Of a stretch of DNA of 64,000 nt, positions 1-64,000 are shown one piece after another (the first letter of the stretch is position 1; every line of letters starts with the position of its first letter). The notes under the pieces are model-generated. The model was not told where the DNA came from, searched no databases, and saw nothing but the letters and a program-made list of their open reading frames with translations. Location: the NCBI GenBank assembly GCA_026931325.1, contig JAIXLO010000160.1:186001-250000 (forward strand), given 5' to 3'. Origin of the DNA: Chitinophagales bacterium. Lineage in GTDB: Bacteria; Bacteroidota; Bacteroidia; Chitinophagales; Chitinophagaceae. Both the position numbers and the translations under genes were made by a program.

Positions 1-302
1 AATTAGAAATTTATGAAGAAAACTTATCGCAAGCAAATTCTGATAGTTATTGCAATTTTATTAATATTTGGTGGAAAAAAACATGTGAAAATATAAATAA
101 TTTATTAACTGATGATGGAATATTTCTTTTAAACATGGCAGAAGAGGTAGATGGATTTTTTATTTTAGAAGATATGTGTGAAATTATTAAACGTAATAAT
201 TTTAAAGAAATTGATAGATATTTTATAAAATTAAATAAAAACAATTCTTTTCATGGAGGAAAAGAAAAATTAGAGCCAATTATTGTATTTAAAAGAATAT
301 AA
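1..302 (+). CDS. C-terminal fragment of a probable SAM-dependent DNA methyltransferase (5' end outside window)
   Basis: The frame is open from the first bases and ends at TAA 300-302, giving about 99 residues without a start. The fragment reads as the last third of a Rossmann-type methyltransferase. It has a tryptophan-rich helix, then LLTDDGIFLLN, which resembles the strand-turn after motif IV-V in phage and bacterial DNA methylases. It ends with LEPIIVFKRI, the kind of EPI-x-VFK ending common in N6/N4 DNA methylases. The SAM-binding and catalytic motifs lie upstream of the window, so specificity and activity cannot be judged. The next gene starts 2 bp after the stop, suggesting one transcript. 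A non-DNA class I methyltransferase is the alternative. Confidence 0.5.
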   Translation, partial: LEIYEENLSQANSDSYCNFINIWWKKTCENINNLLTDDGIFLLNMAEEVDGFFILEDMCEIIKRNNFKEIDRYFIKLNKNNSFHGGKEKLEPIIVFKRI

Positions 303-304
303 AT

Positions 305-655
305 ATGGAAATATTTAAAATTGCTTCTAAAATTAATAAAAAAATAAAAAAGAAATGGAAAGTTGATAAATCAAAAATTAGTGGCAAAGGTATTTTTTTA
401 AAGGATAATGTGAAAAAAGATGAAGAAATAGGTTTAGGATTTATAAAGATAAAAAATACTGGAAATCTTGATAAAGATTATAAAAGAGAAATATTAGGAA
501 AATATTTAAATCATTCAAAGAAGCCCAATACAAAACTTAAAATAATAAATAATGAATTTTATATAGTATCGATAAAAAATATAGATAGTGGTGAAGAATT
601 ATTTATTGATTATGACAAATTTCCATGGGAAGGAAAAAAAGAAGAAGATTTTTAA
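305..655 (+). CDS. SET-domain protein (putative protein lysine methyltransferase)
   Basis: This 116-residue protein is close to a minimal SET domain, as in small viral and bacterial SET proteins. Residues 24-31 carry S-x-x-S-G-K-G-I-F, the usual opening strand. Residues 69-71 are NHS followed by P-N at 74-75, the pseudoknot segment that binds S-adenosylmethionine. Residues 96-103 are GEELFIDY, which includes the catalytic tyrosine. There is no pre-SET or post-SET cysteine cluster. The first 18 residues (M-E-I-F-K-I-A-S-K-I-N-K-K, then lysines) lie outside the domain and resemble the start of the protein at 1677. The ATG has no Shine-Dalgarno sequence; TATAAATA runs into it at 298-305. Methyl transfer to lysine is family knowledge; the substrate is unknown. 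Confidence 0.8.
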   Translation: MEIFKIASKINKKIKKKWKVDKSKISGKGIFLKDNVKKDEEIGLGFIKIKNTGNLDKDYKREILGKYLNHSKKPNTKLKIINNEFYIVSIKNIDSGEELFIDYDKFPWEGKKEEDF

Positions 656-681
656 TTTTGTGATTTAAATAGAATATAGAT

Positions 682-1662
682 ATGTCATTGGTAAATCATT
701 TATATTTAAAAATAGCTGGAATGCATAAATTTCCAAAAATTATGGCAAATGAAATATTGGATTTAATTTTAAAAGAGATAGATAAATTAAAAAAAGAAGA
801 TAATCCATATTTAGAATATAGTATGTATCATGATATACCAATAAATTTGTCTGATCTTCCTGACAATTATCCAATAAAGCAAATGGAAAGTTATGCAAAA
901 AAATATTTAAATGGGATATTAGGGGTAGTAATAAAAATTACCCAATTTGAGCAAAAATTTTTAGGACTATATTTACAAGAAACAAATGAACTAAAGATAA
1001 ATTTAGTTGTAGATAAAGATTTAAATTTTGATAAAGATGATTTGATTATTACGATAGAACATGAGTTAATTCATTTTACACAAGATTTAATAAGATTATC
1101 AACCAAATTTTTAAATGAAGGTAAAACTAAAATTTACGACAATTTAGTTAATCAATTTAATAATTTATTGGAAAGAGAAGGCAAATTAGAAACAATTGAT
1201 GAAGAAGAATATAATATATTGCTTGATAAATTTATAAAAAGTAAAGGAATGGGAAGCATTTTAAATATTGGCGGTAGACCAAAAGAATTTAAAGGCAAAG
1301 AACAAGAGGCTGCCATTTCTAATTTGCAAAAAGATTTAAAAAAGAGAATAGAACAATTATCAAAAGAGCATCAGGGCGATAAAAGTGAGTATAAGAAAAG
1401 AAAAATTAGATTAGAGGAAGATTTTGATTTTTATAAATATAATTTAATTGAAGAAGAGTTTTTTACATTATTGCATGGAATAATCAAAGAATTTGAAGTT
1501 TTAGGTCAATTTAATATGCCGTTCTTTAAAAGTTTTATTAGCGGATTTGAGGGCTCTTATGATGCTAAAACATTTTTCCAAACATTGAAAAAATATTATC
1601 CGAATTTATGGAAAAGAGCAATAAAAGAAACATTAAGAGTATTTCAGGATAAATTGGTATAA
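682..1662 (+). CDS. Putative zinc metalloprotease with HELIH motif
   Basis: The 326-residue product has E-H-E-L-I-H-F-T-Q at 126-134, matching the zincin HExxH signature followed by a glutamine, as in several small phage metallopeptidases. The helix is preceded by a strand-like segment (KINLVVDKDL), as usual in zincins. A likely third ligand is one of the glutamates in EEEFFTLLHG near residues 253-262. The middle part (about 195-240) is charged and helical, probably coiled coil. No signal peptide is evident. The gene has no Shine-Dalgarno; TATAGATA overlaps the ATG just as TATAAATA does in the previous gene. A second, shorter HExxH protein is encoded at 13083. Peptidase activity is inferred from the motif only; the target is unknown. 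Confidence 0.6.
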   Translation: MSLVNHLYLKIAGMHKFPKIMANEILDLILKEIDKLKKEDNPYLEYSMYHDIPINLSDLPDNYPIKQMESYAKKYLNGILGVVIKITQFEQKFLGLYLQETNELKINLVVDKDLNFDKDDLIITIEHELIHFTQDLIRLSTKFLNEGKTKIYDNLVNQFNNLLEREGKLETIDEEEYNILLDKFIKSKGMGSILNIGGRPKEFKGKEQEAAISNLQKDLKKRIEQLSKEHQGDKSEYKKRKIRLEEDFDFYKYNLIEEEFFTLLHGIIKEFEVLGQFNMPFFKSFISGFEGSYDAKTFFQTLKKYYPNLWKRAIKETLRVFQDKLV

Positions 1663-1676
1663 TAATTTATCATATT

Positions 1677-2264
1677 ATGAATTTATTTTCTATAGCTAAT
1701 AAAATAAGCAAAAAACAAAAATATTTTTATCATATTAAATCAAAAGAATTTGAAGGAGATTTAATTTATCCTTTATCCACTTTAAAAAATAAAAATTTAA
1801 AAAAATATAAAGAATCTATAAAAAAATACAATGATAGAAAAGATCAGTTAACAACAAAAATAGAAATGTTAAATTGTGAATGGCAAGATTGCATTAATTT
1901 GTCAACTTTAGATCCATGCAAAATATTTGAATTAGCATTTTTATTAAAATTAAAAAATTGGGAACATGATATTGGAAGAGAGGTATTAAAATTTCCTATT
2001 TCCGTATTAAAAGGAAAAGATTTTTGTTTATATGATGACGAAAAAGATTTTAAAAAACCAGAAGCTTATTCTAAATTAACTATTAATTCATATAAAGAAT
2101 TAGATTCAATTCCAATAGAAACTACAAAATATTTTGCAGATATGAAAGAAAAAAATGAAGATCCTTTGATATTTAGCTATGTTCCGCATATTTTATTAAA
2201 AGGCGAATTAAATATTAAAAATGCTGAAGTTGTAAAATATGAGCCAAATAAGTTATATTATTAA
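1677..2264 (+). CDS. Uncharacterised protein with shared N-terminal leader
   Basis: This 195-residue protein has no domain I can name with confidence. It opens with M-N-L-F-S-I-A-N-K-I-S-K-K, nearly the same pattern as the SET protein at 305, although the rest is unrelated. After the leader it reads FYHIKSKEF...YPLSTLK, then NCEWQDCINLS at about 64-74 and a C-terminal VPHILLKGELNIKNAEVVK. This layout (an opening YH strand, a W-x-D core and a PHIL strand near the end) recalls an uncharacterised Bacillus group-specific family, but I give that as an impression only. It lies 14 bp after the metalloprotease and 2 bp before the next gene, so it is probably co-transcribed with both. Confidence 0.55.
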   Translation: MNLFSIANKISKKQKYFYHIKSKEFEGDLIYPLSTLKNKNLKKYKESIKKYNDRKDQLTTKIEMLNCEWQDCINLSTLDPCKIFELAFLLKLKNWEHDIGREVLKFPISVLKGKDFCLYDDEKDFKKPEAYSKLTINSYKELDSIPIETTKYFADMKEKNEDPLIFSYVPHILLKGELNIKNAEVVKYEPNKLYY

Positions 2265-2266
2265 TT

Positions 2267-2485
2267 ATGTGTGAATGGAAAAATACTGACCCAAGACATG
2301 ATATTTGGAAACGTGCATATATTATAATATTAATGCCATCTTTAAATGGACATTATGAAGCGGTTATGGCATATGTTGATTCAAAAGAAACTTATACAAT
2401 ATTTTTAAGGTCTAATTCTAGAGATTTAGAAACAATAGATGAGTGGGAAAATGATTGGAAGTGGATAATGTCTCCTAATCAATAA
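2267..2485 (+). CDS. Small hypothetical protein
   Basis: A 72-residue protein starting 2 bp after the preceding stop. It is tryptophan-rich (W4, W14, and three more in the last 15 residues) and has a central hydrophobic strand (AYIIILM). No family is recognised. The tight spacing with the upstream gene and the absence of an overlapping alternative support it as a real gene. It is the last gene of the plus-strand accessory cluster. The 46-bp spacer that follows is AT-rich, and I see no convincing hairpin terminator in it. Confidence 0.5.
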   Translation: MCEWKNTDPRHDIWKRAYIIILMPSLNGHYEAVMAYVDSKETYTIFLRSNSRDLETIDEWENDWKWIMSPNQ

Positions 2486-2531
2486 ATTTTTTTTATTTTT
2501 GTGTATGTTACATTATTTATATGAAGAAATA

Positions 2532-3911
2532 TTATTTTGTTGTGCAGTAAAAAGTTAATGTAGCTGATTCTCCCTCTAAAGGTCTATCATGGGAGGTTTT
2601 GACTCTAACTTCTAGACCTTCTAAATCAGATAATGGTCTAATTGTTGAATATTTAAATGGTATAGCTTGTGTATTAAACTTCATTCCTCTTGAATTTTGT
2701 CTAAAATCTTTAATTGGCAAAGTTTTATGTGCTTCTGAAGCACCAATACAAGTTACAACAGGATAAGTTCCAACAGCTTCTTGTGTTAAATTGCTAAATC
2801 TTTTATATTTTTTTGTTTTTAATGGTATTTTATATTTGCTAGGATAGACTCCGCTTTGATATTTTGATACAATAAATGTAAATGATGAGTTATCGCCCAA
2901 ATAATCTGATTCAAGCTCAAGCTCAGTATCTGATATTACAGAAAGTACTTTTGTATATTTGTCTAGATCATCAATAATATTTTTTACATAATCTCCTACA
3001 GCTACTTCTGTAAGAAATGATGTTCCTACGCCAACAACAACATTATTTGCCACTGTAACTGCGCCACTCAATAGTTTGTACATATATTGCGGAGCAAAAT
3101 TATCAACATAGCCATATATACTATACTCAATTCCATCTGTCATTACAACGTCGTGTGTAAAATCACTTTCAGCGCCTTCTATATCTAAAAATTTGCCAGG
3201 TAAAGGTCTTAGTATAAATGTAGATGTTGTAGCATGAGAATATGAACATTTAACAACATCAGAGCCAGTTAACGGTGTAAAAAATTTTATATATCCATCT
3301 TCAAAATAGACTGAATAGTCTCCGCCAGACTCTTCAAACGGCTCTCTCATTGTTTTTAATACATCATTAACTGTTACAACTACTCTATAGCCATGAGGAT
3401 CTGATGGATTAAATAGATGCTGCTCTTCTACAATTTCTTCATCATTTTGTAATCTTCCACTTACCGTATCTATCCAGTTTTGATTGACGCTTGTATAAAC
3501 AAGATTGTCTGATGTAGATAATACTTCGTCTACTATTCTCTGACTATCATTGAACCATGTGCATGGGTCACAAAAATTATGAGTTGTATAAATTATTTCA
3601 TCTCCAACTCTTGGCTCGGACACGGATACTAATCTTCCATCAACATCTCTCTTTAAAGACAATTCATTGTGACATAATGCCAAAGCGTCTGCTTCGCTAA
3701 TGCAGAGATGATATTCTGATTGATGGGCATAAAAATAATCCAGATCATATCCATCAGATAATATACTTTTATATATATTCGGATTAACAGCACAAAACAA
3801 ATTAATTGTAAAGCTTTGATTTGTGCCATCATCATATACATTATTAAAATAAAATACTTTCGATGATTTTGATATTTCTTTAAAAGTTTCTAGTGAACAT
3901 TGTAATTGCAT
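2532..3911 (-). CDS. Virion structural protein, probable appendage/tail fibre component
   Basis: The minus-strand product is about 459 residues if it starts at the ATG at 3911. I prefer this start because GGAG lies 6 bases upstream, the same GGAGATAA context used by the fibre paralogues. An ATG at 3923 in the same frame overlaps the previous stop and has no such site. The protein is beta-rich. A segment near residues 285-350 (T-V-A-N-N-V-V-V-G-V-G-T-S-F-L, then VGDYV and ELELESDYLG) is the small GTxF...GD module found in many phage tail proteins and in several proteins of this window. Two Asp-Gly-Tyr tripeptides are present. It is the last gene of the minus-strand appendage cluster. The exact role is unknown. 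Confidence 0.6.
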   Translation of the reverse strand: MQLQCSLETFKEISKSSKVFYFNNVYDDGTNQSFTINLFCAVNPNIYKSILSDGYDLDYFYAHQSEYHLCISEADALALCHNELSLKRDVDGRLVSVSEPRVGDEIIYTTHNFCDPCTWFNDSQRIVDEVLSTSDNLVYTSVNQNWIDTVSGRLQNDEEIVEEQHLFNPSDPHGYRVVVTVNDVLKTMREPFEESGGDYSVYFEDGYIKFFTPLTGSDVVKCSYSHATTSTFILRPLPGKFLDIEGAESDFTHDVVMTDGIEYSIYGYVDNFAPQYMYKLLSGAVTVANNVVVGVGTSFLTEVAVGDYVKNIIDDLDKYTKVLSVISDTELELESDYLGDNSSFTFIVSKYQSGVYPSKYKIPLKTKKYKRFSNLTQEAVGTYPVVTCIGASEAHKTLPIKDFRQNSRGMKFNTQAIPFKYSTIRPLSDLEGLEVRVKTSHDRPLEGESATLTFYCTTK

Positions 3912-3922
3912 TTTTATCTCCA

Positions 3923-5365
3923 TTATTCAAAATATCCTTCAAAAGAAATATAAAAATTTGAAGTTTGAGAAGCTGAGCTATTGTTTACTAACAATCTCAT
4001 AATTACTTGCACAAATTCTCCTTGATTTACAACTATCGGAGTATTAAAAGATGTTGAACATTCATTAGCTATTGTTCCTATAGCCGCAGAAGTTGGAACA
4101 GATTGTAAACCCAAAGGAATTCTTCTTGGCGCCTTTGCTGTTCCAGATTCTGCTGTAGCCAATGAAACAGCAGTATGACCATATGCTAAAGCTAAAGCCC
4201 ATGTAGTAGGACCACCAGCGCCGTTAGCTGCTCCTGCAACACCTGCTGAAACTTTTACTCCAGTAATGTATAACGTTTTACCAAATAAAGTAGACGTACC
4301 AGTTGGTACTTGATAAGAAGAAATTATATAGTCTGTGGTAACAGCTAAGCCGTTTACGTTTGCTATAAAAATACCACCAAGACCGCTACCTAAAGCAGCG
4401 GTAGTATTTGTTGGAGCAGTGGCGCTAGGATTGGCAGAATTTGCCCATTGTGCTGTTTGCCCAGGCGTTGAGCCTGTTTGAACAATAGAAGAATGAAATC
4501 CTGCACCAGACATTTGATGGGCATAATTTTTTGATGTATGCCAATCACCTAAAGATACATTTACTCCGCCAATTTTCATAGATTGGACTGCAGAAGTTGC
4601 AGCAGCATTATAATTTCTAAATAATATTGGTAAATTATTTGAAGATGTTGCTGAATATCCACCAGTAGGCAATGCAATAGTTGCAACTAATATATCATCT
4701 ATCCAAAATCTAGCATTATCGCTTCCTAAAGAAATTATACAATTTTTTGTTGTATTGATACCAATAAGAGTATCAAAATTTAATGAATCGCTTTGTATTT
4801 CAACGCCATTTGCATTCATTATTGCTCTAAATTCTCCAGAAGAGTTAATTCTAAAAAAAGCTCCATCAGTTGGAGTGGCAACACCAGAGGCGATACCAAA
4901 ACCCCATTCACATACATTATTACTTATGGGAGTTTGTGTAAATTGTACCATGCATTCTAGATATGTTTGAGATGTTCTAAATACTGGAAAACCTCTCCAT
5001 GTTCCAACTCTTGCAACATGGTTTACTATAGTTGATGCATTGCTATTAAGCACTAAAAAACCGCCAGAAATAGCGATTGTCATACCAGAGATTGCAGAGT
5101 ACCATGAATTTGTATTTAATGCTGTTCCTGGGAATCTTTCATCAAATAAAAATGTATCTAATCCAGTTCTTGTTTTAAAGTCGCTGCTTACTTCTGGTGC
5201 TCTTTTCAATGAAGATCCAGTAACAGATCCACTATCAATTTCCGATAGTATTGTTGCATAGCCGGCTATTGATCTATTAGATGTTAATGCGACTTTTAAT
5301 TCATTACTTGTATTTACTTCAGCTACATTGCCGCTTGTATGCCCTTCTATTCTAAGTCCTGCCAT
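3923..5365 (-). CDS. Fibre-like virion protein, paralogue 1 of 3
   Basis: This 480-residue protein is one of three adjacent paralogues. The N-terminus (M-A-G-L-R-I-E-G, then NVAEV and NELKVAL) is shared with paralogue 3 and may be the attachment part. From about residue 70, FLFDERFPGTALNTNSW begins a jelly-roll, concanavalin/LamG-like sandwich. Its core holds CEWGFGIA and PTDGAFFR, conserved in all three. The C-terminal half has AALGSGLGGIFIANVNGL and ends NFYISFEGYFE. GGAGATAA precedes the ATG by 5-6 bases. A glycan-binding or adhesion role is inferred from the fold pattern and position; it could also be a collar or whisker protein. Confidence 0.65.
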   Translation of the reverse strand: MAGLRIEGHTSGNVAEVNTSNELKVALTSNRSIAGYATILSEIDSGSVTGSSLKRAPEVSSDFKTRTGLDTFLFDERFPGTALNTNSWYSAISGMTIAISGGFLVLNSNASTIVNHVARVGTWRGFPVFRTSQTYLECMVQFTQTPISNNVCEWGFGIASGVATPTDGAFFRINSSGEFRAIMNANGVEIQSDSLNFDTLIGINTTKNCIISLGSDNARFWIDDILVATIALPTGGYSATSSNNLPILFRNYNAAATSAVQSMKIGGVNVSLGDWHTSKNYAHQMSGAGFHSSIVQTGSTPGQTAQWANSANPSATAPTNTTAALGSGLGGIFIANVNGLAVTTDYIISSYQVPTGTSTLFGKTLYITGVKVSAGVAGAANGAGGPTTWALALAYGHTAVSLATAESGTAKAPRRIPLGLQSVPTSAAIGTIANECSTSFNTPIVVNQGEFVQVIMRLLVNNSSASQTSNFYISFEGYFE

Positions 5366-5387
5366 AAATTATCTCCATTTATATTTA

Positions 5388-6824
5388 TTATTCAAAATAG
5401 CCATCAAATCCAATATAAAAATTTAATGTTTGATCAACTTGAGTATTCACTGCTATAAATCTAATAAATATTACAATATAGCTTCCTTGAGAAATAACTA
5501 ATGGCGATTCAAAATTTTTATATATGGAATTAGTTGCAACTGCGCCTATTGGTGCGTTGGCAGGTATTGATTGTGTGCCTAATGGTATTTTTCTTCCTGC
5601 TTTTTGTGCCGGACTATCTCCTGCTGATAATGCAAGCGTTGTTGAATTGTGAGATGCTGTTACTACCCAAGTTGTACTACCGCCAGCACCATTTGCTGCT
5701 CCAGCATTTACGGTCGATATATTTAAACCAGTAATATATAATGTTCTTCCAGGCAAGCTAGATGTGCCAACAGGTACTTGATAAGGAGAGATTATATAAT
5801 CAGTGCCTGCCGCCAAACCGCTAACATTTGCAATAAAAATACCGCCCAATCCAGATCCCAAAGCAGCACTAGAATTAGTAGGAGCGGCAGCGGTAGGATT
5901 AGCAGAATTAGCCCATTGAGCGGTTTGTCTTGAAATAGTCCCTGGTTGTATTGTAGAACTATGACGCAGCATTCCGCTAGATTGATGTTTCCAATCTTTC
6001 TCAAAATTCATATTGCCAGTAGAAACATTAACCGATGATATTTTTATAGATTGAGGTGTGGTTAAAACACCTATATTATATGTTCTAAATAATATTGGCA
6101 ATGCATATGTCGAAGTAAAGAAAGCGGCAGATCTTGGCAATATAATTTCAGAGGCAAGTGCGTCATTTATCCAAAATTTACATGATTTTTTATTTATAGC
6201 AATAATAAAATTAGTTAATTGACCAACGCCTACATGTTTTTTAAAATCAATAATATTGCCTTGTATTTCGCTGCCATCATATATAAAAAATGGTCTCAAA
6301 TCTCCTGAAGCACTTATTCTAAATAAAATTCCATCAGTCGGGGCAGTGACTCCAGCAGCAATGCCAAAACCCCACTCACATACATTACCAGATAGGGGAA
6401 AACTTGTAAATAATAAATTTGTTTCAAGATATATATTAGATGACGAATTGATTGGAAAATGTTGATAGCTGTTAAATCTAGCGCTCGAGTTATTGGCAAT
6501 GTTACTATTAGCATTTAATGTTAAAAATCCATTACCCGCAGTTATAGCCATAGCTGTTGATAGACCATACCAAAAATGTGTGTTATATGAAGTGCCACTA
6601 AATATTTCATTTGCCAATATAGTTTCTTTATCTACGTGTAGTTTTCTATCGGTTGAACTTTTTATTTTAGATCTTGATATTCTTAATATGCTTCCATCAT
6701 CTTGCTCAGATAACATAGAAATATTGCCAGCCAAATTTTTATCATTTTGAAGAGCAATGCCTAATTCATTATCCGAATTTACATTTAAAATATTTGAAGT
6801 CCCTTGTATATAAATATTTGACAT
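5388..6824 (-). CDS. Fibre-like virion protein, paralogue 2 of 3 (most divergent)
   Basis: This 478-residue product shares the sandwich core (VCEWGFGIAAGVTAPTDG, FRISASG) and the C-terminal AALGSGLGGIFIANVSGL and NFYIGFDGYFE with its neighbours. Its first 90 residues differ: M-S-N-I-Y-I-Q-G replaces M-A-G-L-R-I-E-G, and the DTFLFDE-FPGTALN stretch is replaced by LANEIFSGTSYN. The outer copies 1 and 3 are therefore closer to each other than to the copy between them. That argues against a simple recent tandem triplication. The role is presumably the same as for the neighbours, with a different partner or ligand suggested by the changed N-terminal region. Confidence 0.65.
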   Translation of the reverse strand: MSNIYIQGTSNILNVNSDNELGIALQNDKNLAGNISMLSEQDDGSILRISRSKIKSSTDRKLHVDKETILANEIFSGTSYNTHFWYGLSTAMAITAGNGFLTLNANSNIANNSSARFNSYQHFPINSSSNIYLETNLLFTSFPLSGNVCEWGFGIAAGVTAPTDGILFRISASGDLRPFFIYDGSEIQGNIIDFKKHVGVGQLTNFIIAINKKSCKFWINDALASEIILPRSAAFFTSTYALPILFRTYNIGVLTTPQSIKISSVNVSTGNMNFEKDWKHQSSGMLRHSSTIQPGTISRQTAQWANSANPTAAAPTNSSAALGSGLGGIFIANVSGLAAGTDYIISPYQVPVGTSSLPGRTLYITGLNISTVNAGAANGAGGSTTWVVTASHNSTTLALSAGDSPAQKAGRKIPLGTQSIPANAPIGAVATNSIYKNFESPLVISQGSYIVIFIRFIAVNTQVDQTLNFYIGFDGYFE

Positions 6825-6836
6825 ATATTATTTCCT

Positions 6837-8288
6837 TTATTCAAAATATCCATCAAAGCCAATATAAAAATTTAATGCCTCTGAAGCAGAGCTATTATTT
6901 GTTATGAATCTAATAATAATTTGAACAAATTCTCTTTGCTGGGCTAATACTGGTGATTGAAAAGTTATATTTATATCTGACGACGCTTTATCGCCAATAG
7001 CTGCGTTGGCTGCCAAAGATTGTACGCCAATTGGAATTCTTCTTGGCGCTTTTGAAGCTGATGGTCCACTTTCAGAAGTAAGTAAAGAAACCATAGTATG
7101 GCTATAAGCTAATGCCAATGCCCAAGTAGTTGGACCGGCACCGTTTGCTGCTCCAGTATTTACTGCCGAAACATTTACTCCAGTAATGTACAAACTTTTT
7201 CCTGGAAAAATGGCTGATCCGGCAGGCACTTGATAAGAAGAGATTATATAGTCTGTAGTAACGGCTAAACCGTTAATATTTGCAATAAATATACCACCTA
7301 AACCTGAACCTAGAGCGGCAGTTGTGTTAGTAGGAGCCGCGGCGGTAGGATTAGCACTGTTTGTCCAAACTGTATTTTGAGCATAACTAGCCGAACCAGT
7401 TTGAGCCATTGAGCAATGTCTACCAGCACCAACCATTTGATGCGAATATTGTTTAGATGTATTCCAATCGCCAAGAGAAACGTTAGTGTAACTTACACGC
7501 ATTCTTTGTGCAGCAGAAGTTGCAGCAGTATTATAATTTCTAAATAATATTGGTAAATTATTTGAGGATGTCAAAGCACTTCCGGCTGCAGAAAGATTTA
7601 TCGTTGTAACCAACATGTCGCTTATCCAAAAATAAGCGGAAGTGCCACCAAGAGATATTGTAAATTTTTTTGTCGTATTTGTTCCAACTAAAGTACTAAA
7701 ATTTAATGAATCGCTTTGTAGCTCTGTTCCATTTGCATTAACAACCGCTCTAAATTCACCAGCGGAATTTAATCTAAAAAAAGCTCCATCAGTTGGAGTG
7801 GTAGTTCCAGTAGCAATACCAAAACCCCATTCACAAATGTTATTTGTGACTGGAGTTTGCGAAAATTGTATTAACATTTCTATATGTGTTTGTGAAGCGC
7901 CATATAATGGAAAATGTCTATAACTTGATACTCTTGCTACTGCTCCAGAGGCAGTAGAATTTCCGGCATTTAGATTTAAAAAATTATCCGCTACAGTAAC
8001 TGTCATTGTAGTTACAGGAGAGGTCCATAAGGCTGAATTTAAAGCAGTTCCTGGGAATGATTCATCAAAAAGAAAAGTATCAACTCCAACTCTTAATCTG
8101 TAATCTTCAGATGCTTCTGGTTGTAATCGTAATGGTGTACCAGTTATATAACCATCATCTATTTCTGATAAAATTGTTGCATATCCGGCAGTTTCTATAT
8201 CCGATTGCAATGCAACTTTTAATTCATTATTTGTAGTTACTTCGGCAACATTGCCACTTATATTACCTTCTATTCTAAGACCTGCCAT
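6837..8288 (-). CDS. Fibre-like virion protein, paralogue 3 of 3
   Basis: The 483-residue product starts M-A-G-L-R-I-E-G like paralogue 1. It keeps the same sequence of blocks: NELKVAL, AGYATILSEID, DTFLFDESFPGTALN, ICEWGFGIATG-TTPTDG, AALGSGLGGIFIANINGL, and the terminal NFYIGFDGYFE. GGAGATAA lies upstream of the ATG. It starts 3 bp after the stop of the Gly-rich protein at 8292, so the whole cluster from 9610 to 2532 looks like one minus-strand operon. Divergence from copy 1 is spread along the protein, with no obvious hypervariable block. Confidence 0.65.
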   Translation of the reverse strand: MAGLRIEGNISGNVAEVTTNNELKVALQSDIETAGYATILSEIDDGYITGTPLRLQPEASEDYRLRVGVDTFLFDESFPGTALNSALWTSPVTTMTVTVADNFLNLNAGNSTASGAVARVSSYRHFPLYGASQTHIEMLIQFSQTPVTNNICEWGFGIATGTTTPTDGAFFRLNSAGEFRAVVNANGTELQSDSLNFSTLVGTNTTKKFTISLGGTSAYFWISDMLVTTINLSAAGSALTSSNNLPILFRNYNTAATSAAQRMRVSYTNVSLGDWNTSKQYSHQMVGAGRHCSMAQTGSASYAQNTVWTNSANPTAAAPTNTTAALGSGLGGIFIANINGLAVTTDYIISSYQVPAGSAIFPGKSLYITGVNVSAVNTGAANGAGPTTWALALAYSHTMVSLLTSESGPSASKAPRRIPIGVQSLAANAAIGDKASSDINITFQSPVLAQQREFVQIIIRFITNNSSASEALNFYIGFDGYFE

Positions 8289-8291
8289 AAA

Positions 8292-9290
8292 TTATCTCCA
8301 TTCCCAACGCACTTTAAATGTTCCTGTTAATCTTAATGTAGTATATAAATAAATTGTAAAACTTGTATTAGGAACAATAGTTCCAGCAGTTATTACAGAA
8401 TTTAATGCAACAATACGATGCTCTTCTTCATTATGCGTTGCCGTAGTATCATCTTGTATCCATACTTTAATATTAGATGTAGCCAAAATTCCAGTTTGTG
8501 AACTAACAACAACACTTGAATTAGTTGATCCTGGTATAGTACCAAAATCTAATGTAGCTGTACCTTCGTTAACATTTGTTGCAACACTTCCCCAAGAAGG
8601 ATTGGCACTAGGACCACCAGTTAGTAATGCTTGACCATTTGTTCCTGGACTTAATTGAACCCAATTAGATCCATTAAAATATATTATTGATCCTTGCACT
8701 TCGCCAGAAATTGTTAAATCTGATACTGTAGGTGAAGCCGCTGTCCCACTTAAATCTCCAGATAATTGAATTATACCTTTTGCTAAATTTGTTGCATCTG
8801 GTAAATTTGTTGCTGGCAATGTTCCGGTAACATAATTTACTCCTCCGGCTAAATCGAGTGGACCATATGACAATGCCGATGCTCCAGAAACTTGTAAAAG
8901 ATTTCCGGTTGTTAAAGCTCCGCCTACAGGAACAGATGATCCATTAATTTTTGTTACTGAAACCGATGTAGCTGTTCCAGCAATATCCCCTGATAATTGG
9001 ATTATGCCTTTTGCAAGTGTTGTTGCATCTGGCAAATTGCTAGAAGGAAGCGTTCCGGTAATATAATTAGTACCTCCAGCTAAATTAAGTGGACCGTATG
9101 ATAATGTCGATGTTCCAGAAACCTGTAAAATGTTTCCAGTTGTTAATCCTGCTCCACTTGGGACAGTCGCTCCTCTCAGTTTAGCAACAAGTGGATTAGG
9201 ATATGTTCCAGTTAAATCTCCGCCTGCTGGTCCTGAAGGTGATCCACCGCCACCTCCTCCGCCACCAGTGCTACCTATAAATCCAGACAT
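8292..9290 (-). CDS. Gly-rich tail fibre/collar protein with tandem repeat
   Basis: This 332-residue protein begins with a run of eight glycines (residues 9-16). Next comes GGDLTGTYPNPLVAKL, a motif seen in many phage fibre proteins. Two tandem 77-residue units follow (39-115 and 116-192), each ending GIIQLSGD-(I/L)-x-G-T-A. The GDL-x-G...P-x-V pattern therefore occurs three times here, and again in the plus-strand protein at 16463. The C-terminal 110 residues are a separate beta domain ending FKVRWEWR. The ATG overlaps the preceding TAA by one base (TAATG). It is probably a fibre shaft plus head domain. Confidence 0.65.
   Translation of the reverse strand: MSGFIGSTGGGGGGGGSPSGPAGGDLTGTYPNPLVAKLRGATVPSGAGLTTGNILQVSGTSTLSYGPLNLAGGTNYITGTLPSSNLPDATTLAKGIIQLSGDIAGTATSVSVTKINGSSVPVGGALTTGNLLQVSGASALSYGPLDLAGGVNYVTGTLPATNLPDATNLAKGIIQLSGDLSGTAASPTVSDLTISGEVQGSIIYFNGSNWVQLSPGTNGQALLTGGPSANPSWGSVATNVNEGTATLDFGTIPGSTNSSVVVSSQTGILATSNIKVWIQDDTTATHNEEEHRIVALNSVITAGTIVPNTSFTIYLYTTLRLTGTFKVRWEWR
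8715..9176 (-). repeat. Tandem duplication of a 77-codon unit inside the Gly-rich fibre gene
   Basis: Unit 1 spans 8946-9176 and unit 2 spans 8715-8945. The encoded units share LTTGN-(I/L)-LQVSG, LSYGPL-(N/D)-LAGG, TGTLP, NLPDAT and LAKGIIQLSGD. They differ by conservative changes and many silent changes, so the duplication is old. Such repeats usually build a regular fibre shaft. Confidence 0.8.
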
Positions 9291-9610
9291 TATCTAGTGC
9301 TCCACGCATCTACTCTTACTGTTAATGGACCTACCGATCCAGATCTTAATCTAAACCAAATTTTTGATACAACTCTGTTATCAAAAATTAACCCTTTGCT
9401 TGGTAAAGCGGCATCTAATTCTCCATGAACAGTATTACCATTAAAAGAATATTCAACCGCATCAGCATTTTCTTCAATTAAAAATAATATTCCTTGTGTT
9501 GGAAATGTGATAATAACATCACAATTTGTGTTAAAAGTTGCATTGTTTACTTCTACTTTTGTAAAGAAATTAAAATCTTTACCATTTATTATTGGACCGT
9601 ATGTTGACAT
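9290..9610 (-). CDS. Small virion-associated protein
   Basis: This 106-residue beta-rich protein has VEYSFNGNTVHGEL and KGLIFDNRVVSKIWFRL in its middle, and ends VRVDAW. Proteins of this pattern are often found beside fibre genes in large phages, but I know of no defined function. It is the first gene of the minus-strand appendage operon, divergent from the patatin gene and 11 bp away from the palindrome at 9621-9642. No strong Shine-Dalgarno is visible before the ATG. The TAATG overlap with the next gene suggests coupled translation. Confidence 0.6.
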   Translation of the reverse strand: MSTYGPIINGKDFNFFTKVEVNNATFNTNCDVIITFPTQGILFLIEENADAVEYSFNGNTVHGELDAALPSKGLIFDNRVVSKIWFRLRSGSVGPLTVRVDAWSTR

Positions 9611-9620
9611 GTTTCTCTAG

Positions 9621-9642
9621 AATATTCATTATAATGAATATT
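9621..9642. promoter_or_regulatory. Perfect 22-bp palindrome between divergent genes, with overlapping TATAAT on both strands
   Basis: The 22 bp AATATTCATTATAATGAATATT is its own reverse complement. TATAAT occurs at 9630-9635 on the plus strand and, by symmetry, at 9629-9634 on the minus strand. It lies between the start codons at 9610 (minus) and 9647 (plus). It could be a symmetric bidirectional promoter core, an operator for a dimeric regulator, or both. Plus-strand transcription from this -10 would begin within a few bases of the patatin ATG, giving an almost leaderless mRNA. No clear -35 elements are visible. Confidence 0.5.
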
Positions 9643-9646
9643 TATT

Positions 9647-10522
9647 ATGAGAAGAGCATTAGTCTTAAGTGGCGGTGGCTGTAAATCAGCGTTTCAAGTT
9701 GGCGCATTATATTATTTATTAAAGCAATTAAATAAAAAATATGATATATATTGCGGTGTCTCTGCCGGTGCATTAAATGCATCATTTTTAGGAATGTATC
9801 CGTCACATAATTCTAAAGAAGGTATTGAAGATTTATGTAAATTATGGCTAAATATACAGCAAAAAGATATAATAAAAAGACATTTCCCTTTTGGTAGATT
9901 GCATGGATTATGGAAAGATAGTTTTTATGATTCATCGCCATTAAAACATACAATAGAAAAAAATATTGATTTAAAAAAATTAAAATTTTCAAACATAGAT
10001 GTTTGCATAGGAAGTGTATCATTAAATTCTGGAGAATATTATGTATGTAATAAATTTAATAATAATTTTATTAAACATTTATTAGCATCATGTTCAATAC
10101 CAGGAATTTTTAGTCCAATTGAGATAGATAATAATTTGTGGATAGATGGAGGTTTAAGATCAATTACTCCATTACAAGCAGCCATAGATTATGGGGCAGA
10201 TGAAATAGATGTAATATTAACATCGCCAGAAAAAAATATTGCTAAAGTTAAAAAAAATGCAATACAGATATTAATAAGAAGCGTAGATATAATACTGGAC
10301 TCAATCATTGAAAATGATTTAAGAAAAGCCTATATTTATAATGAGTTAGTTAAAGATGGGTATGCTTGTAATAAAAAAATTTTAAAAATAAATGTTATAA
10401 GACCAAAAAATATTTTAATTAATGATTCATTGAAATTTAATTCATCGGACATATCTAATATGATAGATTTAGGATTTAAAGAGGCAATGGAGTATGAAAA
10501 AGTTAATAAAAGCCTACTGTGA
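9647..10522 (+). CDS. Patatin-like phospholipase
   Basis: The 291-residue protein shows all patatin landmarks. The oxyanion loop is GGGCKSAFQ at 9-17. The nucleophile elbow is G-V-S-A-G at 37-41 with Ser39. The dyad aspartate is in D-G-G at 167-169. Length and order fit single-domain bacterial patatins, which hydrolyse acyl chains of membrane phospholipids. No signal peptide or membrane segment is seen, so it would act from the cytoplasm. There is no Shine-Dalgarno; the palindrome lies 4 bp upstream. Its 3' end overlaps the next gene by 29 bp. A role in host membrane disruption at lysis is possible. No cyclase or cyclic-nucleotide partner lies nearby, so a defence effector role has no support here. 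Confidence 0.88.
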   Translation: MRRALVLSGGGCKSAFQVGALYYLLKQLNKKYDIYCGVSAGALNASFLGMYPSHNSKEGIEDLCKLWLNIQQKDIIKRHFPFGRLHGLWKDSFYDSSPLKHTIEKNIDLKKLKFSNIDVCIGSVSLNSGEYYVCNKFNNNFIKHLLASCSIPGIFSPIEIDNNLWIDGGLRSITPLQAAIDYGADEIDVILTSPEKNIAKVKKNAIQILIRSVDIILDSIIENDLRKAYIYNELVKDGYACNKKILKINVIRPKNILINDSLKFNSSDISNMIDLGFKEAMEYEKVNKSLL

Positions 10523-10802
10523 ATTAAATTGTGGCGAAACAAATAAAAACGCTTTACATTTTCATCATATAATACCACAAAATCAAGTTGAGTGTACAAA
10601 TGATCCAAATAACATTACTGTAATATGCGCTTCTTGTCATGAAAAAGTCCATTCAAATAATATAATAATAATTGGAGTTTTGCCTTCGACAAAATTACCA
10701 AATAAAAGAACATTGATTTATGAAATCGATGGAATAAAAAATATTGATATAGAAATACCGAAAGTTTTTAAAAAAAATTCATATGAATTAGGTAATAAAT
10801 GA
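10494..10802 (+). CDS. Small HNH-type endonuclease
   Basis: The 102-residue protein has an HNH/beta-beta-alpha-metal core: H-F-H-H-I-I-P-Q at 22-29, N-N at 39-40, and C-A-S-C-H-E-K-V-H at 45-53. C9 and C13 pair with C45 and C48 as a likely structural zinc site. The start inside the patatin gene (29-bp overlap) is needed to include C9, and GGAG lies about 4 bases upstream. Downstream of the core are about 45 residues without assignment. It may be a free-standing homing endonuclease or a small nicking enzyme. A 20-bp stretch encoding FHHIIPQ (10561-10580) recurs exactly at 24790-24809 in the HNH relic. Confidence 0.75.
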   Translation: MKKLIKAYCELNCGETNKNALHFHHIIPQNQVECTNDPNNITVICASCHEKVHSNNIIIIGVLPSTKLPNKRTLIYEIDGIKNIDIEIPKVFKKNSYELGNK

Positions 10803-11035
10803 AAGTATTAAAAGAACAAGAAACTAGAAGAAAATTAATAGAGTACTGTAGATTGTTGGGCTGTGAACAAGAATTATTAGCTATATTAAAAAAATATGAT
10901 TCTCTACAAAAAAATTGTAGAGATGAAAAAGAAAGAAAGGATATAGCTAAGTTAGGAATATTTGAAATTTTTTCTCTTCTAGGAAAAGGGAAGGAACTTC
11001 GTATAGATGGGGAGTTAGTTTATAAAGAAGATTAA
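10799..11035 (+). CDS. Small hypothetical helical protein
   Basis: This 78-residue, highly charged, mostly helical protein starts at an ATGA overlap with the HNH stop codon, so it is translationally coupled. It has two cysteines (residues 17 and 22) in CRLLGC, and ends GKELRIDGELVYKED. I do not recognise a family. It sits between the HNH protein and the cold-shock protein in the same short operon. Confidence 0.55.
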   Translation: MKVLKEQETRRKLIEYCRLLGCEQELLAILKKYDSLQKNCRDEKERKDIAKLGIFEIFSLLGKGKELRIDGELVYKED

Positions 11036-11061
11036 AATATATAAGGATAAATAAAGGAAAA

Positions 11062-11283
11062 ATGAAGAATAAAGGTAAAGTTATTTTTTTTGATGCAAAG
11101 AAAGGTTATGGTTTCATTGAGTGGTTTTTAGATAATAAAAAACAAAAAGATATGTTTTGCCACTACAGTGACATTCAAGTAGATGGATTTAAAACATTAA
11201 AAAAAGATCAAAAAGTTGAATTTGAAGTGGGGCAAAATGTTAATGGTGATCCAAAAGCCGTTAAAATTGTTGCTACTTCTTAA
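11062..11283 (+). CDS. Cold-shock-domain protein (CspA-like)
   Basis: The 73-residue protein is a single cold-shock domain of standard length. RNP1 is KGYGFI at 14-19. RNP2 is MFCHYS at 31-36 (consensus D-I-F-V-H-F/Y-S). The rest matches strand by strand (GKVIFFD, FKTLKKDQKVEFEV, PKAVKIV). An insert of about five residues after RNP1 (LDNKKQ) lengthens the loop compared with E. coli CspA. AAAGGAAAA provides a ribosome binding site. The family binds single-stranded nucleic acid and melts RNA structure. In a phage it may aid translation of its own AT-rich mRNAs or take over host cold-shock functions. The last 11 bp overlap a convergent gene. Confidence 0.88.
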   Translation: MKNKGKVIFFDAKKGYGFIEWFLDNKKQKDMFCHYSDIQVDGFKTLKKDQKVEFEVGQNVNGDPKAVKIVATS

Positions 11284-11587
11284 ACATTTCTACAATTTGA
11301 ATTATCAAAGATAATAATCCAGAACTAAGAAGAACTTTTAATATAAAAAGATCTTCTTTTATTTTTTTTACATCATCTGAGACAATTTTGATTTTGTCAT
11401 CATGCGATTTTATAAAATAATCAAATTTAGATGAAGTATTTTCAATGTTTTTGTCTAAATTGTTTATTTTTTCTTCATTTTCTTCTAATCCAGAGATAAT
11501 GTCTTCATATTGACCGGATACTTCAGTTTGTAATTGTATTGCTTTATTATTTACTTCAAGTATTTTCTCCCAATCTTTTTTTTCCAT
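11273..11587 (-). CDS. Small coiled-coil protein with C-terminal membrane segment
   Basis: I choose the ATG at 11587 (104 residues) because GGAGCAAA lies just upstream; an in-frame ATG at 11599 has no such site. Residues 5-80 are charged heptad-like helix (KILEVNNKAIQLQTEV, EENEEKINNLDKNIENTSSKF). Residues about 83-100 (LFILKVLLSSGLLSLIIQIV) are a hydrophobic helix near the end, so it is a likely tail-anchored membrane protein facing the cytoplasm. It is the third gene of a minus-strand set and overlaps the 55-codon gene upstream by 32 bp. Its 3' end overlaps the cold-shock gene. Function is unknown; an accessory lysis or membrane role is possible. Confidence 0.55.
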   Translation of the reverse strand: MEKKDWEKILEVNNKAIQLQTEVSGQYEDIISGLEENEEKINNLDKNIENTSSKFDYFIKSHDDKIKIVSDDVKKIKEDLFILKVLLSSGLLSLIIQIVEMFKK

Positions 11588-11723
11588 TTTGCTCCACATT
11601 TTTTGAGGTAGTTTTTATTTTCCTTTTTCTTGATTTTATTTTATTTATAATTAAATCGCACTTCTCATTCAAAACTTCATAACTGTCTAAACTATCCTCT
11701 ATTTTTAGTTCTGGGTTTAACAT
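11556..11723 (-). CDS. 55-residue hypothetical protein
   Basis: A short minus-strand frame opens at ATG 11723-11721, which overlaps the stop of the upstream gene as TAATG, and ends at TGA 11558-11556. GGAGAG lies 2-3 bases before the ATG, inside the end of the upstream gene. The protein is acidic at first (L-N-P-E-L-K-I-E-D-S-L-D) and then strongly basic (KSRKRKIKTTSK). It fills what would otherwise be a 120-bp gap in a compact genome. No family is recognised. Confidence 0.55.
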   Translation of the reverse strand: MLNPELKIEDSLDSYEVLNEKCDLIINKIKSRKRKIKTTSKNVEQNGKKRLGENT

Positions 11724-12091
11724 TACTCTCCTTCGTCCATGATTAATTCTTGTATAAATTTTTCATCAGATTTTTTCTTGTCTAAGTCTTCATCGTCTAT
11801 TTTTATTTCAATTGTTTCCTGATCTATAATTGACTTACTTCTACTAGGAATATAATTTTTTTCAGTGCTGGTATTGACCCGATTATCTATGTTATTATTT
11901 TTATATCTTATAAATAATTTTCCTTTTTTACTACAAATACTCCCCTTCTCTATAGATTCTATTATTTTGTATCTATCAAGTTTTAAATTTTTACACAATA
12001 AGTTTATAGACTTCATAGATCTTACTATTATTCCCAAATCACTAATTTGATGATCTTGTTTAGTTATATTTACTATCCATAATTCTTTCAT
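11723..12091 (-). CDS. Hypothetical phage protein
   Basis: I place the start at ATG 12091 (122 residues, M-K-E-L-W-I-V-N-I-T-K-Q-D), because the longer in-frame start at 12154 would run into the divergent gene at 12114. The N-terminal third (LWIVNITKQD-HQISDLGIIV) is a small beta unit. I have the impression that this pattern (N-x-T-K-x-D-x-x-I-x-D-L-G) recurs in proteins beside neck genes of large phages. The rest is a helical segment and an acidic tail (DDEDLDKKKSDEKF). No Shine-Dalgarno precedes the ATG. The divergent gap to 12114 is only 22 bp. Confidence 0.5.
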   Translation of the reverse strand: MKELWIVNITKQDHQISDLGIIVRSMKSINLLCKNLKLDRYKIIESIEKGSICSKKGKLFIRYKNNNIDNRVNTSTEKNYIPSRSKSIIDQETIEIKIDDEDLDKKKSDEKFIQELIMDEGE

Positions 12092-12113
12092 ATATATTTT
12101 TTTAAATATTAGT

Positions 12114-13010
12114 ATGACAAAAGTTCGCGGCGAATATTTAAGTGTTACTGACACAGTAAATTTAACTATACAATTAACAGATGAGCTTGGGCAACCAATT
12201 AATGCTGACTCATTTCCTACAATATCTTTAATAAGTCCAACTGGATTAGTAATACTTCAGCCAACTAGTCAAGGGGTAACTCAATTAGATGTTGGTAAAT
12301 ATGAATATTCATTTACCATACCAATTAATGGTCCATATGGAGTTTTTACTGATTTATGGGTAGCATATGTTAATGGTCAAAGAATAGAACAAACTTTAAA
12401 TTTTATAGTTGCTCATACACAATTTGCCGCTATGAATATTGATGGGTATGAAAAATTAGGAGATGATACAGGTTTTAATTATTCTCAAGATGCCATTAAA
12501 AATATTAATAAATTAATTAAAATGTTGAGAGCAAGGTTGAATAGTGCTGGCAAAGCAAAAGCAAAAAATGACAAAGGCGAAGTTATTTATATAGATTGTG
12601 ATATTTTTTCTGTTGATATGTTAGTAACTTTTCTTGCTACCGCTCTTAGTGATTTTAATCAAACGCCATACTTTACATTTTTTCAATTTGATGACGCCGC
12701 ATTTGTTGCTCAATTTGGTGAAATATTAGTTGAAGGGGCAACATTGTATGCTTTATCAAGCATGGCGCTACTTGAACGCGGAAGAGAATATCAATTAACT
12801 GATAATTCTTTATCTTTTAATCCTCCAACAGTTTCAGAATTATTAAATACACAATACAATACATTATTGACTCATTATTGGGAAAAACTTAAATATATTA
12901 AAAATAGTTTAAGACCGGCTCCAATAGCTGCTGGAGTATTTAGTATGAGTAACTACGCAAGCCCTGCTATTAGAAGATTAAGGCTATTGAAAGAACGTAG
13001 TTTTTTTTGA
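12114..13010 (+). CDS. Virion structural protein with N-terminal Ig-like domain (probable neck/connector)
   Basis: In this 298-residue protein, residues 1-100 look like an immunoglobulin-like or macroglobulin-like beta domain (DTVNLTIQLTDELGQPI, VGKYEYSFTIP). Residues 120-298 are mainly helical (NINKLIKMLRARLNSAGKAKAK; ALYALSSMALLERGREYQLTD) and end AIRRLRLLKERSFF. A helical body with a beta extension ahead of the tail genes suits a neck or head-completion protein, but no signature proves it. No Shine-Dalgarno is present. Confidence 0.5.
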   Translation: MTKVRGEYLSVTDTVNLTIQLTDELGQPINADSFPTISLISPTGLVILQPTSQGVTQLDVGKYEYSFTIPINGPYGVFTDLWVAYVNGQRIEQTLNFIVAHTQFAAMNIDGYEKLGDDTGFNYSQDAIKNINKLIKMLRARLNSAGKAKAKNDKGEVIYIDCDIFSVDMLVTFLATALSDFNQTPYFTFFQFDDAAFVAQFGEILVEGATLYALSSMALLERGREYQLTDNSLSFNPPTVSELLNTQYNTLLTHYWEKLKYIKNSLRPAPIAAGVFSMSNYASPAIRRLRLLKERSFF

Positions 13011-13082
13011 TGGATGCCACTATATATTTAGATAGAAAATGTTATAAAATAAAATATTTATTAAATACTTAAGTATATTTTT

Positions 13083-13583
13083 ATGAAGGATAAATATTCA
13101 TTAGAAGAAGTAAAAAAAATTCCAAAAATAGAATTAAAAAAAATAATAGATAAAGGCAGAGAATATATAAAAAAATCAAAAGTTGTTAAAGATGCTTTTG
13201 ATGAATATAAAGCAAATTTAGATGAAATTGACCATATTCCTATTATTTTTACCAATTTAGATGTTTCGGCTAAAACAGATCACGGAATAATTCTATTGAA
13301 TTATGAATTATTATGTGATGGTAATTTTGAAAAAGATTATTCATATTTAGCTCATGAAATGGTGCATTATTTACAACAAACATGTAGAGAAAATGGTACA
13401 GAATCTTTTGATGGGCACTATTTAGATAATCCTGATGAGCAAGAAGGGTTTAAGGCTCAAATTCAATATATAGATGATGAGTATGGAGAATCTGAAGCAG
13501 ACAAGTATTTAGAGCATTTAATGAATTATCATGAAGTAGATGGAAATCATAAAGAAAAATTAGAAGATAAATTAAGAGAATAA
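13083..13583 (+). CDS. Putative zinc metalloprotease with HEMVH motif
   Basis: The 166-residue protein has A-H-E-M-V-H-Y-L-Q-Q at 90-99, an HExxH helix followed by glutamine. About 20 residues later it has D-N-P-D-E-Q-E-G-F-K-A-Q at 115-126; a glutamate there is the expected third zinc ligand. The first 50 residues are lysine-rich helix. It resembles the 682 protein only in this catalytic pattern. The position between a neck-like gene and an intein-bearing structural gene would suit a maturation or virion-associated peptidase, but that is inference. Flanking spacers are 72 bp and 14 bp; no Shine-Dalgarno is evident. Confidence 0.6.
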   Translation: MKDKYSLEEVKKIPKIELKKIIDKGREYIKKSKVVKDAFDEYKANLDEIDHIPIIFTNLDVSAKTDHGIILLNYELLCDGNFEKDYSYLAHEMVHYLQQTCRENGTESFDGHYLDNPDEQEGFKAQIQYIDDEYGESEADKYLEHLMNYHEVDGNHKEKLEDKLRE

Positions 13584-13597
13584 TTTTAAATTTTTTT

Positions 13598-16456
13598 ATG
13601 CCATATTATTTAATAAAAACAAAATTTGGGTTAGATTATGTTGGATCAGAAGGAGATGGAACCAATATAAAACTAAAATGGTATGAAGCTTTTCCAACTA
13701 CCCAAACAAATTCAATAGCGTACAATATATATTATTCAACAACAGAAGATGGAGTTTTTTTCGAGCCCCCAAAATATGTAAGTGTTGATAATATATTTCA
13801 AAAAACATTTTTAGATTTTGTTCCCGGTCAATTATATTATTTTGCAATAAGACCAATAGAATATAATTCATTAATTTATGACTATAATCTATTAGTTGAT
13901 GCTGGAAATGGTTTAAAAGCGTATCAGCAAACATTTTTAAAAAACAATATTACTGCGGATGATTTAGTAATTCCTGTAGATGATGTTACTGGATTTCCAT
14001 CATTTGGAACATTAAAGATAGGCTATGAATTAATAGAATATTCTAGTGTTGATACTTTAACAAATACTTTTAATGTTTCATTGAGAGGCGCCAGAAATAC
14101 TATTGCTAAAATGCATAATACAGATGGCTATGATGGAAGTTTAAAGTTAGATCCAACCGTTATGTATTATTTAGCTGATGATGATTCTAAATTTGACAAA
14201 GTTATGATTTGTCAATCTAGATTTGAATATCCAAAATTTTCTTTCACACAAGCAGATGGTTATAAACAGGTAACAAAAGATTTATTATACACAGATTTAT
14301 CCATTAGTGATGAACAAAATATAGATTTTCCATCATATAGTTATGTTGGGTGGCACAGAACAGACCCAAGTAAATTAATAGCCGGCGAATGTATTGGTTC
14401 TTATATTGGAGGATATCAATTTTGCGCTGACGGATATGCAAATGTTGGCACAATGATAAGAAATATTTCTATGCAAGATGCCAATAATCAAAGACAAGAA
14501 ATGCTTCTTGAACAAACAGGAGAACCAGTTGTATTATTAAGAAAACAAACGACTGGAATAGTATGTACATGTTATCAACCAAGTAGCGAATATCATGATG
14601 ATAGATGCCCATATTGTTTTGGAGAAGGTACAATCATAAGGACTTCTGAAGGCTTTGAAGAAATTCAAAATATAAAAATTGGAGATAAAGTTTTATCTGC
14701 TAATGGAGAGTTTAATAAGGTAGTAGGAATTTCAAAGCAACCATATAGTGGAAAATTAAGATCTATAAAAACATCATCATCTGTAAATCCTATAATAGTT
14801 ACTCCAAATCATGAATTTGTTGCATTAAGAGGATCTCATAAAATGGTTCATAAATGTGGACCAAATACATCATGTAAAGCGTTTATATCAAGAGGAGATG
14901 GGCTAAGAGATCCAGATATTACACAATTAAAGAATGGAAAATATTATTTAAGATCTAACATAAAAAATCATAAGAGAAAGTCATTAGGAACTTTTAATTG
15001 TTTTGAAGATGCAATTACTAAATATGAAGAATATAACTTTGATCACTTTAAACCTGGACATGAATTAAAATGGGAATACGCTAAAGATTTAAATAAGAAT
15101 GACTGGATTGTCTCTAAATGGAATACATATGAGAATGATATTAAGGTAATTGAAATACCAAAAGAATTTCAAAAAAATACTAAATTGGGGGAAGGTAGAA
15201 TAGGCGATACAGTATTTGAAGTTAATGAAGAATTTTTATGGATTTGTGGACTATATATTGCTGAGGGAAGCAGTGGTAAAAGATCAATACAATTTGCTTT
15301 ACATAAAGATGAAATTGAATATCAAAATAGAGTAATTAATTATTTTAAATCAAAAAATTTTAATCCAAAATTAAGAACCGTTAAAAATTCAAAAGGAGTG
15401 GTTGTAGAAGTAAACAGCACCTCGCTATCAAAATGGTTTCCAGCATTACTAGGAAAATTATGCTACAACAAAAAAATACCGAATGAATTTACAACACTTC
15501 CAAAAAATAAAATAAGAGCAATTATAGATGGTATTTTTTGTGGTGATGGTTGTAAAAGAGATAATATCATTGCCCAAACATCTAAATATCTAGCCATTCA
15601 ATTAGTTGAATTATTACATAAAATTGGCAAGATGCCAATGGTTTCTATTGAGAACAAAAATAAATTAACAAAAAGTGGTAACAAGTTAAATACAGTATAT
15701 CATGTTAGTTATGAACCTGATACCTATTTAAGAGATAATAGAGTTTCCAAAAATAAAGGTAAATGGAAATTTAATGAGCATATGTTAACTATGATTTCAA
15801 ATATTGATGAAATTGACTATGATGGATACGTCTATAATTTAGAAATTGAAAATGATCATAGTTATGTCGTAGAAAATATTTTAGTGCATAATTGTTTTGG
15901 TACCAAATTTGTTCTAGGATATGACCAATATTTTAATCCTAGAAGATCTGATGGTAGAATATTGGTAAGATTTAGTCCTGGAGAAGATGATGTTAAGGTA
16001 TATGAAGCTGGATTAGAATCAGAATTTAATACAGAATGTTGGACATTAACTGTTCCTACTATCAAGGATAGGGACGTAATTGTAAGATATGATTTAGCAG
16101 ATAATGAAGAATATAGATATGAAGTTCTTTCTGTTACAAGACAGCGTACATTTTTAAGGCAGGAAGGTGGGCAAAAATTTAGAGTACAAAGAATAAGAAA
16201 AACTGATCCAGTTTATCAGATACGAGTATTTAAAAATACTTCAAAAATTCCAGAAACAATTTCTACAAGTTTTTCTTTTTCAAATGGAATTCCATTACAT
16301 AAACATGATTTTGTTATAAATGAAGGAGCTATTAGTAATATGAGTCAATTAACAAGTATTAGTCAAGGTCACAATCATTTAATAACATACAATTCTGCTA
16401 CTGGAAAACTAGAAGTATCTGAAGTTCTTGGTCATAAACACGAAATTATTATATAA
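13598..16456 (+). CDS. Intein-containing virion structural protein (precursor)
   Basis: The 952-residue precursor contains a 426-residue intein (residues 340-765), leaving a 526-residue mature protein. The N-extein starts with a fibronectin III-like domain (about 1-95: IKLKWYEAF...YYFAIRPIE). Before the junction, C323-x-C325 and C337-P-Y form three quarters of a four-Cys metal site; the fourth Cys is supplied by Cys766, the first C-extein residue, only after splicing. The C-extein continues FGTKFVLGYDQYFNPRR and a beta region. It ends with three H-x-H-like motifs (HKHDF, GHNH, GHKHEI), which resemble metal-binding His sites in trimeric phage fibres. It lies 7 bp before the next structural gene. 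The exact position in the virion is unknown; neck or baseplate periphery is plausible. Confidence 0.7.
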   Translation: MPYYLIKTKFGLDYVGSEGDGTNIKLKWYEAFPTTQTNSIAYNIYYSTTEDGVFFEPPKYVSVDNIFQKTFLDFVPGQLYYFAIRPIEYNSLIYDYNLLVDAGNGLKAYQQTFLKNNITADDLVIPVDDVTGFPSFGTLKIGYELIEYSSVDTLTNTFNVSLRGARNTIAKMHNTDGYDGSLKLDPTVMYYLADDDSKFDKVMICQSRFEYPKFSFTQADGYKQVTKDLLYTDLSISDEQNIDFPSYSYVGWHRTDPSKLIAGECIGSYIGGYQFCADGYANVGTMIRNISMQDANNQRQEMLLEQTGEPVVLLRKQTTGIVCTCYQPSSEYHDDRCPYCFGEGTIIRTSEGFEEIQNIKIGDKVLSANGEFNKVVGISKQPYSGKLRSIKTSSSVNPIIVTPNHEFVALRGSHKMVHKCGPNTSCKAFISRGDGLRDPDITQLKNGKYYLRSNIKNHKRKSLGTFNCFEDAITKYEEYNFDHFKPGHELKWEYAKDLNKNDWIVSKWNTYENDIKVIEIPKEFQKNTKLGEGRIGDTVFEVNEEFLWICGLYIAEGSSGKRSIQFALHKDEIEYQNRVINYFKSKNFNPKLRTVKNSKGVVVEVNSTSLSKWFPALLGKLCYNKKIPNEFTTLPKNKIRAIIDGIFCGDGCKRDNIIAQTSKYLAIQLVELLHKIGKMPMVSIENKNKLTKSGNKLNTVYHVSYEPDTYLRDNRVSKNKGKWKFNEHMLTMISNIDEIDYDGYVYNLEIENDHSYVVENILVHNCFGTKFVLGYDQYFNPRRSDGRILVRFSPGEDDVKVYEAGLESEFNTECWTLTVPTIKDRDVIVRYDLADNEEYRYEVLSVTRQRTFLRQEGGQKFRVQRIRKTDPVYQIRVFKNTSKIPETISTSFSFSNGIPLHKHDFVINEGAISNMSQLTSISQGHNHLITYNSATGKLEVSEVLGHKHEIII
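14615..15892 (+). mobile_element. Intein with LAGLIDADG homing endonuclease
   Basis: The element encodes 426 residues, from Cys340 to Asn765 of the precursor. Splicing motifs are complete. Block A is C-F-G-E-G-T-I-I-R-T with the IKIGDKVLS strand. Block B is T-P-N-H. The C-terminal blocks are DGYVYNLEIENDHSYVVENILV-H-N, followed by Cys +1. The endonuclease part has two dodecapeptide-like motifs, LWICGLYIAEGS (547-558) and AIIDGIFCGDG (641-651), with an acidic residue in each. The 8-bp sequence TGTTTTGG occurs at both DNA junctions (14615 and 15893), so a clean deletion restores the uninterrupted gene. It appears intact, so splicing and homing are likely active. Confidence 0.93.
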
Positions 16457-16462
16457 GGTAAA

Positions 16463-17641
16463 ATGCAAAATTTTTTTGGATCAGGAAGATTAGCTGTAAA
16501 TACAAATGATTTTAAAAATCATACAAATGGAAGTACTCTTAAGCATGAGTCATCAACTATAACCATTTCTCCAACAGTTATTTTAGATGGTTATGAAGCT
16601 GATAATGTTAAAGCCGCTTTAGTTAGACTTGGTGAAATAACAAATAATTTATCTAATGAAGCAACGACTACTGTATTAGGATTAATTCAGATGACGGGAG
16701 ATTTAGATAATGTTGGTAGTTCTCCGAAAGTTAAAAGAGTAACTGGTAACTCTGGTTCTATATTAGAATCTGATGCTAGAACAGTTAGTTTTACTCATAC
16801 AACTTCTGGAACAAATGTTATTGGTTTTAAATCTTCAAGCACTTCTCCATCAGATCTTGAAATTAGATCGCAAACATCTTCTGTAAATTTATTTTCAAGT
16901 GCAAATGGTGGCGCTTTAGCATTAAAAACTGGAGCAAGAAATACATTATCAGGCTCCTCAAGAAATGGTTCTTATGCAGTATATTTAGGATCAACTGACG
17001 TAGTGCTATCAGCCAATAATTTAGCCTCTTCTGTAAATGTATTAGGATTATTTAAAAATGTTACAACAACAGAAGTACCATCACCAATAAATAACGCCGT
17101 TTATGTAGCAGACGCCAGTGCAGATCAGTCAAGTTCACCTGTTGATGGTTCCGTTTTATATTCAAGAAGTGGTAAGCTAAAAGTAAAATATGCAAATGGT
17201 GATAATTTTATTTTAGGAGATCATCCAGATGAATGGATATCTGGAGAGGCTTCATATAGAAAAGTTTATAATAGAGTGGCAAATGTTGGAACATCAAGTA
17301 TGGGTCCAGTTGAAGTATTTGCAATAGCGGCGACAGCAGAGCCATGGATGGCATTTGTAGAATCTACAATTATTGGCGCTGGCGTTGGTGGTATGGCTAC
17401 ATACAAAATATATGGAGCTTATTATTTTGATGGTGGTGGCGGCGGAATAACTCAAATAGATCCAATAAATATAGTTGAACAAAGAAATCTTGGCACTACT
17501 GCTGTAGACTGGAATCCTCCAAGCTTTAATCCATCTGGTACAGGATTAACAACATTAACTCTATATTCTGGTGATCATACTTCTGGAAGCGTAATAGATT
17601 GGGTTGCTTATACTACATGCGTAGTATATTCTGCGTTGTAA
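16463..17641 (+). CDS. Virion structural protein, fibre-like
   Basis: This 392-residue, Ser/Thr/Gly-rich beta protein begins 7 bp after the intein-bearing gene; AAGGTAAA precedes the ATG. Residues 65-95 contain TTTVLGLIQMTGDLDNVGSSPKVKRV, the same GDL-x-x-x-x-x-x-P-x-V unit as in the Gly-rich fibre protein at 8292. The middle is a regular strand-turn region (SSVNLFSSANGGALALKTGARN). The last 120 residues (WISGEASYRKVYNRV to the C-terminus) look like a separate globular head domain. It is probably a tail or collar fibre. The motif shared across strands suggests that the two fibres share a trimerisation or shaft element. Confidence 0.6.
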   Translation: MQNFFGSGRLAVNTNDFKNHTNGSTLKHESSTITISPTVILDGYEADNVKAALVRLGEITNNLSNEATTTVLGLIQMTGDLDNVGSSPKVKRVTGNSGSILESDARTVSFTHTTSGTNVIGFKSSSTSPSDLEIRSQTSSVNLFSSANGGALALKTGARNTLSGSSRNGSYAVYLGSTDVVLSANNLASSVNVLGLFKNVTTTEVPSPINNAVYVADASADQSSSPVDGSVLYSRSGKLKVKYANGDNFILGDHPDEWISGEASYRKVYNRVANVGTSSMGPVEVFAIAATAEPWMAFVESTIIGAGVGGMATYKIYGAYYFDGGGGGITQIDPINIVEQRNLGTTAVDWNPPSFNPSGTGLTTLTLYSGDHTSGSVIDWVAYTTCVVYSAL

Positions 17642-17669
17642 TAAAATTATATTAAAAATAGAGAAAAAA

Positions 17670-18044
17670 ATGGATATGTCATTAGCAATACTTTTTAGTT
17701 GGCAATTTGTGCTACTTTGTTTAGGAATTTCTGCAGTAGTATATATAATTAGATTAGTTGTAGAGTATCTTTTACAAACTTTTCATAAAAAAGAATCTAA
17801 ATTGTGGGTTGCAGTAATTTTACCTGCATTACCTATATTTGTAGGATTATTTTTTGGATTAAAAATAAACTCATATCCTTATCCTGAAGGAGTAAGTACA
17901 TTAGGAGCCCATTCAATATTTGGATTGGTTGCCGGACTTTTATCGGGATTAGTATATAAAATAGTTAAAGAATTAATTTCTTCAAAAAGTCAAAATATGG
18001 GGCAATTAACTGAAGATTTAAAAAATTCAATAGTAAAAGAATAA
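17670..18044 (+). CDS. Small membrane protein with three predicted TM segments, holin candidate
   Basis: The 124-residue protein has hydrophobic segments at about 4-36, 45-64 and 80-99, and a charged C-terminal tail (KELISSKSQ...DLKNSIVKE). A Pro/Gly loop (SYPYPEGVSTLG) separates TM2 and TM3. Size, three-TM topology and a charged C-terminus match class I holins. However, it lies between two fibre genes with no endolysin beside it in this window, so the assignment is tentative. It could instead be a superinfection or virion-assembly membrane protein. GAGAAAAAA upstream of ATG 17670 supports that start; ATG 17676 is possible. Confidence 0.5.
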   Translation: MDMSLAILFSWQFVLLCLGISAVVYIIRLVVEYLLQTFHKKESKLWVAVILPALPIFVGLFFGLKINSYPYPEGVSTLGAHSIFGLVAGLLSGLVYKIVKELISSKSQNMGQLTEDLKNSIVKE

Positions 18045-18059
18045 GTTGTTTGGAGAATA

Positions 18060-21000
18060 ATGAGTAACTATCCTACATCAATAGATGATGATTCGACATT
18101 GCCATCTGTATATGACAATATAACGGAGATTGGTGCCGAAGCGATTAATGCATTAAAAGACGCAGTTATAAATATTGAAGAAGAGCTTGGGACCAGTTTA
18201 TCTGGTTCGGTATCATCATTGTCTTCAAGATTAAATCAATCTTTGGAGCCAGATGGAACAATAAAAACTTCGGCAATACTATCTTTAGGATTAGTTACTC
18301 TTCCAATAACTAATTCTCAAATTTCCGATACTGCACAAATAAGTGAATATAAATTAAGTTTAGACTATCCTACTTCAGATTTATATAATTTAATCCAAAA
18401 TGCACAAATAGCTGCAGATAATTCACAAAATTGGATAAATTTAAATGGAACAAAGATCTCTTCACATATATCTGGTTCATCATTTAATCATAATTTAGCA
18501 GATATTAGAGTTTCAGCAAGTACATTAGATTATTTAAAGAATAAATATAATGTAAATAGAAATAATACCAATGCGTATACATTAATCAATGATGTAAATA
18601 ATGAATTAGTTACTCATCAAAAATTAGACGGATTAACTGCTTCTACATCTGTAATAGAAACAGTTGGTGGATCAAATTATCCTGATAATTATTCGCATAT
18701 TGCATCGTCAATATATATAAATTCATCAGGATTTGTTAGTATTCCACAAATAGTACAAGATTTGCAATCCTTGGTTGAATTTATAGACAATACTTCATTG
18801 TTATTGTATGGTAGTAGAATACAGAATTTTTATTCTAATGGAGTGTCTAGAGCTTCTAGATCATCTCGATTAACTTCAGATAATGAAGGACAAGAACTCG
18901 TACCATTTACTACAGTTAAAACTTATTTGAGAAATGATGGTACCTCATCTTCACCAATAGATGACATTGATGCTGGTGATGATATTATTCAATTTACTCC
19001 GGCGCAAACAGTATTAGATACAAATGTTTTTGATGCTCAATTTTCATTAGTAAATGTCGGTGACATTGTTATTGTCAATTACGGAACAGTAGAATCGTCT
19101 TTTATAATAAAAGAAAAGAAATATAAACAATCTGGTGGAATTAAACAATTTGTAGTTAGAATAAATGGTACAAACTTAATGTATTCTACTACTGCAACAG
19201 CAAAAATAGTAAAAAAATCATATCATACAAATAAACAGCATGTATTGGCTTTGGGACAAGCAATTAATGATTTTTCTGATATGCCATCATTAACATGTGT
19301 ACATCCAAGAAGCGCTTCGGTATTAGGTATTGGATTTAATCCTAATTTAATTGATTCAAGTCATTATAATTTGTATCTACAAATTTATCCAACTGGAGAT
19401 CCTACAGAAAGTAGCTTTATTCTACCAGCAATTGATATAACTGGAAATTTTGGTACTACACCTGGCAAATATACATTAAAATCAATAATTGAGAGTACAA
19501 ATAAAGCTTTTAGAAGCGTTGCAAAAAACTATAGATTTGTTGCATATGAATATAATGGTGAATTTGGTATTGCACTATCTGATCCTTACAATAACACAAG
19601 CTTTTCTATAATTAGTGGAATAGTTGATGTTAATGGAGCATATGATCAAACAGCTACACAATCAGCTTATCCAAAAAATGTAATAGATCTTTTTGATTAT
19701 ACAGATCCATTAGCTCAAAATCAAAAAGCAAAAGATGCATTAGGTTTTGGACCATCGGCAGCAAATGTTGCAAGTCCTCCATACTTGAATACATTTGATA
19801 GTGCAGAACAGGCAATTATACCAACAAAAATATATTGTCCATTAAAAAGAAATTTTTATTATGTCAATGGTTCAGAAAAGGAAACATTTGAACATGAAAA
19901 AAATCAATTAATAGATTCTTATGGAGATGGATATTGGAATGCACTTGTTGTAAATAAAATTACATTCCCAGATCCAAATGGAAGAGTAGAAACAACATAT
20001 AGAGTATTATTAGATTTAACATCAACGTCATTGAAAATTGGTAAAACTCTTGTTATACAAGCACCAAACGATGATGGATATTTTATAGACTCAGGAAGAT
20101 TTATAATATCTTACATTTCATCAAGTAGTTGTAATTGTGATGGATATTCTGCTTATACAGATATTACCGTATATGATGCTGTTCATGGTCAAGAAACTTC
20201 TCCACAAACAACATTAAATATAGGCACAACAGTAAAACTATATTTTAATTTTGATACGATCTCATTTAACAGTCAAACAGCAACTGATTATACTTCTTTA
20301 TATGTATACAAAAGATATTTTGAAGTATATGTAAATCAGGATGGTAAAACTTTCTCTCATGAAAGAGCCAGAATGTTAATAAATGGTTTAGATGGTTCTG
20401 TTAATGGTCAAACATTATATGGCTCTACATCATTAGCTAATTTTGATTTAGTCTATGTATCGCCAAAATTGACAGGATATAAATATGGCACTTTAAATAA
20501 GATAAATCTTAGAATTTTAAGCTATGATTCTACTAGTGGCATCATAACTGGACATTTATCAAATTTTGATGGAACATCATATAACTCAATTGGACCTGTA
20601 ACCACAGGATTTATTGGACAAGTATTAAGATTTTATGATGAATCAAATATTGATTACGTAGAATTAATTCTAGATATCGATTCTGGTGTAACATCATTTT
20701 CAAATCAAAGAATAGATATACAATTATTTAAATCGCTAGAAGACGATCAAGAAGTCTTTTTATTAGGATCATGTCAATTAAATGATTCTACAAAAGAAAT
20801 AAATAATTTAAATGATTTAAGAGAATTTGGAAATGTTAGTGAGCAGAATTTTACTAAAAGTGCAATTGATTTTGTAGGATTAGGAGAAAGATACTTACAT
20901 TCTAATGGAATTGTTTCTGGATTTGATTTATCATCAAATACTCCAAATCCAGCTAATAATCAAATTTATTTAGCTGGCGGTATAGCATCAGTTAATGGTA

Positions 21001-23933
21001 AATTTATATTAATGAACCCAGATACTGTTGAAATACCACTATTAAGAGAACTTGATGTACCTAATAGCTTATTATACAGAATTTTATGGGCTGTATGTAT
21101 AAACGATAAAAATGAATATATTACAATACCAATAACCGACATTGAATCTTCTGGCGTATTTACTCCAGGATCAAGAAAAGTTACAGCTTATGATGTTGTA
21201 AATCTTACTCAATATTCAATTGAATCAACTACATTTGCGAAATTGGTAAATAGAAAAGATTTATTACCATTGTATTTAGTTAACTGTGCAATAACTGGTA
21301 GCTCATCCCCATTTACTGCAACATTAACATTATCCGATGTTAGAAAATACGCTTACAGTACAGATAGTAGCCTAATAAAATATTCTTCAGATAAAGAATT
21401 TGGTAATTTTAGAGTTGTTGGCGCTGCATTAAATTGGGCAAAATATAATTCATCAAATGTAACTTATATATCTCTAAAAGGAGCTAATGAGTTAGTTGAC
21501 TTTGATTTAGATTTAAATACAGGAAAAACATTAGTTATAGACGGAGAAAATAATTGTACATTAACTTTTATTGATAACAAAATTAATGTAAGTAATGTAA
21601 CTTTTAAAAATCTTACAATAACCATGTTATCTAGTACAATTAATCCAATAGTTCTTGGACAAAATTGTAGACTAGAAAATGTAACAATAAATGGCACATA
21701 TACATCAGCAATATCTTCTGATGGTTATTTTATGAGTTTAAATACTGGCACAACATTAGATACAGTATCATTAAATCTAAGTTATTCTAGCAGTAGATTG
21801 TCAACAAATAAAGCGATAATGATTGTTGGAAATTCAGTAAAAATAGATAAATTAACGGCGGTTGATTCTTTTACGGCTAGCTTGGATGCAAATCCATATT
21901 TAATATATGCTGATAGTAAATCTAGTATAGATATCACAAACTCTAGTTTATTGGGTGCAAATAGAAGTTTAATATATTTAAATAATTGTAGCAAAGTTAA
22001 TATTGATAATGTATCATTTTCAAGTCTATTGACTGGAACATTAATAACTGGATATAATACAGCATTAATTTCTAACTATCAGGTTGGTGGTACTTTATAT
22101 ATAAGATCAACGACAAGTATTAATGATATTAAAGTAACAAACTGCTCATTTTCTTCATCAATTGAGCATAGATTAAATTTTATAACTAATGTAGTTGATC
22201 AAAACTTATCAGATATAAGATTGAGAGATTTTGAAATTAGCCAATGTCATTTTACTGACAATTTTTCATCAGTATTTCAGCACGCTTCTATTGGTGTAGT
22301 TTTTGATACAGCAGCAACAACTTCAACTAATACAGTTTATTTAGAAAATTATAAAATATTAAATAATACATGTAATAGAGACCAACAATTTATAATTTCT
22401 GCAAAGAAACATTCAGATAATAAGATGTATTTAAGATTATGTCCAATTGGAATGACTATCGCAGGAAATATTTGTGGATTTATTGGATATTTCTTATCTG
22501 AATCTAAAAAAACTGAAATACCGTATACAGCAAATACAAATAATAGACATAGTTCTAATTTAGTTATTAAAAATAACAATTGTCATATGATGGGTAATAC
22601 TGATGGTTATGGAGCAGTATTTAATATCTCCAAATTAGTAACCGGAACTACAACAAATATGACGACAAGACCAACTGCTTCAACTTTAATTGAGGGGAAT
22701 GTTGTAAGTTATATCCATGCCGGTATATCTCACAATACCGCTTCATCATTAAAAATAATTAATAATGATATGCCAGCCTGTGACCAAAGTGTTATGACAC
22801 TTAATGGATATCCTGTAGATGAAACTATATCGTACTCAATATTTGTTGACGCATTAAAACATACTTCTTCTGGAACTGATCCTAAGTCAGACGAGAACTC
22901 TGCATGTATAATAGACGGGAATACAATTTATAAGGGCTATTGGTATACTGCTGGAGGAAGTATAACTACTTACACGCCTTTTGGATATATTTACAGCAAA
23001 TCATCTTGTACAATTACAAATAATATTTGTAAAGATACTGGAGGTATTCCTGATTTTGGAGTTAGAGTTGCTGCAGGAGATTGTGTAATAACAAATAATA
23101 GAGTAAGCAATGATACAACTGGTGGAGAATATTTTGGATTTTCGAATACAGAGTCAACGCCATGGGACGGTTCATTATCAAAAGGTATAGTATCAAATAA
23201 TTTTATGGATAACTATAGCTTATCTGGTGGTAAGGATAATTTTGTAAAAGATAATTTTCCAAATACATGGGTTGTTGAAAAAAATATAAATCAAGTTGGG
23301 TATGAATTTATATCATTAACTGATGGTAGTGTTCAATATTTAAATGATGGTTATAGTAGTCAAGATAATGTTTCAATTGCTGCCGCAAATACTGGCTTAG
23401 TTGCAAAAATGAACGATGATGCTTCGACAACAATTCCTACAGCATTTGGAATGTCATTAAAAACTGTATTATATGGCGGAATTGCTCAAAGAAATTATTC
23501 GTGGTCATTTAATTTGAATAATAGGTTGCCAACAAATGTAAAAATTATGTCAGTTAAGTTAAATATGAATAAAAGTTCTACTGTTGTAGAAACAACTCCT
23601 GCCGCTTCATTTAGATTGGCTATCGGTAGAATGAATAGTACATTTAGTACACAAGAAGATTTAATAGATATGTCAGGTACATTATTAAGTACAACGGCTG
23701 ATGCTTCAGTTGAAACATCGTCTCTATTGTTTGATGCAATAGGATCTAGTGCATTTAATGCAGCTTCTTCAGTAGCCAATATTCCATTAAATGTAGATCT
23801 ATCATCATTAACTGAGTTACTTGTTACACGAGATAGAAGCCCAATAATTGTTTCATTTAGGGCATACTTCTATCCATCTGGAATTTTATTTCTTTTGTTT
23901 GTGTCACCTATATTAATTAAGTATAGATGGTAA
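18060..23933 (+). CDS. Giant tail fibre/tailspike-like protein with beta-helix
   Basis: This is a 1957-residue protein. Residues 1-110 (M-S-N-Y-P-T-S-I-D-D-D, ITEIGAEAINALKDAVINIEEELG, LPITNSQI) resemble an N-terminal particle-attachment region common in large-phage fibres, with a helix likely to trimerise. The middle has several beta modules with GD- or GK-containing strands. Residues about 1135-1700 are right-handed beta-helix coils (VTNCSFSS, IKNNNC, IEGNVV, CIIDGNTI, CTITNNIC, CVITNNRV), typical of receptor-binding or polysaccharide-degrading spikes. No catalytic acidic pair can be assigned by eye. The C-terminal 200 residues form another domain and end in an unusually hydrophobic tail (FLLFVSPILIKYRW). 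Six Asp-Gly-Tyr tripeptides occur. GGAGAATA precedes the ATG. Confidence 0.75.
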   Translation: MSNYPTSIDDDSTLPSVYDNITEIGAEAINALKDAVINIEEELGTSLSGSVSSLSSRLNQSLEPDGTIKTSAILSLGLVTLPITNSQISDTAQISEYKLSLDYPTSDLYNLIQNAQIAADNSQNWINLNGTKISSHISGSSFNHNLADIRVSASTLDYLKNKYNVNRNNTNAYTLINDVNNELVTHQKLDGLTASTSVIETVGGSNYPDNYSHIASSIYINSSGFVSIPQIVQDLQSLVEFIDNTSLLLYGSRIQNFYSNGVSRASRSSRLTSDNEGQELVPFTTVKTYLRNDGTSSSPIDDIDAGDDIIQFTPAQTVLDTNVFDAQFSLVNVGDIVIVNYGTVESSFIIKEKKYKQSGGIKQFVVRINGTNLMYSTTATAKIVKKSYHTNKQHVLALGQAINDFSDMPSLTCVHPRSASVLGIGFNPNLIDSSHYNLYLQIYPTGDPTESSFILPAIDITGNFGTTPGKYTLKSIIESTNKAFRSVAKNYRFVAYEYNGEFGIALSDPYNNTSFSIISGIVDVNGAYDQTATQSAYPKNVIDLFDYTDPLAQNQKAKDALGFGPSAANVASPPYLNTFDSAEQAIIPTKIYCPLKRNFYYVNGSEKETFEHEKNQLIDSYGDGYWNALVVNKITFPDPNGRVETTYRVLLDLTSTSLKIGKTLVIQAPNDDGYFIDSGRFIISYISSSSCNCDGYSAYTDITVYDAVHGQETSPQTTLNIGTTVKLYFNFDTISFNSQTATDYTSLYVYKRYFEVYVNQDGKTFSHERARMLINGLDGSVNGQTLYGSTSLANFDLVYVSPKLTGYKYGTLNKINLRILSYDSTSGIITGHLSNFDGTSYNSIGPVTTGFIGQVLRFYDESNIDYVELILDIDSGVTSFSNQRIDIQLFKSLEDDQEVFLLGSCQLNDSTKEINNLNDLREFGNVSEQNFTKSAIDFVGLGERYLHSNGIVSGFDLSSNTPNPANNQIYLAGGIASVNGKFILMNPDTVEIPLLRELDVPNSLLYRILWAVCINDKNEYITIPITDIESSGVFTPGSRKVTAYDVVNLTQYSIESTTFAKLVNRKDLLPLYLVNCAITGSSSPFTATLTLSDVRKYAYSTDSSLIKYSSDKEFGNFRVVGAALNWAKYNSSNVTYISLKGANELVDFDLDLNTGKTLVIDGENNCTLTFIDNKINVSNVTFKNLTITMLSSTINPIVLGQNCRLENVTINGTYTSAISSDGYFMSLNTGTTLDTVSLNLSYSSSRLSTNKAIMIVGNSVKIDKLTAVDSFTASLDANPYLIYADSKSSIDITNSSLLGANRSLIYLNNCSKVNIDNVSFSSLLTGTLITGYNTALISNYQVGGTLYIRSTTSINDIKVTNCSFSSSIEHRLNFITNVVDQNLSDIRLRDFEISQCHFTDNFSSVFQHASIGVVFDTAATTSTNTVYLENYKILNNTCNRDQQFIISAKKHSDNKMYLRLCPIGMTIAGNICGFIGYFLSESKKTEIPYTANTNNRHSSNLVIKNNNCHMMGNTDGYGAVFNISKLVTGTTTNMTTRPTASTLIEGNVVSYIHAGISHNTASSLKIINNDMPACDQSVMTLNGYPVDETISYSIFVDALKHTSSGTDPKSDENSACIIDGNTIYKGYWYTAGGSITTYTPFGYIYSKSSCTITNNICKDTGGIPDFGVRVAAGDCVITNNRVSNDTTGGEYFGFSNTESTPWDGSLSKGIVSNNFMDNYSLSGGKDNFVKDNFPNTWVVEKNINQVGYEFISLTDGSVQYLNDGYSSQDNVSIAAANTGLVAKMNDDASTTIPTAFGMSLKTVLYGGIAQRNYSWSFNLNNRLPTNVKIMSVKLNMNKSSTVVETTPAASFRLAIGRMNSTFSTQEDLIDMSGTLLSTTADASVETSSLLFDAIGSSAFNAASSVANIPLNVDLSSLTELLVTRDRSPIIVSFRAYFYPSGILFLLFVSPILIKYRW

Positions 23934-23934
23934 T

Positions 23935-24717
23935 ATGGCTACTAATAATTTTAACAAAAGTAATTTAGAATATGTATACAATATAATACAGCATAGTATG
24001 ATTGTTTTTCCAAAAGAAATTGTACTAGCTGTATTGAAAGATTTTTTTAGTCATGACCAATACTATAAATATAATAATGATGAGTGGGGATTTGCAAAAA
24101 CTCCTGATCATACAGATCTACCATTAGGTGCTGGAATAAATGATAATTTAACGACAAGAATATTTATAGGTGAAAATTATAGACAAGATATTATTTATTA
24201 CCCATCAATATTAATAAAGTCTAATGGCTCAAAATATGTTCCAATTTCAATAAATAGAAATCAAGGAACTATACAGTATAAAAAAATACTATATGATGAC
24301 GGATATGGTAACTTAACAGAGATTTCTAGACCAGAATACTTTGTTACCGCTGGAGCCTGGGAAGGATCTTTAACAATAGATGTAAAAACTAGATCATTAA
24401 GATCATGTGACGATATTTGTCAATTAGTGGCAATGGCATTAACAGAAATATACTTTGATCAGTTAGTTGAATCTGGTTTAATTATAAAACCATTAAATAT
24501 AGGCGGTGTTAGTACTACAGAAGATAGAAATGATAAATTATTTACGCAATCAATTACATTGGATATTAGAAATGAGTATAGAAGGGAAATACCAATTGAA
24601 ACATTAATAGAATCTGTATTATTTTCAATTGAGTTTGATGATCTATCCCAAAAATATCCATCACCTGCAATAAATTTAAATATTGATACATCTGTAACAT
24701 TATCTAATATATTTTAA
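23935..24717 (+). CDS. Tail-associated structural protein upstream of the sheath (possible tail terminator/neck)
   Basis: The 260-residue mixed alpha/beta protein begins 1 bp after the fibre stop. The first 45 residues are helical (YVYNIIQHSMIVFPKEIVLAVLKDFF). Then come beta strands and a conserved-looking SCDDICQLVAMALTEIYFDQLVESG helix at about 155-180. The C-terminus reads IETLIESVLFSIEFDD. Its place immediately before the sheath suits a tail terminator or head-tail joining protein, but no family signature is evident. It is separated from the sheath by 262 bp that hold an HNH relic. Confidence 0.5.
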   Translation: MATNNFNKSNLEYVYNIIQHSMIVFPKEIVLAVLKDFFSHDQYYKYNNDEWGFAKTPDHTDLPLGAGINDNLTTRIFIGENYRQDIIYYPSILIKSNGSKYVPISINRNQGTIQYKKILYDDGYGNLTEISRPEYFVTAGAWEGSLTIDVKTRSLRSCDDICQLVAMALTEIYFDQLVESGLIIKPLNIGGVSTTEDRNDKLFTQSITLDIRNEYRREIPIETLIESVLFSIEFDDLSQKYPSPAINLNIDTSVTLSNIF

Positions 24718-24752
24718 AAATAAAAACTAAAATATATAGATAGTAAAAATAG

Positions 24753-24941
24753 GATAGTCTGTGTAATGATTATGGTAGTTATTTGTATATTCATCATATA
24801 ATACCACAATTTAATTTGCCATATATCTATGAAAAATAAAAATTTCAGAATATTTTAGGCATTAAGTAATTAAGACCTCTAGAAGCAAAATAAGATATTA
24901 TTGACGGTATTGCTAGAGTTAGATTAAAAACAAGTAATTAA
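24753..24941 (+). pseudogene. Decayed HNH homing endonuclease (three in-frame stops)
   Basis: One reading frame from 24753 to the TAA at 24939 encodes C-N-D-Y-G-S-Y-L-Y-I-H-H-I-I-P-Q, then (stop)-K-F-Q-N-I-L-G-I-K-(stop)-L-R-P-L-E-A-K-(stop)-D-I. HHIIPQ and (N)LRPLEAK are the two hallmark blocks of phage HNH endonucleases. Their spacing (27 codons from the first His to LRP) matches that in the intact gene at 39470 (28 codons from DHIIPQ to LRPYSAK). TAA replaces the expected codons at 24837, 24867 and 24891. The 20 bp at 24790-24809 are identical to 10561-10580 in the intact HNH gene at 10494. No start codon remains. The relic fills most of the spacer before the sheath gene. Confidence 0.75.
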
Positions 24942-24979
24942 ATAAAATTAATAATAGATAAATATGAGGATTATATAAT

Positions 24980-27739
24980 ATGGCAAATATCCCTGGACTA
25001 ACAACTGCAAATCCTGGCGTATATTCAGATGTAATAACCCAATCTAGAGGGGTTTCTCTTCCTGGTGGAGTAAGGATTGCTGCAATTATAGGTGAAGGCA
25101 GCACTGATGAGATTTTAATCGCTACGGCACAAGGTAAAGGTAAAGATGGATTAAATTCATCTTATACATCAACAACTGGATCTGATGGAAGACATTTTAA
25201 GACTCAACTATTTCCCTTGGTATCAAATAGAACTTCTTTATTTAAGAATGGAGTTACATTAGTTGGTTATGAGGGAACTATTGATTCAAACGCTTTCAGT
25301 ACAAAATATGATTATAGATTAGATCCAACAACTGGAAAAATAGAATTACAAAGAGCTTACATAGTTGATCAAGGAGGATCTACATATAAACCATTATCAA
25401 CAAACGTAGGTCAAGGAAGCATAAATTCATTAACATTATTAGATGTTAATGCCCCAAACGAAACATGGACAATTCGTTGTGTTTCTGTACAAAGAAATAA
25501 TACAAATAGTCCAATTGATCAAACTGCAAAATTCATAGCTTTTGGTTCCGTTTCTGGAGCAAAATTAGATGCAAATGGTAATCCTGTAATATGGACAGCA
25601 AATAACAATGTTGTGAATAACGGAGTTTTGAGCTTCTCTATCCAAGAAACTCAAGTAGCAAGCGTTTCAATTTCTCCATTCAGAGAAGGAGACGGCTTTA
25701 CCATTAAAGTAAATAGTGGAGTTTTAAGTGTAGATGATTCATTAACAATAAATTATATACCAGAATCATATATAAATGATCCTGTAACATTACAAGGATT
25801 AGGTCCAGTAGTAAATAGACATGGAATACCAAGTTTAGATAATAATTTATCTTTGGGTTGTCAATTAGCTTTCGGCGCTGGTGCTCCAGCAGTTGTTACA
25901 GTTCAAGCTGCTCCTCCAATTCCAAGAAGAACATCTTATGATTTAATTGATGCAATAAATTCATTATCAACAAATGATGAAGAATTTATTTTTCCTTTAC
26001 CATTAGGTGTAACTCCTAATGCTGATTCAGATATACATTTCTTTGTTACAAATAATACTACACAAGTAGAACAACAAATACTTCCAAATAAATTAACTTT
26101 TTATACTATAGATGGAACTGGACCAACATTAACAGATTTTATTAATGATACAGTACCTGCACCTGGCGGCTATTCATATTTTTACTCTGTAATACAAAGA
26201 ATAGCAACAGTATCAACAGGTGATGACGGATATTTAGCAAGAGATCCATCATTTACAACAAAAGGTATCTTTAGCTCTTCTGAAACTTTTGATTCTACAT
26301 TTGTAGGAAAAACATTAAGAGTTATTGATGCAACAAATGTAGCAAACAATGGAGAATTTACAGTAACGGCAGTATCTGATGGAGCTTTATACGTAACTGC
26401 TTCCTCATTTAGTGCATTTACAAATGAATCACCAGTAACGTTTGCTGTAATAGATCCAAGTACAGATTTACCAGTTAGCGGAGGTTCTGATACAGATGGT
26501 GTATTAGTTTCAATAATAGCAACTGATACCGCAACATTTACAAGCGCTGCCGTTGATTTTAGCTTAATTTCTGGTCTTTTAAATAAAAGATTAAGAATTA
26601 CTGGCTCATCAAGCAATAATGGTGTTTATGACATCATAGCATATGATTCAGGTACAGATACACTAACAATCAAAAAAGCTTTTGTCTCAGAATCTGGCTT
26701 AAGATATGAAGTTTTAGATTCGACCGACGTAAGCAATTATATAGTTGTAAATAGAAGCGTTGTTCCAAATGGTTATGCATTGAGAGTTACAATTGTAGAC
26801 GAAAAAGATGCTCCTTTCTATGATGCTGGTTGGATAGCTGCTTTGGAATCATTAGAGACAGTTGAATGTGATATTTTAGTTCCATTACCTAAACAAACAA
26901 TATCTACAATATTTCAAAATGCTTTAGTTCATTGCAAAACAATGAGTAACATAAGAAATAAAAAAGAAAGAGTATTATACATAGGCGCAATAAGAGGATT
27001 GACTCCAGATAATTTAACTGGTGCCGAAGATGCCGCTGTAGAGGATATTGGAATTTTGGAAGGTATACAGGGCGATAGTGTTACAGAAGTGTTAGCCGGA
27101 AATATTGAAGATTTAGCAAACTATTCTGTATCAGATGCTTTTGGAACTACTTACCGTTGTGTTTATTTCGGACCTGATGAAGTTGTTGTATCAATAAATG
27201 GAAGTAATACATTTATTGACGGATTTTATATTGCTGCCGCTGCTGCTGGTTACACTAGTGCCGATTTAAATATACAAAATCCATTAACAAATAAGGTAAT
27301 TCCAGGAATAACAATACTAAGAAATAAAACATACAATGCGTTAACACTTGAAGCATTATCTCAAGCAGGCGTTTCAATGTTACAACCAGTTTCTGGTGGA
27401 GGTAGAGTAGTTTGGGGAAGAACAACTACTCAATCAGGTTTCCCAGAAGAAGAGGAAATTAGCATTGTATTTATTAGAGATAGAATTGCTAAAACAATGA
27501 GAGCGGCATTCCAAGGATTTATTGGTACTCCAGAAACACCAGATACACAAACAATAATGACAACAAGAGCTGTGCAAGTATTAAACGCTTTTGCTTCACA
27601 AGGATTAATAACAACTTATAAAGATCTCGTTGTTGCCCGCGATTCAACTGAACCAAGACAATGGAATGTAAGTGTACGTGTACAACCTGCATATCCAATA
27701 AATTGGGTATATATAAAAATTAATGTTGGGCAAGTATAA
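24980..27739 (+). CDS. Tail sheath protein
   Basis: In this 919-residue protein the N-terminus (PGLTTANPGVYSDVITQSRGVSLPGGVRIAAIIGEG) and C-terminus match contractile sheath proteins. The C-terminal domain has GRVVWGRTTTQ, EISIVFIRDRIAKTMRAAFQGFIG, and AFASQGLI-TTYKDLVV...RVQPAYPINWVYIKINV, the subunit-linking fold. At 919 residues it is clearly longer than the usual sheath of about 400-700. The extra length includes two copies of a small beta module at about 405-500 (VGKTLRVIDATNVANNGEFTV) and 505-585 (LNKRLRITGSSSNNGVYDI), probably exposed on the outer surface. GAGG lies about 10 bases before the ATG. A strong terminator follows. Confidence 0.92.
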   Translation: MANIPGLTTANPGVYSDVITQSRGVSLPGGVRIAAIIGEGSTDEILIATAQGKGKDGLNSSYTSTTGSDGRHFKTQLFPLVSNRTSLFKNGVTLVGYEGTIDSNAFSTKYDYRLDPTTGKIELQRAYIVDQGGSTYKPLSTNVGQGSINSLTLLDVNAPNETWTIRCVSVQRNNTNSPIDQTAKFIAFGSVSGAKLDANGNPVIWTANNNVVNNGVLSFSIQETQVASVSISPFREGDGFTIKVNSGVLSVDDSLTINYIPESYINDPVTLQGLGPVVNRHGIPSLDNNLSLGCQLAFGAGAPAVVTVQAAPPIPRRTSYDLIDAINSLSTNDEEFIFPLPLGVTPNADSDIHFFVTNNTTQVEQQILPNKLTFYTIDGTGPTLTDFINDTVPAPGGYSYFYSVIQRIATVSTGDDGYLARDPSFTTKGIFSSSETFDSTFVGKTLRVIDATNVANNGEFTVTAVSDGALYVTASSFSAFTNESPVTFAVIDPSTDLPVSGGSDTDGVLVSIIATDTATFTSAAVDFSLISGLLNKRLRITGSSSNNGVYDIIAYDSGTDTLTIKKAFVSESGLRYEVLDSTDVSNYIVVNRSVVPNGYALRVTIVDEKDAPFYDAGWIAALESLETVECDILVPLPKQTISTIFQNALVHCKTMSNIRNKKERVLYIGAIRGLTPDNLTGAEDAAVEDIGILEGIQGDSVTEVLAGNIEDLANYSVSDAFGTTYRCVYFGPDEVVVSINGSNTFIDGFYIAAAAAGYTSADLNIQNPLTNKVIPGITILRNKTYNALTLEALSQAGVSMLQPVSGGGRVVWGRTTTQSGFPEEEEISIVFIRDRIAKTMRAAFQGFIGTPETPDTQTIMTTRAVQVLNAFASQGLITTYKDLVVARDSTEPRQWNVSVRVQPAYPINWVYIKINVGQV

Positions 27740-27769
27740 ATTATTTAGTAAATAAAGGTAATTAATTAT

Positions 27770-27803
27770 AAGGTTGGGTATGTACCCAACCTTTTTTATT
27801 TTA
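27770..27803 (+). terminator. Rho-independent terminator after the sheath gene
   Basis: GGTTGGGT (27772-27779) and ACCCAACC (27784-27791) pair across a four-base loop, with A-T pairs extending the base of the stem. The run CTTTTTTATTTT follows. It is the most GC-rich hairpin near any gene end in the window, and it separates the sheath from the tube gene. Confidence 0.9.
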
Positions 27804-27871
27804 ATTAAAGATAATATTTCCAAATTAGATTAATGATAAGTAATATTAAAAAATTTAATTGGAGATAAAAA

Positions 27872-28558
27872 ATGGATGGTAACTTTTCGAGCGCAGCAAA
27901 TACCCGTTCTACATTGGGTTATTTAGATGGTAAAAATAAAACAAGCACTTCACTATCAACTAATATAATAATTTTAGTTAATGATGTGCCTGTAGGAGCA
28001 ATTAAAGAGCTTTCTATTAAAGAAAGAAGAGAAGTAAAGATGATAGATGAATTAGGAACTGATGGTCATATTGACTCAGTACCTACAAAATCAACAGATG
28101 TTTCTGGAACTTGTCAAAGATTAAGATTTGACGCTCTAAGAATAACAGAAGCATTTGGAAGATCATTTTTACATTTAGCTTCCCAAGTATATCCTTTTGA
28201 TATAGTTGTTCTTGATAGAAATAGAAGAGCAGGAAATAAAATTTCTACTGTAATAAAAAATGTATGGTTTACTGACTTAGACACTAGATTATCAGCAGAT
28301 GATTGGTTAATACAAGATAATGTTAGCTTTGTTGCCGAAACAATTTATAGTGTATTAACATCAAGTAAAGCTGGATCATTAGTTGGAAATTCTGCTGCTA
28401 CTGGTAGAGATTTAGGACTAATAACTTCCGGACCATTTAATACAGAAGATGCAGTTGATATTGAAAGAGTTGTTGATACCGGATCAGGTGGCAGAAGAGG
28501 TTCTTTAGATTCTGGTGGATTATTAGATATAGTAGACTTCTCTTCTAACGTATTTTAA
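27872..28558 (+). CDS. Tail tube protein
   Basis: The 228-residue protein lies directly after the sheath, and its size fits myovirus tube subunits (about 140-230 residues). It is mixed beta: NIIILVNDVPVGAIKELSIKERREVKMIDELGTDGHIDSVPTKSTDVSG at about 30-80, then RSFLHLASQVYPFDIVVLDR, and VWFTDLDTRLSADDWLIQDNVSFVAE. This order of an early strand pair, a loop and a late W-containing strand suits the tube fold. The last 40 residues are Gly/Ser-rich. GGAGATAAAAA gives a strong ribosome binding site. The terminator just upstream implies its own promoter, or regulated read-through, although I see only a weak candidate (TTCCAA-17 bp-TAATAT). Confidence 0.85.
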   Translation: MDGNFSSAANTRSTLGYLDGKNKTSTSLSTNIIILVNDVPVGAIKELSIKERREVKMIDELGTDGHIDSVPTKSTDVSGTCQRLRFDALRITEAFGRSFLHLASQVYPFDIVVLDRNRRAGNKISTVIKNVWFTDLDTRLSADDWLIQDNVSFVAETIYSVLTSSKAGSLVGNSAATGRDLGLITSGPFNTEDAVDIERVVDTGSGGRRGSLDSGGLLDIVDFSSNVF

Positions 28559-28581
28559 GTTATAATTAAATTAAGAGGAAT

Positions 28582-29130
28582 ATGGCAGGTTTTGAATCGT
28601 CAATAGGTAAAAAAAGTTTAAATCAATTAAGATCATTTGAAGTAGATGAAGAAGAGTCTTTATCAAAAGTTCATGAAGATTTTGAAGTACAACGTAAAGA
28701 GAAAGTTTTTGGTAAAGAAAGATTGCCAGAATCTGCAAAAAAAAGAATAGAAGTTTTATTAGGAATGACAACACTTACAAAAGAAGTTTCTGTAGGTAAA
28801 ACTTCTTTTGTGTTAAGAACATTAAGATCTAATGAAGTAAGAACTGTATTAAAAACAGCATCTCCTTTAGATGGTACATGGGAATTTGGTTTAGAGATAA
28901 GAAGACAAGTATTAGCCAGATCAATTGTTAAAGTTAATTCTACTGATGTTGATGTATTTTTAAATTCTGATTCATTAGAATCAAGATTAGGTTTAGTTGA
29001 CTCATTAGATGAGCCTGTTGTCAAGTTATTACATAAAACCTATGAAGAGTTAGCGAAAGAAGCTAATGAATTTTATGGCGTTTCTGATGAAGTAGAAGCA
29101 AAGGTTTTAGTTGAAGAAATAAAAAAATAA
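28582..29130 (+). CDS. Tail assembly chaperone, short form (gpG-like)
   Basis: The 182-residue product lies between the tube and tape measure genes, the classic place for the tail assembly chaperone pair. It has an acidic helical N-terminus, a beta segment (EVSVGKTSFVLRTLRSNEVRTV) and a helical C-terminus ending EEIKK. The message ends ATA AAA AAA TAA, a slippery A-AAA-AAA heptamer directly before the stop. A -1 shift there joins it to the frame ending at 29468, giving a 295-residue long form, analogous to lambda gpG and gpGT. AGAGGAA precedes the ATG. It is thought to coat the tape measure during tail assembly (family knowledge). Confidence 0.85.
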   Translation: MAGFESSIGKKSLNQLRSFEVDEEESLSKVHEDFEVQRKEKVFGKERLPESAKKRIEVLLGMTTLTKEVSVGKTSFVLRTLRSNEVRTVLKTASPLDGTWEFGLEIRRQVLARSIVKVNSTDVDVFLNSDSLESRLGLVDSLDEPVVKLLHKTYEELAKEANEFYGVSDEVEAKVLVEEIKK

Positions 29131-29227
29131 CATTAGAACCGGAGCACAGATTTACTTTCTATTTATGCCAACTATTTGGGGGCTTACAGCCAGATGATCC
29201 AAAAATAGTAAATATGAGCCCGGTTCT
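29121..29227 (+). promoter_or_regulatory. Programmed -1 ribosomal frameshift site with candidate stimulatory stem
   Basis: The slippery heptamer A-AAA-AAA spans 29121-29127, and the zero-frame stop TAA follows at 29128-29130. Seven bases after the slip site, AGAACCGG (29135-29142) is complementary to CCGGTTCT (29220-29227). This could form an 8-bp stem closing a loop of about 77 nt. The spacing is in the range that stimulates -1 shifting. The -1 frame is open through the stop and reads coding-like protein (I-T-L-E-P-E-H-R-F-T-F-Y-L-C-Q-L-F-G-G-L) up to the in-frame ATG at 29214. Confidence 0.8.
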
Positions 29228-29468
29228 TAAATTATGGTATTATCATAATTGGTTGGCTGATAAGGAAGAAGAAGCTGAAAAACTAAAGCATTTAGGATAT
29301 TTAATAGGATCTTTTATAAATCCAGAAAGAGTAAAAGATTTATTAGATGATAAAGGAAAGCATCTATCTACCGATGAAGAATATGAAGAGTCTATAAATA
29401 TGGTTAGAAACTATAAAAAAGACTCAATAAAAAGAGATCGTCATAGGATCAAACCTAAAGGTGAATGA
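29127..29468 (+). CDS. Tail assembly chaperone, frameshift extension (gpT-like part)
   Basis: This frame has no Shine-Dalgarno at its only convenient ATG (29214), and it extends upstream without stops exactly to the slippery site at 29127. The 113-residue extension reads RFTFYLCQLFGGLQPDDP, then MSPVLKLWYYHNWLADKEEE. This W-Y-x-N-W pattern is typical of the T part of chaperone fusions. It continues with charged helix and a basic end (KRDRHRIKPKGE). As in other long-tailed phages, the fusion is expected at low level and to bind the tape measure or tube. Independent initiation at 29214 is the less likely alternative. Confidence 0.82.
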   Translation: MTLEPEHRFTFYLCQLFGGLQPDDPKIVNMSPVLKLWYYHNWLADKEEEAEKLKHLGYLIGSFINPERVKDLLDDKGKHLSTDEEYEESINMVRNYKKDSIKRDRHRIKPKGE

Positions 29469-29499
29469 ATTATTTTAGGGATTAGCCCCAAGGCGAGCA

Positions 29500-31779
29500 A
29501 TGGACCCAGAAAATCCAAATACAGATACATCGGCAGTTGATCAAGCTGCCGAAGCAAATTTACGATTAGCTGATTCACAAAAAAAAGTAGAAGAGCAAAC
29601 TACAAAAACAAATACAGTTAAAGAAAAGTTTGTAAACACTGCAAAAGAAGCCAAAAATAGAGTAGATAATTTAACTAACTCTATTGAACAGCTTTATTCT
29701 CAAGTTAAAGATGGTACTGCATTTACAGATAATCAGGCTGCCGCTGTTGCTAGACTAACAACGCGATTTGCAGATATGCAAAAAATGTTTACTCAAGTAG
29801 GAACATTTGATGCTAATAAAATGTTTGGGTTTAGTGCCCAATACAATCAAGTTAGCGGATTTATAAAAAATATAATAGATACTGGAGCCAAGGCTGCGAC
29901 ACCTTTTTCTAAAATAGCAGAACAATTGGGGGCGATAACTGGTTTAAAAATTCCAACATCTGTTTTAAAATTAGGAGCAGAGGCTGTAGATAAATATGTA
30001 GTATCTCAATTTCAAGCTGCAGATGCTGCATTAAGATTTCAAAATGCAATTATAGCAAATGCTGCAAAAACCGGAGAGCTTGGAAATGTGCTAAATAGCG
30101 CTGGTACAAATTTAGAAAAATTGAATTATGTATTACATGCACATAATGAAATAATATCTACAACTGCTACAGCAACAGGAATTAGCAGACAACAAGCAGA
30201 ATCTTATTATGCAGAATTATCTAAAATTCCAGGAGCATTACGTGAGTCAGCAAATTCGGCAGATGGTGCTGAAATGCAGACAAGTTTATTAACCGCTTCT
30301 ATTCAATTAGCTGTTGGTACAGGAAGAAATTATACAGATGTTGTAAGAAATATGAAAACAGCTTATGATAATTATAAATTATCTGGACAGCCAGCATTAG
30401 AATTTACTGCTAGAATTTCTGAATTATCAAATAAATTTGGTGTTGAATTACAGGACGTAGAGAGTTATTTATCTGATGTTTCTAGAGGATTTGGTATGAT
30501 GGGAAATAACGCCGAATCTTCCGCAAAAGTAATAAATAATTATATTAGATCTTTTCAAGATATTGGTTTAAGCGCAAAGCAGGCGATGTCATTAGTTAGT
30601 GGAATGACGCAACAAGTACAAAATTTAACAATTGCACAAAAAGCTTTTCTATCCGGTCAAAGCGGCGGTCCTGGTGGACTTATGGGAGCATTTCAAATAG
30701 ATAAAATGCTTAGAGAGGGAAAACTTGATCAAGTTATGGATATGACAAGAAAACAAATTCAAAAGCAATTTGGAGAGATTGTTACATTAGAGCAAGCAGC
30801 TACAAGCCCCCAAGCTGCTGCACAATTAGCAAAGCAAATGACAATATTGAAGCAAGGACCGTTAGGCGGCATGGTAAAAACAGATGCTGAAGCTTATAGA
30901 ATGTTAGAGGCTTTAAAGGCAAGAGATACCCAAGCTTTTAAAGGTATTACAGAAGAACCTTTATCAAAAACTGTAGCAGAGGATTATCAAAAACAAGGCG
31001 TTGAGATACAAAAGAAATCTTATACAGAATTAACAAGAATATCTAATTTATTGGCTTCTCAGGCTTCTCGTGGAGGAATTGATACTTTAACGACTACACA
31101 GTTAACAATATCTGCTGGAGCTGGAGTTCCTATTTCTAAATATGGAAAAGATCTCAATCAAGAAATGCGACAAGATCTTGTTAGAGATATGAGAGAAGGA
31201 GAAGTATCTGGCGGTCAAATGACTGAGAGATATTACAAAGGATTATCTAAAGGTGGTATGGATAATTTTTCTGGAGTAGAAGCCGCTAAAGAAATGAGAA
31301 TTTTGCATGATTATGGCGATAGACTTAAAAATTTTATATTATCACCAGTAAGAACATTAAATATGATGATGGATGAAGATCCGATCAAAAAAGCCAAAGA
31401 TGATTTTGATAAAATTCAAGGTGAGGAATTAAGAAAATTACGTACTAAATTATCATCGAAGAAAATAAGTCAAGAAAATTTTAATAAAGAAATAAATAAG
31501 TTATATTCTGACAGAGAAAAATTTGAAGAATCATATGGTATAAAATTTAATAAACCAATATCATATACCGAATCAATGCAAAAAGATACAAAAATTGTAA
31601 CTGAAAAAGCAGCAACAAAAGAAGAAATAAGTAAAAAAAATATAGAAGCAGCTCCCAAATTTGCAGTCGATCCTATAGATGTGACTGTAAAAGGGTTTTG
31701 TATTGATTGTGCAAAGAAAATAGAAATGAGTAAGCATTCACGAGTTTTAAATCCAGCTATTGAGGCTACAGGTAAATAA
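29500..31779 (+). CDS. Tape measure protein
   Basis: The 759-residue, mainly helical protein lies directly after the chaperone pair. The N-terminal 75 residues are coiled-coil-like (AEANLRLADSQKKVEEQTTKTN). The middle is Ala/Gly/Gln-rich helix (KAATPFSKIAEQLGAITGL; SLVSGMTQQVQNLTIAQKAFLSGQ). At about 1.5 angstrom per residue it would span about 110 nm, an ordinary myovirus tail length. There is no lytic transglycosylase or peptidase domain that I can see. Near the C-terminus, C734-I-D-C737 is a CxxC pair that may bind metal or form a disulfide. AAGGCGAG precedes the ATG. Its stop overlaps the next start (TAATG). Confidence 0.8.
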   Translation: MDPENPNTDTSAVDQAAEANLRLADSQKKVEEQTTKTNTVKEKFVNTAKEAKNRVDNLTNSIEQLYSQVKDGTAFTDNQAAAVARLTTRFADMQKMFTQVGTFDANKMFGFSAQYNQVSGFIKNIIDTGAKAATPFSKIAEQLGAITGLKIPTSVLKLGAEAVDKYVVSQFQAADAALRFQNAIIANAAKTGELGNVLNSAGTNLEKLNYVLHAHNEIISTTATATGISRQQAESYYAELSKIPGALRESANSADGAEMQTSLLTASIQLAVGTGRNYTDVVRNMKTAYDNYKLSGQPALEFTARISELSNKFGVELQDVESYLSDVSRGFGMMGNNAESSAKVINNYIRSFQDIGLSAKQAMSLVSGMTQQVQNLTIAQKAFLSGQSGGPGGLMGAFQIDKMLREGKLDQVMDMTRKQIQKQFGEIVTLEQAATSPQAAAQLAKQMTILKQGPLGGMVKTDAEAYRMLEALKARDTQAFKGITEEPLSKTVAEDYQKQGVEIQKKSYTELTRISNLLASQASRGGIDTLTTTQLTISAGAGVPISKYGKDLNQEMRQDLVRDMREGEVSGGQMTERYYKGLSKGGMDNFSGVEAAKEMRILHDYGDRLKNFILSPVRTLNMMMDEDPIKKAKDDFDKIQGEELRKLRTKLSSKKISQENFNKEINKLYSDREKFEESYGIKFNKPISYTESMQKDTKIVTEKAATKEEISKKNIEAAPKFAVDPIDVTVKGFCIDCAKKIEMSKHSRVLNPAIEATGK

Positions 31780-32705
31780 TGGCATTGAAATTTTTACAAG
31801 ATATAACAGAAGAGACAACTAATTTTATAGGAAACGCTGTAACTGGTTTAGGAAAATCTGCAAATAGTTTTACAGATTATGATAGTGCTACAAAATTACC
31901 TGAATCTGGATTTATTTTACCCCCAACAATTCCAGCAGATGGTACAGGATTACCAACTATAAAGAATACTGGTCGATATACTGGAAAAGTTAGAAGAAAT
32001 ATTATACATTGGCTAGTTCCAGAATTTGGAGTAATTAAAATGTATAACAATCCATCACAAATAGTGTATAATAACTCTAAGATAATAAAAAAGCAACAAA
32101 CAAAAGGCGGTTTTACATTACAGTATTGGGGCAATGAATTATCTACTATGAGAATTAGTGGAACTACTGGCAGTTCTGGAGTTGAAGGTATTAATTTGCT
32201 TTATGAAATATATATGGCTGAGCAATATGTAATGGATGGTGTGGGTGTAGATATTTCTGGCAAAAATGCGGCAGCACAAGATTTAGTAAATAGTGGACTA
32301 AATAGTATTGCAAATGCAACTGGATTATCGGCATTGGCTGGAAACAATGATACAATATCATCTATTGCAGGCTTAGCTTCTGGATTATTAAATAATGGAT
32401 TAGATCAAAGTAATATAATACCTGTTGCTATACCATCTATTGCTCAATATGCTTTTACTGTTGAAATGTATTATGATGGTAAAGTATATAGAGGTTATTT
32501 TGATAATATGAATATTACAGAATCTGCAAATGATTATTTGTGGAATTATGATATTAATTTTGTTGTAACTCAAGAAAGAGGATATAGAACAAATTATTTC
32601 CCATGGCACAAAAATCCAAAAGCTGCGCCAACAAGATACAATCCATTAACATCAGAATCAGATTATGGTTTAGATTATTCATTTAATAGAGGCGTTAAAT
32701 TATGA
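31779..32705 (+). CDS. Baseplate/tail-tube junction protein
   Basis: This 308-residue protein is encoded between the tape measure and the hub. Its core reads IIHWLVPEFGVIKMYNNPSQIVYNNSKIIKKQQTKGGFTLQYWGNELSTMRISGTTGSSGVEG at about 75-135. This beta block recurs in tail proteins next to the tape measure of large myoviruses, where they connect tube and baseplate. The centre (170-225) is an Ala/Ser/Gly helix with insert character. The C-terminal block is IAQYAFTVEMYYDGKVYRGYFDNMNI. The ATG overlaps the tape measure stop, and its own stop overlaps the next ATG (ATGA), so translation is coupled. Naming is by position and pattern; an exact T4 equivalent is not claimed. Confidence 0.65.
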   Translation: MALKFLQDITEETTNFIGNAVTGLGKSANSFTDYDSATKLPESGFILPPTIPADGTGLPTIKNTGRYTGKVRRNIIHWLVPEFGVIKMYNNPSQIVYNNSKIIKKQQTKGGFTLQYWGNELSTMRISGTTGSSGVEGINLLYEIYMAEQYVMDGVGVDISGKNAAAQDLVNSGLNSIANATGLSALAGNNDTISSIAGLASGLLNNGLDQSNIIPVAIPSIAQYAFTVEMYYDGKVYRGYFDNMNITESANDYLWNYDINFVVTQERGYRTNYFPWHKNPKAAPTRYNPLTSESDYGLDYSFNRGVKL

Positions 32706-35700
32706 GTTTTTTAACAAAATTAGCTTCGGCTATAGAAAACACTGTACCAATAGGTGAGAATACCAATAATGTTTTAAATTATGATAACTATGGAGATTTT
32801 GGTAAAAAAATCGATAGATCTGCTGTAAGAAAATATACAGAAGAAGGATATTTAAGAACTTCTCCATATTTTACAGATACTAAGCAATTGGAAATTTTAA
32901 CCCAAGAGCCTAAAGCTACCGTTTTAATAAAAAAAAAGCTTTTCTCTTCTTTAGCAAATAATTTTAGACCAGATTATATGAGTAAGGAAGAAAAATTATT
33001 TTACAAAGCTGTTAATTTTTTATTTCAAAATAAATGTAAGCAAATATCTGCGCTAGAAAAATTATCAAAAATAGAAAAAGTTATAAGTGCTGAAAAAACA
33101 TTATCGGATCAGTTAATGCCATCAATTATAACATTAGTTGATTCTTTAGAGCCAGATTCTTTTCTGTCCCCATTCTCTAAAGACAGTTTTAAAAAATTAT
33201 TGTCTGTAACTGATAGAATAAGAAAATTATATGCATTTACGAATACATCTAAACTTACTACATGGATTACATCGGATATAGAGCCATTTAAAAATTCTCT
33301 AGGCGAAGGAACTGGTGTAATAGAATTAACAAATTTTACAAATATAAATTGCGGATCAACCGTCTCAACAAATACTGTAAAATCAGCTTCATTAGATCTT
33401 GAAGATCCATATAAAGCATCATTAATTACAGAATTCGATATAGAGAAAGCTATTAGCGATGCAACAAATTATTTTTATAATAAAAAAACATTTCAGTTTT
33501 CGTTATCAAATATAAATAATTTAATTGCGGATTATACGGAAAAATTAAATTATTTAAGAGCTACTAGGGGAGCTAGCGCAATTTCGATAAGAGTTAATCC
33601 AGATACATTTTTAGGAAAAAAGGTAACAGCAATAGTTGATGGGGTTGGATCAGAAATTGTATTTAAATATGATGCTGGCAAAGCTATTGGTTCATTGTTT
33701 TCTTTTAATTTATCTGACAATAATGATGAAGTTCAAGTTTCTAATGATTTTTTAGAAAATGGTTCGGCATTAGGATTTGAGGGATTATCAACTCAAACAA
33801 AAAAAATGCCAGTAATAAATGGTACCTCATATATTGTAAAATCTAGTTCTGAATTATCTGTATTTAAGAATTTAATTTCGTCTATATTTTCAAAACTTAC
33901 ATTAGAGCAAAATTCGCAAAATGCATTTCAATTAAACAATGAAAATACAAATTATGCAAGAAGAAAAATGAGAGCATTCCTTCTTGGAAGATGTATAATT
34001 CAGCCAATGGATGAAATAAGAATATTTATTTCTTCAAGTTCAAAATATGACAACAAAGTTCTTGGTGGATTAAAGGACAGATTTTCTGCTAGCAATTTAA
34101 TTGGAGAAATTGGCAAAACTGTATATGATTTAAAAAATCAATTTAATGCATTAGTTAATCCTGTTCAGAATTTAGATTTAAAGGCAGAAAAATCTATTTT
34201 TATGGGTTCGGATTTTCCTGATAACTTATGGAGTTTATTAAGAGATTATTTTGTAAATGAAAAAGAAGGTGTATGTGTTTTTGGCGGAGTAATAACTAGC
34301 GCTCAATTAAATTCTTCTACATTTAACAATGTATCTATAAGTGCTTCTGACAATTCATATTATTTTGAATTAGGGCAAGTCAATTTTAATCCGGGTGTTG
34401 ATAATTTTAATGGTTTAATTTATGATCCATTAACCCCATTCAAATCAAAATTTGATGAGGAAATAACTAATTTTAAAAATGAAATACCGTCATTATTAGA
34501 TGAGAATGAAGAAATTTTATCTAAGGCTGGAAGAAATGGAATTGTAAAATACAAATCTGGTCCTGGCGCTGGACAATTAGCAACTATAGAAAACTTTATC
34601 CAAGATGTTACGATAGATCCAAGAACTGGAGAAAAGCAGAGATCTTATCATGCTCCAGATGGATTAGTTTATAATTGGAAGCAAGGGATAGGGGTATTTG
34701 TTCAATCTGGTAATTCATTGGCATTAAATGATCCAAAATTAGTTGGCAATCCAAATACATTTGCAAATCCATTTGCAGGTCAAGATGTTATGAACGTAAT
34801 ATCGTTAGCTATAACAGGAAAACCATATAATTTTATTAATTATTGGCGAGCCGTTCAAAATCTAGAGGGATATGGTAGAGACCCTCATTCAAATACAGAT
34901 GCAGCATATTCATATTTTAATTCTTTAAAAAATGATCTTTCTAAAAACAATCTACTCTGGGGGAATTTTATTCCATTTAAAACTCTAGTTATGGATGAAC
35001 AATCTTACGCAAAAGTTTTAAATGCACAATTTTCTATTATAAGAAATATAAGCGAACTAGAAAATAATATAAGCGAATTAGAAAAAATTGACAATGCATT
35101 ATATGCATCTTCAATAGCAATATCTCCTGGCTTAGGACTAAGCAATATAGATCAAATTAGTCAATTACAAATTAAAAAAAATCAATTAGTTAAAGATACC
35201 GAAGCTTTAAAGCAAGGCATTTATAATGCTGATAATTCTGTTTTTGGATTAAAGGTAATTGGAAACGATGTAACATTTGACAGTAATCAATTTTTATCTC
35301 AAGAAAATACAGCAGCGGAAGAAAACGCAAACGCTGTCAGAAAACAACTAAGGAGAAAGATAAACTTTCTTACAAGAAGAATGTCTTGGGCTGTTAGAGC
35401 AAATGAAGACAAAAATTTATTTATTGTTGATGATTTATATGACAAAGACTATGATTTAGCTGCATATGAGTCAGCATTAACTAGAAATTTATCACTATAT
35501 AGTAATACATTTACAAATGTAAAAGAGAATATAGGCTTAGCTGCAAGTTTATTAAACCTTGAAGTATTTTGCGACTCTCAGGGGCACATAAGAGCAAGAC
35601 CACCACAGTATAATAGAATACCTAGTTCTGTATTTTATAGATTAATAAAATCTAAAAAAGATTATAAAATGCAATTGTATCCAAAGTTCCTTGATTCATT

Positions 35701-37540
35701 ATTTACTGATCAATTAGCCGGATTACAATTAAAGATAGAAGAGTTAGAAGATAAGATTAGATTATTAACAACAATTTTGGGTTATGATAGTGATTCTTCG
35801 GCTGTTTCTTTTATGAACTCGTTTCAAGATTACGGCTCTGCTCCAGTGTTTACATTTTTAACTACTGATTCTGGAGAACTTTCTAATGTACAAAATTTAA
35901 TTAAGCAAAGTTTGCCAGAAATAATTGATAATCAAAATTTTATACAAATACAAAATCAAGCTAATTCAGCCAGATCATTTTTTACAACAGCAAATAGATT
36001 TGATATTTTATTAAAATTTACATCGCCAGAGCAACAAGCAAAATTTAAAGACATTAGAACAATCTTTAATTCCGATAGAATTAATCAAATAATTTCTAGA
36101 TTACAAACAAAGACTAGTAAAAAAATCAAATTAGATAATTATTTAGTAAAAGTATCATTTGGATCAGTAGATATAGGTTTTGAGAGAAAAAATATAGATA
36201 TATTTAAAATAACTAAAGAGGTTTCACAAATATTATCTGACAGACAAAGATCTGTAAAAATATTTTATGATACTTTAAAAAATACTATAGAATCAAGAAG
36301 TATTGATGATGATAAAATTACAAATCAAATATTTTCTCAAGGAATAAATAACTCTAATATACCGGAATCATTGGAGCATTTAATTGAAGATGAAACATAT
36401 GATGATTATGGACCTGGTGCTGGAAAAAGATTTATAATAAAAAATTCTCAAGTAAGAAATTACAATATATCGGAACAGCCACCGCCATATACATCCGTTC
36501 AAGTAAGCGGAGCATTTAATTTATTTGAAGACATAAGAAATCAAGGTCCAGCCGAATTGAATGGATTAGGGCAAGGAGGAAATGGTCTTACTACTGCTTT
36601 AGCCATAGATTATGATTTATGGAGAATGTATGGATTTAGAGCAGCCAGTCCAATTAATTTGCCATTCTTATCTGATCCAGAATCTCAATGTGGTCCATAT
36701 GCTTCAATGTTGTTAAGTATTGCAAGAAAAAATATCTTAAGAGGAAGCGTTACAATTACTGGAAATGAGTATCAACAACCTGGAGAGGTTGTATATATAG
36801 AAGATCTTGGCTTGCTATTTTATGTAACAGATGTAACTCATTCTTTTACTGTTGGTCAAGATTTTACAACAACATTGACATTAGCATATGGTCATGCTCC
36901 TGGAGATTATATTCCTAATGTTTTGGATGTTGTTGGCAAAGTAATTTATAAGAATAGAGAGGTTTCTAATTTTATAAATTATAGACAACAAAACTCATTT
37001 AATGAGTCTAATATAGGTGTTGTTTTATATGATCCAAATTCTTTTGCGGCATTTAAAATAAAGTCAGATAAAGATGAGTTTGTAAGTAAGTTTGCAGAAG
37101 CTAATGCAAAAACTATTACAGATATATTATATACAACGGCATATCAGTTGGACACAAATAATATAGCAGGTAGAAAGGTTAGCGTTAGTATAGAATTACG
37201 AACATATTATAGCAATTCTATTCCGGCATCAAATAATTTAAGAAAATTAAAAGAAAATGTATTTCAGATATTAACAGGAAAGCAAGAAGTATATAAAGAA
37301 AGTTCAACCGGCGAATTAAAAATATCAATAGATAAAGAGTTTATAATAACAGGCGAAGATAGTGAGATAAATTTAGATAATGAGGAAGACTTTAGATCAC
37401 CGTCACAAAAAGCTATATCTGCCGCAAGAAATGTGGTTGATTCAAGTAGCGTCGGACAAGTAGACAGATTAGATAAAATTAAATATAATTTAATTAATAA
37501 TGTTATTGATTGTTGGATAAAATTCCAGTATAGTGTATAA
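32702..37540 (+). CDS. Large baseplate hub protein (gp27/gpD-like C-terminal region)
   Basis: In this 1612-residue protein the N-terminal 600 residues are mixed helical with no clear domain. A segment at about 770-860 is long helix (ISELENNISELEKIDNAL). Near 1355-1410, PGEVVYIEDLGLLFYVTDVTHSFTVGQDFTTTLTLAYGHAPGDYIPN matches the pattern of hub proteins (late control gene D/gp27 type), with a G-x-x-V-x-I turn, a Y-V-T-D-V-x-H-S-F strand and an L-T-L-x-Y-G strand. Hub proteins form the trimeric ring that holds the spike, and the next gene is the spike. The size is several times T4 gp27, so other baseplate functions are probably fused in. It contains no Asp-Gly-Tyr tripeptide, unlike the outer baseplate giants. 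Confidence 0.7.
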   Translation: MSFLTKLASAIENTVPIGENTNNVLNYDNYGDFGKKIDRSAVRKYTEEGYLRTSPYFTDTKQLEILTQEPKATVLIKKKLFSSLANNFRPDYMSKEEKLFYKAVNFLFQNKCKQISALEKLSKIEKVISAEKTLSDQLMPSIITLVDSLEPDSFLSPFSKDSFKKLLSVTDRIRKLYAFTNTSKLTTWITSDIEPFKNSLGEGTGVIELTNFTNINCGSTVSTNTVKSASLDLEDPYKASLITEFDIEKAISDATNYFYNKKTFQFSLSNINNLIADYTEKLNYLRATRGASAISIRVNPDTFLGKKVTAIVDGVGSEIVFKYDAGKAIGSLFSFNLSDNNDEVQVSNDFLENGSALGFEGLSTQTKKMPVINGTSYIVKSSSELSVFKNLISSIFSKLTLEQNSQNAFQLNNENTNYARRKMRAFLLGRCIIQPMDEIRIFISSSSKYDNKVLGGLKDRFSASNLIGEIGKTVYDLKNQFNALVNPVQNLDLKAEKSIFMGSDFPDNLWSLLRDYFVNEKEGVCVFGGVITSAQLNSSTFNNVSISASDNSYYFELGQVNFNPGVDNFNGLIYDPLTPFKSKFDEEITNFKNEIPSLLDENEEILSKAGRNGIVKYKSGPGAGQLATIENFIQDVTIDPRTGEKQRSYHAPDGLVYNWKQGIGVFVQSGNSLALNDPKLVGNPNTFANPFAGQDVMNVISLAITGKPYNFINYWRAVQNLEGYGRDPHSNTDAAYSYFNSLKNDLSKNNLLWGNFIPFKTLVMDEQSYAKVLNAQFSIIRNISELENNISELEKIDNALYASSIAISPGLGLSNIDQISQLQIKKNQLVKDTEALKQGIYNADNSVFGLKVIGNDVTFDSNQFLSQENTAAEENANAVRKQLRRKINFLTRRMSWAVRANEDKNLFIVDDLYDKDYDLAAYESALTRNLSLYSNTFTNVKENIGLAASLLNLEVFCDSQGHIRARPPQYNRIPSSVFYRLIKSKKDYKMQLYPKFLDSLFTDQLAGLQLKIEELEDKIRLLTTILGYDSDSSAVSFMNSFQDYGSAPVFTFLTTDSGELSNVQNLIKQSLPEIIDNQNFIQIQNQANSARSFFTTANRFDILLKFTSPEQQAKFKDIRTIFNSDRINQIISRLQTKTSKKIKLDNYLVKVSFGSVDIGFERKNIDIFKITKEVSQILSDRQRSVKIFYDTLKNTIESRSIDDDKITNQIFSQGINNSNIPESLEHLIEDETYDDYGPGAGKRFIIKNSQVRNYNISEQPPPYTSVQVSGAFNLFEDIRNQGPAELNGLGQGGNGLTTALAIDYDLWRMYGFRAASPINLPFLSDPESQCGPYASMLLSIARKNILRGSVTITGNEYQQPGEVVYIEDLGLLFYVTDVTHSFTVGQDFTTTLTLAYGHAPGDYIPNVLDVVGKVIYKNREVSNFINYRQQNSFNESNIGVVLYDPNSFAAFKIKSDKDEFVSKFAEANAKTITDILYTTAYQLDTNNIAGRKVSVSIELRTYYSNSIPASNNLRKLKENVFQILTGKQEVYKESSTGELKISIDKEFIITGEDSEINLDNEEDFRSPSQKAISAARNVVDSSSVGQVDRLDKIKYNLINNVIDCWIKFQYSV

Positions 37541-37541
37541 T

Positions 37542-39473
37542 ATGAGTGCAAAAATATTTAATGAGGAAGTTGGGCTATTACGTGAAGGATCTATAGTAGG
37601 TTATGATTCTACAAAAAGAGTAGCTTTAGTAAAGTTAACTATAAATGAACCAATTCAAGGCAATTATACTCCAGTAGAAGTATCTTTGCCAAACTCTTTA
37701 TTTTATAATAATGGATTATTTATAGGAGCTTATCCTGATGTTGGAACACCCGTAGTAATACAACAAGGAAGTGGCGGAAAATATTATTTTATTGGATCTT
37801 TAACAAATGGATTTACCGATGAAATTAATTTAGATAAAAATAAATTAATTATCAAATCCTCAAGCTTATCTAAAATTGAAATGTCTACGAGTCATGAAAT
37901 TAGTATAGGCTCAGATGATAATAATTTGCAGCTTGATGCTAATTTAGGATATTATTCAAATAGCTACAATAATCAGTATAGTTTTTCATATACTTCAAAT
38001 AAAATAAATTCTATTATTAAACGAGAAAAGTATATAGACGTAAATTCTGCAGATTTTAATAAAATTAGAGATAACAAAAATTATCTTAGTAAATTTACTG
38101 TTGGTTTTGATCCCAAGACACAAACAAATTATTTAACTTCTTCTACAAGAAAAAATCCTCCATTAAATGAATCAAGAGAGCTTATATATGAGTATCCAGA
38201 AGAATCTAATGTATTAGATGACTTTTCTGAACTATTAATATATAAAAATTTATCAAATAAAAAAAATTATTCATATCCTGATAGAACAAAATTTAGATCA
38301 AATACACTAAATTTAAATTTAAATTATCCAAATCAATTAATAGAAATAATAAAAGGGACAGTAGTTGATATTTTTGGAAATGTTGTAGATATTAATAGAT
38401 ATCCAATATCTTTTGATAATAATTCTTCATTAAAATCTGAAAATAAAGAAGAAGCTTTTAAACGAATAAAAGCCTTGCAGAGAAAAGGCATAGCCTTGCA
38501 TTTTGAATTAAATGCAAGAAAAGATTTATATGGAAATTCTGGACAAATTTCGTTGCCTGACATTAATTCTAATTCTGATAATTCAAGAAATAGAAGTAGA
38601 TTTTATATAGATGTTGATAAAGAGGGACAATTCAAGATAAATATACCAGCTTCAAGTGAAACTGGAAATGTACCATTATTAACTAGATATGAAAATTTTT
38701 CATATTTATCGCAAGATGATAATAACAATCCAAATAAATTAATATTTAGAGACGACGGATTAGATATTTTACATGATAGTTTTGGTTTTGGTCAAATATC
38801 TATAAAATCAGAGAATGGCGAATCATCGCCACTGGATAGAATTAAATCAAATCATATTAAGCTTGGAACAGCGCACCATGATATTTTTAGTACATGCATT
38901 GCTCATCAAAGTTTAGATTTTATAAATTATCAACATGATACAACAATACAATTAGATAATTCTTATATAAGCAAAGATTTTGTTGGCAAAGAGATAATTA
39001 CTTCTGGAAATAATGCTAATGCTGGTGGAAGAAGCGGTCAAATAAATCTTGATGGTTCTTTAGAATTAAATGTTGGTGCAAATACAATAGACAGACAATC
39101 ATTATGGCTAGATACTGCTGGTGGAATGATTGCTAATATTGGCAGAGATAAAAATAATAATAGTGCAATATTTAATTTGGATGGCAACATGATAGTGCAA
39201 ATAGGTGGTCTTGGAGTATCTAATGATTCAAGATTTTCTGGATTAAATAATGGATATATTGGTGGCACTTTAGACATTAGAGTAATGAGACCAGGATTTC
39301 AAGCAACAATGTTAAGAATTGATCAAGAGGGAATTAAGGTATTAACTGCTGGAAGAATGATGTTCCATGCTAATAGCGATATTGTAATTAAATCAGATGC
39401 TACAATGACACTAGAAGCCGAGAATATGGTAATACAAGAAAGATTTGTTTTAAAAGGTGGACCATCAATATGA
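37542..39473 (+). CDS. Baseplate spike protein (gp5/gpV/VgrG-like)
   Basis: I take ATG 37542 (643 residues); a GTG at 37533 lies within the end of the hub gene. Residues about 10-95 form an OB-like domain (REGSIVGYDSTKRVALVKLTI, GAYPDVGTPVVIQQGSGGKYYFIGSL), the standard base of gpV, gp5 and VgrG spikes. The middle is a large variable insert. From about 490 on, repeated short strands (INLDGSLELNVG, QSLWLDTAGGMIANIGRDKNN, GNMIVQIGG, VLTAGRMMFHANSDIVIKSD) make the triangular beta-helix needle. No lysozyme domain like that of T4 gp5 is seen. The C-terminus does not end in a metal-binding HxH tip, so a separate tip protein may exist. Confidence 0.75.
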   Translation: MSAKIFNEEVGLLREGSIVGYDSTKRVALVKLTINEPIQGNYTPVEVSLPNSLFYNNGLFIGAYPDVGTPVVIQQGSGGKYYFIGSLTNGFTDEINLDKNKLIIKSSSLSKIEMSTSHEISIGSDDNNLQLDANLGYYSNSYNNQYSFSYTSNKINSIIKREKYIDVNSADFNKIRDNKNYLSKFTVGFDPKTQTNYLTSSTRKNPPLNESRELIYEYPEESNVLDDFSELLIYKNLSNKKNYSYPDRTKFRSNTLNLNLNYPNQLIEIIKGTVVDIFGNVVDINRYPISFDNNSSLKSENKEEAFKRIKALQRKGIALHFELNARKDLYGNSGQISLPDINSNSDNSRNRSRFYIDVDKEGQFKINIPASSETGNVPLLTRYENFSYLSQDDNNNPNKLIFRDDGLDILHDSFGFGQISIKSENGESSPLDRIKSNHIKLGTAHHDIFSTCIAHQSLDFINYQHDTTIQLDNSYISKDFVGKEIITSGNNANAGGRSGQINLDGSLELNVGANTIDRQSLWLDTAGGMIANIGRDKNNNSAIFNLDGNMIVQIGGLGVSNDSRFSGLNNGYIGGTLDIRVMRPGFQATMLRIDQEGIKVLTAGRMMFHANSDIVIKSDATMTLEAENMVIQERFVLKGGPSI

Positions 39474-40225
39474 TCAATAAATGTAGTATGTGTAAAATAA
39501 ATGATATTTATAAATCAAAAAAATGCAAAATATGTTTTAATAAAAATCGCAATCAATATATGAAAAATTATTATCATAAAAATAAAATAAAAATACGTAA
39601 AAAAGAAAATGAAAATAGAAAAAATAATCCAGAAAAATATAAACAATTATCAAAAAAATATAGAGATAAAAACAAAGATAAAATAAAAGAGAGAAAAAAG
39701 AAATATAGAGAAGAAAATAAAGAAAAAGTAAATTTTTTAAAAAAGCAGTCGTATGAAAGATGTAAAAATAATGTTACTCCGGAAAAAAAACAAAAAAGAA
39801 ATGAGTGGCGACGTAATTATAAAAAAAATAAAATAAATAATGATAATATTTTTAGATTAAGAGAACGTGTATCTACAGCAATAAATTTAGCATTAAAAAG
39901 ATTTAATTTAAATAAAGGTGGAAAAAGTATTACAAAAATTTTACCATATACAATAGAAGAATTGAAAAATCATTTAGAAAGTAAATTTGAAACTTGGATG
40001 AATTGGGATAATTGGGGAATTTATAAAAAAGATACGTGGGATGATAATGATGAGTTAACATGGACATGGCAAATTGATCATATTATTCCTCAAAATAAAT
40101 TATTTTATAGTTCTATAGATGATGATAATTTTAAATTGTGTTGGTCATTAAATAACTTAAGACCATACTCAGCAAAGCAAAACAATTTAGATAAGGATAG
40201 GAAAAATGAGAAAATTATCACATAG
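39470..40225 (+). CDS. Free-standing HNH homing endonuclease
   Basis: The 251-residue protein starts with a four-Cys zinc module (C5, C8, C19, C22). A very lysine-rich helical region follows to about residue 120, with repeats of the type N-K-x-K-x-K-x-R-K-K-K-Y. The catalytic HNH block is IDHIIPQNKLFY at 202-213 and CWSLNNLRPYSAKQNNLDKD at the end. It is intact and starts in an ATGA overlap with the spike stop. It thus inserted without a gap between the spike and the next tail gene, whose start it overlaps by 20 bp. Such genes are mobile and promote their own spread. A truncated relative persists at 24753. Confidence 0.88.
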   Translation: MINKCSMCKINDIYKSKKCKICFNKNRNQYMKNYYHKNKIKIRKKENENRKNNPEKYKQLSKKYRDKNKDKIKERKKKYREENKEKVNFLKKQSYERCKNNVTPEKKQKRNEWRRNYKKNKINNDNIFRLRERVSTAINLALKRFNLNKGGKSITKILPYTIEELKNHLESKFETWMNWDNWGIYKKDTWDDNDELTWTWQIDHIIPQNKLFYSSIDDDNFKLCWSLNNLRPYSAKQNNLDKDRKNEKIIT

Positions 40226-40517
40226 TTTATATAATAGATTATATTTGCAAGCCGAAGAAGCAAAATTAGCAGGAAATAAAAAGCTTGCAAATTTTGTATT
40301 TAAATCATTAGGATCTTTTCCTAGTGAGACTGGTATCAATGAAAGTAATTTACCAGAATTAAAAGAAGCATTAAAATCAAGCTTATTAAATGCATGCATA
40401 GATTATGCTGATTTAAATGATAAAGAAGATATAGATATTGTTAAATTGGAAGAGTTTTGCGAAGAATTCTCTATAAAATTTCTAAATTCTGCAAAAAAAT
40501 TTTTAAAAGTAGAATAA
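40206..40517 (+). CDS. Small acidic hypothetical protein
   Basis: The 103-residue, helical, acidic protein starts inside the HNH gene (20-bp overlap) with AGGAAAA before the ATG. The first helix reads SLYNRLYLQAEEAKLAGNKKLANFVFKSLG, and the rest is two or three further helices (LKEALKSSLLNACIDYADLND; LEEFCEEFSIKFLNSAKKFL). No family is recognised. Its place between spike and baseplate genes suggests a small tail or assembly protein, perhaps a chaperone. Confidence 0.5.
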   Translation: MRKLSHSLYNRLYLQAEEAKLAGNKKLANFVFKSLGSFPSETGINESNLPELKEALKSSLLNACIDYADLNDKEDIDIVKLEEFCEEFSIKFLNSAKKFLKVE

Positions 40518-40542
40518 TATAAGACAATGATTTTAGGAAATA

Positions 40543-42756
40543 ATGCCTTGTGACTTAAATAATATCGATATAAATTTGCCAGATGGACCATCAGCGCCAT
40601 CTATTCCTGGATTCGGCACATCTTTTAGTCTTAAACTACCTCCAAATTTATTTCAACTTCCGGGAGGTTTTCCAGAAAGTTTAAATGATATTTTAAATGC
40701 CTTGCAATTAATATTACCTCCAGGAACAATAAAGCCGGCATTAAATCCTAATTTTGGTAAAGATATATTTGATGGAATAATGAAACTTTTAGATCAATTT
40801 TTTCCATTTCTTATGCTTTATAAATTTTTTCTTCCATTGTTAAACTTAATTATATGTATAATAGAAGTAATATGTTCTTTAAAAAATCCATTTAAATTAA
40901 GAAGAGCTATAAAAAGATTGTTTAGAAATTGTATACCAGAATTTTTAAGCCTATTTCCAATATTTGCAATAATAATAATGTTAATTTCGTTACTATTATT
41001 ATTAATTCAGTTAATAGAATATATTATTGATCAATTAAAGAAGTTAATTGAGAGATTGTTAAGAAATATTAAAGCTTTGACAAAAGCAATACAGTTAGCC
41101 GATGAAGAGGCAATAATAGCAATATCAAAAAAAATTGCTGCATTATTATGCGTATTTCAAAACTTATTTGTAATATTATCTGTATTTGGAATAATAATTC
41201 AAGCAATAAAAGAAATTTTAAAAATACAATTTAAAATCCCTCCATGTGATAGCGATGATTCTGCAAATATTAGCCAAGAACAATTTTTGGATCAATGTTG
41301 CGGTACAGATGTTTGTCCAGCCGTTGCAACACAAAATATTCAAAAGTCATCAGGTTCATTTCAACATCTTAACAAAGTTGTGTTAATAACTCCAATTGAT
41401 GTTGGATACGTAGTAGATCCAAAAGCTGGAACAAAATTAACTCAAAATATTAGAAGTAGCACATTTCAACTATATGATACAACTCAATCAATTGAGGAAA
41501 GATTTCTAAATGTTGTAGATGCATATGATATTCCACCATATATTTCTCCAAAGCCAATATTTTTCCCAACGGATGCTTCATATTCTGCCGCAACAGATCC
41601 AAAACAGGCTGCATATACAGTTGATTTAAAAATTTATTACAATCCTGCTAGCTATGGTAGATTTGGCGAATCATATGGAACTCAAAGATTTATTATATTT
41701 AAAGACTGCATTGTTACAGGAATACCAACAATGAATCTTGTAAATTATAATAATAGCATTAGCCAAATTACTTCCGGTGTTATTAATTTAGCTGGTGGAC
41801 TTGGCTACGAAGAAGATGGTACAACTAAATTGTTAGGATTTGCTGATGATGGATATACATTTACAGCCTCACAGGCTACATTAGAAAATTTTCTAACATT
41901 GCCTGCACAATATTCAGAAAATCCTGAATTATTACCAACAGACGGATATTTATACAATAATGCTGAATATACATTTAAACCAAATTTTGATTTATTATTT
42001 AGCAAAGATTTGGTTACTGGAGGATGTGCTCCAGATGTATCAAATGATAGAAATTTTATAAATGCTACATTTGGCGGCGATGCTAATTTAAGATATCAAT
42101 TATTAAATAGTTTAGTAAATGATGATGGAACAAGTGGCGGTCAACCACCATTTAGATTCCCAAATATACAAAAAGCTCAAGAATGTTTAGAGTTGGCAAA
42201 TCAAGCATTAATATCAAATGTTAACGAAGAGCAAATAGCAATATTTACTGCGACTACCACAGCATGTTTGGAAAATCTTGGAGTAGAAGCAAATAATGCT
42301 ATAATTGAATTGGTTGGTATAGGTTTTGATCAATATAAAAGTACATTCACTGTAGACCCAACAACACAATTTACTACAAAGGGAATTTTAATAAAAGTTG
42401 ATTTACTTGACTCAAATTCACAACCATTAACAACGAATTTGCCCGAGTCTATTGCTAGTAGTTTTGCTGAAAAATTGTCAGCAAATATAACTTTTGGCGA
42501 AGTTAGTAAATTTGTTTATGATGGAAGTAGATATTTTAATGCATCAATTACTTCATCTGTTGGTGGTAGCGGTTCAGTCTCCGTTGATTATGATAATAAA
42601 TCAATAACAACAATTACAATACCAGATACTTTAGATGAAGAGATGGTTAGTACAATCAAAACAGTTGAATACAAATTCATATTTACAAGCGCTCTATCTT
42701 CTGACGAAACTGGTCAACCAAGAAGAGATATTTCTGATATTACAGAGAATAGATAA
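40543..42756 (+). CDS. Virion/baseplate protein with three strongly hydrophobic segments
   Basis: This 737-residue protein has a Pro-rich start (LPDGPSAPSIPGFGTSF), then three hydrophobic segments at about 88-113 (FPFLMLYKFFLPLLNLIICI), 134-162 (FLSLFPIFAIIIMLISLLLL) and 198-222 (IAALLCVFQNLFVILSVFGI), separated by basic amphipathic helices (KLRRAIKRLFR; KKLIERLLRNIKAL). The C-terminal 500 residues are an ordinary soluble beta-rich tail-type domain with two Asp-Gly-Tyr tripeptides and a CCGTDVC cluster near 255-261. Membrane-like segments in a tail protein suggest insertion into the host membrane during DNA entry, but that is inference. It is coupled to the next gene by a TAATG overlap. Confidence 0.6.
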   Translation: MPCDLNNIDINLPDGPSAPSIPGFGTSFSLKLPPNLFQLPGGFPESLNDILNALQLILPPGTIKPALNPNFGKDIFDGIMKLLDQFFPFLMLYKFFLPLLNLIICIIEVICSLKNPFKLRRAIKRLFRNCIPEFLSLFPIFAIIIMLISLLLLLIQLIEYIIDQLKKLIERLLRNIKALTKAIQLADEEAIIAISKKIAALLCVFQNLFVILSVFGIIIQAIKEILKIQFKIPPCDSDDSANISQEQFLDQCCGTDVCPAVATQNIQKSSGSFQHLNKVVLITPIDVGYVVDPKAGTKLTQNIRSSTFQLYDTTQSIEERFLNVVDAYDIPPYISPKPIFFPTDASYSAATDPKQAAYTVDLKIYYNPASYGRFGESYGTQRFIIFKDCIVTGIPTMNLVNYNNSISQITSGVINLAGGLGYEEDGTTKLLGFADDGYTFTASQATLENFLTLPAQYSENPELLPTDGYLYNNAEYTFKPNFDLLFSKDLVTGGCAPDVSNDRNFINATFGGDANLRYQLLNSLVNDDGTSGGQPPFRFPNIQKAQECLELANQALISNVNEEQIAIFTATTTACLENLGVEANNAIIELVGIGFDQYKSTFTVDPTTQFTTKGILIKVDLLDSNSQPLTTNLPESIASSFAEKLSANITFGEVSKFVYDGSRYFNASITSSVGGSGSVSVDYDNKSITTITIPDTLDEEMVSTIKTVEYKFIFTSALSSDETGQPRRDISDITENR

Positions 42757-44366
42757 TGACAAAAGATAACCAAAAAGTATTTAAAGATACTCAAAATTAT
42801 AAAATAGACATAAAATCTGTCTACGATAATTTTATAAAATCTATTGATGAAATTAGAAGTTTTGTAAATATAAATGATCCGAACAATGCCAAGATCTTTA
42901 AGAATTTAAAAATTTCAGATTTTGGCGGAATAGGAAGAATTTTTGTTTCAGAAAAATATCAAGAAAGTAGATCACATGCTTTTTTTAGATTAATAGGCTT
43001 CCCTGTATTATCATCCTCTGATACTTTTTATAATCCAGGACATGATATATTTTCTTCAAGTACAAAAGTGAATACTATTAAGCAAAAATTAAATATAATA
43101 AATTCTCCAAAAAATGGATTTTATAATTTTTCAAATAAAAAAGAAGAATATTATTCAAATAAAGTAAAAAACTATTTTGCCAAGCAAGATATAAATGCAA
43201 CTTGCCTATGCTTATCTTCTTACAGAATAAGAAGATTTAATAATAATATAGAAAATTATATAAATCCATTTGATTTTAATATTGAAAATCAATCTTATTT
43301 AATAAAACTTGAAGATGCCAATGGCGTTCCATTTTTATTATATGAAGATGTTGATGCAGTACAGGCGGAAAATATTTTTCCAAAAAGATATCATCTTATT
43401 TTTCCATTAATTATTGATCCGAGAATAGATTTATCTGCAAGTAAAAGAATAGCTGTTCCATTTTTACCAGATAAAAGTTATTTAAAGGTAAATGATACAT
43501 ATACTGCTCCTAGACCAATTTTAGAAAAAATAATAAGAGAAAGATTTGATGATAGTAATAAAATAAATAATGTTGGTGAATATAATAAAAATTTGATTAA
43601 TTTTTTAAATGAGTTTGAATTAATAAAATCTGAAGATATTGTTAATAAATTATCAAATTCTGATTTGTATGGTCTTTCTGAATTGGAGCAGTTTAAAAAA
43701 TGTATTAATTTAATTAAAGCTATGATGGACGAATTAATACAAGCTCAACAAAACATTGAAATTGTACAAAGCAAAACATATTGGACGCCAATACCAAATG
43801 TTGATGGTCCTGAATTTGGATTAGTTGATCCGGGTGTATTTATTCAATCAGCAAAACATTTACAAACCAAATTAGATTCAGATATTGTTTTATTTAAAAG
43901 CAAAACAATATTAGACACAATAAATAATAATATGTATTATACAAAAGTAAAGGATGAAGAAGAGTTTTCATTTGATCCATTTAATCAAATGGTAACTGAT
44001 AAGGCGGAAAGTCTTGGAAATAAAGCAGAAGAGCAATTAAAAATATTAACTAATAGGCGCAAAGTCTTTACTAAATTAGGGGAAGAAGCTTTAAAAACAA
44101 TAGAAATAATAATGGGGGAGTTTAGTGGACTTGGTTTGTGCGATATTATTGCAATAATTACTGGTCTTTATTTAGTTGATAGAAAATACTTATTAGGACT
44201 ACTTGATGATGATGCATATTTTAGATCAAAAGCACTAATTAATATTAATGATGAAAGACCAAGCATAGTTGATAGCATCACAGAATTACAGAAAAAGATT
44301 TTTGATATTTATAACATTATGCAAAAATTTTATGATGATAAAATGGGTCAAGGATTTTATTCTTAA
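42756..44366 (+). CDS. Baseplate/tail structural protein
   Basis: The 536-residue product is coupled by TAATG to the hydrophobic protein upstream. Helical N-terminus (KIDIKSVYDNFIKSIDEIRSF), then a mixed region with RSHAFFRLIGFPVLSSSDTFYNPGHD at about 70-95 and KRYHLIFPLIIDPRIDLSASKRIAVPF near 210-235. The second half is mainly helix (DELIQAQQNIEIVQSKT; AESLGNKAEEQLKILTNRRKVF). I do not recognise a named family. The position before the gp25-like gene indicates a baseplate component. The last 4 bp overlap a convergent antisense gene. Confidence 0.55.
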   Translation: MTKDNQKVFKDTQNYKIDIKSVYDNFIKSIDEIRSFVNINDPNNAKIFKNLKISDFGGIGRIFVSEKYQESRSHAFFRLIGFPVLSSSDTFYNPGHDIFSSSTKVNTIKQKLNIINSPKNGFYNFSNKKEEYYSNKVKNYFAKQDINATCLCLSSYRIRRFNNNIENYINPFDFNIENQSYLIKLEDANGVPFLLYEDVDAVQAENIFPKRYHLIFPLIIDPRIDLSASKRIAVPFLPDKSYLKVNDTYTAPRPILEKIIRERFDDSNKINNVGEYNKNLINFLNEFELIKSEDIVNKLSNSDLYGLSELEQFKKCINLIKAMMDELIQAQQNIEIVQSKTYWTPIPNVDGPEFGLVDPGVFIQSAKHLQTKLDSDIVLFKSKTILDTINNNMYYTKVKDEEEFSFDPFNQMVTDKAESLGNKAEEQLKILTNRRKVFTKLGEEALKTIEIIMGEFSGLGLCDIIAIITGLYLVDRKYLLGLLDDDAYFRSKALININDERPSIVDSITELQKKIFDIYNIMQKFYDDKMGQGFYS

Positions 44367-44701
44367 TCAAAAACAGTCCATATAGTTACTTCAGCCTCTA
44401 AGAATATTTTATCATTACTTATATCTTTTTTTACTTTATATTTTATAGGATATAATTTTGCTATTACATTGTCTTCTACATATATATTAAAAATATTTTC
44501 TTGCGTAACAAAAGATATTTTATATGTTTTTAATATATTCTTAAGACTTTCTCTATTATCAAATGATAAAATATTGTTCACCATTAGGTTGCCTACATCG
44601 ACATCCAGGGCTTGTAATACAACTCTTAATAATCTGTTTTGTTGTTCAGATTCAAATTTGTCTCTACTATAAGAATAATTTAATTTATGAAAGATAGTCA
44701 T
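44363..44701 (-). CDS. Small antisense-oriented hypothetical protein
   Basis: The 112-residue protein is encoded opposite to the surrounding tail operon. The N-terminal half is helical (RDKFESEQQNRLLRVVLQALDVDVGNLMVNNILSFDNRESLKNILKTY). The C-terminal half has three strands (NIFNIYVEDNVIAKLYPIKYKV and IFLEAEVTIWTVFD). The balanced helix-then-sheet layout and lack of any plus-strand alternative argue that it is real. It is divergent from the gp25-like gene with a 21-bp gap and convergent with the gene before. No Shine-Dalgarno is visible. Function is unknown. Confidence 0.6.
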   Translation of the reverse strand: MTIFHKLNYSYSRDKFESEQQNRLLRVVLQALDVDVGNLMVNNILSFDNRESLKNILKTYKISFVTQENIFNIYVEDNVIAKLYPIKYKVKKDISNDKIFLEAEVTIWTVFD

Positions 44702-44722
44702 AATAATATTAAATATAAGTAA

Positions 44723-45154
44723 ATGTCTTTTGATTTTAAAATAAAAAATGGTGATTTAGTTATTTCTAATGGCGAATTAGAAACTGTTGTAGATAGCGAA
44801 AAGTTGATTCAAGATATTTTAAAAATATGCATTACTCCAGTTGGATCAGATCCATTAAATCCTTGGTATGGATCGTATCTATCAAAAACTGTAATAGGTT
44901 CATCTGAAGATGCAAAATTTTTAATGACTGTATCAAAAGAGCAATTAAGAAAAGCTTTGGAAAACTTAAAGCAATTACAATTGTTACAAATTAGACAATA
45001 TCAACAAATTTCTGCCGATGAGCAAATTGCTGATATTAGATCTATTTCCGTTAGGCAAAATGAGCTTAACCCAACCGTATTTGAAATAGAAATAATTGTC
45101 ATAACCAGAGGACTTAAACCTATAACAAATAGATTTAGGCTCTCAACAATATAA
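44723..45154 (+). CDS. Baseplate wedge protein, gp25-like
   Basis: The 143-residue protein matches the size and pattern of T4 gp25/GpW-type wedge proteins. It starts DFKIKNGDLVISNGELETVVDSEKLIQDILKICITPVGSDPLNPWYGSYLSKTVIG, where the I-x-x-x-L-x-T-P-x-G-x-x-x-x-x-P-x-Y-G block is diagnostic. It ends with a two-strand unit (TVFEIEIIVITRGLKP...RFRLSTI). In the contractile machine it joins the inner baseplate to the sheath and nucleates sheath assembly. TATAAGTA lies just before the ATG instead of a Shine-Dalgarno. It is flanked by two antisense genes, so it is probably transcribed from its own promoter. Confidence 0.85.
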   Translation: MSFDFKIKNGDLVISNGELETVVDSEKLIQDILKICITPVGSDPLNPWYGSYLSKTVIGSSEDAKFLMTVSKEQLRKALENLKQLQLLQIRQYQQISADEQIADIRSISVRQNELNPTVFEIEIIVITRGLKPITNRFRLSTI

Positions 45155-45161
45155 TATATAA

Positions 45162-45191
45162 AGAGTCGAGGACTCTCTCGCGTTCGTCCTC
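45162..45191. other. GC-rich hairpin region between convergent genes
   Basis: The spacer between the gp25-like gene (plus) and the antisense gene ending at 45231 holds a GC-rich island in very AT-rich surroundings. Two mutually exclusive stems can form: AGAGTC/GACTCT (45162-45167 with 45171-45176) and GAGGAC/GTCCTC (45168-45173 with 45186-45191). Neither is followed by a good T run on either strand. It may be a non-standard bidirectional terminator or a processing site. Confidence 0.4.
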
Positions 45192-45230
45192 TCCAAAAAT
45201 AATATAAGAAAAAATGATGTCAAGGGCAGA

Positions 45231-45566
45231 TTACAATAAAGTTTGCGCAAATCCTTTTGTTGAAGTAAAGATAAAGTTTATTGTTTTAAATTTTTCTCTA
45301 TAATCTTCCGGAATATCATTTTCATGTTTTGTTAGATAATCAAAAACTCTAACATTTTGATCGCTTAGCAAATAATCTTGGGCACGTTTTAGCTTTAAAT
45401 CAAAATCTGGATGATTAGATGAAATGCCTTGTGTAAATTTTTTATAATTATTAACAACTAATTCAAGATAATTTATATACTTTATGAGTTCCTGTTCAGT
45501 TTTTTCCAATTCTGCTAATTTTGTAAATAATTCTATGTTATTTATTAATGATTTAAAATGGTTCAT
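45231..45566 (-). CDS. Small antisense-oriented helical hypothetical protein
   Basis: The 111-residue, almost wholly helical protein is encoded opposite to the tail operon. Residues 1-50 are coiled-coil-like (LINNIELFTKLAELEKTEQELIKYINYLELVVNNYKKF), and the rest is charged helix with a final hydrophobic strand (FKTINFIFTST). No family is recognised. It is convergent with the gp25-like gene and divergent from the J-like gene (40-bp gap holding TATAAT at 45587-45592 on the plus strand). Together with 44363 it makes two antisense genes around the gp25-like gene. Confidence 0.55.
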   Translation of the reverse strand: MNHFKSLINNIELFTKLAELEKTEQELIKYINYLELVVNNYKKFTQGISSNHPDFDLKLKRAQDYLLSDQNVRVFDYLTKHENDIPEDYREKFKTINFIFTSTKGFAQTLL

Positions 45567-45606
45567 AAAAAGAATACAAAAAAACGTATAATCAAGAGAG
45601 AGTCTT

Positions 45607-48600
45607 ATGGTTGCAATAAGAAATGTTAATGATATTATTTTAAGTTTAATAGATTTTTATAAGTTGGTAAAGCCAAATTTAGATACAAAAGTTGGTTCTA
45701 ATACGAGAGATATTTTTATTTCTCCATTAGCTTCTCAGCTAAGCTTATTGTATGATGAATTATCTAATATTTCATCTAAACAATCATTAAGACTAATTAT
45801 TGGATCTGATTTAGATAAATTTGCCAAAAATTTTGGTGTAACAAGAAAATCTGCGCTGCCGGCTTCTGGCATAGCAATTGTTACATTTTCTGACATAAAC
45901 TCCAACTTTAGCATAAGGAAGGGTGACACCATAACCTCAAGCAATGGGTTCAGCTTTACTGTAAATTCTAGTATTTATATAAGTTTACAAAATTTAAATT
46001 TTTATAAATCAATAGCTTCTAAATATCAAGCAGATTTAGATACACTAGGAATAACAGATCAATATGCAATAGAAGTAGTTGTTACATGTTCAACTCCAGG
46101 TGTTAGCGGAAATTTAGGAAAATATTCTTTAGTAAGAACAAATATATTAAATGCTTCAAATGTTTTTAATGCGACTGAATTTACTGGCGGTTCCGATCAA
46201 GAAACAGATGCAATATTTAGAGACAGAATATTATCCATATTTACTGGATCTAGTATAGGAACGAGTTTAGGATATTTAAATGCGACATTATCTGTTAGCG
46301 GTGTACTAGACGCTTTTGTTGTTGAGCCAGGCGATCCATTAATGATAAGAGATGGTACTATAGTAAATAAATTAACTGATGGAACATTGGAAATAGTAAA
46401 GGATGGTTCAGGCGGTAAAGTAGACATCATTGTTCTTGGAAATACTTTGCAAGAAACAACAAATACTTTTATTTATTTAGATAAATCAAATCTGTCAGAT
46501 CCAACAAATTCTAAAAATGATTATATTTTAGGACAAATTCCAGGAGATGAAACCAAATCAATTAAAAGAAGAAGAGTAGACAATATAAAAACGAGGCTAC
46601 TCCCATTACAACCAGTTGATGGTATAGTAGAAGTATCTGGTTCATTAAGCGGAAGCAATTTTAAAGAAAAAACAGTTGATAGCTTAGGAAGAGTTTCCGG
46701 CAATTATGAATTATTAAAAGATTCTGGGTACTACAGTGGAACGCCATGGTCTCTAGATAAAATTCATTGGATATCAGATAAAATTTCTGATTTTCAAGAA
46801 GATAGAATAAAAAATCAAATATATGGTCAGGATGAATTAAGTTTTACAGATATTAGAGAAATATCATCCATTCAGCAATTTTTGCAAATTTCTGGAGAAA
46901 ATAGCAAAGTTACAACGGATAGATCAATAATTCAATTATTGCATTATCCTGCGACAAATGTAACTAGAGTATTTAATACAAGTACAGGAGAAAGATATAT
47001 TGTATCAAATCAAAATTTAGATGGATCAGGAAGCGTAAATTTAACGGGTAGAATAAAAATTACAGGAAGTACATTGCCATCAAGTACAGATGTATTACAA
47101 GTTGATTATACGTGGCTAATTAATTTTGATAATACATTGGATTTTGACGGTATACAAAATACAGATAATTTAAGATCAGTTCAGAACAGTGTTGATTGGG
47201 GATATTCCGGTTTAGTTAGATCGGAAAGAGTAAAATTAACATTAGATTCTACATTAGGATTTTATGTAGGAACAACAACTCTACCAATTTATTCTATAGT
47301 ATCGTGCAATAAATTTAATGAATTATTTGGAAAGGTTACAAAAGTAACTTCTGGCGAATTTGTTGATAGATTATCATTAAGTATAGAAAATATAAGTTTT
47401 GTTCCAAATTCTGTAGATTCAATAAAAAATGTTTACACTGACCAAGAATTATATAACACTTCAGATAACAATGGTCAATTTAGTTATGTAGCTACATTTT
47501 TTAATTTAGATACAAATTATAATTTATCTATAATTTTTCCATCAGATACAAATGCACAAGAAAACGATTATGTTTCTGTATTTTTAAATTATGAAGATAT
47601 TTTTACTGTAGATAATATTTCAGGAACATCAAATCAATTTACAATAACAATTCCATCATTAAATATAAATAGTGATAAAACGGAAGTAGAGGTTTTTGTT
47701 AATTATATTGCTCAGGCAGAAAATATATTATCTTCGTCTCTAACAACTACACTTCCATTAACTAATTTTTATAATGGTTTCTATACATCTTCATTTGCAA
47801 AAATAGATAATTTAACATCTCCTTTTTATCATGAGAGTGCAAAGGTTCAATTAAATACAAATTTAGATCCGTATGTTGAAGTTGCAATTAATTCTAATAA
47901 TTATTTAATAGATAATGAATCTTTTGTATTAATAATCAGGGTATCGGATAATAAAGAGTTATGGAATCCAATTCATTTTGGCTCTATAACAATAGGAACC
48001 AATAATAATTATCAATTTATATTATCTGGCTTTAATTCTCCAATAGAGGGAGAATCTGTTATTGCTGTATGTTGTCCAAAAGACTTAACAAGATTTCAGC
48101 CAGTAAATTATTATTCAAATTTAATAAATTATAGAGTAGATACTTCGTCAACTGACATGTTAATATCTAATTTTACAGATTCATTGACAGTTAACTTTAG
48201 TCTAGTGGGCATGGAAGATGGGTATGAATCCTATAATTTTATTGATGGCTATATAACAGGCAATTCTGATGGTACAGCGGAACTAAGTTCGGCTAGCTTT
48301 TTGTTTTCTTCATTAGCTAACGTGAAAAATTTTAAAGTAAAAATCAATGATGATATTAATTATGGAGAATATTTTATTTTAGACTATGCTAGCTCCTCAA
48401 ATAATTTAAAGATAGGAAATTATTTGAAATATGCTACAAATAACAACTTTCTTGCTATAAGAATTAAAGATAATAAAATACTAAATATTAGCGATGTTGA
48501 TTATACAAATAATACAATTACATTTTCAGATATAGGATCAATTATTTCTCCAGAAAAAACAATATTGTTGGCTTTTGAAAATAAAATATTAAGAAATAGT

Positions 48601-49638
48601 TCAAGTAAACTTTCATTAAGTATATTTGATCAAGTAAATAATCCTGGAACTATTACAGTTACTGGCAATACTTTAATAAAGGCAGAAAATATATTATTTT
48701 CTCAGATTTTTAATGGATTAAAAATTAATTTGAATGAAGCTTTTAGAAAAGCTCTTGGATTAAGTTCAAACACTTCATTGCCAAGTAATGTAAAATTAGT
48801 AAAGGTTGTTTTATTAGAAAAAGTTGAAGCGACTTCAAGTGGAGAAGTATTATCTGTATTAAATACTTATGATACAAAAAATTCTAAATTGGCTGATAAT
48901 TTATATTTTAATAATGTAATTGATTCAACGTTGTCAAATTTAGAATTTATGTTACCAAATACAATCAACAATATTGCTAATTCTCCAACAATTGGTGATA
49001 CATTAAGGGTTACATTTTATTACGTGACTGAAAATGATTCAGAATCAATAGTATTTACAAGAAATTCAACAAACTATACAAATAAAAAATTTGCCTTCAT
49101 AAAAAAGATATTAGTATCTAGTGGTTTTAAAAATTCATTGTCAACCAAGCTAACTGGAATATCATACAATCAGCCACAAACTGGAGGAAGATATAAAGTA
49201 ACATATGATTATACTGCTCCAAAACAAAATGAAAGAATATTTATAAGATATAATTATAATAAATTGATTACAGATGTAACACTTGAAGTGGAATCTAAAA
49301 GACCAATAAATGCTGATGTTTTAGTAAAAGAGTCTGTAAAAGTCGGCGTAACCACCAGTATATTGCTATATATTGATTCTAAATCAGGCATATCAAAAAC
49401 AACTGTTGAACAAAATGTTTCAAATGCCATAAAGTCTGTAGTAAATCAGTTAGAATTGGGAAGAATACTTGATGACATTGATTTATTAAATACTGCTGAG
49501 GGCGTTGTTGGAGTAGATAAAGCCAGAATTATTTACTTTAATAAAACTGGCGAAAATGGGTCTGTATCAAAGTTGGTTGCACAAAATAATGAATATTTTG
49601 AATTAGACTCTATTACTATTTTGTCGGAAATGAGATAA
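45607..49638 (+). CDS. Baseplate wedge protein, gp6/J-like, greatly enlarged
   Basis: This 1343-residue protein opens with the baseplate J pattern: DTKVGSNTRDIFISPLASQLSLLYDELSNISSKQSL, then an FGVTRKSA strand. At 192-225 it has TGGSDQETDAIFRDRIL, and ATLSVSGVLDAFVVEP, the diagnostic J-like core. The C-terminal part (about 1240-1335: VLVKESVKVGVTTSILLYID, IKSVVNQLELGRILDDIDLLN) is the second J-like domain. About 950 residues of beta-rich inserts lie between, including two Asp-Gly-Tyr tripeptides. J-like proteins form the iris ring of the wedge that triggers sheath contraction. AGAGAGAG precedes the ATG. Typical relatives have 300-700 residues. Confidence 0.82.
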   Translation: MVAIRNVNDIILSLIDFYKLVKPNLDTKVGSNTRDIFISPLASQLSLLYDELSNISSKQSLRLIIGSDLDKFAKNFGVTRKSALPASGIAIVTFSDINSNFSIRKGDTITSSNGFSFTVNSSIYISLQNLNFYKSIASKYQADLDTLGITDQYAIEVVVTCSTPGVSGNLGKYSLVRTNILNASNVFNATEFTGGSDQETDAIFRDRILSIFTGSSIGTSLGYLNATLSVSGVLDAFVVEPGDPLMIRDGTIVNKLTDGTLEIVKDGSGGKVDIIVLGNTLQETTNTFIYLDKSNLSDPTNSKNDYILGQIPGDETKSIKRRRVDNIKTRLLPLQPVDGIVEVSGSLSGSNFKEKTVDSLGRVSGNYELLKDSGYYSGTPWSLDKIHWISDKISDFQEDRIKNQIYGQDELSFTDIREISSIQQFLQISGENSKVTTDRSIIQLLHYPATNVTRVFNTSTGERYIVSNQNLDGSGSVNLTGRIKITGSTLPSSTDVLQVDYTWLINFDNTLDFDGIQNTDNLRSVQNSVDWGYSGLVRSERVKLTLDSTLGFYVGTTTLPIYSIVSCNKFNELFGKVTKVTSGEFVDRLSLSIENISFVPNSVDSIKNVYTDQELYNTSDNNGQFSYVATFFNLDTNYNLSIIFPSDTNAQENDYVSVFLNYEDIFTVDNISGTSNQFTITIPSLNINSDKTEVEVFVNYIAQAENILSSSLTTTLPLTNFYNGFYTSSFAKIDNLTSPFYHESAKVQLNTNLDPYVEVAINSNNYLIDNESFVLIIRVSDNKELWNPIHFGSITIGTNNNYQFILSGFNSPIEGESVIAVCCPKDLTRFQPVNYYSNLINYRVDTSSTDMLISNFTDSLTVNFSLVGMEDGYESYNFIDGYITGNSDGTAELSSASFLFSSLANVKNFKVKINDDINYGEYFILDYASSSNNLKIGNYLKYATNNNFLAIRIKDNKILNISDVDYTNNTITFSDIGSIISPEKTILLAFENKILRNSSSKLSLSIFDQVNNPGTITVTGNTLIKAENILFSQIFNGLKINLNEAFRKALGLSSNTSLPSNVKLVKVVLLEKVEATSSGEVLSVLNTYDTKNSKLADNLYFNNVIDSTLSNLEFMLPNTINNIANSPTIGDTLRVTFYYVTENDSESIVFTRNSTNYTNKKFAFIKKILVSSGFKNSLSTKLTGISYNQPQTGGRYKVTYDYTAPKQNERIFIRYNYNKLITDVTLEVESKRPINADVLVKESVKVGVTTSILLYIDSKSGISKTTVEQNVSNAIKSVVNQLELGRILDDIDLLNTAEGVVGVDKARIIYFNKTGENGSVSKLVAQNNEYFELDSITILSEMR

Positions 49639-49639
49639 T

Positions 49640-52600
49640 ATGGAAAACCTAAGATTATTAGAAGTAGAAGTTGTTAGCAGCAAAAATATTAATTTGCAAT
49701 TTTCTCATAATTTAATAACAAATCTTGTTAGTGAGAATTTTTCTATATTGAGCGAATCTGAATCTGTTCCAAATTCTAAAGTGTTATCATTAAAAATTAA
49801 AAAAAACATTGTATATTTAACATGTCAGCCTCTAACTCCATTTGTCAAATATAAAATAACAATTAATAATCTAGATTCAGTTCCAGTAATATCGTTAGAA
49901 TCAACAGCCAAGTTATTTGAAGACGGCGTATCAAACACTTTTCATATTATTGGTCCGATAGAAGATGATAATTATATTAAAAATTTAATAAATTCTTATC
50001 TAAAAGATTCTATCTATAATATAGCTGATAATAGCACAATGCCATCAACTATAGTTAATTCTATTTCTAAATATTTAGATAAAGCATTAGATGATATAAA
50101 AAATGTAAAAAATGAAAACTATTTATTTTTTGATGTAATAGACGAAAAAAAAGTAAGAGGGAGTGGACCTTTTGATAAACTTATTGAAGGAAGTGCATAT
50201 GAAGTTATAAGAGTTTCAAGAACCGAAACTAATAAATTAGTAAAAGATCAATTATTAATTAATACATCAAATGACACGTTAATTTCTTTGCAGCAAAAGG
50301 AAGCCACAAGTATATTGTATCCAAATATTGATGATGTTACATCATCTTTTAATACAAGATCTCTCACTCTTAATCTTCCAAACCAACCAATAATAAAAGT
50401 AAAATCAATAACATTTACTTTATTAAATACAACAACAATATATGAATATGATATAGAAAAGTACGGATATTTATTATTGGATAATAAGTATGACGATTTA
50501 TCTTTTAAATATTTTGGTTTATTATCTAATCAAGTTGGATTAAATGATAAAATTTTATTGGATGAATTATTTAATGTTTCAGATGTACTTAAGGTTGATG
50601 TAAATTATCTATACAAAGATTTATCAAAAATTCCTTCAGAGGCAATTGAAGTCTTTTCAAGAGAAAGTGTATCGAGAGAGGTTTTACAACCATTATTAAA
50701 AATAAGTAATTTATCAAATGCTCCAATCATTGATGCGGATAATAATATTCCTGTTTTAGGCGGAGCTGAAATTATAAATGTAAATACAAAAACAAATGAA
50801 AAGCATCCAGCATTTTTGTATGAAATGGAATATAATGAAGAATCTTTGCCATTCGCGCCAGGGCAGTATTCAATTGATTATTCAACTGGAACAGTGTATG
50901 TTTTCGGAGATACATTTTTAAATTTAGGGACCGGAGAATATCCTCCAGTCGTCAATTATACATATAAATATTTATTTGAAAATGAAATAGATTTTGTCTA
51001 TGATTCTGAAACATATGATGTTGGAATTTTACCAAAAGGTAAAGCTGTAGACAAATCAATATTTATATCATTTAATTTTGAAAATGTTTTAATAAAAGAT
51101 ATTGATTATAAAGCTGCATTACATGAAGAATCATTAAATGAAAGAATAAATAATAACTTAGTTGCACTTAACGTTATTAAGACACAAAAATATCCTGTCA
51201 CAAATGTATTTTCTATATACAATGAAACAACAGGAGAAAATTATACATTAAGTAGATTTGAAGATAATAAAATTTATTTTAAATATATAAATCCGCCAAA
51301 TGTAAAATCATTGAAGTATGAAAATATTAATTTTCATTTAAAATCAGAAGAGCTATTTGTAAATAATTTTATTACAATAAATTCTTTATCAGCTATAAAA
51401 ATAATTTTGTCTGATTCAAAAATTGTGTCAAAAACAAGTAATTCGTTGGCAAGTTTTACAAATAGCTCTTTAGTTTTTGAAGAAACGGATATTTTTAAAA
51501 ATGAAAAATTGTATTTATCTACATTTGAAAATCTAACAGAAGAGGGAGATTATTGTGTAGATTATGACAACAATATTGTTTATTGTATAACAAATATTAA
51601 TAAAAATTATTATGGAGTATGTACATATCTATATAATTCAATTGATCCGCTTTTTCCACATCTAATCTCAGTGGACGACATATATGAACTATATGATTTT
51701 GATTTGATTAAAACCAAGTACAATTATTCTAGTTTTTATGATGATAACATTGTTGTTGATGATTTAAAATTATCATCTGAATTTGGCATAGGAGACAGTG
51801 TATATCAAATAAATAATAAATCTGTTGGTACATTTGATTTAACGACTTTTAATAGCGGATTGTTAAATAAAATAAAACAAGTATATGGTCTATATGAATA
51901 TGAAGATTTTACAAAATCTAGCAATCCATTAAATTTTGCACAAAGCGTTTCATTCTTAGGAAATAAATTATCCGTAAACTCAATAGAAAAAATATATTAT
52001 ACAAATATACAATACTCTCAGACAGATGGATATTATGTTGAGATAGAACCTTTAGTAACATATAAGTCAAATAATATAAATTATGGAATATCTGTTAGTT
52101 ATCAAGGGACAAGTATTAATGTATTAAATTTTGTTGTTGGTAGTACAAATAAGATTATCTTGGATACAACGCAATATAATTTATTTGTTACTGTTAGCAT
52201 TAATTTTACAATTAATGATTTATCAAGAGTAGTTGTTGATTATTCTAGCGGATCATTTTATGTTGATTATACATATTTGGCTGATGAAATTTTAGTTAGT
52301 TATGAATATGGACTAAATGCTTTAGATTTTAGAGAAAGTGAAACAATAAAAGAAAATGACGAATATTTCGTATCATATAAAGTTGGTGCTCTAAGGGATG
52401 CATTAATAACAAATTTCGGAACATTAGTTAATATTCAAGAATTGTCAACAACAGATACAACATTTAATAGAGAAAGATATAGAGATGCCTTGTATGCAGC
52501 CTTAAGTTCTTTTATTAAAGGCTCTACTATTGAATCAATAGAAAATATTGTAAAAAATATAGCACATACTACGCCAGAAATAAAAGAAGCCAATTTAGAA

Positions 52601-55600
52601 GCATGGGAATTAGGTTATAATTTATTAACTCCAAAAGAGATAAAAACTGAAGGAACTTTTGAACTTTTGCCATCAAAGCATGGAAATGGTGTGTTAGTAG
52701 GATCTGCTGGACAGTCGTTGACTCTTCCAACAATGTCCAACTTTAACCTAAACGAAGGAACTTTAGAGTTTTGGACGACTCCACAATGGAATGGTATTGA
52801 CAATCAATCAGATTTAAATTTTACAATATTTTATGATGGGACAGTTCCAATAGGATTTCAATCAACAAAAGTATTTTTAGGCGCAACAGAAATACATCCG
52901 ACAGGAAGCGATTTAGTTTCTGGAAAATTTACAGTAAATAAATCCACAATAGAAGCCGGAGAACCAAATTTAAATAAGGATGGCATTTATATATATTACA
53001 CGACAGATTCATCAAATATATATAAGTGGTTTTTTACCGTTATAGACGGATATTCATCTACTCCATTTAATAGCCTAGATATTCAAATAGAATCAAGCGG
53101 TTATTTTTCAAATATAGCCAGCGATGGATATGGTGCAAAATTTACTTCTCAGCCAAATAAATTAAAAATACAATTTTCACAACCATTTATAAATTATAGT
53201 TTAAACTTTAATTGTGATACATTTAATTACTTTATTGATACTGGAGATGAAACTAGCGACAGATTCTCTATCTATAAAGATCCTTATGGATATTTAGTTT
53301 TCAGAATAATAGATAGCTTTAAAAAGCAATATAGTATAAGTAAAAATATATGGGATTGGTCTTCTGGAGAAAATCATCATATAGCTGTTTCTTGGAAATT
53401 AAATACACAAAATTCACAAGACGAATTACATTTATTTGTTGATGGTTTTGAGGTGCCAAATATTGCAAGATATGGTTCAAAAATAGGATTATCTAATAAT
53501 CAACTATATAGAACGCCATCCAAAGATGTTTTGGTGTCTAACAAGAATATAGTCGGATCAACAGATTTAGTTACTATTCTTGGCTCAGCAGATGTAACAT
53601 CATTAATTAATTTCAGTAGCTATAATATTCAAGCAGGAGATATTCTATACATAGAAGATGATAGGTTTGATCAAAACGGATATACAATTATAAGCGCTGT
53701 TGGTCAAACATTAACATTAAATCAAAATTTATCTGTGAGTGATACTAATTTAAAATTTTCTGTTAATAAATCAAATATTGTAATATCTGCTCCATATAGA
53801 TATTATAAAAACACTGAAGTTGTATCAATAGATCCAACATTGTATGGAAGTGATTTAAGTACTGTTGCTGACAGCAATATAGTTACTTCATTATCGACCG
53901 ATTTTATTAATCTAGGTTTTTCTAAAGGCGATTATTTAATAATAGATTCTATTGGATTTTTAGATTATTATATAATTACTAATGTAAGCACTAATTATTT
54001 AGAACTAGATGAGAATATATTATCAAATAATTCAGGATTAAATTTTATAGTATATAAAAATATTGAAAATGTTTTAAAATCATCTAGAGCACTAGTTCCA
54101 GATTATAGTTTTATAAATATTAATAATCAAGAATATATTTCTATAAGAAATGGTGTTTTAAACGATTCTTTAATTTTTATTAGAAGTCTCGGAATTAACT
54201 TTGAAAGACAAAAGAAAAAATATTATCTATGGTCAGATAATGTACAAAATATAATTAAAACACAACTACCAACGCCAGTTGAACTAGATACCGTTAAAAT
54301 TTATAAATATATAAAAAATAATTATATTATTGGACCATCAAATTCAACTCTAGTAGTTGATACATTTATTTCTAATAATATTGATGTTGATCAACCAATA
54401 TTATCATTGCTTGGTAGAACATTGTTATTAGGAATAAGCGGAACAAATGTTGATTTTACATCAAACGTAAATATAACAATAGATGGGTACAATGGTATAA
54501 ACTATATAAATGAAGTCGTTGCATTTTCTGATTATTTGGAAAAAGAAACAGTAAATAGTTTTACTAGTATTAATTTTATTCAAGTTTCTGGCAAACCATT
54601 AAATGTCAATAGAAATTTGTTGTCATTTTTCTGTAGAGAAAAAGATGAAATTACCAATACATCTGATGGATATTATTCTCCACTAATTAATTATAGTTAT
54701 GTTGTTAATAGTGGTGTAAATTTATATTCTGATGGTTATGGAATTGTAACAGATAATAATAAATTATTCAGTATTTCTAATATAGGAGACTATTTATATA
54801 TAATGTCTCCCGTTAGCGTTTCCGGGTTTTATAAAATAACAAACATATTAAACGATGCAAAATCATTGGAAATTTTGCCAGTATCTTCAGGATTTCCATT
54901 ACCATTAAATAGTTTTATTGATGGTATGTATCAAATATTAAGATCGGATGAAGAGAGATCTGGCTTACAAAACGGATTCTTTTATTTTGAGCCAGTAGAT
55001 TATCCTGGACAGCCATATCTATTGCCGCGCGGATTCTATGAATTTGATTATAATAATTATTTAAGTATAAAATTTGATCTAAATAAAACTATTTTTATAG
55101 GATCAAATATATTTAAAACAAATCTAGCTAACTCAATTATCAATGAATTAGCAATATATGACATACTACTAACTGACGTTAGAGATGGCGAAGAATCATC
55201 TGGAATCTATTCGATAACAAAAGACTTTAATTCATTAAGAGGTGTTAAGAAAAATAAAAATATACTATATTTAACATCATTTAATGAGTTTCCATTTACA
55301 AATGAGGCAGATTTTTATAAAAAAGATAAAGCTATAAAATATGCAAATTTTTCAGTAAATGATAACTTTAATCAAAGTTTAGATTTATCAAATGATAGTT
55401 TAGTTATAGATAATTTAGGCTATTTAGACACTAAAAAAGAAGGTACTATAGAATTTTGGGTAAGTCCAAATTTTGATACAAGAAACGATAATAAGGATAG
55501 ATATTATTTTGATGCTTTTGGTGCGGTAATAGAAGAAAAAGTAAGTAAAACAAATAATGTAATAGAATTAGACGGTTTGGCTGAAAAGATAATTTCAGTT

Positions 55601-56662
55601 AATATATTGGGCGATTCAAAAAATTATTTTGACGGTGGAACGCTAAGTTATTCTACAAATGATACAGTTGAAGAAATTATTACGTCTTCTGGAACAAATA
55701 AAATTGTGTTAAAAAATAAAGCAACTCAGATAGTTTCTGTTAAACTAGTTAATAGTTTATACAATAAAGATTTTTTTGGTAATGGAACAATTGCGCAAGA
55801 TAAAGTGTCTATATATTTGGAGCATTCGTTACCATTAAATAATACTTTAATAAAAGTAATTTATAAACCATTAAATATAAGTTCAGCAAAGAATAAACAA
55901 ACAATTATTTTAACAAAATTATTACCATACAATAATACAAAAGTAAAAATAACATATTTGCCATCTAAATCAAATGGTGATAGAATAAGCTTATACAAAG
56001 ATAAAGAAGGATATTTTAATTTTGGTATAAGAGCTTCCAATATAGATTATATAATTCGCGCTCCAATTAACTGGACAAAAAATAGCTGGCACAGAATTAA
56101 GGCAAGTTGGAAATTTAATTCTACGCAAGACAATATGATTTTGTTTATGGACGGGTATAGATATAATTCTGTAACATTCGGATCAAATCTATTATTCGGT
56201 GACGATCCAAATATATTTGGCTCAACAATAGTTGGCGATGGATATACACTATTAGGTTCATTAGACTTTAATGATAAAATAGAATACTTTACAATTGGTT
56301 CAGATTATGCCAAGACTAATCTTGCTAGTTGCCTAATTGATAATCTAAGGATAAGTAATATATATAGACCAATTTATAAATTTTTAAATGAGTCAATAGA
56401 TGTTAATTACAACGAAAATTATTCATATCCAGTTGTTAGTGATTTATATACTACATATTTATTAGATAATGATATAAACTACGAATTATTTGAAGATTTT
56501 ACCAAACTAATAAATAGACAATCAGGATTATCTGAATTTACCGTAAATGTATTTGATTCATTTAATATACTTGAAGATAATGCAAGAAGTAAAGAGATTT
56601 TAGAATTGTTAATAAAAGTATTAAAACCTGCTAACAGTAGAGCATTTATACTTTACAATTAA
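49640..56662 (+). CDS. Giant baseplate wedge/appendage protein with two LamG-like domains
   Basis: This 2340-residue protein starts 1 bp after the J-like gene. The N-terminal 100 residues form an Ig-like unit (VEVVSSKNINLQFSHNLI). About 130-1000 are baseplate-type beta modules; 950-990 is a helix pair (RYRDALYAALSSFIKGSTIESIENIVKNI). A first concanavalin/LamG-like domain spans about 1004-1275 (TLEFWTTPQWNG ... LHLFVDGFEVP). A second spans about 1930-2260 (GTIEFWVSPNFD ... ILFMDGYRYNS). Between them are two copies of a small GDxLxI-x-D beta module. Near the end, ILELLIKVLKPANSRAF resembles the end of wedge gp7-like proteins. LamG domains often bind glycans, so host-surface binding is possible. 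Eight Asp-Gly-Tyr tripeptides occur. Confidence 0.7.
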   Translation: MENLRLLEVEVVSSKNINLQFSHNLITNLVSENFSILSESESVPNSKVLSLKIKKNIVYLTCQPLTPFVKYKITINNLDSVPVISLESTAKLFEDGVSNTFHIIGPIEDDNYIKNLINSYLKDSIYNIADNSTMPSTIVNSISKYLDKALDDIKNVKNENYLFFDVIDEKKVRGSGPFDKLIEGSAYEVIRVSRTETNKLVKDQLLINTSNDTLISLQQKEATSILYPNIDDVTSSFNTRSLTLNLPNQPIIKVKSITFTLLNTTTIYEYDIEKYGYLLLDNKYDDLSFKYFGLLSNQVGLNDKILLDELFNVSDVLKVDVNYLYKDLSKIPSEAIEVFSRESVSREVLQPLLKISNLSNAPIIDADNNIPVLGGAEIINVNTKTNEKHPAFLYEMEYNEESLPFAPGQYSIDYSTGTVYVFGDTFLNLGTGEYPPVVNYTYKYLFENEIDFVYDSETYDVGILPKGKAVDKSIFISFNFENVLIKDIDYKAALHEESLNERINNNLVALNVIKTQKYPVTNVFSIYNETTGENYTLSRFEDNKIYFKYINPPNVKSLKYENINFHLKSEELFVNNFITINSLSAIKIILSDSKIVSKTSNSLASFTNSSLVFEETDIFKNEKLYLSTFENLTEEGDYCVDYDNNIVYCITNINKNYYGVCTYLYNSIDPLFPHLISVDDIYELYDFDLIKTKYNYSSFYDDNIVVDDLKLSSEFGIGDSVYQINNKSVGTFDLTTFNSGLLNKIKQVYGLYEYEDFTKSSNPLNFAQSVSFLGNKLSVNSIEKIYYTNIQYSQTDGYYVEIEPLVTYKSNNINYGISVSYQGTSINVLNFVVGSTNKIILDTTQYNLFVTVSINFTINDLSRVVVDYSSGSFYVDYTYLADEILVSYEYGLNALDFRESETIKENDEYFVSYKVGALRDALITNFGTLVNIQELSTTDTTFNRERYRDALYAALSSFIKGSTIESIENIVKNIAHTTPEIKEANLEAWELGYNLLTPKEIKTEGTFELLPSKHGNGVLVGSAGQSLTLPTMSNFNLNEGTLEFWTTPQWNGIDNQSDLNFTIFYDGTVPIGFQSTKVFLGATEIHPTGSDLVSGKFTVNKSTIEAGEPNLNKDGIYIYYTTDSSNIYKWFFTVIDGYSSTPFNSLDIQIESSGYFSNIASDGYGAKFTSQPNKLKIQFSQPFINYSLNFNCDTFNYFIDTGDETSDRFSIYKDPYGYLVFRIIDSFKKQYSISKNIWDWSSGENHHIAVSWKLNTQNSQDELHLFVDGFEVPNIARYGSKIGLSNNQLYRTPSKDVLVSNKNIVGSTDLVTILGSADVTSLINFSSYNIQAGDILYIEDDRFDQNGYTIISAVGQTLTLNQNLSVSDTNLKFSVNKSNIVISAPYRYYKNTEVVSIDPTLYGSDLSTVADSNIVTSLSTDFINLGFSKGDYLIIDSIGFLDYYIITNVSTNYLELDENILSNNSGLNFIVYKNIENVLKSSRALVPDYSFININNQEYISIRNGVLNDSLIFIRSLGINFERQKKKYYLWSDNVQNIIKTQLPTPVELDTVKIYKYIKNNYIIGPSNSTLVVDTFISNNIDVDQPILSLLGRTLLLGISGTNVDFTSNVNITIDGYNGINYINEVVAFSDYLEKETVNSFTSINFIQVSGKPLNVNRNLLSFFCREKDEITNTSDGYYSPLINYSYVVNSGVNLYSDGYGIVTDNNKLFSISNIGDYLYIMSPVSVSGFYKITNILNDAKSLEILPVSSGFPLPLNSFIDGMYQILRSDEERSGLQNGFFYFEPVDYPGQPYLLPRGFYEFDYNNYLSIKFDLNKTIFIGSNIFKTNLANSIINELAIYDILLTDVRDGEESSGIYSITKDFNSLRGVKKNKNILYLTSFNEFPFTNEADFYKKDKAIKYANFSVNDNFNQSLDLSNDSLVIDNLGYLDTKKEGTIEFWVSPNFDTRNDNKDRYYFDAFGAVIEEKVSKTNNVIELDGLAEKIISVNILGDSKNYFDGGTLSYSTNDTVEEIITSSGTNKIVLKNKATQIVSVKLVNSLYNKDFFGNGTIAQDKVSIYLEHSLPLNNTLIKVIYKPLNISSAKNKQTIILTKLLPYNNTKVKITYLPSKSNGDRISLYKDKEGYFNFGIRASNIDYIIRAPINWTKNSWHRIKASWKFNSTQDNMILFMDGYRYNSVTFGSNLLFGDDPNIFGSTIVGDGYTLLGSLDFNDKIEYFTIGSDYAKTNLASCLIDNLRISNIYRPIYKFLNESIDVNYNENYSYPVVSDLYTTYLLDNDINYELFEDFTKLINRQSGLSEFTVNVFDSFNILEDNARSKEILELLIKVLKPANSRAFILYN

Positions 56663-56762
56663 TTATATTTTGTCTATATATAATTAATGAATATCAAGTA
56701 AAGCATTGTACACGTTACAAAATATAATTAACTAATATTAATTATATAGTCTTAGAGTTTAT

Positions 56763-59700
56763 ATGGCAAAAAAAACTATTACCGCAAAGCAAAATATTTG
56801 GTTTAATTCTCAACAAGTAGATGAGGATAATTTAACGTTAGAACAAAATTATAATAATTCTACACAATCTTCGCTAATATCAAATCACATTGGAACTGGC
56901 GGATTGCCAGACACTTTATCACAATTAGTTTTATTTGATTCATTATTGGTTTCTGGAACAATAGATGGTACTCCACTTACAGTACAAAATCAACCATCTG
57001 ATAATGTTTATGGAAATCAGTTAGAATTAGAATTAACCAAATCAAAAGTTTTTGGTAGAAGATCTATAAAAGTTGTTATACTAGGAACAGCCTTTGATGA
57101 TTCTTTAATTTATGAAACATTTACATTTAATAGAAATGAAATTCAAGTTGGAGAAAAACATTTTAAAACAATTGTTAGTATATTAATTAATGATATGTTT
57201 GGTCCACAAGATAAATCTTTTAATTTAGGTGGACAATTATTAATAAAGGAAGCCAAATTAGCAAATCTTTCAAGATCTACATTATTAATAGCTGAAAACT
57301 CTCAACCAAACTTATTTTGGAGAGATTTTTTTCCAGTATCAACATTAACACTTAATTCATTATTGCTAGCAGCATTGCCTGGCTTTAATTTAGATTCATT
57401 AAACATTAGTGTATCTGAAAAAAATATAAGATCAATAGAAAAAGATGATATTACAACAGAATATGGTCAAAAATGCCAAATACTATCTAATAATATTCAA
57501 AAAATAAGATTGTTATTAGGCGTACAAAATACAGATCCAGGAAATGAAGCTGATTTACAGTGGAACGGAAATATTGTAATTACAATTTATCCATTACAAT
57601 CAACTGTCTCATGCATAACGGATCTTGCCCCAAATCTAGAAATAGATTTTGATCCAATTAATACGCCAATAGCACAATTAACATTTAGCTATAGTTCATT
57701 ATTGAGTGAAGGAGTTCAATTATCAAATACATTACAACCAGTTGATTTTGTATTCTCTAATAGTTCGGCAGCGAATGGAAAAACAATAGAGAATGGCAAA
57801 TATTATGTTTTTTCAATTAAAAGATCTGGCACAGCAGACAAGTGCGATATTTTAATTGGAACAGGGGATAATACATTAACAAATTCTAGAATGTCAATTT
57901 ATAATGGAGTTTTATGGACCGATGTTCAAGATGAGAGCATGTGGTTTGAATTATATTCTGATTCTGCAAAAGTATCTTCTGCGAAAATATATGAAGATGG
58001 TTTTGGTATAGAGATTGCAAAAACAGTAGAAACAGATTCTGTTGTACAAGATTATTCTTTAAAAAACTTGCCTTTCTATGGAAGCAATGAATTTACTGGT
58101 ATTGTATATTCTGGAACAGAAGAATCAGAAAAGGTTGAAGACTTAAGAACTGGCAGTACAATAGATTCGATACAACAAAAAGTTCCAAAGGTTGAATTAT
58201 TATCGCAATTAGAAATTGATGCGTTAGAATCAACAAAAAGCTTATTAAAAATTGGAAAAATAGTAGACAAAAACAGAAAATTTGTTCCAAATAATACAAT
58301 AACATCACACTTACGAACATGGTCAATTATAAATAATGAAATTATAATTCCTATTATAGATGATGCTACTGATACAAGCAGGTATGATTCATCTATTCTT
58401 ACACTATCGTCTAGTATAGCCAACGGAGAGTTATTTTTAGCTAAAATAACTCCAAATTCTGGTGGAACATTATATTATAGAATAGGCGATGCAGAATTAT
58501 TAACAATGGTTTATGGAGATGTTAATGGTGATTGTAAAATTGATGAAGAGGATTTAGATTTATTAAATTTTTACTCTGGATTTAATTTAAACTCTTCTCC
58601 TCCATTATATAGCAATTTAACTAGCGATGGATATTTCACAACCGCTGAAAACGGGTATGTATTTTTAACAAATAAATCAATTACAGCATCAGCTTTACAT
58701 TTTCAAGTTGTACAAAATACAGATAATGCAGTAGTTGCTGATGGATATGATGGAGTTTTAGTTGTAAATAGCAACACATTATCTAGTTTTGCTAGCACTA
58801 TAATTGATTTTAGTTCAATAGTTAATTTAAGTGAATGTTCGCTAGTTGTTTTTGATAGCTCTAATTTAGAAAATTATGGCTCATTCAAAATAGAAGGAAT
58901 TAATTTAACAAGCGATGTATTGACGATAAGTAAAAAATATATAGATCAAGATATTTATCTATCTTTATTAAGAGCCAATATAGATGGAGACTTTTATATT
59001 GGACCTAATGATGGATATATATTAGATAACTTTCTTTCAAGAAATAGATTGACGTCATTTAGCAGCACTATATATCCAGCTCCAACATCGAATCATTATG
59101 ACAAGATTGGTAAAAATTTTCAGGTACTAAAATTAAAATTAGAACAGTTTATAGATAGAGAGGACGATTATTATTCATCAGATAGAAATAATACTCTTCA
59201 TCAAATCCAAGATATATTTGGTTCTGATGGATATTTTCAATCTCACGATTATTTAAATTTTCCTGTATCGATATTAATTGAGCCAAGACTTTCATGGAAA
59301 AATTATCTTGTAGTATATTCTTCGGATATAAAATTAGTTCCAAATGCTATCGTGTATGATAGTGGGTTTAATAAGTATGAATGTGAAAAAGAATGCAATG
59401 TTCCATATGTTTATCCAGCTAAACCATCATATGATAAGGGAAGAGTAGATTGCTTTGTACCAAATAATATTGTAATTGGTGATGGTGGGCAATTATTAAA
59501 TGTTGATTCATCTTATCATAAAATTGATTTTGAAGTTGGAACAATTATATTAGAGATACCTGATAATTTTTATGGTAATGAAAATAGTATTAATGTTTTT
59601 GATTCATTTGTATCAAATTACCAATCAACTGGAAGGACAAGATTAGGATTCCCGGCAATGAAATTTGCCGATTGTAGTTATGTAGAATCAGATGCTATAT

Positions 59701-59984
59701 CTAAATCTCAAATAAAATTTTCCGTTGCAGTACAATCATTCTCTCCTAACTTAGATGGATATGATGTTAATAATGAGTATGGCATAATCGTCGATGGTAA
59801 AATGGGAGTATATATTGATCACGATACTGGAATATTAAAATTAAATTTTACAAATTTGTTTAAAGATCCATTAAAATTAACTGTCTCGACAAAGTTACAA
59901 ATAAACGTTTTTCTAAAGAAGGGCGGATTTAATAATCAAATCGTTTCAATTAACAAAGACGTTGTTAATAACTTATTTTTGTGA
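56763..59984 (+). CDS. Large baseplate/appendage protein with two dockerin-like calcium loops
   Basis: The 1073-residue protein follows the giant wedge after a 100-bp spacer. The N-terminus (M-A-K-K-T-I-T-A-K-Q-N-I-W-F-N-S-Q-Q-V) is followed by beta domains. At 584-598, G-D-V-N-G-D-C-K-I-D-E-E-D-L is a clear dockerin-type EF-hand loop (D586, N588, D590, D597). A second, A-N-I-D-G-D-F-Y-I-G-P-N-D, is at 738-750 (N739, D741, D743, D750). In cellulosomal dockerins the two loops are separated by roughly 20 residues; here about 140 residues of beta module lie between. Five Asp-Gly-Tyr tripeptides occur. A Cys-rich stretch (YECEKECNVPY) lies near 875-885. The role is probably an outer baseplate part; calcium binding is inferred. 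Confidence 0.65.
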   Translation: MAKKTITAKQNIWFNSQQVDEDNLTLEQNYNNSTQSSLISNHIGTGGLPDTLSQLVLFDSLLVSGTIDGTPLTVQNQPSDNVYGNQLELELTKSKVFGRRSIKVVILGTAFDDSLIYETFTFNRNEIQVGEKHFKTIVSILINDMFGPQDKSFNLGGQLLIKEAKLANLSRSTLLIAENSQPNLFWRDFFPVSTLTLNSLLLAALPGFNLDSLNISVSEKNIRSIEKDDITTEYGQKCQILSNNIQKIRLLLGVQNTDPGNEADLQWNGNIVITIYPLQSTVSCITDLAPNLEIDFDPINTPIAQLTFSYSSLLSEGVQLSNTLQPVDFVFSNSSAANGKTIENGKYYVFSIKRSGTADKCDILIGTGDNTLTNSRMSIYNGVLWTDVQDESMWFELYSDSAKVSSAKIYEDGFGIEIAKTVETDSVVQDYSLKNLPFYGSNEFTGIVYSGTEESEKVEDLRTGSTIDSIQQKVPKVELLSQLEIDALESTKSLLKIGKIVDKNRKFVPNNTITSHLRTWSIINNEIIIPIIDDATDTSRYDSSILTLSSSIANGELFLAKITPNSGGTLYYRIGDAELLTMVYGDVNGDCKIDEEDLDLLNFYSGFNLNSSPPLYSNLTSDGYFTTAENGYVFLTNKSITASALHFQVVQNTDNAVVADGYDGVLVVNSNTLSSFASTIIDFSSIVNLSECSLVVFDSSNLENYGSFKIEGINLTSDVLTISKKYIDQDIYLSLLRANIDGDFYIGPNDGYILDNFLSRNRLTSFSSTIYPAPTSNHYDKIGKNFQVLKLKLEQFIDREDDYYSSDRNNTLHQIQDIFGSDGYFQSHDYLNFPVSILIEPRLSWKNYLVVYSSDIKLVPNAIVYDSGFNKYECEKECNVPYVYPAKPSYDKGRVDCFVPNNIVIGDGGQLLNVDSSYHKIDFEVGTIILEIPDNFYGNENSINVFDSFVSNYQSTGRTRLGFPAMKFADCSYVESDAISKSQIKFSVAVQSFSPNLDGYDVNNEYGIIVDGKMGVYIDHDTGILKLNFTNLFKDPLKLTVSTKLQINVFLKKGGFNNQIVSINKDVVNNLFL

Positions 59985-59996
59985 TATAAATAGTTT

Positions 59997-61115
59997 ATGA
60001 AAGAAGTTTTATGGAGAGGCTTTCTTGGACAACTTCATAGTTGGAGTTTAGTAGCACAAAATATATCAAGAGAGTTTATAAAAAATAATTATAAAGTTGA
60101 CTTATATTCAACAAATGGCATATCTCATTTTCCCCACGATCTAGAAAAATATTTAATAGGATATGCTACCGGATCTGATATTCAAAATTTAGATAAGTCA
60201 AAGCAGTATGACGTTCAATTAAGTTATACAGCCATGAAAAATTTCCCTTTCTATTTTTCAAATGGCAAAAAAAATAGATTTGGAATTTGGTGTTATGAAT
60301 TTGCTGGAAAAAATTCATTGCCCGAAGGATTCGCAAAAAATTATAAATATGTTGATAAATTATTGCCTCCATCTAATCATGCAAAAATGGTTTTTATGGA
60401 TTCTGGTATACCAGAAAATCATATGATGGTCTTGCCTCATGGTTATTCAGAAGAATTTGTAAATAGGAAAGAAAAATTAAATATTAATACAAAGAAATTT
60501 ATTTTTGGAGCTAATATAGCTCAGCCGCATCTAAGAAAAAATATACCTGGAATATTAGAGGCGTTTGGCAAAGCTTTTTCTAAAAAAGACGATGTATGTT
60601 TATTGTTAAAAATAAGCACAAAAATTAGCAATCAACCATTTGAAGTTAATTTTCAAAATATTTTAAAAGCATTTAAAAATAAATATAAAAATCATGCAGA
60701 GATCATAGTTCATGATAAGTATGTAGATTATATTTCTGATTTTTATAGAACATGCAATGCCATAATTTCTTTATCTCATGCAGAATCATTTTTAATGCCA
60801 GCGCTAGAAACGTTAGCTTCTAAAAAAATATTATTAGCAAGTAATTATGGTGGACATTTAGATTTTTGTAATGAATCAAATTCATTTCTTGTAAATGGAA
60901 AATTAATAAGAGCAAATCCAAAAATGCTCTATTGGGATCAAAAACCAAATACAATTGTATTTGAGCCCAACATAGACGAGGCTGCAGAAAAAATGAAATT
61001 TATAGTAAAAAATGAAGCTCAAATTTTACAAAATTTCCAGGAGCCTTGCGAGCAAATTATAAAAGATTATACATGGTCTAATATATATAAAAAACTAGAA
61101 GGAATAATAGAATGA
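59997..61115 (+). CDS. Glycosyltransferase, GT4/GT1-like (GT-B fold)
   Basis: The 372-residue protein has the two-Rossmann layout of GT-B enzymes. The N-terminal half starts EVLWRGFLGQLHSWSLVAQNISREF. The C-terminal half begins at about 168 with KKFIFGANIAQPHLRKNIPGILEAFGKAF. The donor-site block H-A-E-S-F-L-M-P-A-L-E-T-L-A lies at about 260-274, with the E-x(7)-E spacing of GT4 enzymes. It ends with a helix after DYTW. No signal peptide or membrane segment is seen. It transfers a sugar from a nucleotide donor; the acceptor is unknown. TATAAATA (59985-59992) lies 4 bp before the ATG, and no Shine-Dalgarno is present. It overlaps the next gene by ATGA. Confidence 0.85.
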   Translation: MKEVLWRGFLGQLHSWSLVAQNISREFIKNNYKVDLYSTNGISHFPHDLEKYLIGYATGSDIQNLDKSKQYDVQLSYTAMKNFPFYFSNGKKNRFGIWCYEFAGKNSLPEGFAKNYKYVDKLLPPSNHAKMVFMDSGIPENHMMVLPHGYSEEFVNRKEKLNINTKKFIFGANIAQPHLRKNIPGILEAFGKAFSKKDDVCLLLKISTKISNQPFEVNFQNILKAFKNKYKNHAEIIVHDKYVDYISDFYRTCNAIISLSHAESFLMPALETLASKKILLASNYGGHLDFCNESNSFLVNGKLIRANPKMLYWDQKPNTIVFEPNIDEAAEKMKFIVKNEAQILQNFQEPCEQIIKDYTWSNIYKKLEGIIE

Positions 61116-61792
61116 AAGAATTATCAATAGTAGTGCCATGTTTCAATAAATTTAATTTTACAAAATCTTGTTTAGAAGATTTATCATATTTGCCAAACAA
61201 TCATGAAATAATTGTTGTTGATAATGGCAGTTCCGATGAGACAGAGACACAGTTAAAAGACTCAAAAGAGGTTGTGTACGTTAGATTAAATGAAAATAAA
61301 GGATTTGGCTATGCCGTAAATGAAGGATTTAGTGTAGCTACAGGAAAAAATCTTTTAACATTAAATAATGACATAAAGGTAAGAAAAAATAAAGATAGTT
61401 GGACAAATCCAATTATTGAAAAATGTGATCAAGGTCTTGTTGGAGCAACATTAGGTATTTTAAACAAAGACTTATCCTTTAAAAAAGAAACAAATATTTT
61501 TGAAGAAAGCAAATATTCATATATAGTTGGTTGGTGCTTAGCTTCAAGCAGAGAAATATGGGATAGGCTTAAATTATCAGAAAAAGATAATCATAAAGAA
61601 TATTTTGATGAAAGGTTTTTTTTATATTATGAAGAAACTGACTTGGCTTTTAGAGCAAGAGAATTAAATATTAATTTAGTGTTGGTAGATATTCCGGTTG
61701 TTCATTTTGGCAAACAAACAGCAAAACATTTAAATGTTAGAGAAATGTATTTAAAATCAAAATCTATTTTTGAAAAGAAGTGGAAAAAATGA
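61112..61792 (+). CDS. Glycosyltransferase family 2 (rhamnosyltransferase-like)
   Basis: The 226-residue protein has a GT-A core: IVVPCFNKF at 6-14, VVDNGSSDET at 35-44, the metal/donor site LTLNNDIKV at 82-90 (N-N-D in place of D-x-D), and the acceptor-side FDERFFLYYEETDLAFRARE at about 169-188, typical of rhamnosyl-type GT2 enzymes. It ends VVHFGKQTAKH... without a membrane helix. It is coupled to the GT4 gene upstream by an ATGA overlap, and to the downstream gene in the same way, so the cluster is one operon. The acceptor is unknown; virion protein, DNA base or host glycan are all possible. Confidence 0.87.
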   Translation: MKELSIVVPCFNKFNFTKSCLEDLSYLPNNHEIIVVDNGSSDETETQLKDSKEVVYVRLNENKGFGYAVNEGFSVATGKNLLTLNNDIKVRKNKDSWTNPIIEKCDQGLVGATLGILNKDLSFKKETNIFEESKYSYIVGWCLASSREIWDRLKLSEKDNHKEYFDERFFLYYEETDLAFRARELNINLVLVDIPVVHFGKQTAKHLNVREMYLKSKSIFEKKWKK

Positions 61793-62634
61793 ATGAAACT
61801 TTTTTATTAGAATGTCCTGAAATAAACCTTATTTCCGACTTGCTTAAAAAAGATTTAGTTGGTAAAAAAATACTAAGAATTGAGCTTTATGATTATTATA
61901 GTAATAATAAGCCAAGCGGTTCAGATAATTTTATTCATCAAAATTACTTAGATAATTTTATAGTAAAAAATGTTAATTCTTATGGAAGATTAATTTATTT
62001 TGATATTGAAAATAAATTAGGACAATTACATATAATATCTAAATTAAGATTTAGCGGAAGCTGGACAAGATTTAAAACAAAAAATGTATTAATGGAGATT
62101 GTATTAGATGACAATACATCAATATATTTTAGCGATCCTTCAAAATTAGCAACCGTTTCTTTTGAAACTAAAGAAAGTTTAAATAAAGAAATTAATAAGG
62201 GCGTCGATCCGCTGAAAGTCTCAGTTGTTGATTATTTTGATAAAATCCATAAAAAAGCACGAAATACTACAATGACTATAAGTAGATTTTTATTTTCCAT
62301 AAAAAATTTTTATGGAATTGGACATTACTTAAGAGCTGAGACTCTATATAGATCAAAAATTTATCCCTATAAATATACTCAAACTTTAACGAGAGAGCAA
62401 TTATTTACTATTTGTAATAATTTAAGAGATATTGCAACCGAATCGTATAATAATGGTGGCGCACAAAATATAAAATATTCTAATGATATTGAATTATCAG
62501 GAAATTACAGAACACAATTTAAAGTTTTTGAAAAAAGATATAATGATGATAATAAAAAAATAATATGGACGGTTGGGAAAAAAGATAAAAATCCAATTTT
62601 TTGGTGTCCAGAAGTACAAGAGAAAAATGAATAA
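61789..62634 (+). CDS. Divergent Fpg/Nei-like DNA glycosylase homologue lacking the N-terminal proline
   Basis: I take ATG 61789 (281 residues, ATGA overlap). A GTG nine bases upstream in the same frame would lie inside the GT2 gene. The order of blocks follows Fpg/Nei: an E-C-P-E-I start like E-L-P-E-V; GKKILRIE; YGRLIYFDI; LHIISKLRFSGSW; YFSDPSKLATVSF; GVDPL; a helix-two-turn-helix at 165-193 (FLFSIKNFYGIGHYLRAETLYRSKIYP). The end reads FKVFEKR...WCPEVQ. The catalytic Pro of Fpg must be residue 2, but here 7 residues precede the matching E, and the Pro position is Leu. Only one of four zinc-finger cysteines remains (C273). It may bind DNA without classical glycosylase/lyase chemistry. Confidence 0.75.
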   Translation: MNETFLLECPEINLISDLLKKDLVGKKILRIELYDYYSNNKPSGSDNFIHQNYLDNFIVKNVNSYGRLIYFDIENKLGQLHIISKLRFSGSWTRFKTKNVLMEIVLDDNTSIYFSDPSKLATVSFETKESLNKEINKGVDPLKVSVVDYFDKIHKKARNTTMTISRFLFSIKNFYGIGHYLRAETLYRSKIYPYKYTQTLTREQLFTICNNLRDIATESYNNGGAQNIKYSNDIELSGNYRTQFKVFEKRYNDDNKKIIWTVGKKDKNPIFWCPEVQEKNE

Positions 62635-63574
62635 AATAAATATATTTTCAATACTTATAAATATTTTGCTAATTATAGGATTCATTTGTTTTATGATATA
62701 TAATTATCAATTTAATAAAAATATTTTAAATTCTTTAGAGCAAACACAAATAAAACAAAAACAGATAGATGAGTATATTATAAGAAGTTCAACAAATACA
62801 ATATCAAAAGAAGATTTTAATAAAATATTAAAATTAAATAAAATAGATATTGATAAAATAGAAAAAGATATTGAATTATTGAATGGAAAACTTGATTCAT
62901 ATAATCAAGTAAAGATAATATCTGTTACACAAAATGGTACAAATGTTCCAAGCACAAAACAAGTTCCAAAATCTGATAATGACAAAGAAGATAAAAAGGA
63001 TGACGAATACTTAAAAAACAAACAAGTATTAGACTTATATGAAAATTTTGGAAAAGTGAAATTGCCGTTAGCTAGTGTTGGATTTTCTGCATGGAAAAAT
63101 AATCCATGGGATTATACTATTCCCGGAAGAACATATAAGCTTGATACAATTATAGCAAAGACAGAAAAAGATGATACTGTTGTTTATAATAAATTCGGTG
63201 TAGAGATTGATAATAAATATTATGAACTTAATATCAATGAAAGTAAAACAGTTCAAGTTTTTCCTGAATCTAAATTTAGATTTAGTCCGAAATTGTTTTT
63301 AGTTGAAGATATAGGATATAATAATAAAATAAATTTATCGACATCATTATATTTTTCTTTTATGCAGTATGGATCAACCATCAATTATCCAAAATTTACC
63401 TTCGCTAATTTAGGTATTGGAATTGATAGAGATAAAAATTTAAGAATAGGTTTAGCTCCAGTTTTATATAGAATTAATTACAATTTAATAAAAAATTTGT
63501 ACCTTGGTCCATCCATTGGAGTCAATTCTTCAAAACAAATAGATATATCTTTTGGTATAGGACTTTCATTTTAA
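62627..63574 (+). CDS. Membrane-anchored protein with coiled coil and outer-membrane-like C-terminus
   Basis: Start ATG 62627 gives 315 residues with an N-terminal membrane anchor at about 5-26 (INIFSILINILLIIGFICFM). The longer frame adds 18 basic residues inside the upstream gene. Residues 30-100 are helical coiled coil (SLEQTQIKQKQIDEYI; DIDKIEKDIELLNGKLD). Then comes a charged linker (PKSDNDKEDKKDDE). The last 100 residues are alternating strands (KFTFANLGIGID, LRIGLAPVLYRINYNLI, YLGPSIGV, IDISFGIGLSF) ending in Phe, like outer-membrane beta proteins. An envelope-spanning architecture of this type suggests a spanin-like lysis protein or a surface protein of phages of diderm hosts. This is inference; no family name is claimed. 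Confidence 0.55.
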   Translation: MNKINIFSILINILLIIGFICFMIYNYQFNKNILNSLEQTQIKQKQIDEYIIRSSTNTISKEDFNKILKLNKIDIDKIEKDIELLNGKLDSYNQVKIISVTQNGTNVPSTKQVPKSDNDKEDKKDDEYLKNKQVLDLYENFGKVKLPLASVGFSAWKNNPWDYTIPGRTYKLDTIIAKTEKDDTVVYNKFGVEIDNKYYELNINESKTVQVFPESKFRFSPKLFLVEDIGYNNKINLSTSLYFSFMQYGSTINYPKFTFANLGIGIDRDKNLRIGLAPVLYRINYNLIKNLYLGPSIGVNSSKQIDISFGIGLSF

Positions 63575-63580
63575 GGAAAA

Positions 63581-64000
63581 ATGCTACACATACTAACTTT
63601 AACATATAAAGCTGAAAATAGAATAGGAGATTTATATAACTCATTAACAAAATCTAAAATTGATTGCAATTTTATTTGGCATATAAAAGATAACAAGTCT
63701 GTTGACAGCACTAAAGAAATAATAAAATCTTGGAATGATAGTAGGGTAAATTTATTTGAATGTCCTCATAATAATGATAGCTTTGCCTATGGTATGAATG
63801 TATTATTTAAAAGATCTGAGGCTAAGGACGAAGATTATATTTTATTATTAAATGATGATGTTATATTTAATGATCCATCCGATATTCAAAAAATGATTAA
63901 CTGTTTTTCAAATAAATCTGTTGGTGCGGTTGGATGCAAATTGTTATATAAAAATACTGATAAAATACAACACGCTGGCGTTATTTTTGATAATATCAAA
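63581..64000 (+). CDS. Glycosyltransferase family 2 (3' end outside window)
   Basis: The frame starts at ATG 63581 with AAGGAAAA directly upstream and runs open to the window end (140 codons). It starts MLHILTLTYKAENRIGDL, has the nucleotide-sugar segment D-Y-I-L-L-L-N-D-D-V-I-F at 85-96 (N-D-D for D-x-D), and VGAVGCKLLYKNTDKIQHAGVIF at 114-136. That last block is highly typical of rhamnosyl or galactosyl GT2 enzymes. It is the third glycosyltransferase of the cluster. The acceptor-binding and C-terminal parts are not seen. Confidence 0.85.
   Translation, partial: MLHILTLTYKAENRIGDLYNSLTKSKIDCNFIWHIKDNKSVDSTKEIIKSWNDSRVNLFECPHNNDSFAYGMNVLFKRSEAKDEDYILLLNDDVIFNDPSDIQKMINCFSNKSVGAVGCKLLYKNTDKIQHAGVIFDNIK

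Follow-up and report, generated by a model that had tools for sequence, protein, structure and literature searches.

An apparently mobile intein before the last cysteine of a predicted zinc loop in a stopper-like phage neck protein

Introduction

The neck stopper gp97 of Staphylococcus phage 812 carries a tetra-cysteine loop that is zinc-bound in the crystal, was first described in 2026 and, according to that report, is confined to Herelleviridae and absent from other phage groups (PMC12886913). Here we describe a gene whose product is most likely a neck stopper remotely homologous to gp97, found in a window of 64,000 nucleotides (the whole stretch of DNA analysed; contig JAIXLO010000160.1 of assembly GCA_026931325.1). 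Like gp97, the protein has a C-x-C-x11-C-x2-C loop, followed by a stretch that aligns with the gating-loop region of 812, and it is encoded upstream of the tail sheath. Unlike gp97, whose 292-aa chain and six aligned Herelleviridae homologues all lack an intein, it is interrupted by one, and it has a long beta-rich N-terminal part and an HxH-rich tail.

MoaA, an extein with a metal site, binds iron-sulfur clusters. In the intein of Pyrococcus abyssi MoaA, an N-extein Cys at position -3 is paired with a catalytic Cys1 (PMC3922620, PMC10663303). The same arrangement recurs in the window, where the metal site is predicted. MoaA is an archaeal enzyme for which redox control has been shown, whereas the protein described here is a virion protein, for which such control is hypothetical.

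Like the phage inteins surveyed in mycobacteriophages, the window's intein sits at a conserved functional motif. That survey reports six inteins in portal, a structural gene, and 11 in a hypothetical protein; its available text reports none in a stopper, tail or capsid protein (Kelley et al. 2016, PMC5050341). Other inteins on the same 383-kb contig also occupy conserved motifs (Pfam), in the terminase large subunit and in UvrD-like and UvsW-like helicases; they branch apart from the stopper intein in an intein tree and are not its close kin. When the proteins of the genome were searched for a second close copy of the stopper intein, only the window copy was found.

An intact class 1 intein divides the reading frame

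An uninterrupted open reading frame of 952 aa spans positions 13598-16456 of the forward strand, which carries all features described below. Within it, an intein of 426 aa (C340-N765; 14615..15892) separates an N-extein of residues 1-339 (13598..14614) from a C-extein of residues 766-952 (15893..16456). A sequence-only reading of this DNA had reported an intact intein running from C340 to just before C766, and both points hold, the limits being exact; the interval it gave, 14606-15895, spans C337 through C766. The splicing motifs, Pfam and TIGR profiles and a model match to PI-SceI identify a class 1 intein with a LAGLIDADG endonuclease. To count conserved residues, we aligned the window's intein with those at the same extein site in other viruses, giving 14 rows once the partial L105 and the copies L103 and L106 were set aside. 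The first nucleophile, Cys1 (C340; 14615..14617), is Cys in all 14. Block B, TPNH (intein T63 and H66; 14801..14812), is conserved in 13, and L108 has TPDH, off register in the alignment. Blocks F and G, VYNLEIENDHSYVVENILVHN (15830..15892), end in the terminal His-Asn (both residues in 14/14 rows), and C766 follows as the +1 residue. Thus a Cys or Ser at position 1, the TxxH of block B, the final His-Asn and a Cys, Ser or Thr at +1 are all present. Pfam Intein_splicing scored 52.3 bits (cut-off 35.8) and the C-terminal profile TIGR01443 scored 18.6 (cut-off 15.6), while the N-terminal profile TIGR01445, at 19.6, fell under its cut-off of 24.5.

Canonical inteins have an Asp in block F that helps the first splicing step (PMC10663303). 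The window has Asn at this position; it retains the His of block F, which is substituted in 4 of the 14 rows. We keep the class 1 assignment despite the missing Asp, a helper residue and not a nucleophile, because the nucleophiles and block B fit. Together with a Pfam LAGLIDADG_3 score under the cut-off in the window copy (18.8 against 22.5), the Asn might point to a dead intein that does not splice, with the 952-residue protein functioning unspliced or the gene decaying. We regard this as highly improbable. Asn is common to 13 of the 14 rows, with Asp only in L108, and is therefore not decay of the window copy. Moreover, Cys1, the Thr and His of block B, the final His-Asn and the +1 Cys are all intact in the window and conserved at the frequencies given above, the reading frame is open, and the loop is contiguous in 80 intein-free relatives (the best 80 of 206).

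The endonuclease is marked by two LAGLIDADG motifs: LWICGLYIAEGS (15236..15271), with the acidic residue E217 of the intein (E in 12/14 rows, D in the other 2), and DGIFCGDG (15527..15550), with D311 (D in 14/14). A structure model of the precursor matched PI-SceI (1vde, E 7.6e-19), with sequence identities of 14-17% in full-length PI-SceI matches, and the modelled endonuclease fold also matched I-DmoI. As in PI-SceI and other LAGLIDADG inteins, a splicing domain is combined with an endonuclease fold; unlike PI-SceI, the window's intein has an AP2-like domain between block B and the first LAGLIDADG motif (residues ~440-483; 14915..15046). This insert is predicted to bind DNA, from a beta-beta-beta-alpha arrangement in the model and from Pfam AP2 matches in relatives (L098, 4.4e-5; L110, 6.6e-4; both under the curated cut-off); Pfam AP2 had no match in the window's own intein. 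Among eight inteins scanned, LAGLIDADG_3 scored over its cut-off in L098, L107, L116, L099 and L108 and under it in the window, L104 and L110, so the window's endonuclease could be decayed. Rfam, at gathering thresholds, gave no RNA element in the window.

The joined extein resembles the phage 812 stopper

Joining the exteins gives the motif C323-T-C325-x11-C337-P-Y-C (C-x-C-x11-C-x2-C). From the alignment of its cysteines with those of Herelleviridae stoppers, Cys323-Thr-Cys325 (14564..14572) would supply ligands one and two of a tetra-cysteine zinc loop and Cys337 (14606..14608), at intein position -3, the third; among the intein-bearing rows the latter is Cys in 12/14 and His in 2/14. C766 is the +1 nucleophile and, once spliced, the predicted fourth ligand. 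The sequence-only reading had described a four-Cys site that C766 completes once the intein is spliced out, and the joined motif bears this out. Its further claim that the fourth ligand arrives only with splicing does not stand: the precursor reads CTC-x11-CPYC, and is not reduced to three Cys because the intein's own Cys1 (C340) already occupies the fourth position. That reading had also called the protein a virion structural protein with an HxH-rich C terminus. Both descriptions agree with our results: HKH, HNH and HKH lie near the C terminus of the reading frame, and the extein matched neck proteins as well as a single PHROGs family, phrog_38102, annotated only as 'virion structural protein'. 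Pfam gave the extein no name.

For folding we used alignment A2, of 57 rows (47 of 80 intein-free relatives, 9 of an initial 12 intein-bearing loci and the window itself), and alignment A3, with the same 47 of 80 intein-free relatives. In Foldseek searches, the two best matches were phage 812 neck chains (E 7.0e-7 and 9.0e-6), with query-normalised TM-scores of only 0.20; most of the remaining listed matches were fibronectin type III domains (best 6.6e-4). At the sequence level, the best PDB match was 8q01_S (E 0.0068, with the four Cys aligned), and hhalign against six Herelleviridae homologues of this chain gave a probability of 94.6 and E 7.2e-8 over 91 columns. These columns extend beyond the Cys loop, where the part of the C-extein past C766 aligns with the gating-loop region of 812. 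The five-row profile A1 had no PDB match and reached only 40% in hhalign.

Alternatively, the extein could be some other neck or tail protein (a collar or tail completion protein, for instance) with only the zinc loop in common. Relatives are annotated as minor tail protein (Tunturi_5) and structural protein (Arash), whole-length TM-scores to the 812 neck chains are low, and no 812-type adaptor was recognised beside the extein gene. The upstream gene at 12114, considered for that role, had no detectable similarity to the 812 adaptor (hhalign 0.4%), leaving this assignment unsupported, which weakens, without overturning, the case for a Herelleviridae-type stopper. Against the alternative, the hhalign columns run past the Cys loop, the 812 neck chains head the fold matches, and the position of the gene, upstream of the tail sheath, is that seen in a Herelleviridae record. 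We consider a protein sharing the loop alone unlikely; the extein probably belongs to the neck of a giant phage and controls the release of its DNA. The loop motif also occurs in phages whose records give no Herelleviridae classification, extending it to phages not classed in that family.

The site is recurrently occupied and often empty

Inteins were found at the same extein site in 16 further viral contigs, now named for comparison. A search of viral contigs with the DNA pattern HN|C[FY]GT....G[FY] returned 15 matches, of which 12 were site inteins and 3 chance (L100 among these), and 4 more site inteins came from 22 further loci (L135 and L137 left out). The contig of L105 starts inside the intein and shows the intein end and the C-extein. 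None of the 11 matches to the same pattern in a 257-Gb collection of bacterial and archaeal genomes was a site intein, as judged by eye. Among the matches listed in named phage records, no isolate with a site intein was recognised. Occupation of the site is therefore recurrent, in distantly related phages. The sequence-only reading had called an intein in a tail or neck protein unusual; with these 16 contigs, and with six portal inteins in print in mycobacteriophages (PMC5050341), it is no isolated case.

Intein-free relatives with an unbroken motif, which the sequence-only reading had proposed as a check, do exist. The loop is contiguous and without an intein in the best 80 of 206 relatives, a ranking that favours uninterrupted genes, and the unbroken motif was matched by regular expression in 65 of these 80. 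All four Cys are invariant between the window and four named phages. The intein-free locus L011 keeps five neighbouring genes of the window, with identities of 63% (gene at 12114), 46% (13083), 25% (16463), 40% (17670) and 45% (18060). Searches for close relatives with the full precursor against viral contigs gave no pattern match, a 144-aa extein query had no match among named phages at E 0.01, and 98 other genomes of relatives gave none at E 0.001. A BLAST match that suggested a shared site in Erwinia jumbo phages was rejected: the intein there interrupts a C-5 cytosine DNA methylase (Pfam).

Intein and extein histories differ in part

In an extein tree of 83 rows, 15 of them with an intein, at least 10 intein gains or losses are needed, and the window is sister to the intein-free L009 (support 98/84). 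Identical rows were removed from this tree: L127 stands for L097, and L103 and L106 were omitted as copies of L101 and L099. The membership of L108, L118 and L126 in the family rests mostly on the loop motif, because their exteins are so divergent that they form long branches. We compared pairwise identities of inteins and exteins in 12 rows, omitting L099 and L108, which have inteins dissimilar to the others. L116 and L102 share 57% of intein but 23% of extein residues, the window and L102 share 45% and 24%, and for L118 against the remaining 11 rows the values are 42-55% and 17-29%. Such like inteins in unlike exteins, together with sporadic presence, are indirect signs of spread into empty sites, and we conclude from these comparisons that the element has apparently moved horizontally between phages. 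Intein and extein distances nevertheless correlate across the 12 rows (Mantel r 0.51, p 0.0019), so the history is partly vertical. These results locate an apparently mobile intein at a single precise position within a virion neck protein.

Proposed homing cycle and the position of Cys1

We consider it very probable that the element is a mobile class 1 LAGLIDADG intein inserted before the last Cys of the stopper's predicted zinc loop, most likely a selfish homing intein. Translation would yield the 952-residue precursor, in which Cys1 (C340) would attack, the thioester would pass to C766 and Asn765 would cyclise, releasing a 526-residue stopper with a whole CxC-x11-CxxC loop. The endonuclease, with the AP2-like domain, would cut stopper genes that lack the intein at the conserved codons of the loop, and repair of the cut gene would copy the intein in. 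The site may be favoured because its last Cys, conserved as a metal ligand, supplies the +1 nucleophile, and because an essential loop would be ruined if the intein were lost imprecisely.

With C340 at the place of the fourth ligand, Cys1 could be locked by a metal or by a disulfide. Splicing would then be a regulated switch: a zinc site formed by Cys1 with Cys323, Cys325 and Cys337, or a disulfide between Cys337 and Cys1 within CPYC, would block the first splicing step, and splicing, hence neck assembly, would await metal exchange or reduction. The pairing of a Cys at -3 with Cys1, a redox-trap feature, is present, and position -3 is Cys or His in every intein-bearing row. Precedents include the P. 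abyssi MoaA intein, controlled by a native Cys-3/Cys1 disulfide (PMC3922620, PMC10663303), and a mycobacterial DnaB intein blocked by zinc on its catalytic Cys (PMC7360933). The Cys at -3 is, however, no sign of selection for regulation, because the extein keeps it anyway as a likely zinc ligand. In addition, pLDDT over residues 321-330 and 331-340 was 58 and 56 in the precursor model against 88 and 91 in that of intein-free L011, a weak hint, from models built with different queries and alignments, that the metal site may not form around Cys1. We therefore regard a regulated switch as quite improbable. There is similarly little likelihood that it acts on the phage genome gate, with the stopper unspliced until conditions change and maturation of the DNA gate made to follow the metal or redox status of the infected cell. 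An intein nucleophile at the place of the fourth zinc ligand nonetheless offers a clean natural test of control by an extein metal or by a Cys-3/Cys1 disulfide.

A repeat at both junctions

The octamer TGTTTTGG occurs at 14615 and 15893, and the repeat at both junctions noted in the sequence-only reading is thus real; its interpretation as a mark of insertion is not upheld. We rejected a target-site duplication on four grounds. Six copies occur in the window on both strands, against a mean of 2.7 in shuffled sequences (at least 6 in 7 of 100 shuffles); L009, which is intein-free, bears the same 8 bases at its unsplit site; in each of 13 further site inteins compared, the two junctions share a run of 2-4 bases; and, where both junctions encode Cys-Phe-Gly, the codon use of the window makes the Cys and Phe codons agree with p ~0.54. 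The repeat is a codon coincidence.

An intact intein interrupts a stopper-like gene

The ORF at 13598-16456 of the window encodes 952 residues, of which residues 340-765 (426 aa) form the intein; the joined extein of 526 aa reads GIVCTCYQPSSEYHDDRCPY up to the junction and CFGTKF from it. The intact intein that had been read from the sequence alone, C340-N765, was confirmed: Pfam Intein_splicing and the NCBIfam C-terminal splicing model matched above their cut-offs, and the N-terminal splicing model matched below its own. In an alignment with 13 other inteins from the same site, Cys1, the final His-Asn, and the second LAGLIDADG acid were present in all 14 rows, as was the first acid, as E or D, while block B was kept in 13. 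Block F departs from the canon, with Asp replaced by Asn in 13/14 rows (the window among them) and His replaced in four, though retained in the window. Over the insert, the precursor model predicts a PI-SceI-like fold with a beta-beta-beta-alpha unit at residues ~440-483, to which AP2 matched below its curated cut-off in 2 of 7 other inteins scanned. For this intein, the straightforward interpretation is splicing and then homing. Just before the AP2-like part, intein His75 and the pair Cys81/Cys87 (window ~14830-14880) are invariant in seven aligned inteins and may form a metal site belonging to the intein.

An 8-bp repeat had been proposed to mark both junctions. The repeat, TGTTTTGG, reflects two occurrences of Cys-Phe-Gly codons in an AT-rich gene; the same 8 bases occur in the intein-free homologue L009, and in the 13 further inteins compared the junctions share only 2-4 bases, which argues against a junction mark.

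Homologues without the intein keep the loop unbroken

A search of named phages with the joined extein gave weak matches to Tunturiibacter phage Tunturi_5 (E 5e-4), Salmonella phage Arash (E 0.2), Vibrio phage D181 (E 0.6), and Bacillus phage G (E 4). When a family member from viral contigs served as the query, Tunturi_5 (2e-25) and phage G (1e-11) were both clear, and another such member found Arash at 6e-4. In alignment, all four cysteines are common to the window and these four phages, none of which carries the insert. Scanning IMG/VR with an alignment of the window and the four phages yielded 206 relatives; among the best 80, which were fetched under a ranking that favours uninterrupted genes, the site was uninterrupted in all 80. 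By regular expression, the four cysteines stood at the expected spacing in 65 of these 80 and were absent as such in 15; since the scan pattern demanded the last cysteine, its conservation cannot be judged from this set. Loop codons are contiguous in the closest fetched relatives (L009, 64%; L010, 54%; L011, 66%), and five neighbouring window genes are kept in L011.

The extein is likely a neck stopper

An AlphaFold2 model of intein-free L011 (mean pLDDT 76) was compared with PDB structures. Its two top fold matches were neck chains of Staphylococcus phage 812 (E 7.0e-7 and 9.0e-6); the others listed were mostly fibronectin type III domains, with a T1 stopper/tail-terminator chain among them at 5.2e-3. 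By sequence, a 47-homologue profile found the same 812 protein (E 0.0068), aligned exactly on the four cysteines, while a five-row profile found nothing in the PDB sequence search. We also used hhalign against six Herelleviridae homologues of the 812 chain, which gave 94.6% (E 7.2e-8, 91 columns); the five-row profile gave 40%. The six homologues carry no annotation closer than capsid, virion structural, or hypothetical protein. The shared CPC-xn-CxxC motif, together with the entry codes, leads us to infer that the matched chain is gp97. This protein is described as the 812 stopper, with crystallographic zinc in its tetra-cysteine loop, and the authors state that the cysteine pattern is conserved in Herelleviridae and in no other phage group (PMC12886913). 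In the window, the tail sheath gene is downstream of the stopper-like gene, the order also found in a Herelleviridae record. The 812 adaptor was not detectable in the window gene at 12114. We regard the extein as a likely stopper. At 13083-13583 lies a gene for a 166-aa protein with HExxH and no NCBIfam match; gene and motif are kept near the stopper-like gene in L011, L012, and L015, and the product may be a zinc peptidase belonging to the neck cluster.

The sequence-only reading held that the fourth metal ligand is supplied only after splicing. This does not hold, because C340 occupies the fourth ligand position in the precursor, so that CTC-x11-CPYC has all its cysteines in both the precursor and the spliced protein. 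At position -3, 12/14 rows have Cys and 2/14 have His. A native Cys-3/Cys1 disulfide is described as controlling the MoaA intein (PMC3922620), and a DnaB intein as having zinc bound to its catalytic cysteine (PMC7360933). As a likely ligand, Cys-3 is retained by the extein regardless, so regulation cannot be argued from the geometry by itself. The loop is well predicted in intein-free L011 but poorly in the precursor; this modelling result hints weakly that the zinc site is not yet formed before splicing.

The intein site in the stopper-like gene is occupied repeatedly

A DNA pattern of intein end followed by extein motif matched 15 stretches in IMG/VR, 12 of which encode an intein at this site (in one of them, L105, the visible sequence starts within the intein). 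Applied to a bacterial and archaeal genome collection, this pattern matched 11 stretches, none of which looked like a family member by eye. Scanning with seven site inteins gave 22 relatives: the 12 closest all lie at the site in question, four of them on new contigs, and of the other ten, the eight examined (L135 and L137 aside) lie in other genes or could not be placed. A further pattern gave 13 matches, all on contigs already found. In total, 16 viral contigs and the window carry an intein at this site, with identical inteins in L101 and L103 and in L099 and L106. Because the L099 intein lacks the AP2-like insert and that of L108 is very divergent, more than one intein lineage may have hit the site. 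The L108, L118, and L126 exteins form long branches, and it is chiefly the loop that assigns them to the family.

In an 83-row extein tree, in which 15 rows have an intein, intein presence required at least 10 changes compared to 14.0 with shuffled labels, and is thus clustered yet patchy; the partner of the window in this tree is L009, which has no intein. Across 12 rows, inteins were 37-68% identical over exteins 15-72% alike, as in L116/L102 (intein 57% vs extein 23%), window/L102 (45% vs 24%), and L118 against the other 11 (42-55% vs 17-29%). Despite these mismatches, intein and extein distances still correlate (Mantel r 0.51, p 0.0019, 12 rows), suggesting that both descent and transfer have acted. 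On a 22-row intein tree, where only 3/19 inner branches were well supported, the site inteins need three changes.

Related inteins and the host contig

An intein in a tail or neck protein had been called unusual. The window intein itself belongs to a familiar type; what is unusual is its host gene. The open-licence literature covered (titles, abstract openings, and passages, with few subscription papers) reports no intein in a stopper; structural genes as a class are not new hosts, as portal inteins are described in mycobacteriophages (PMC5050341).

On viral contig L130 (3848-5893), a related intein (30%) lies in a DnaG-like primase, for which neither the dnaG nor the DNAG_N match reached its curated cut-off. 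Inspection by eye places this intein within the Cys-rich zinc region of the primase (CPCCG.../CWHC), possibly a second case of this kind of intein splitting a metal site. On viral contigs L128 (3320-5968) and L129 (1418-6124), PcfJ-like proteins, with Pfam matches above cut-off, contain related inteins whose insertion point precedes the Cys in an HCVGGY motif.

The window's contig, C75, spans 383,427 bases of a 3.1-Mb assembly. Because it encodes a terminase large subunit, two helicases, and a tail sheath, we infer that it is jumbo phage sequence binned together with a bacterium. Sister inteins (100/99) occur in its terminase large subunit (GpA_ATPase, 156233-157195) and UvrD-like helicase (92298-92624; intein only 154 aa), at the same kind of site (Asp-Glu-Cys/.../Cys-Gln-Asp), and a jump between these unrelated ATPases is likely. 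A UvsW-like helicase (UvsW_N, ResIII; 252781-254052) holds a 444-aa intein, by eye at Walker A, with +1 Thr. On another contig of the assembly (C181, 11986-14793), a ribonucleotide reductase frame apparently contains two inteins. Within the window, a patatin-like phospholipase gene (9647-10802; Pfam 2.4e-31) overlaps a small HNH protein gene.
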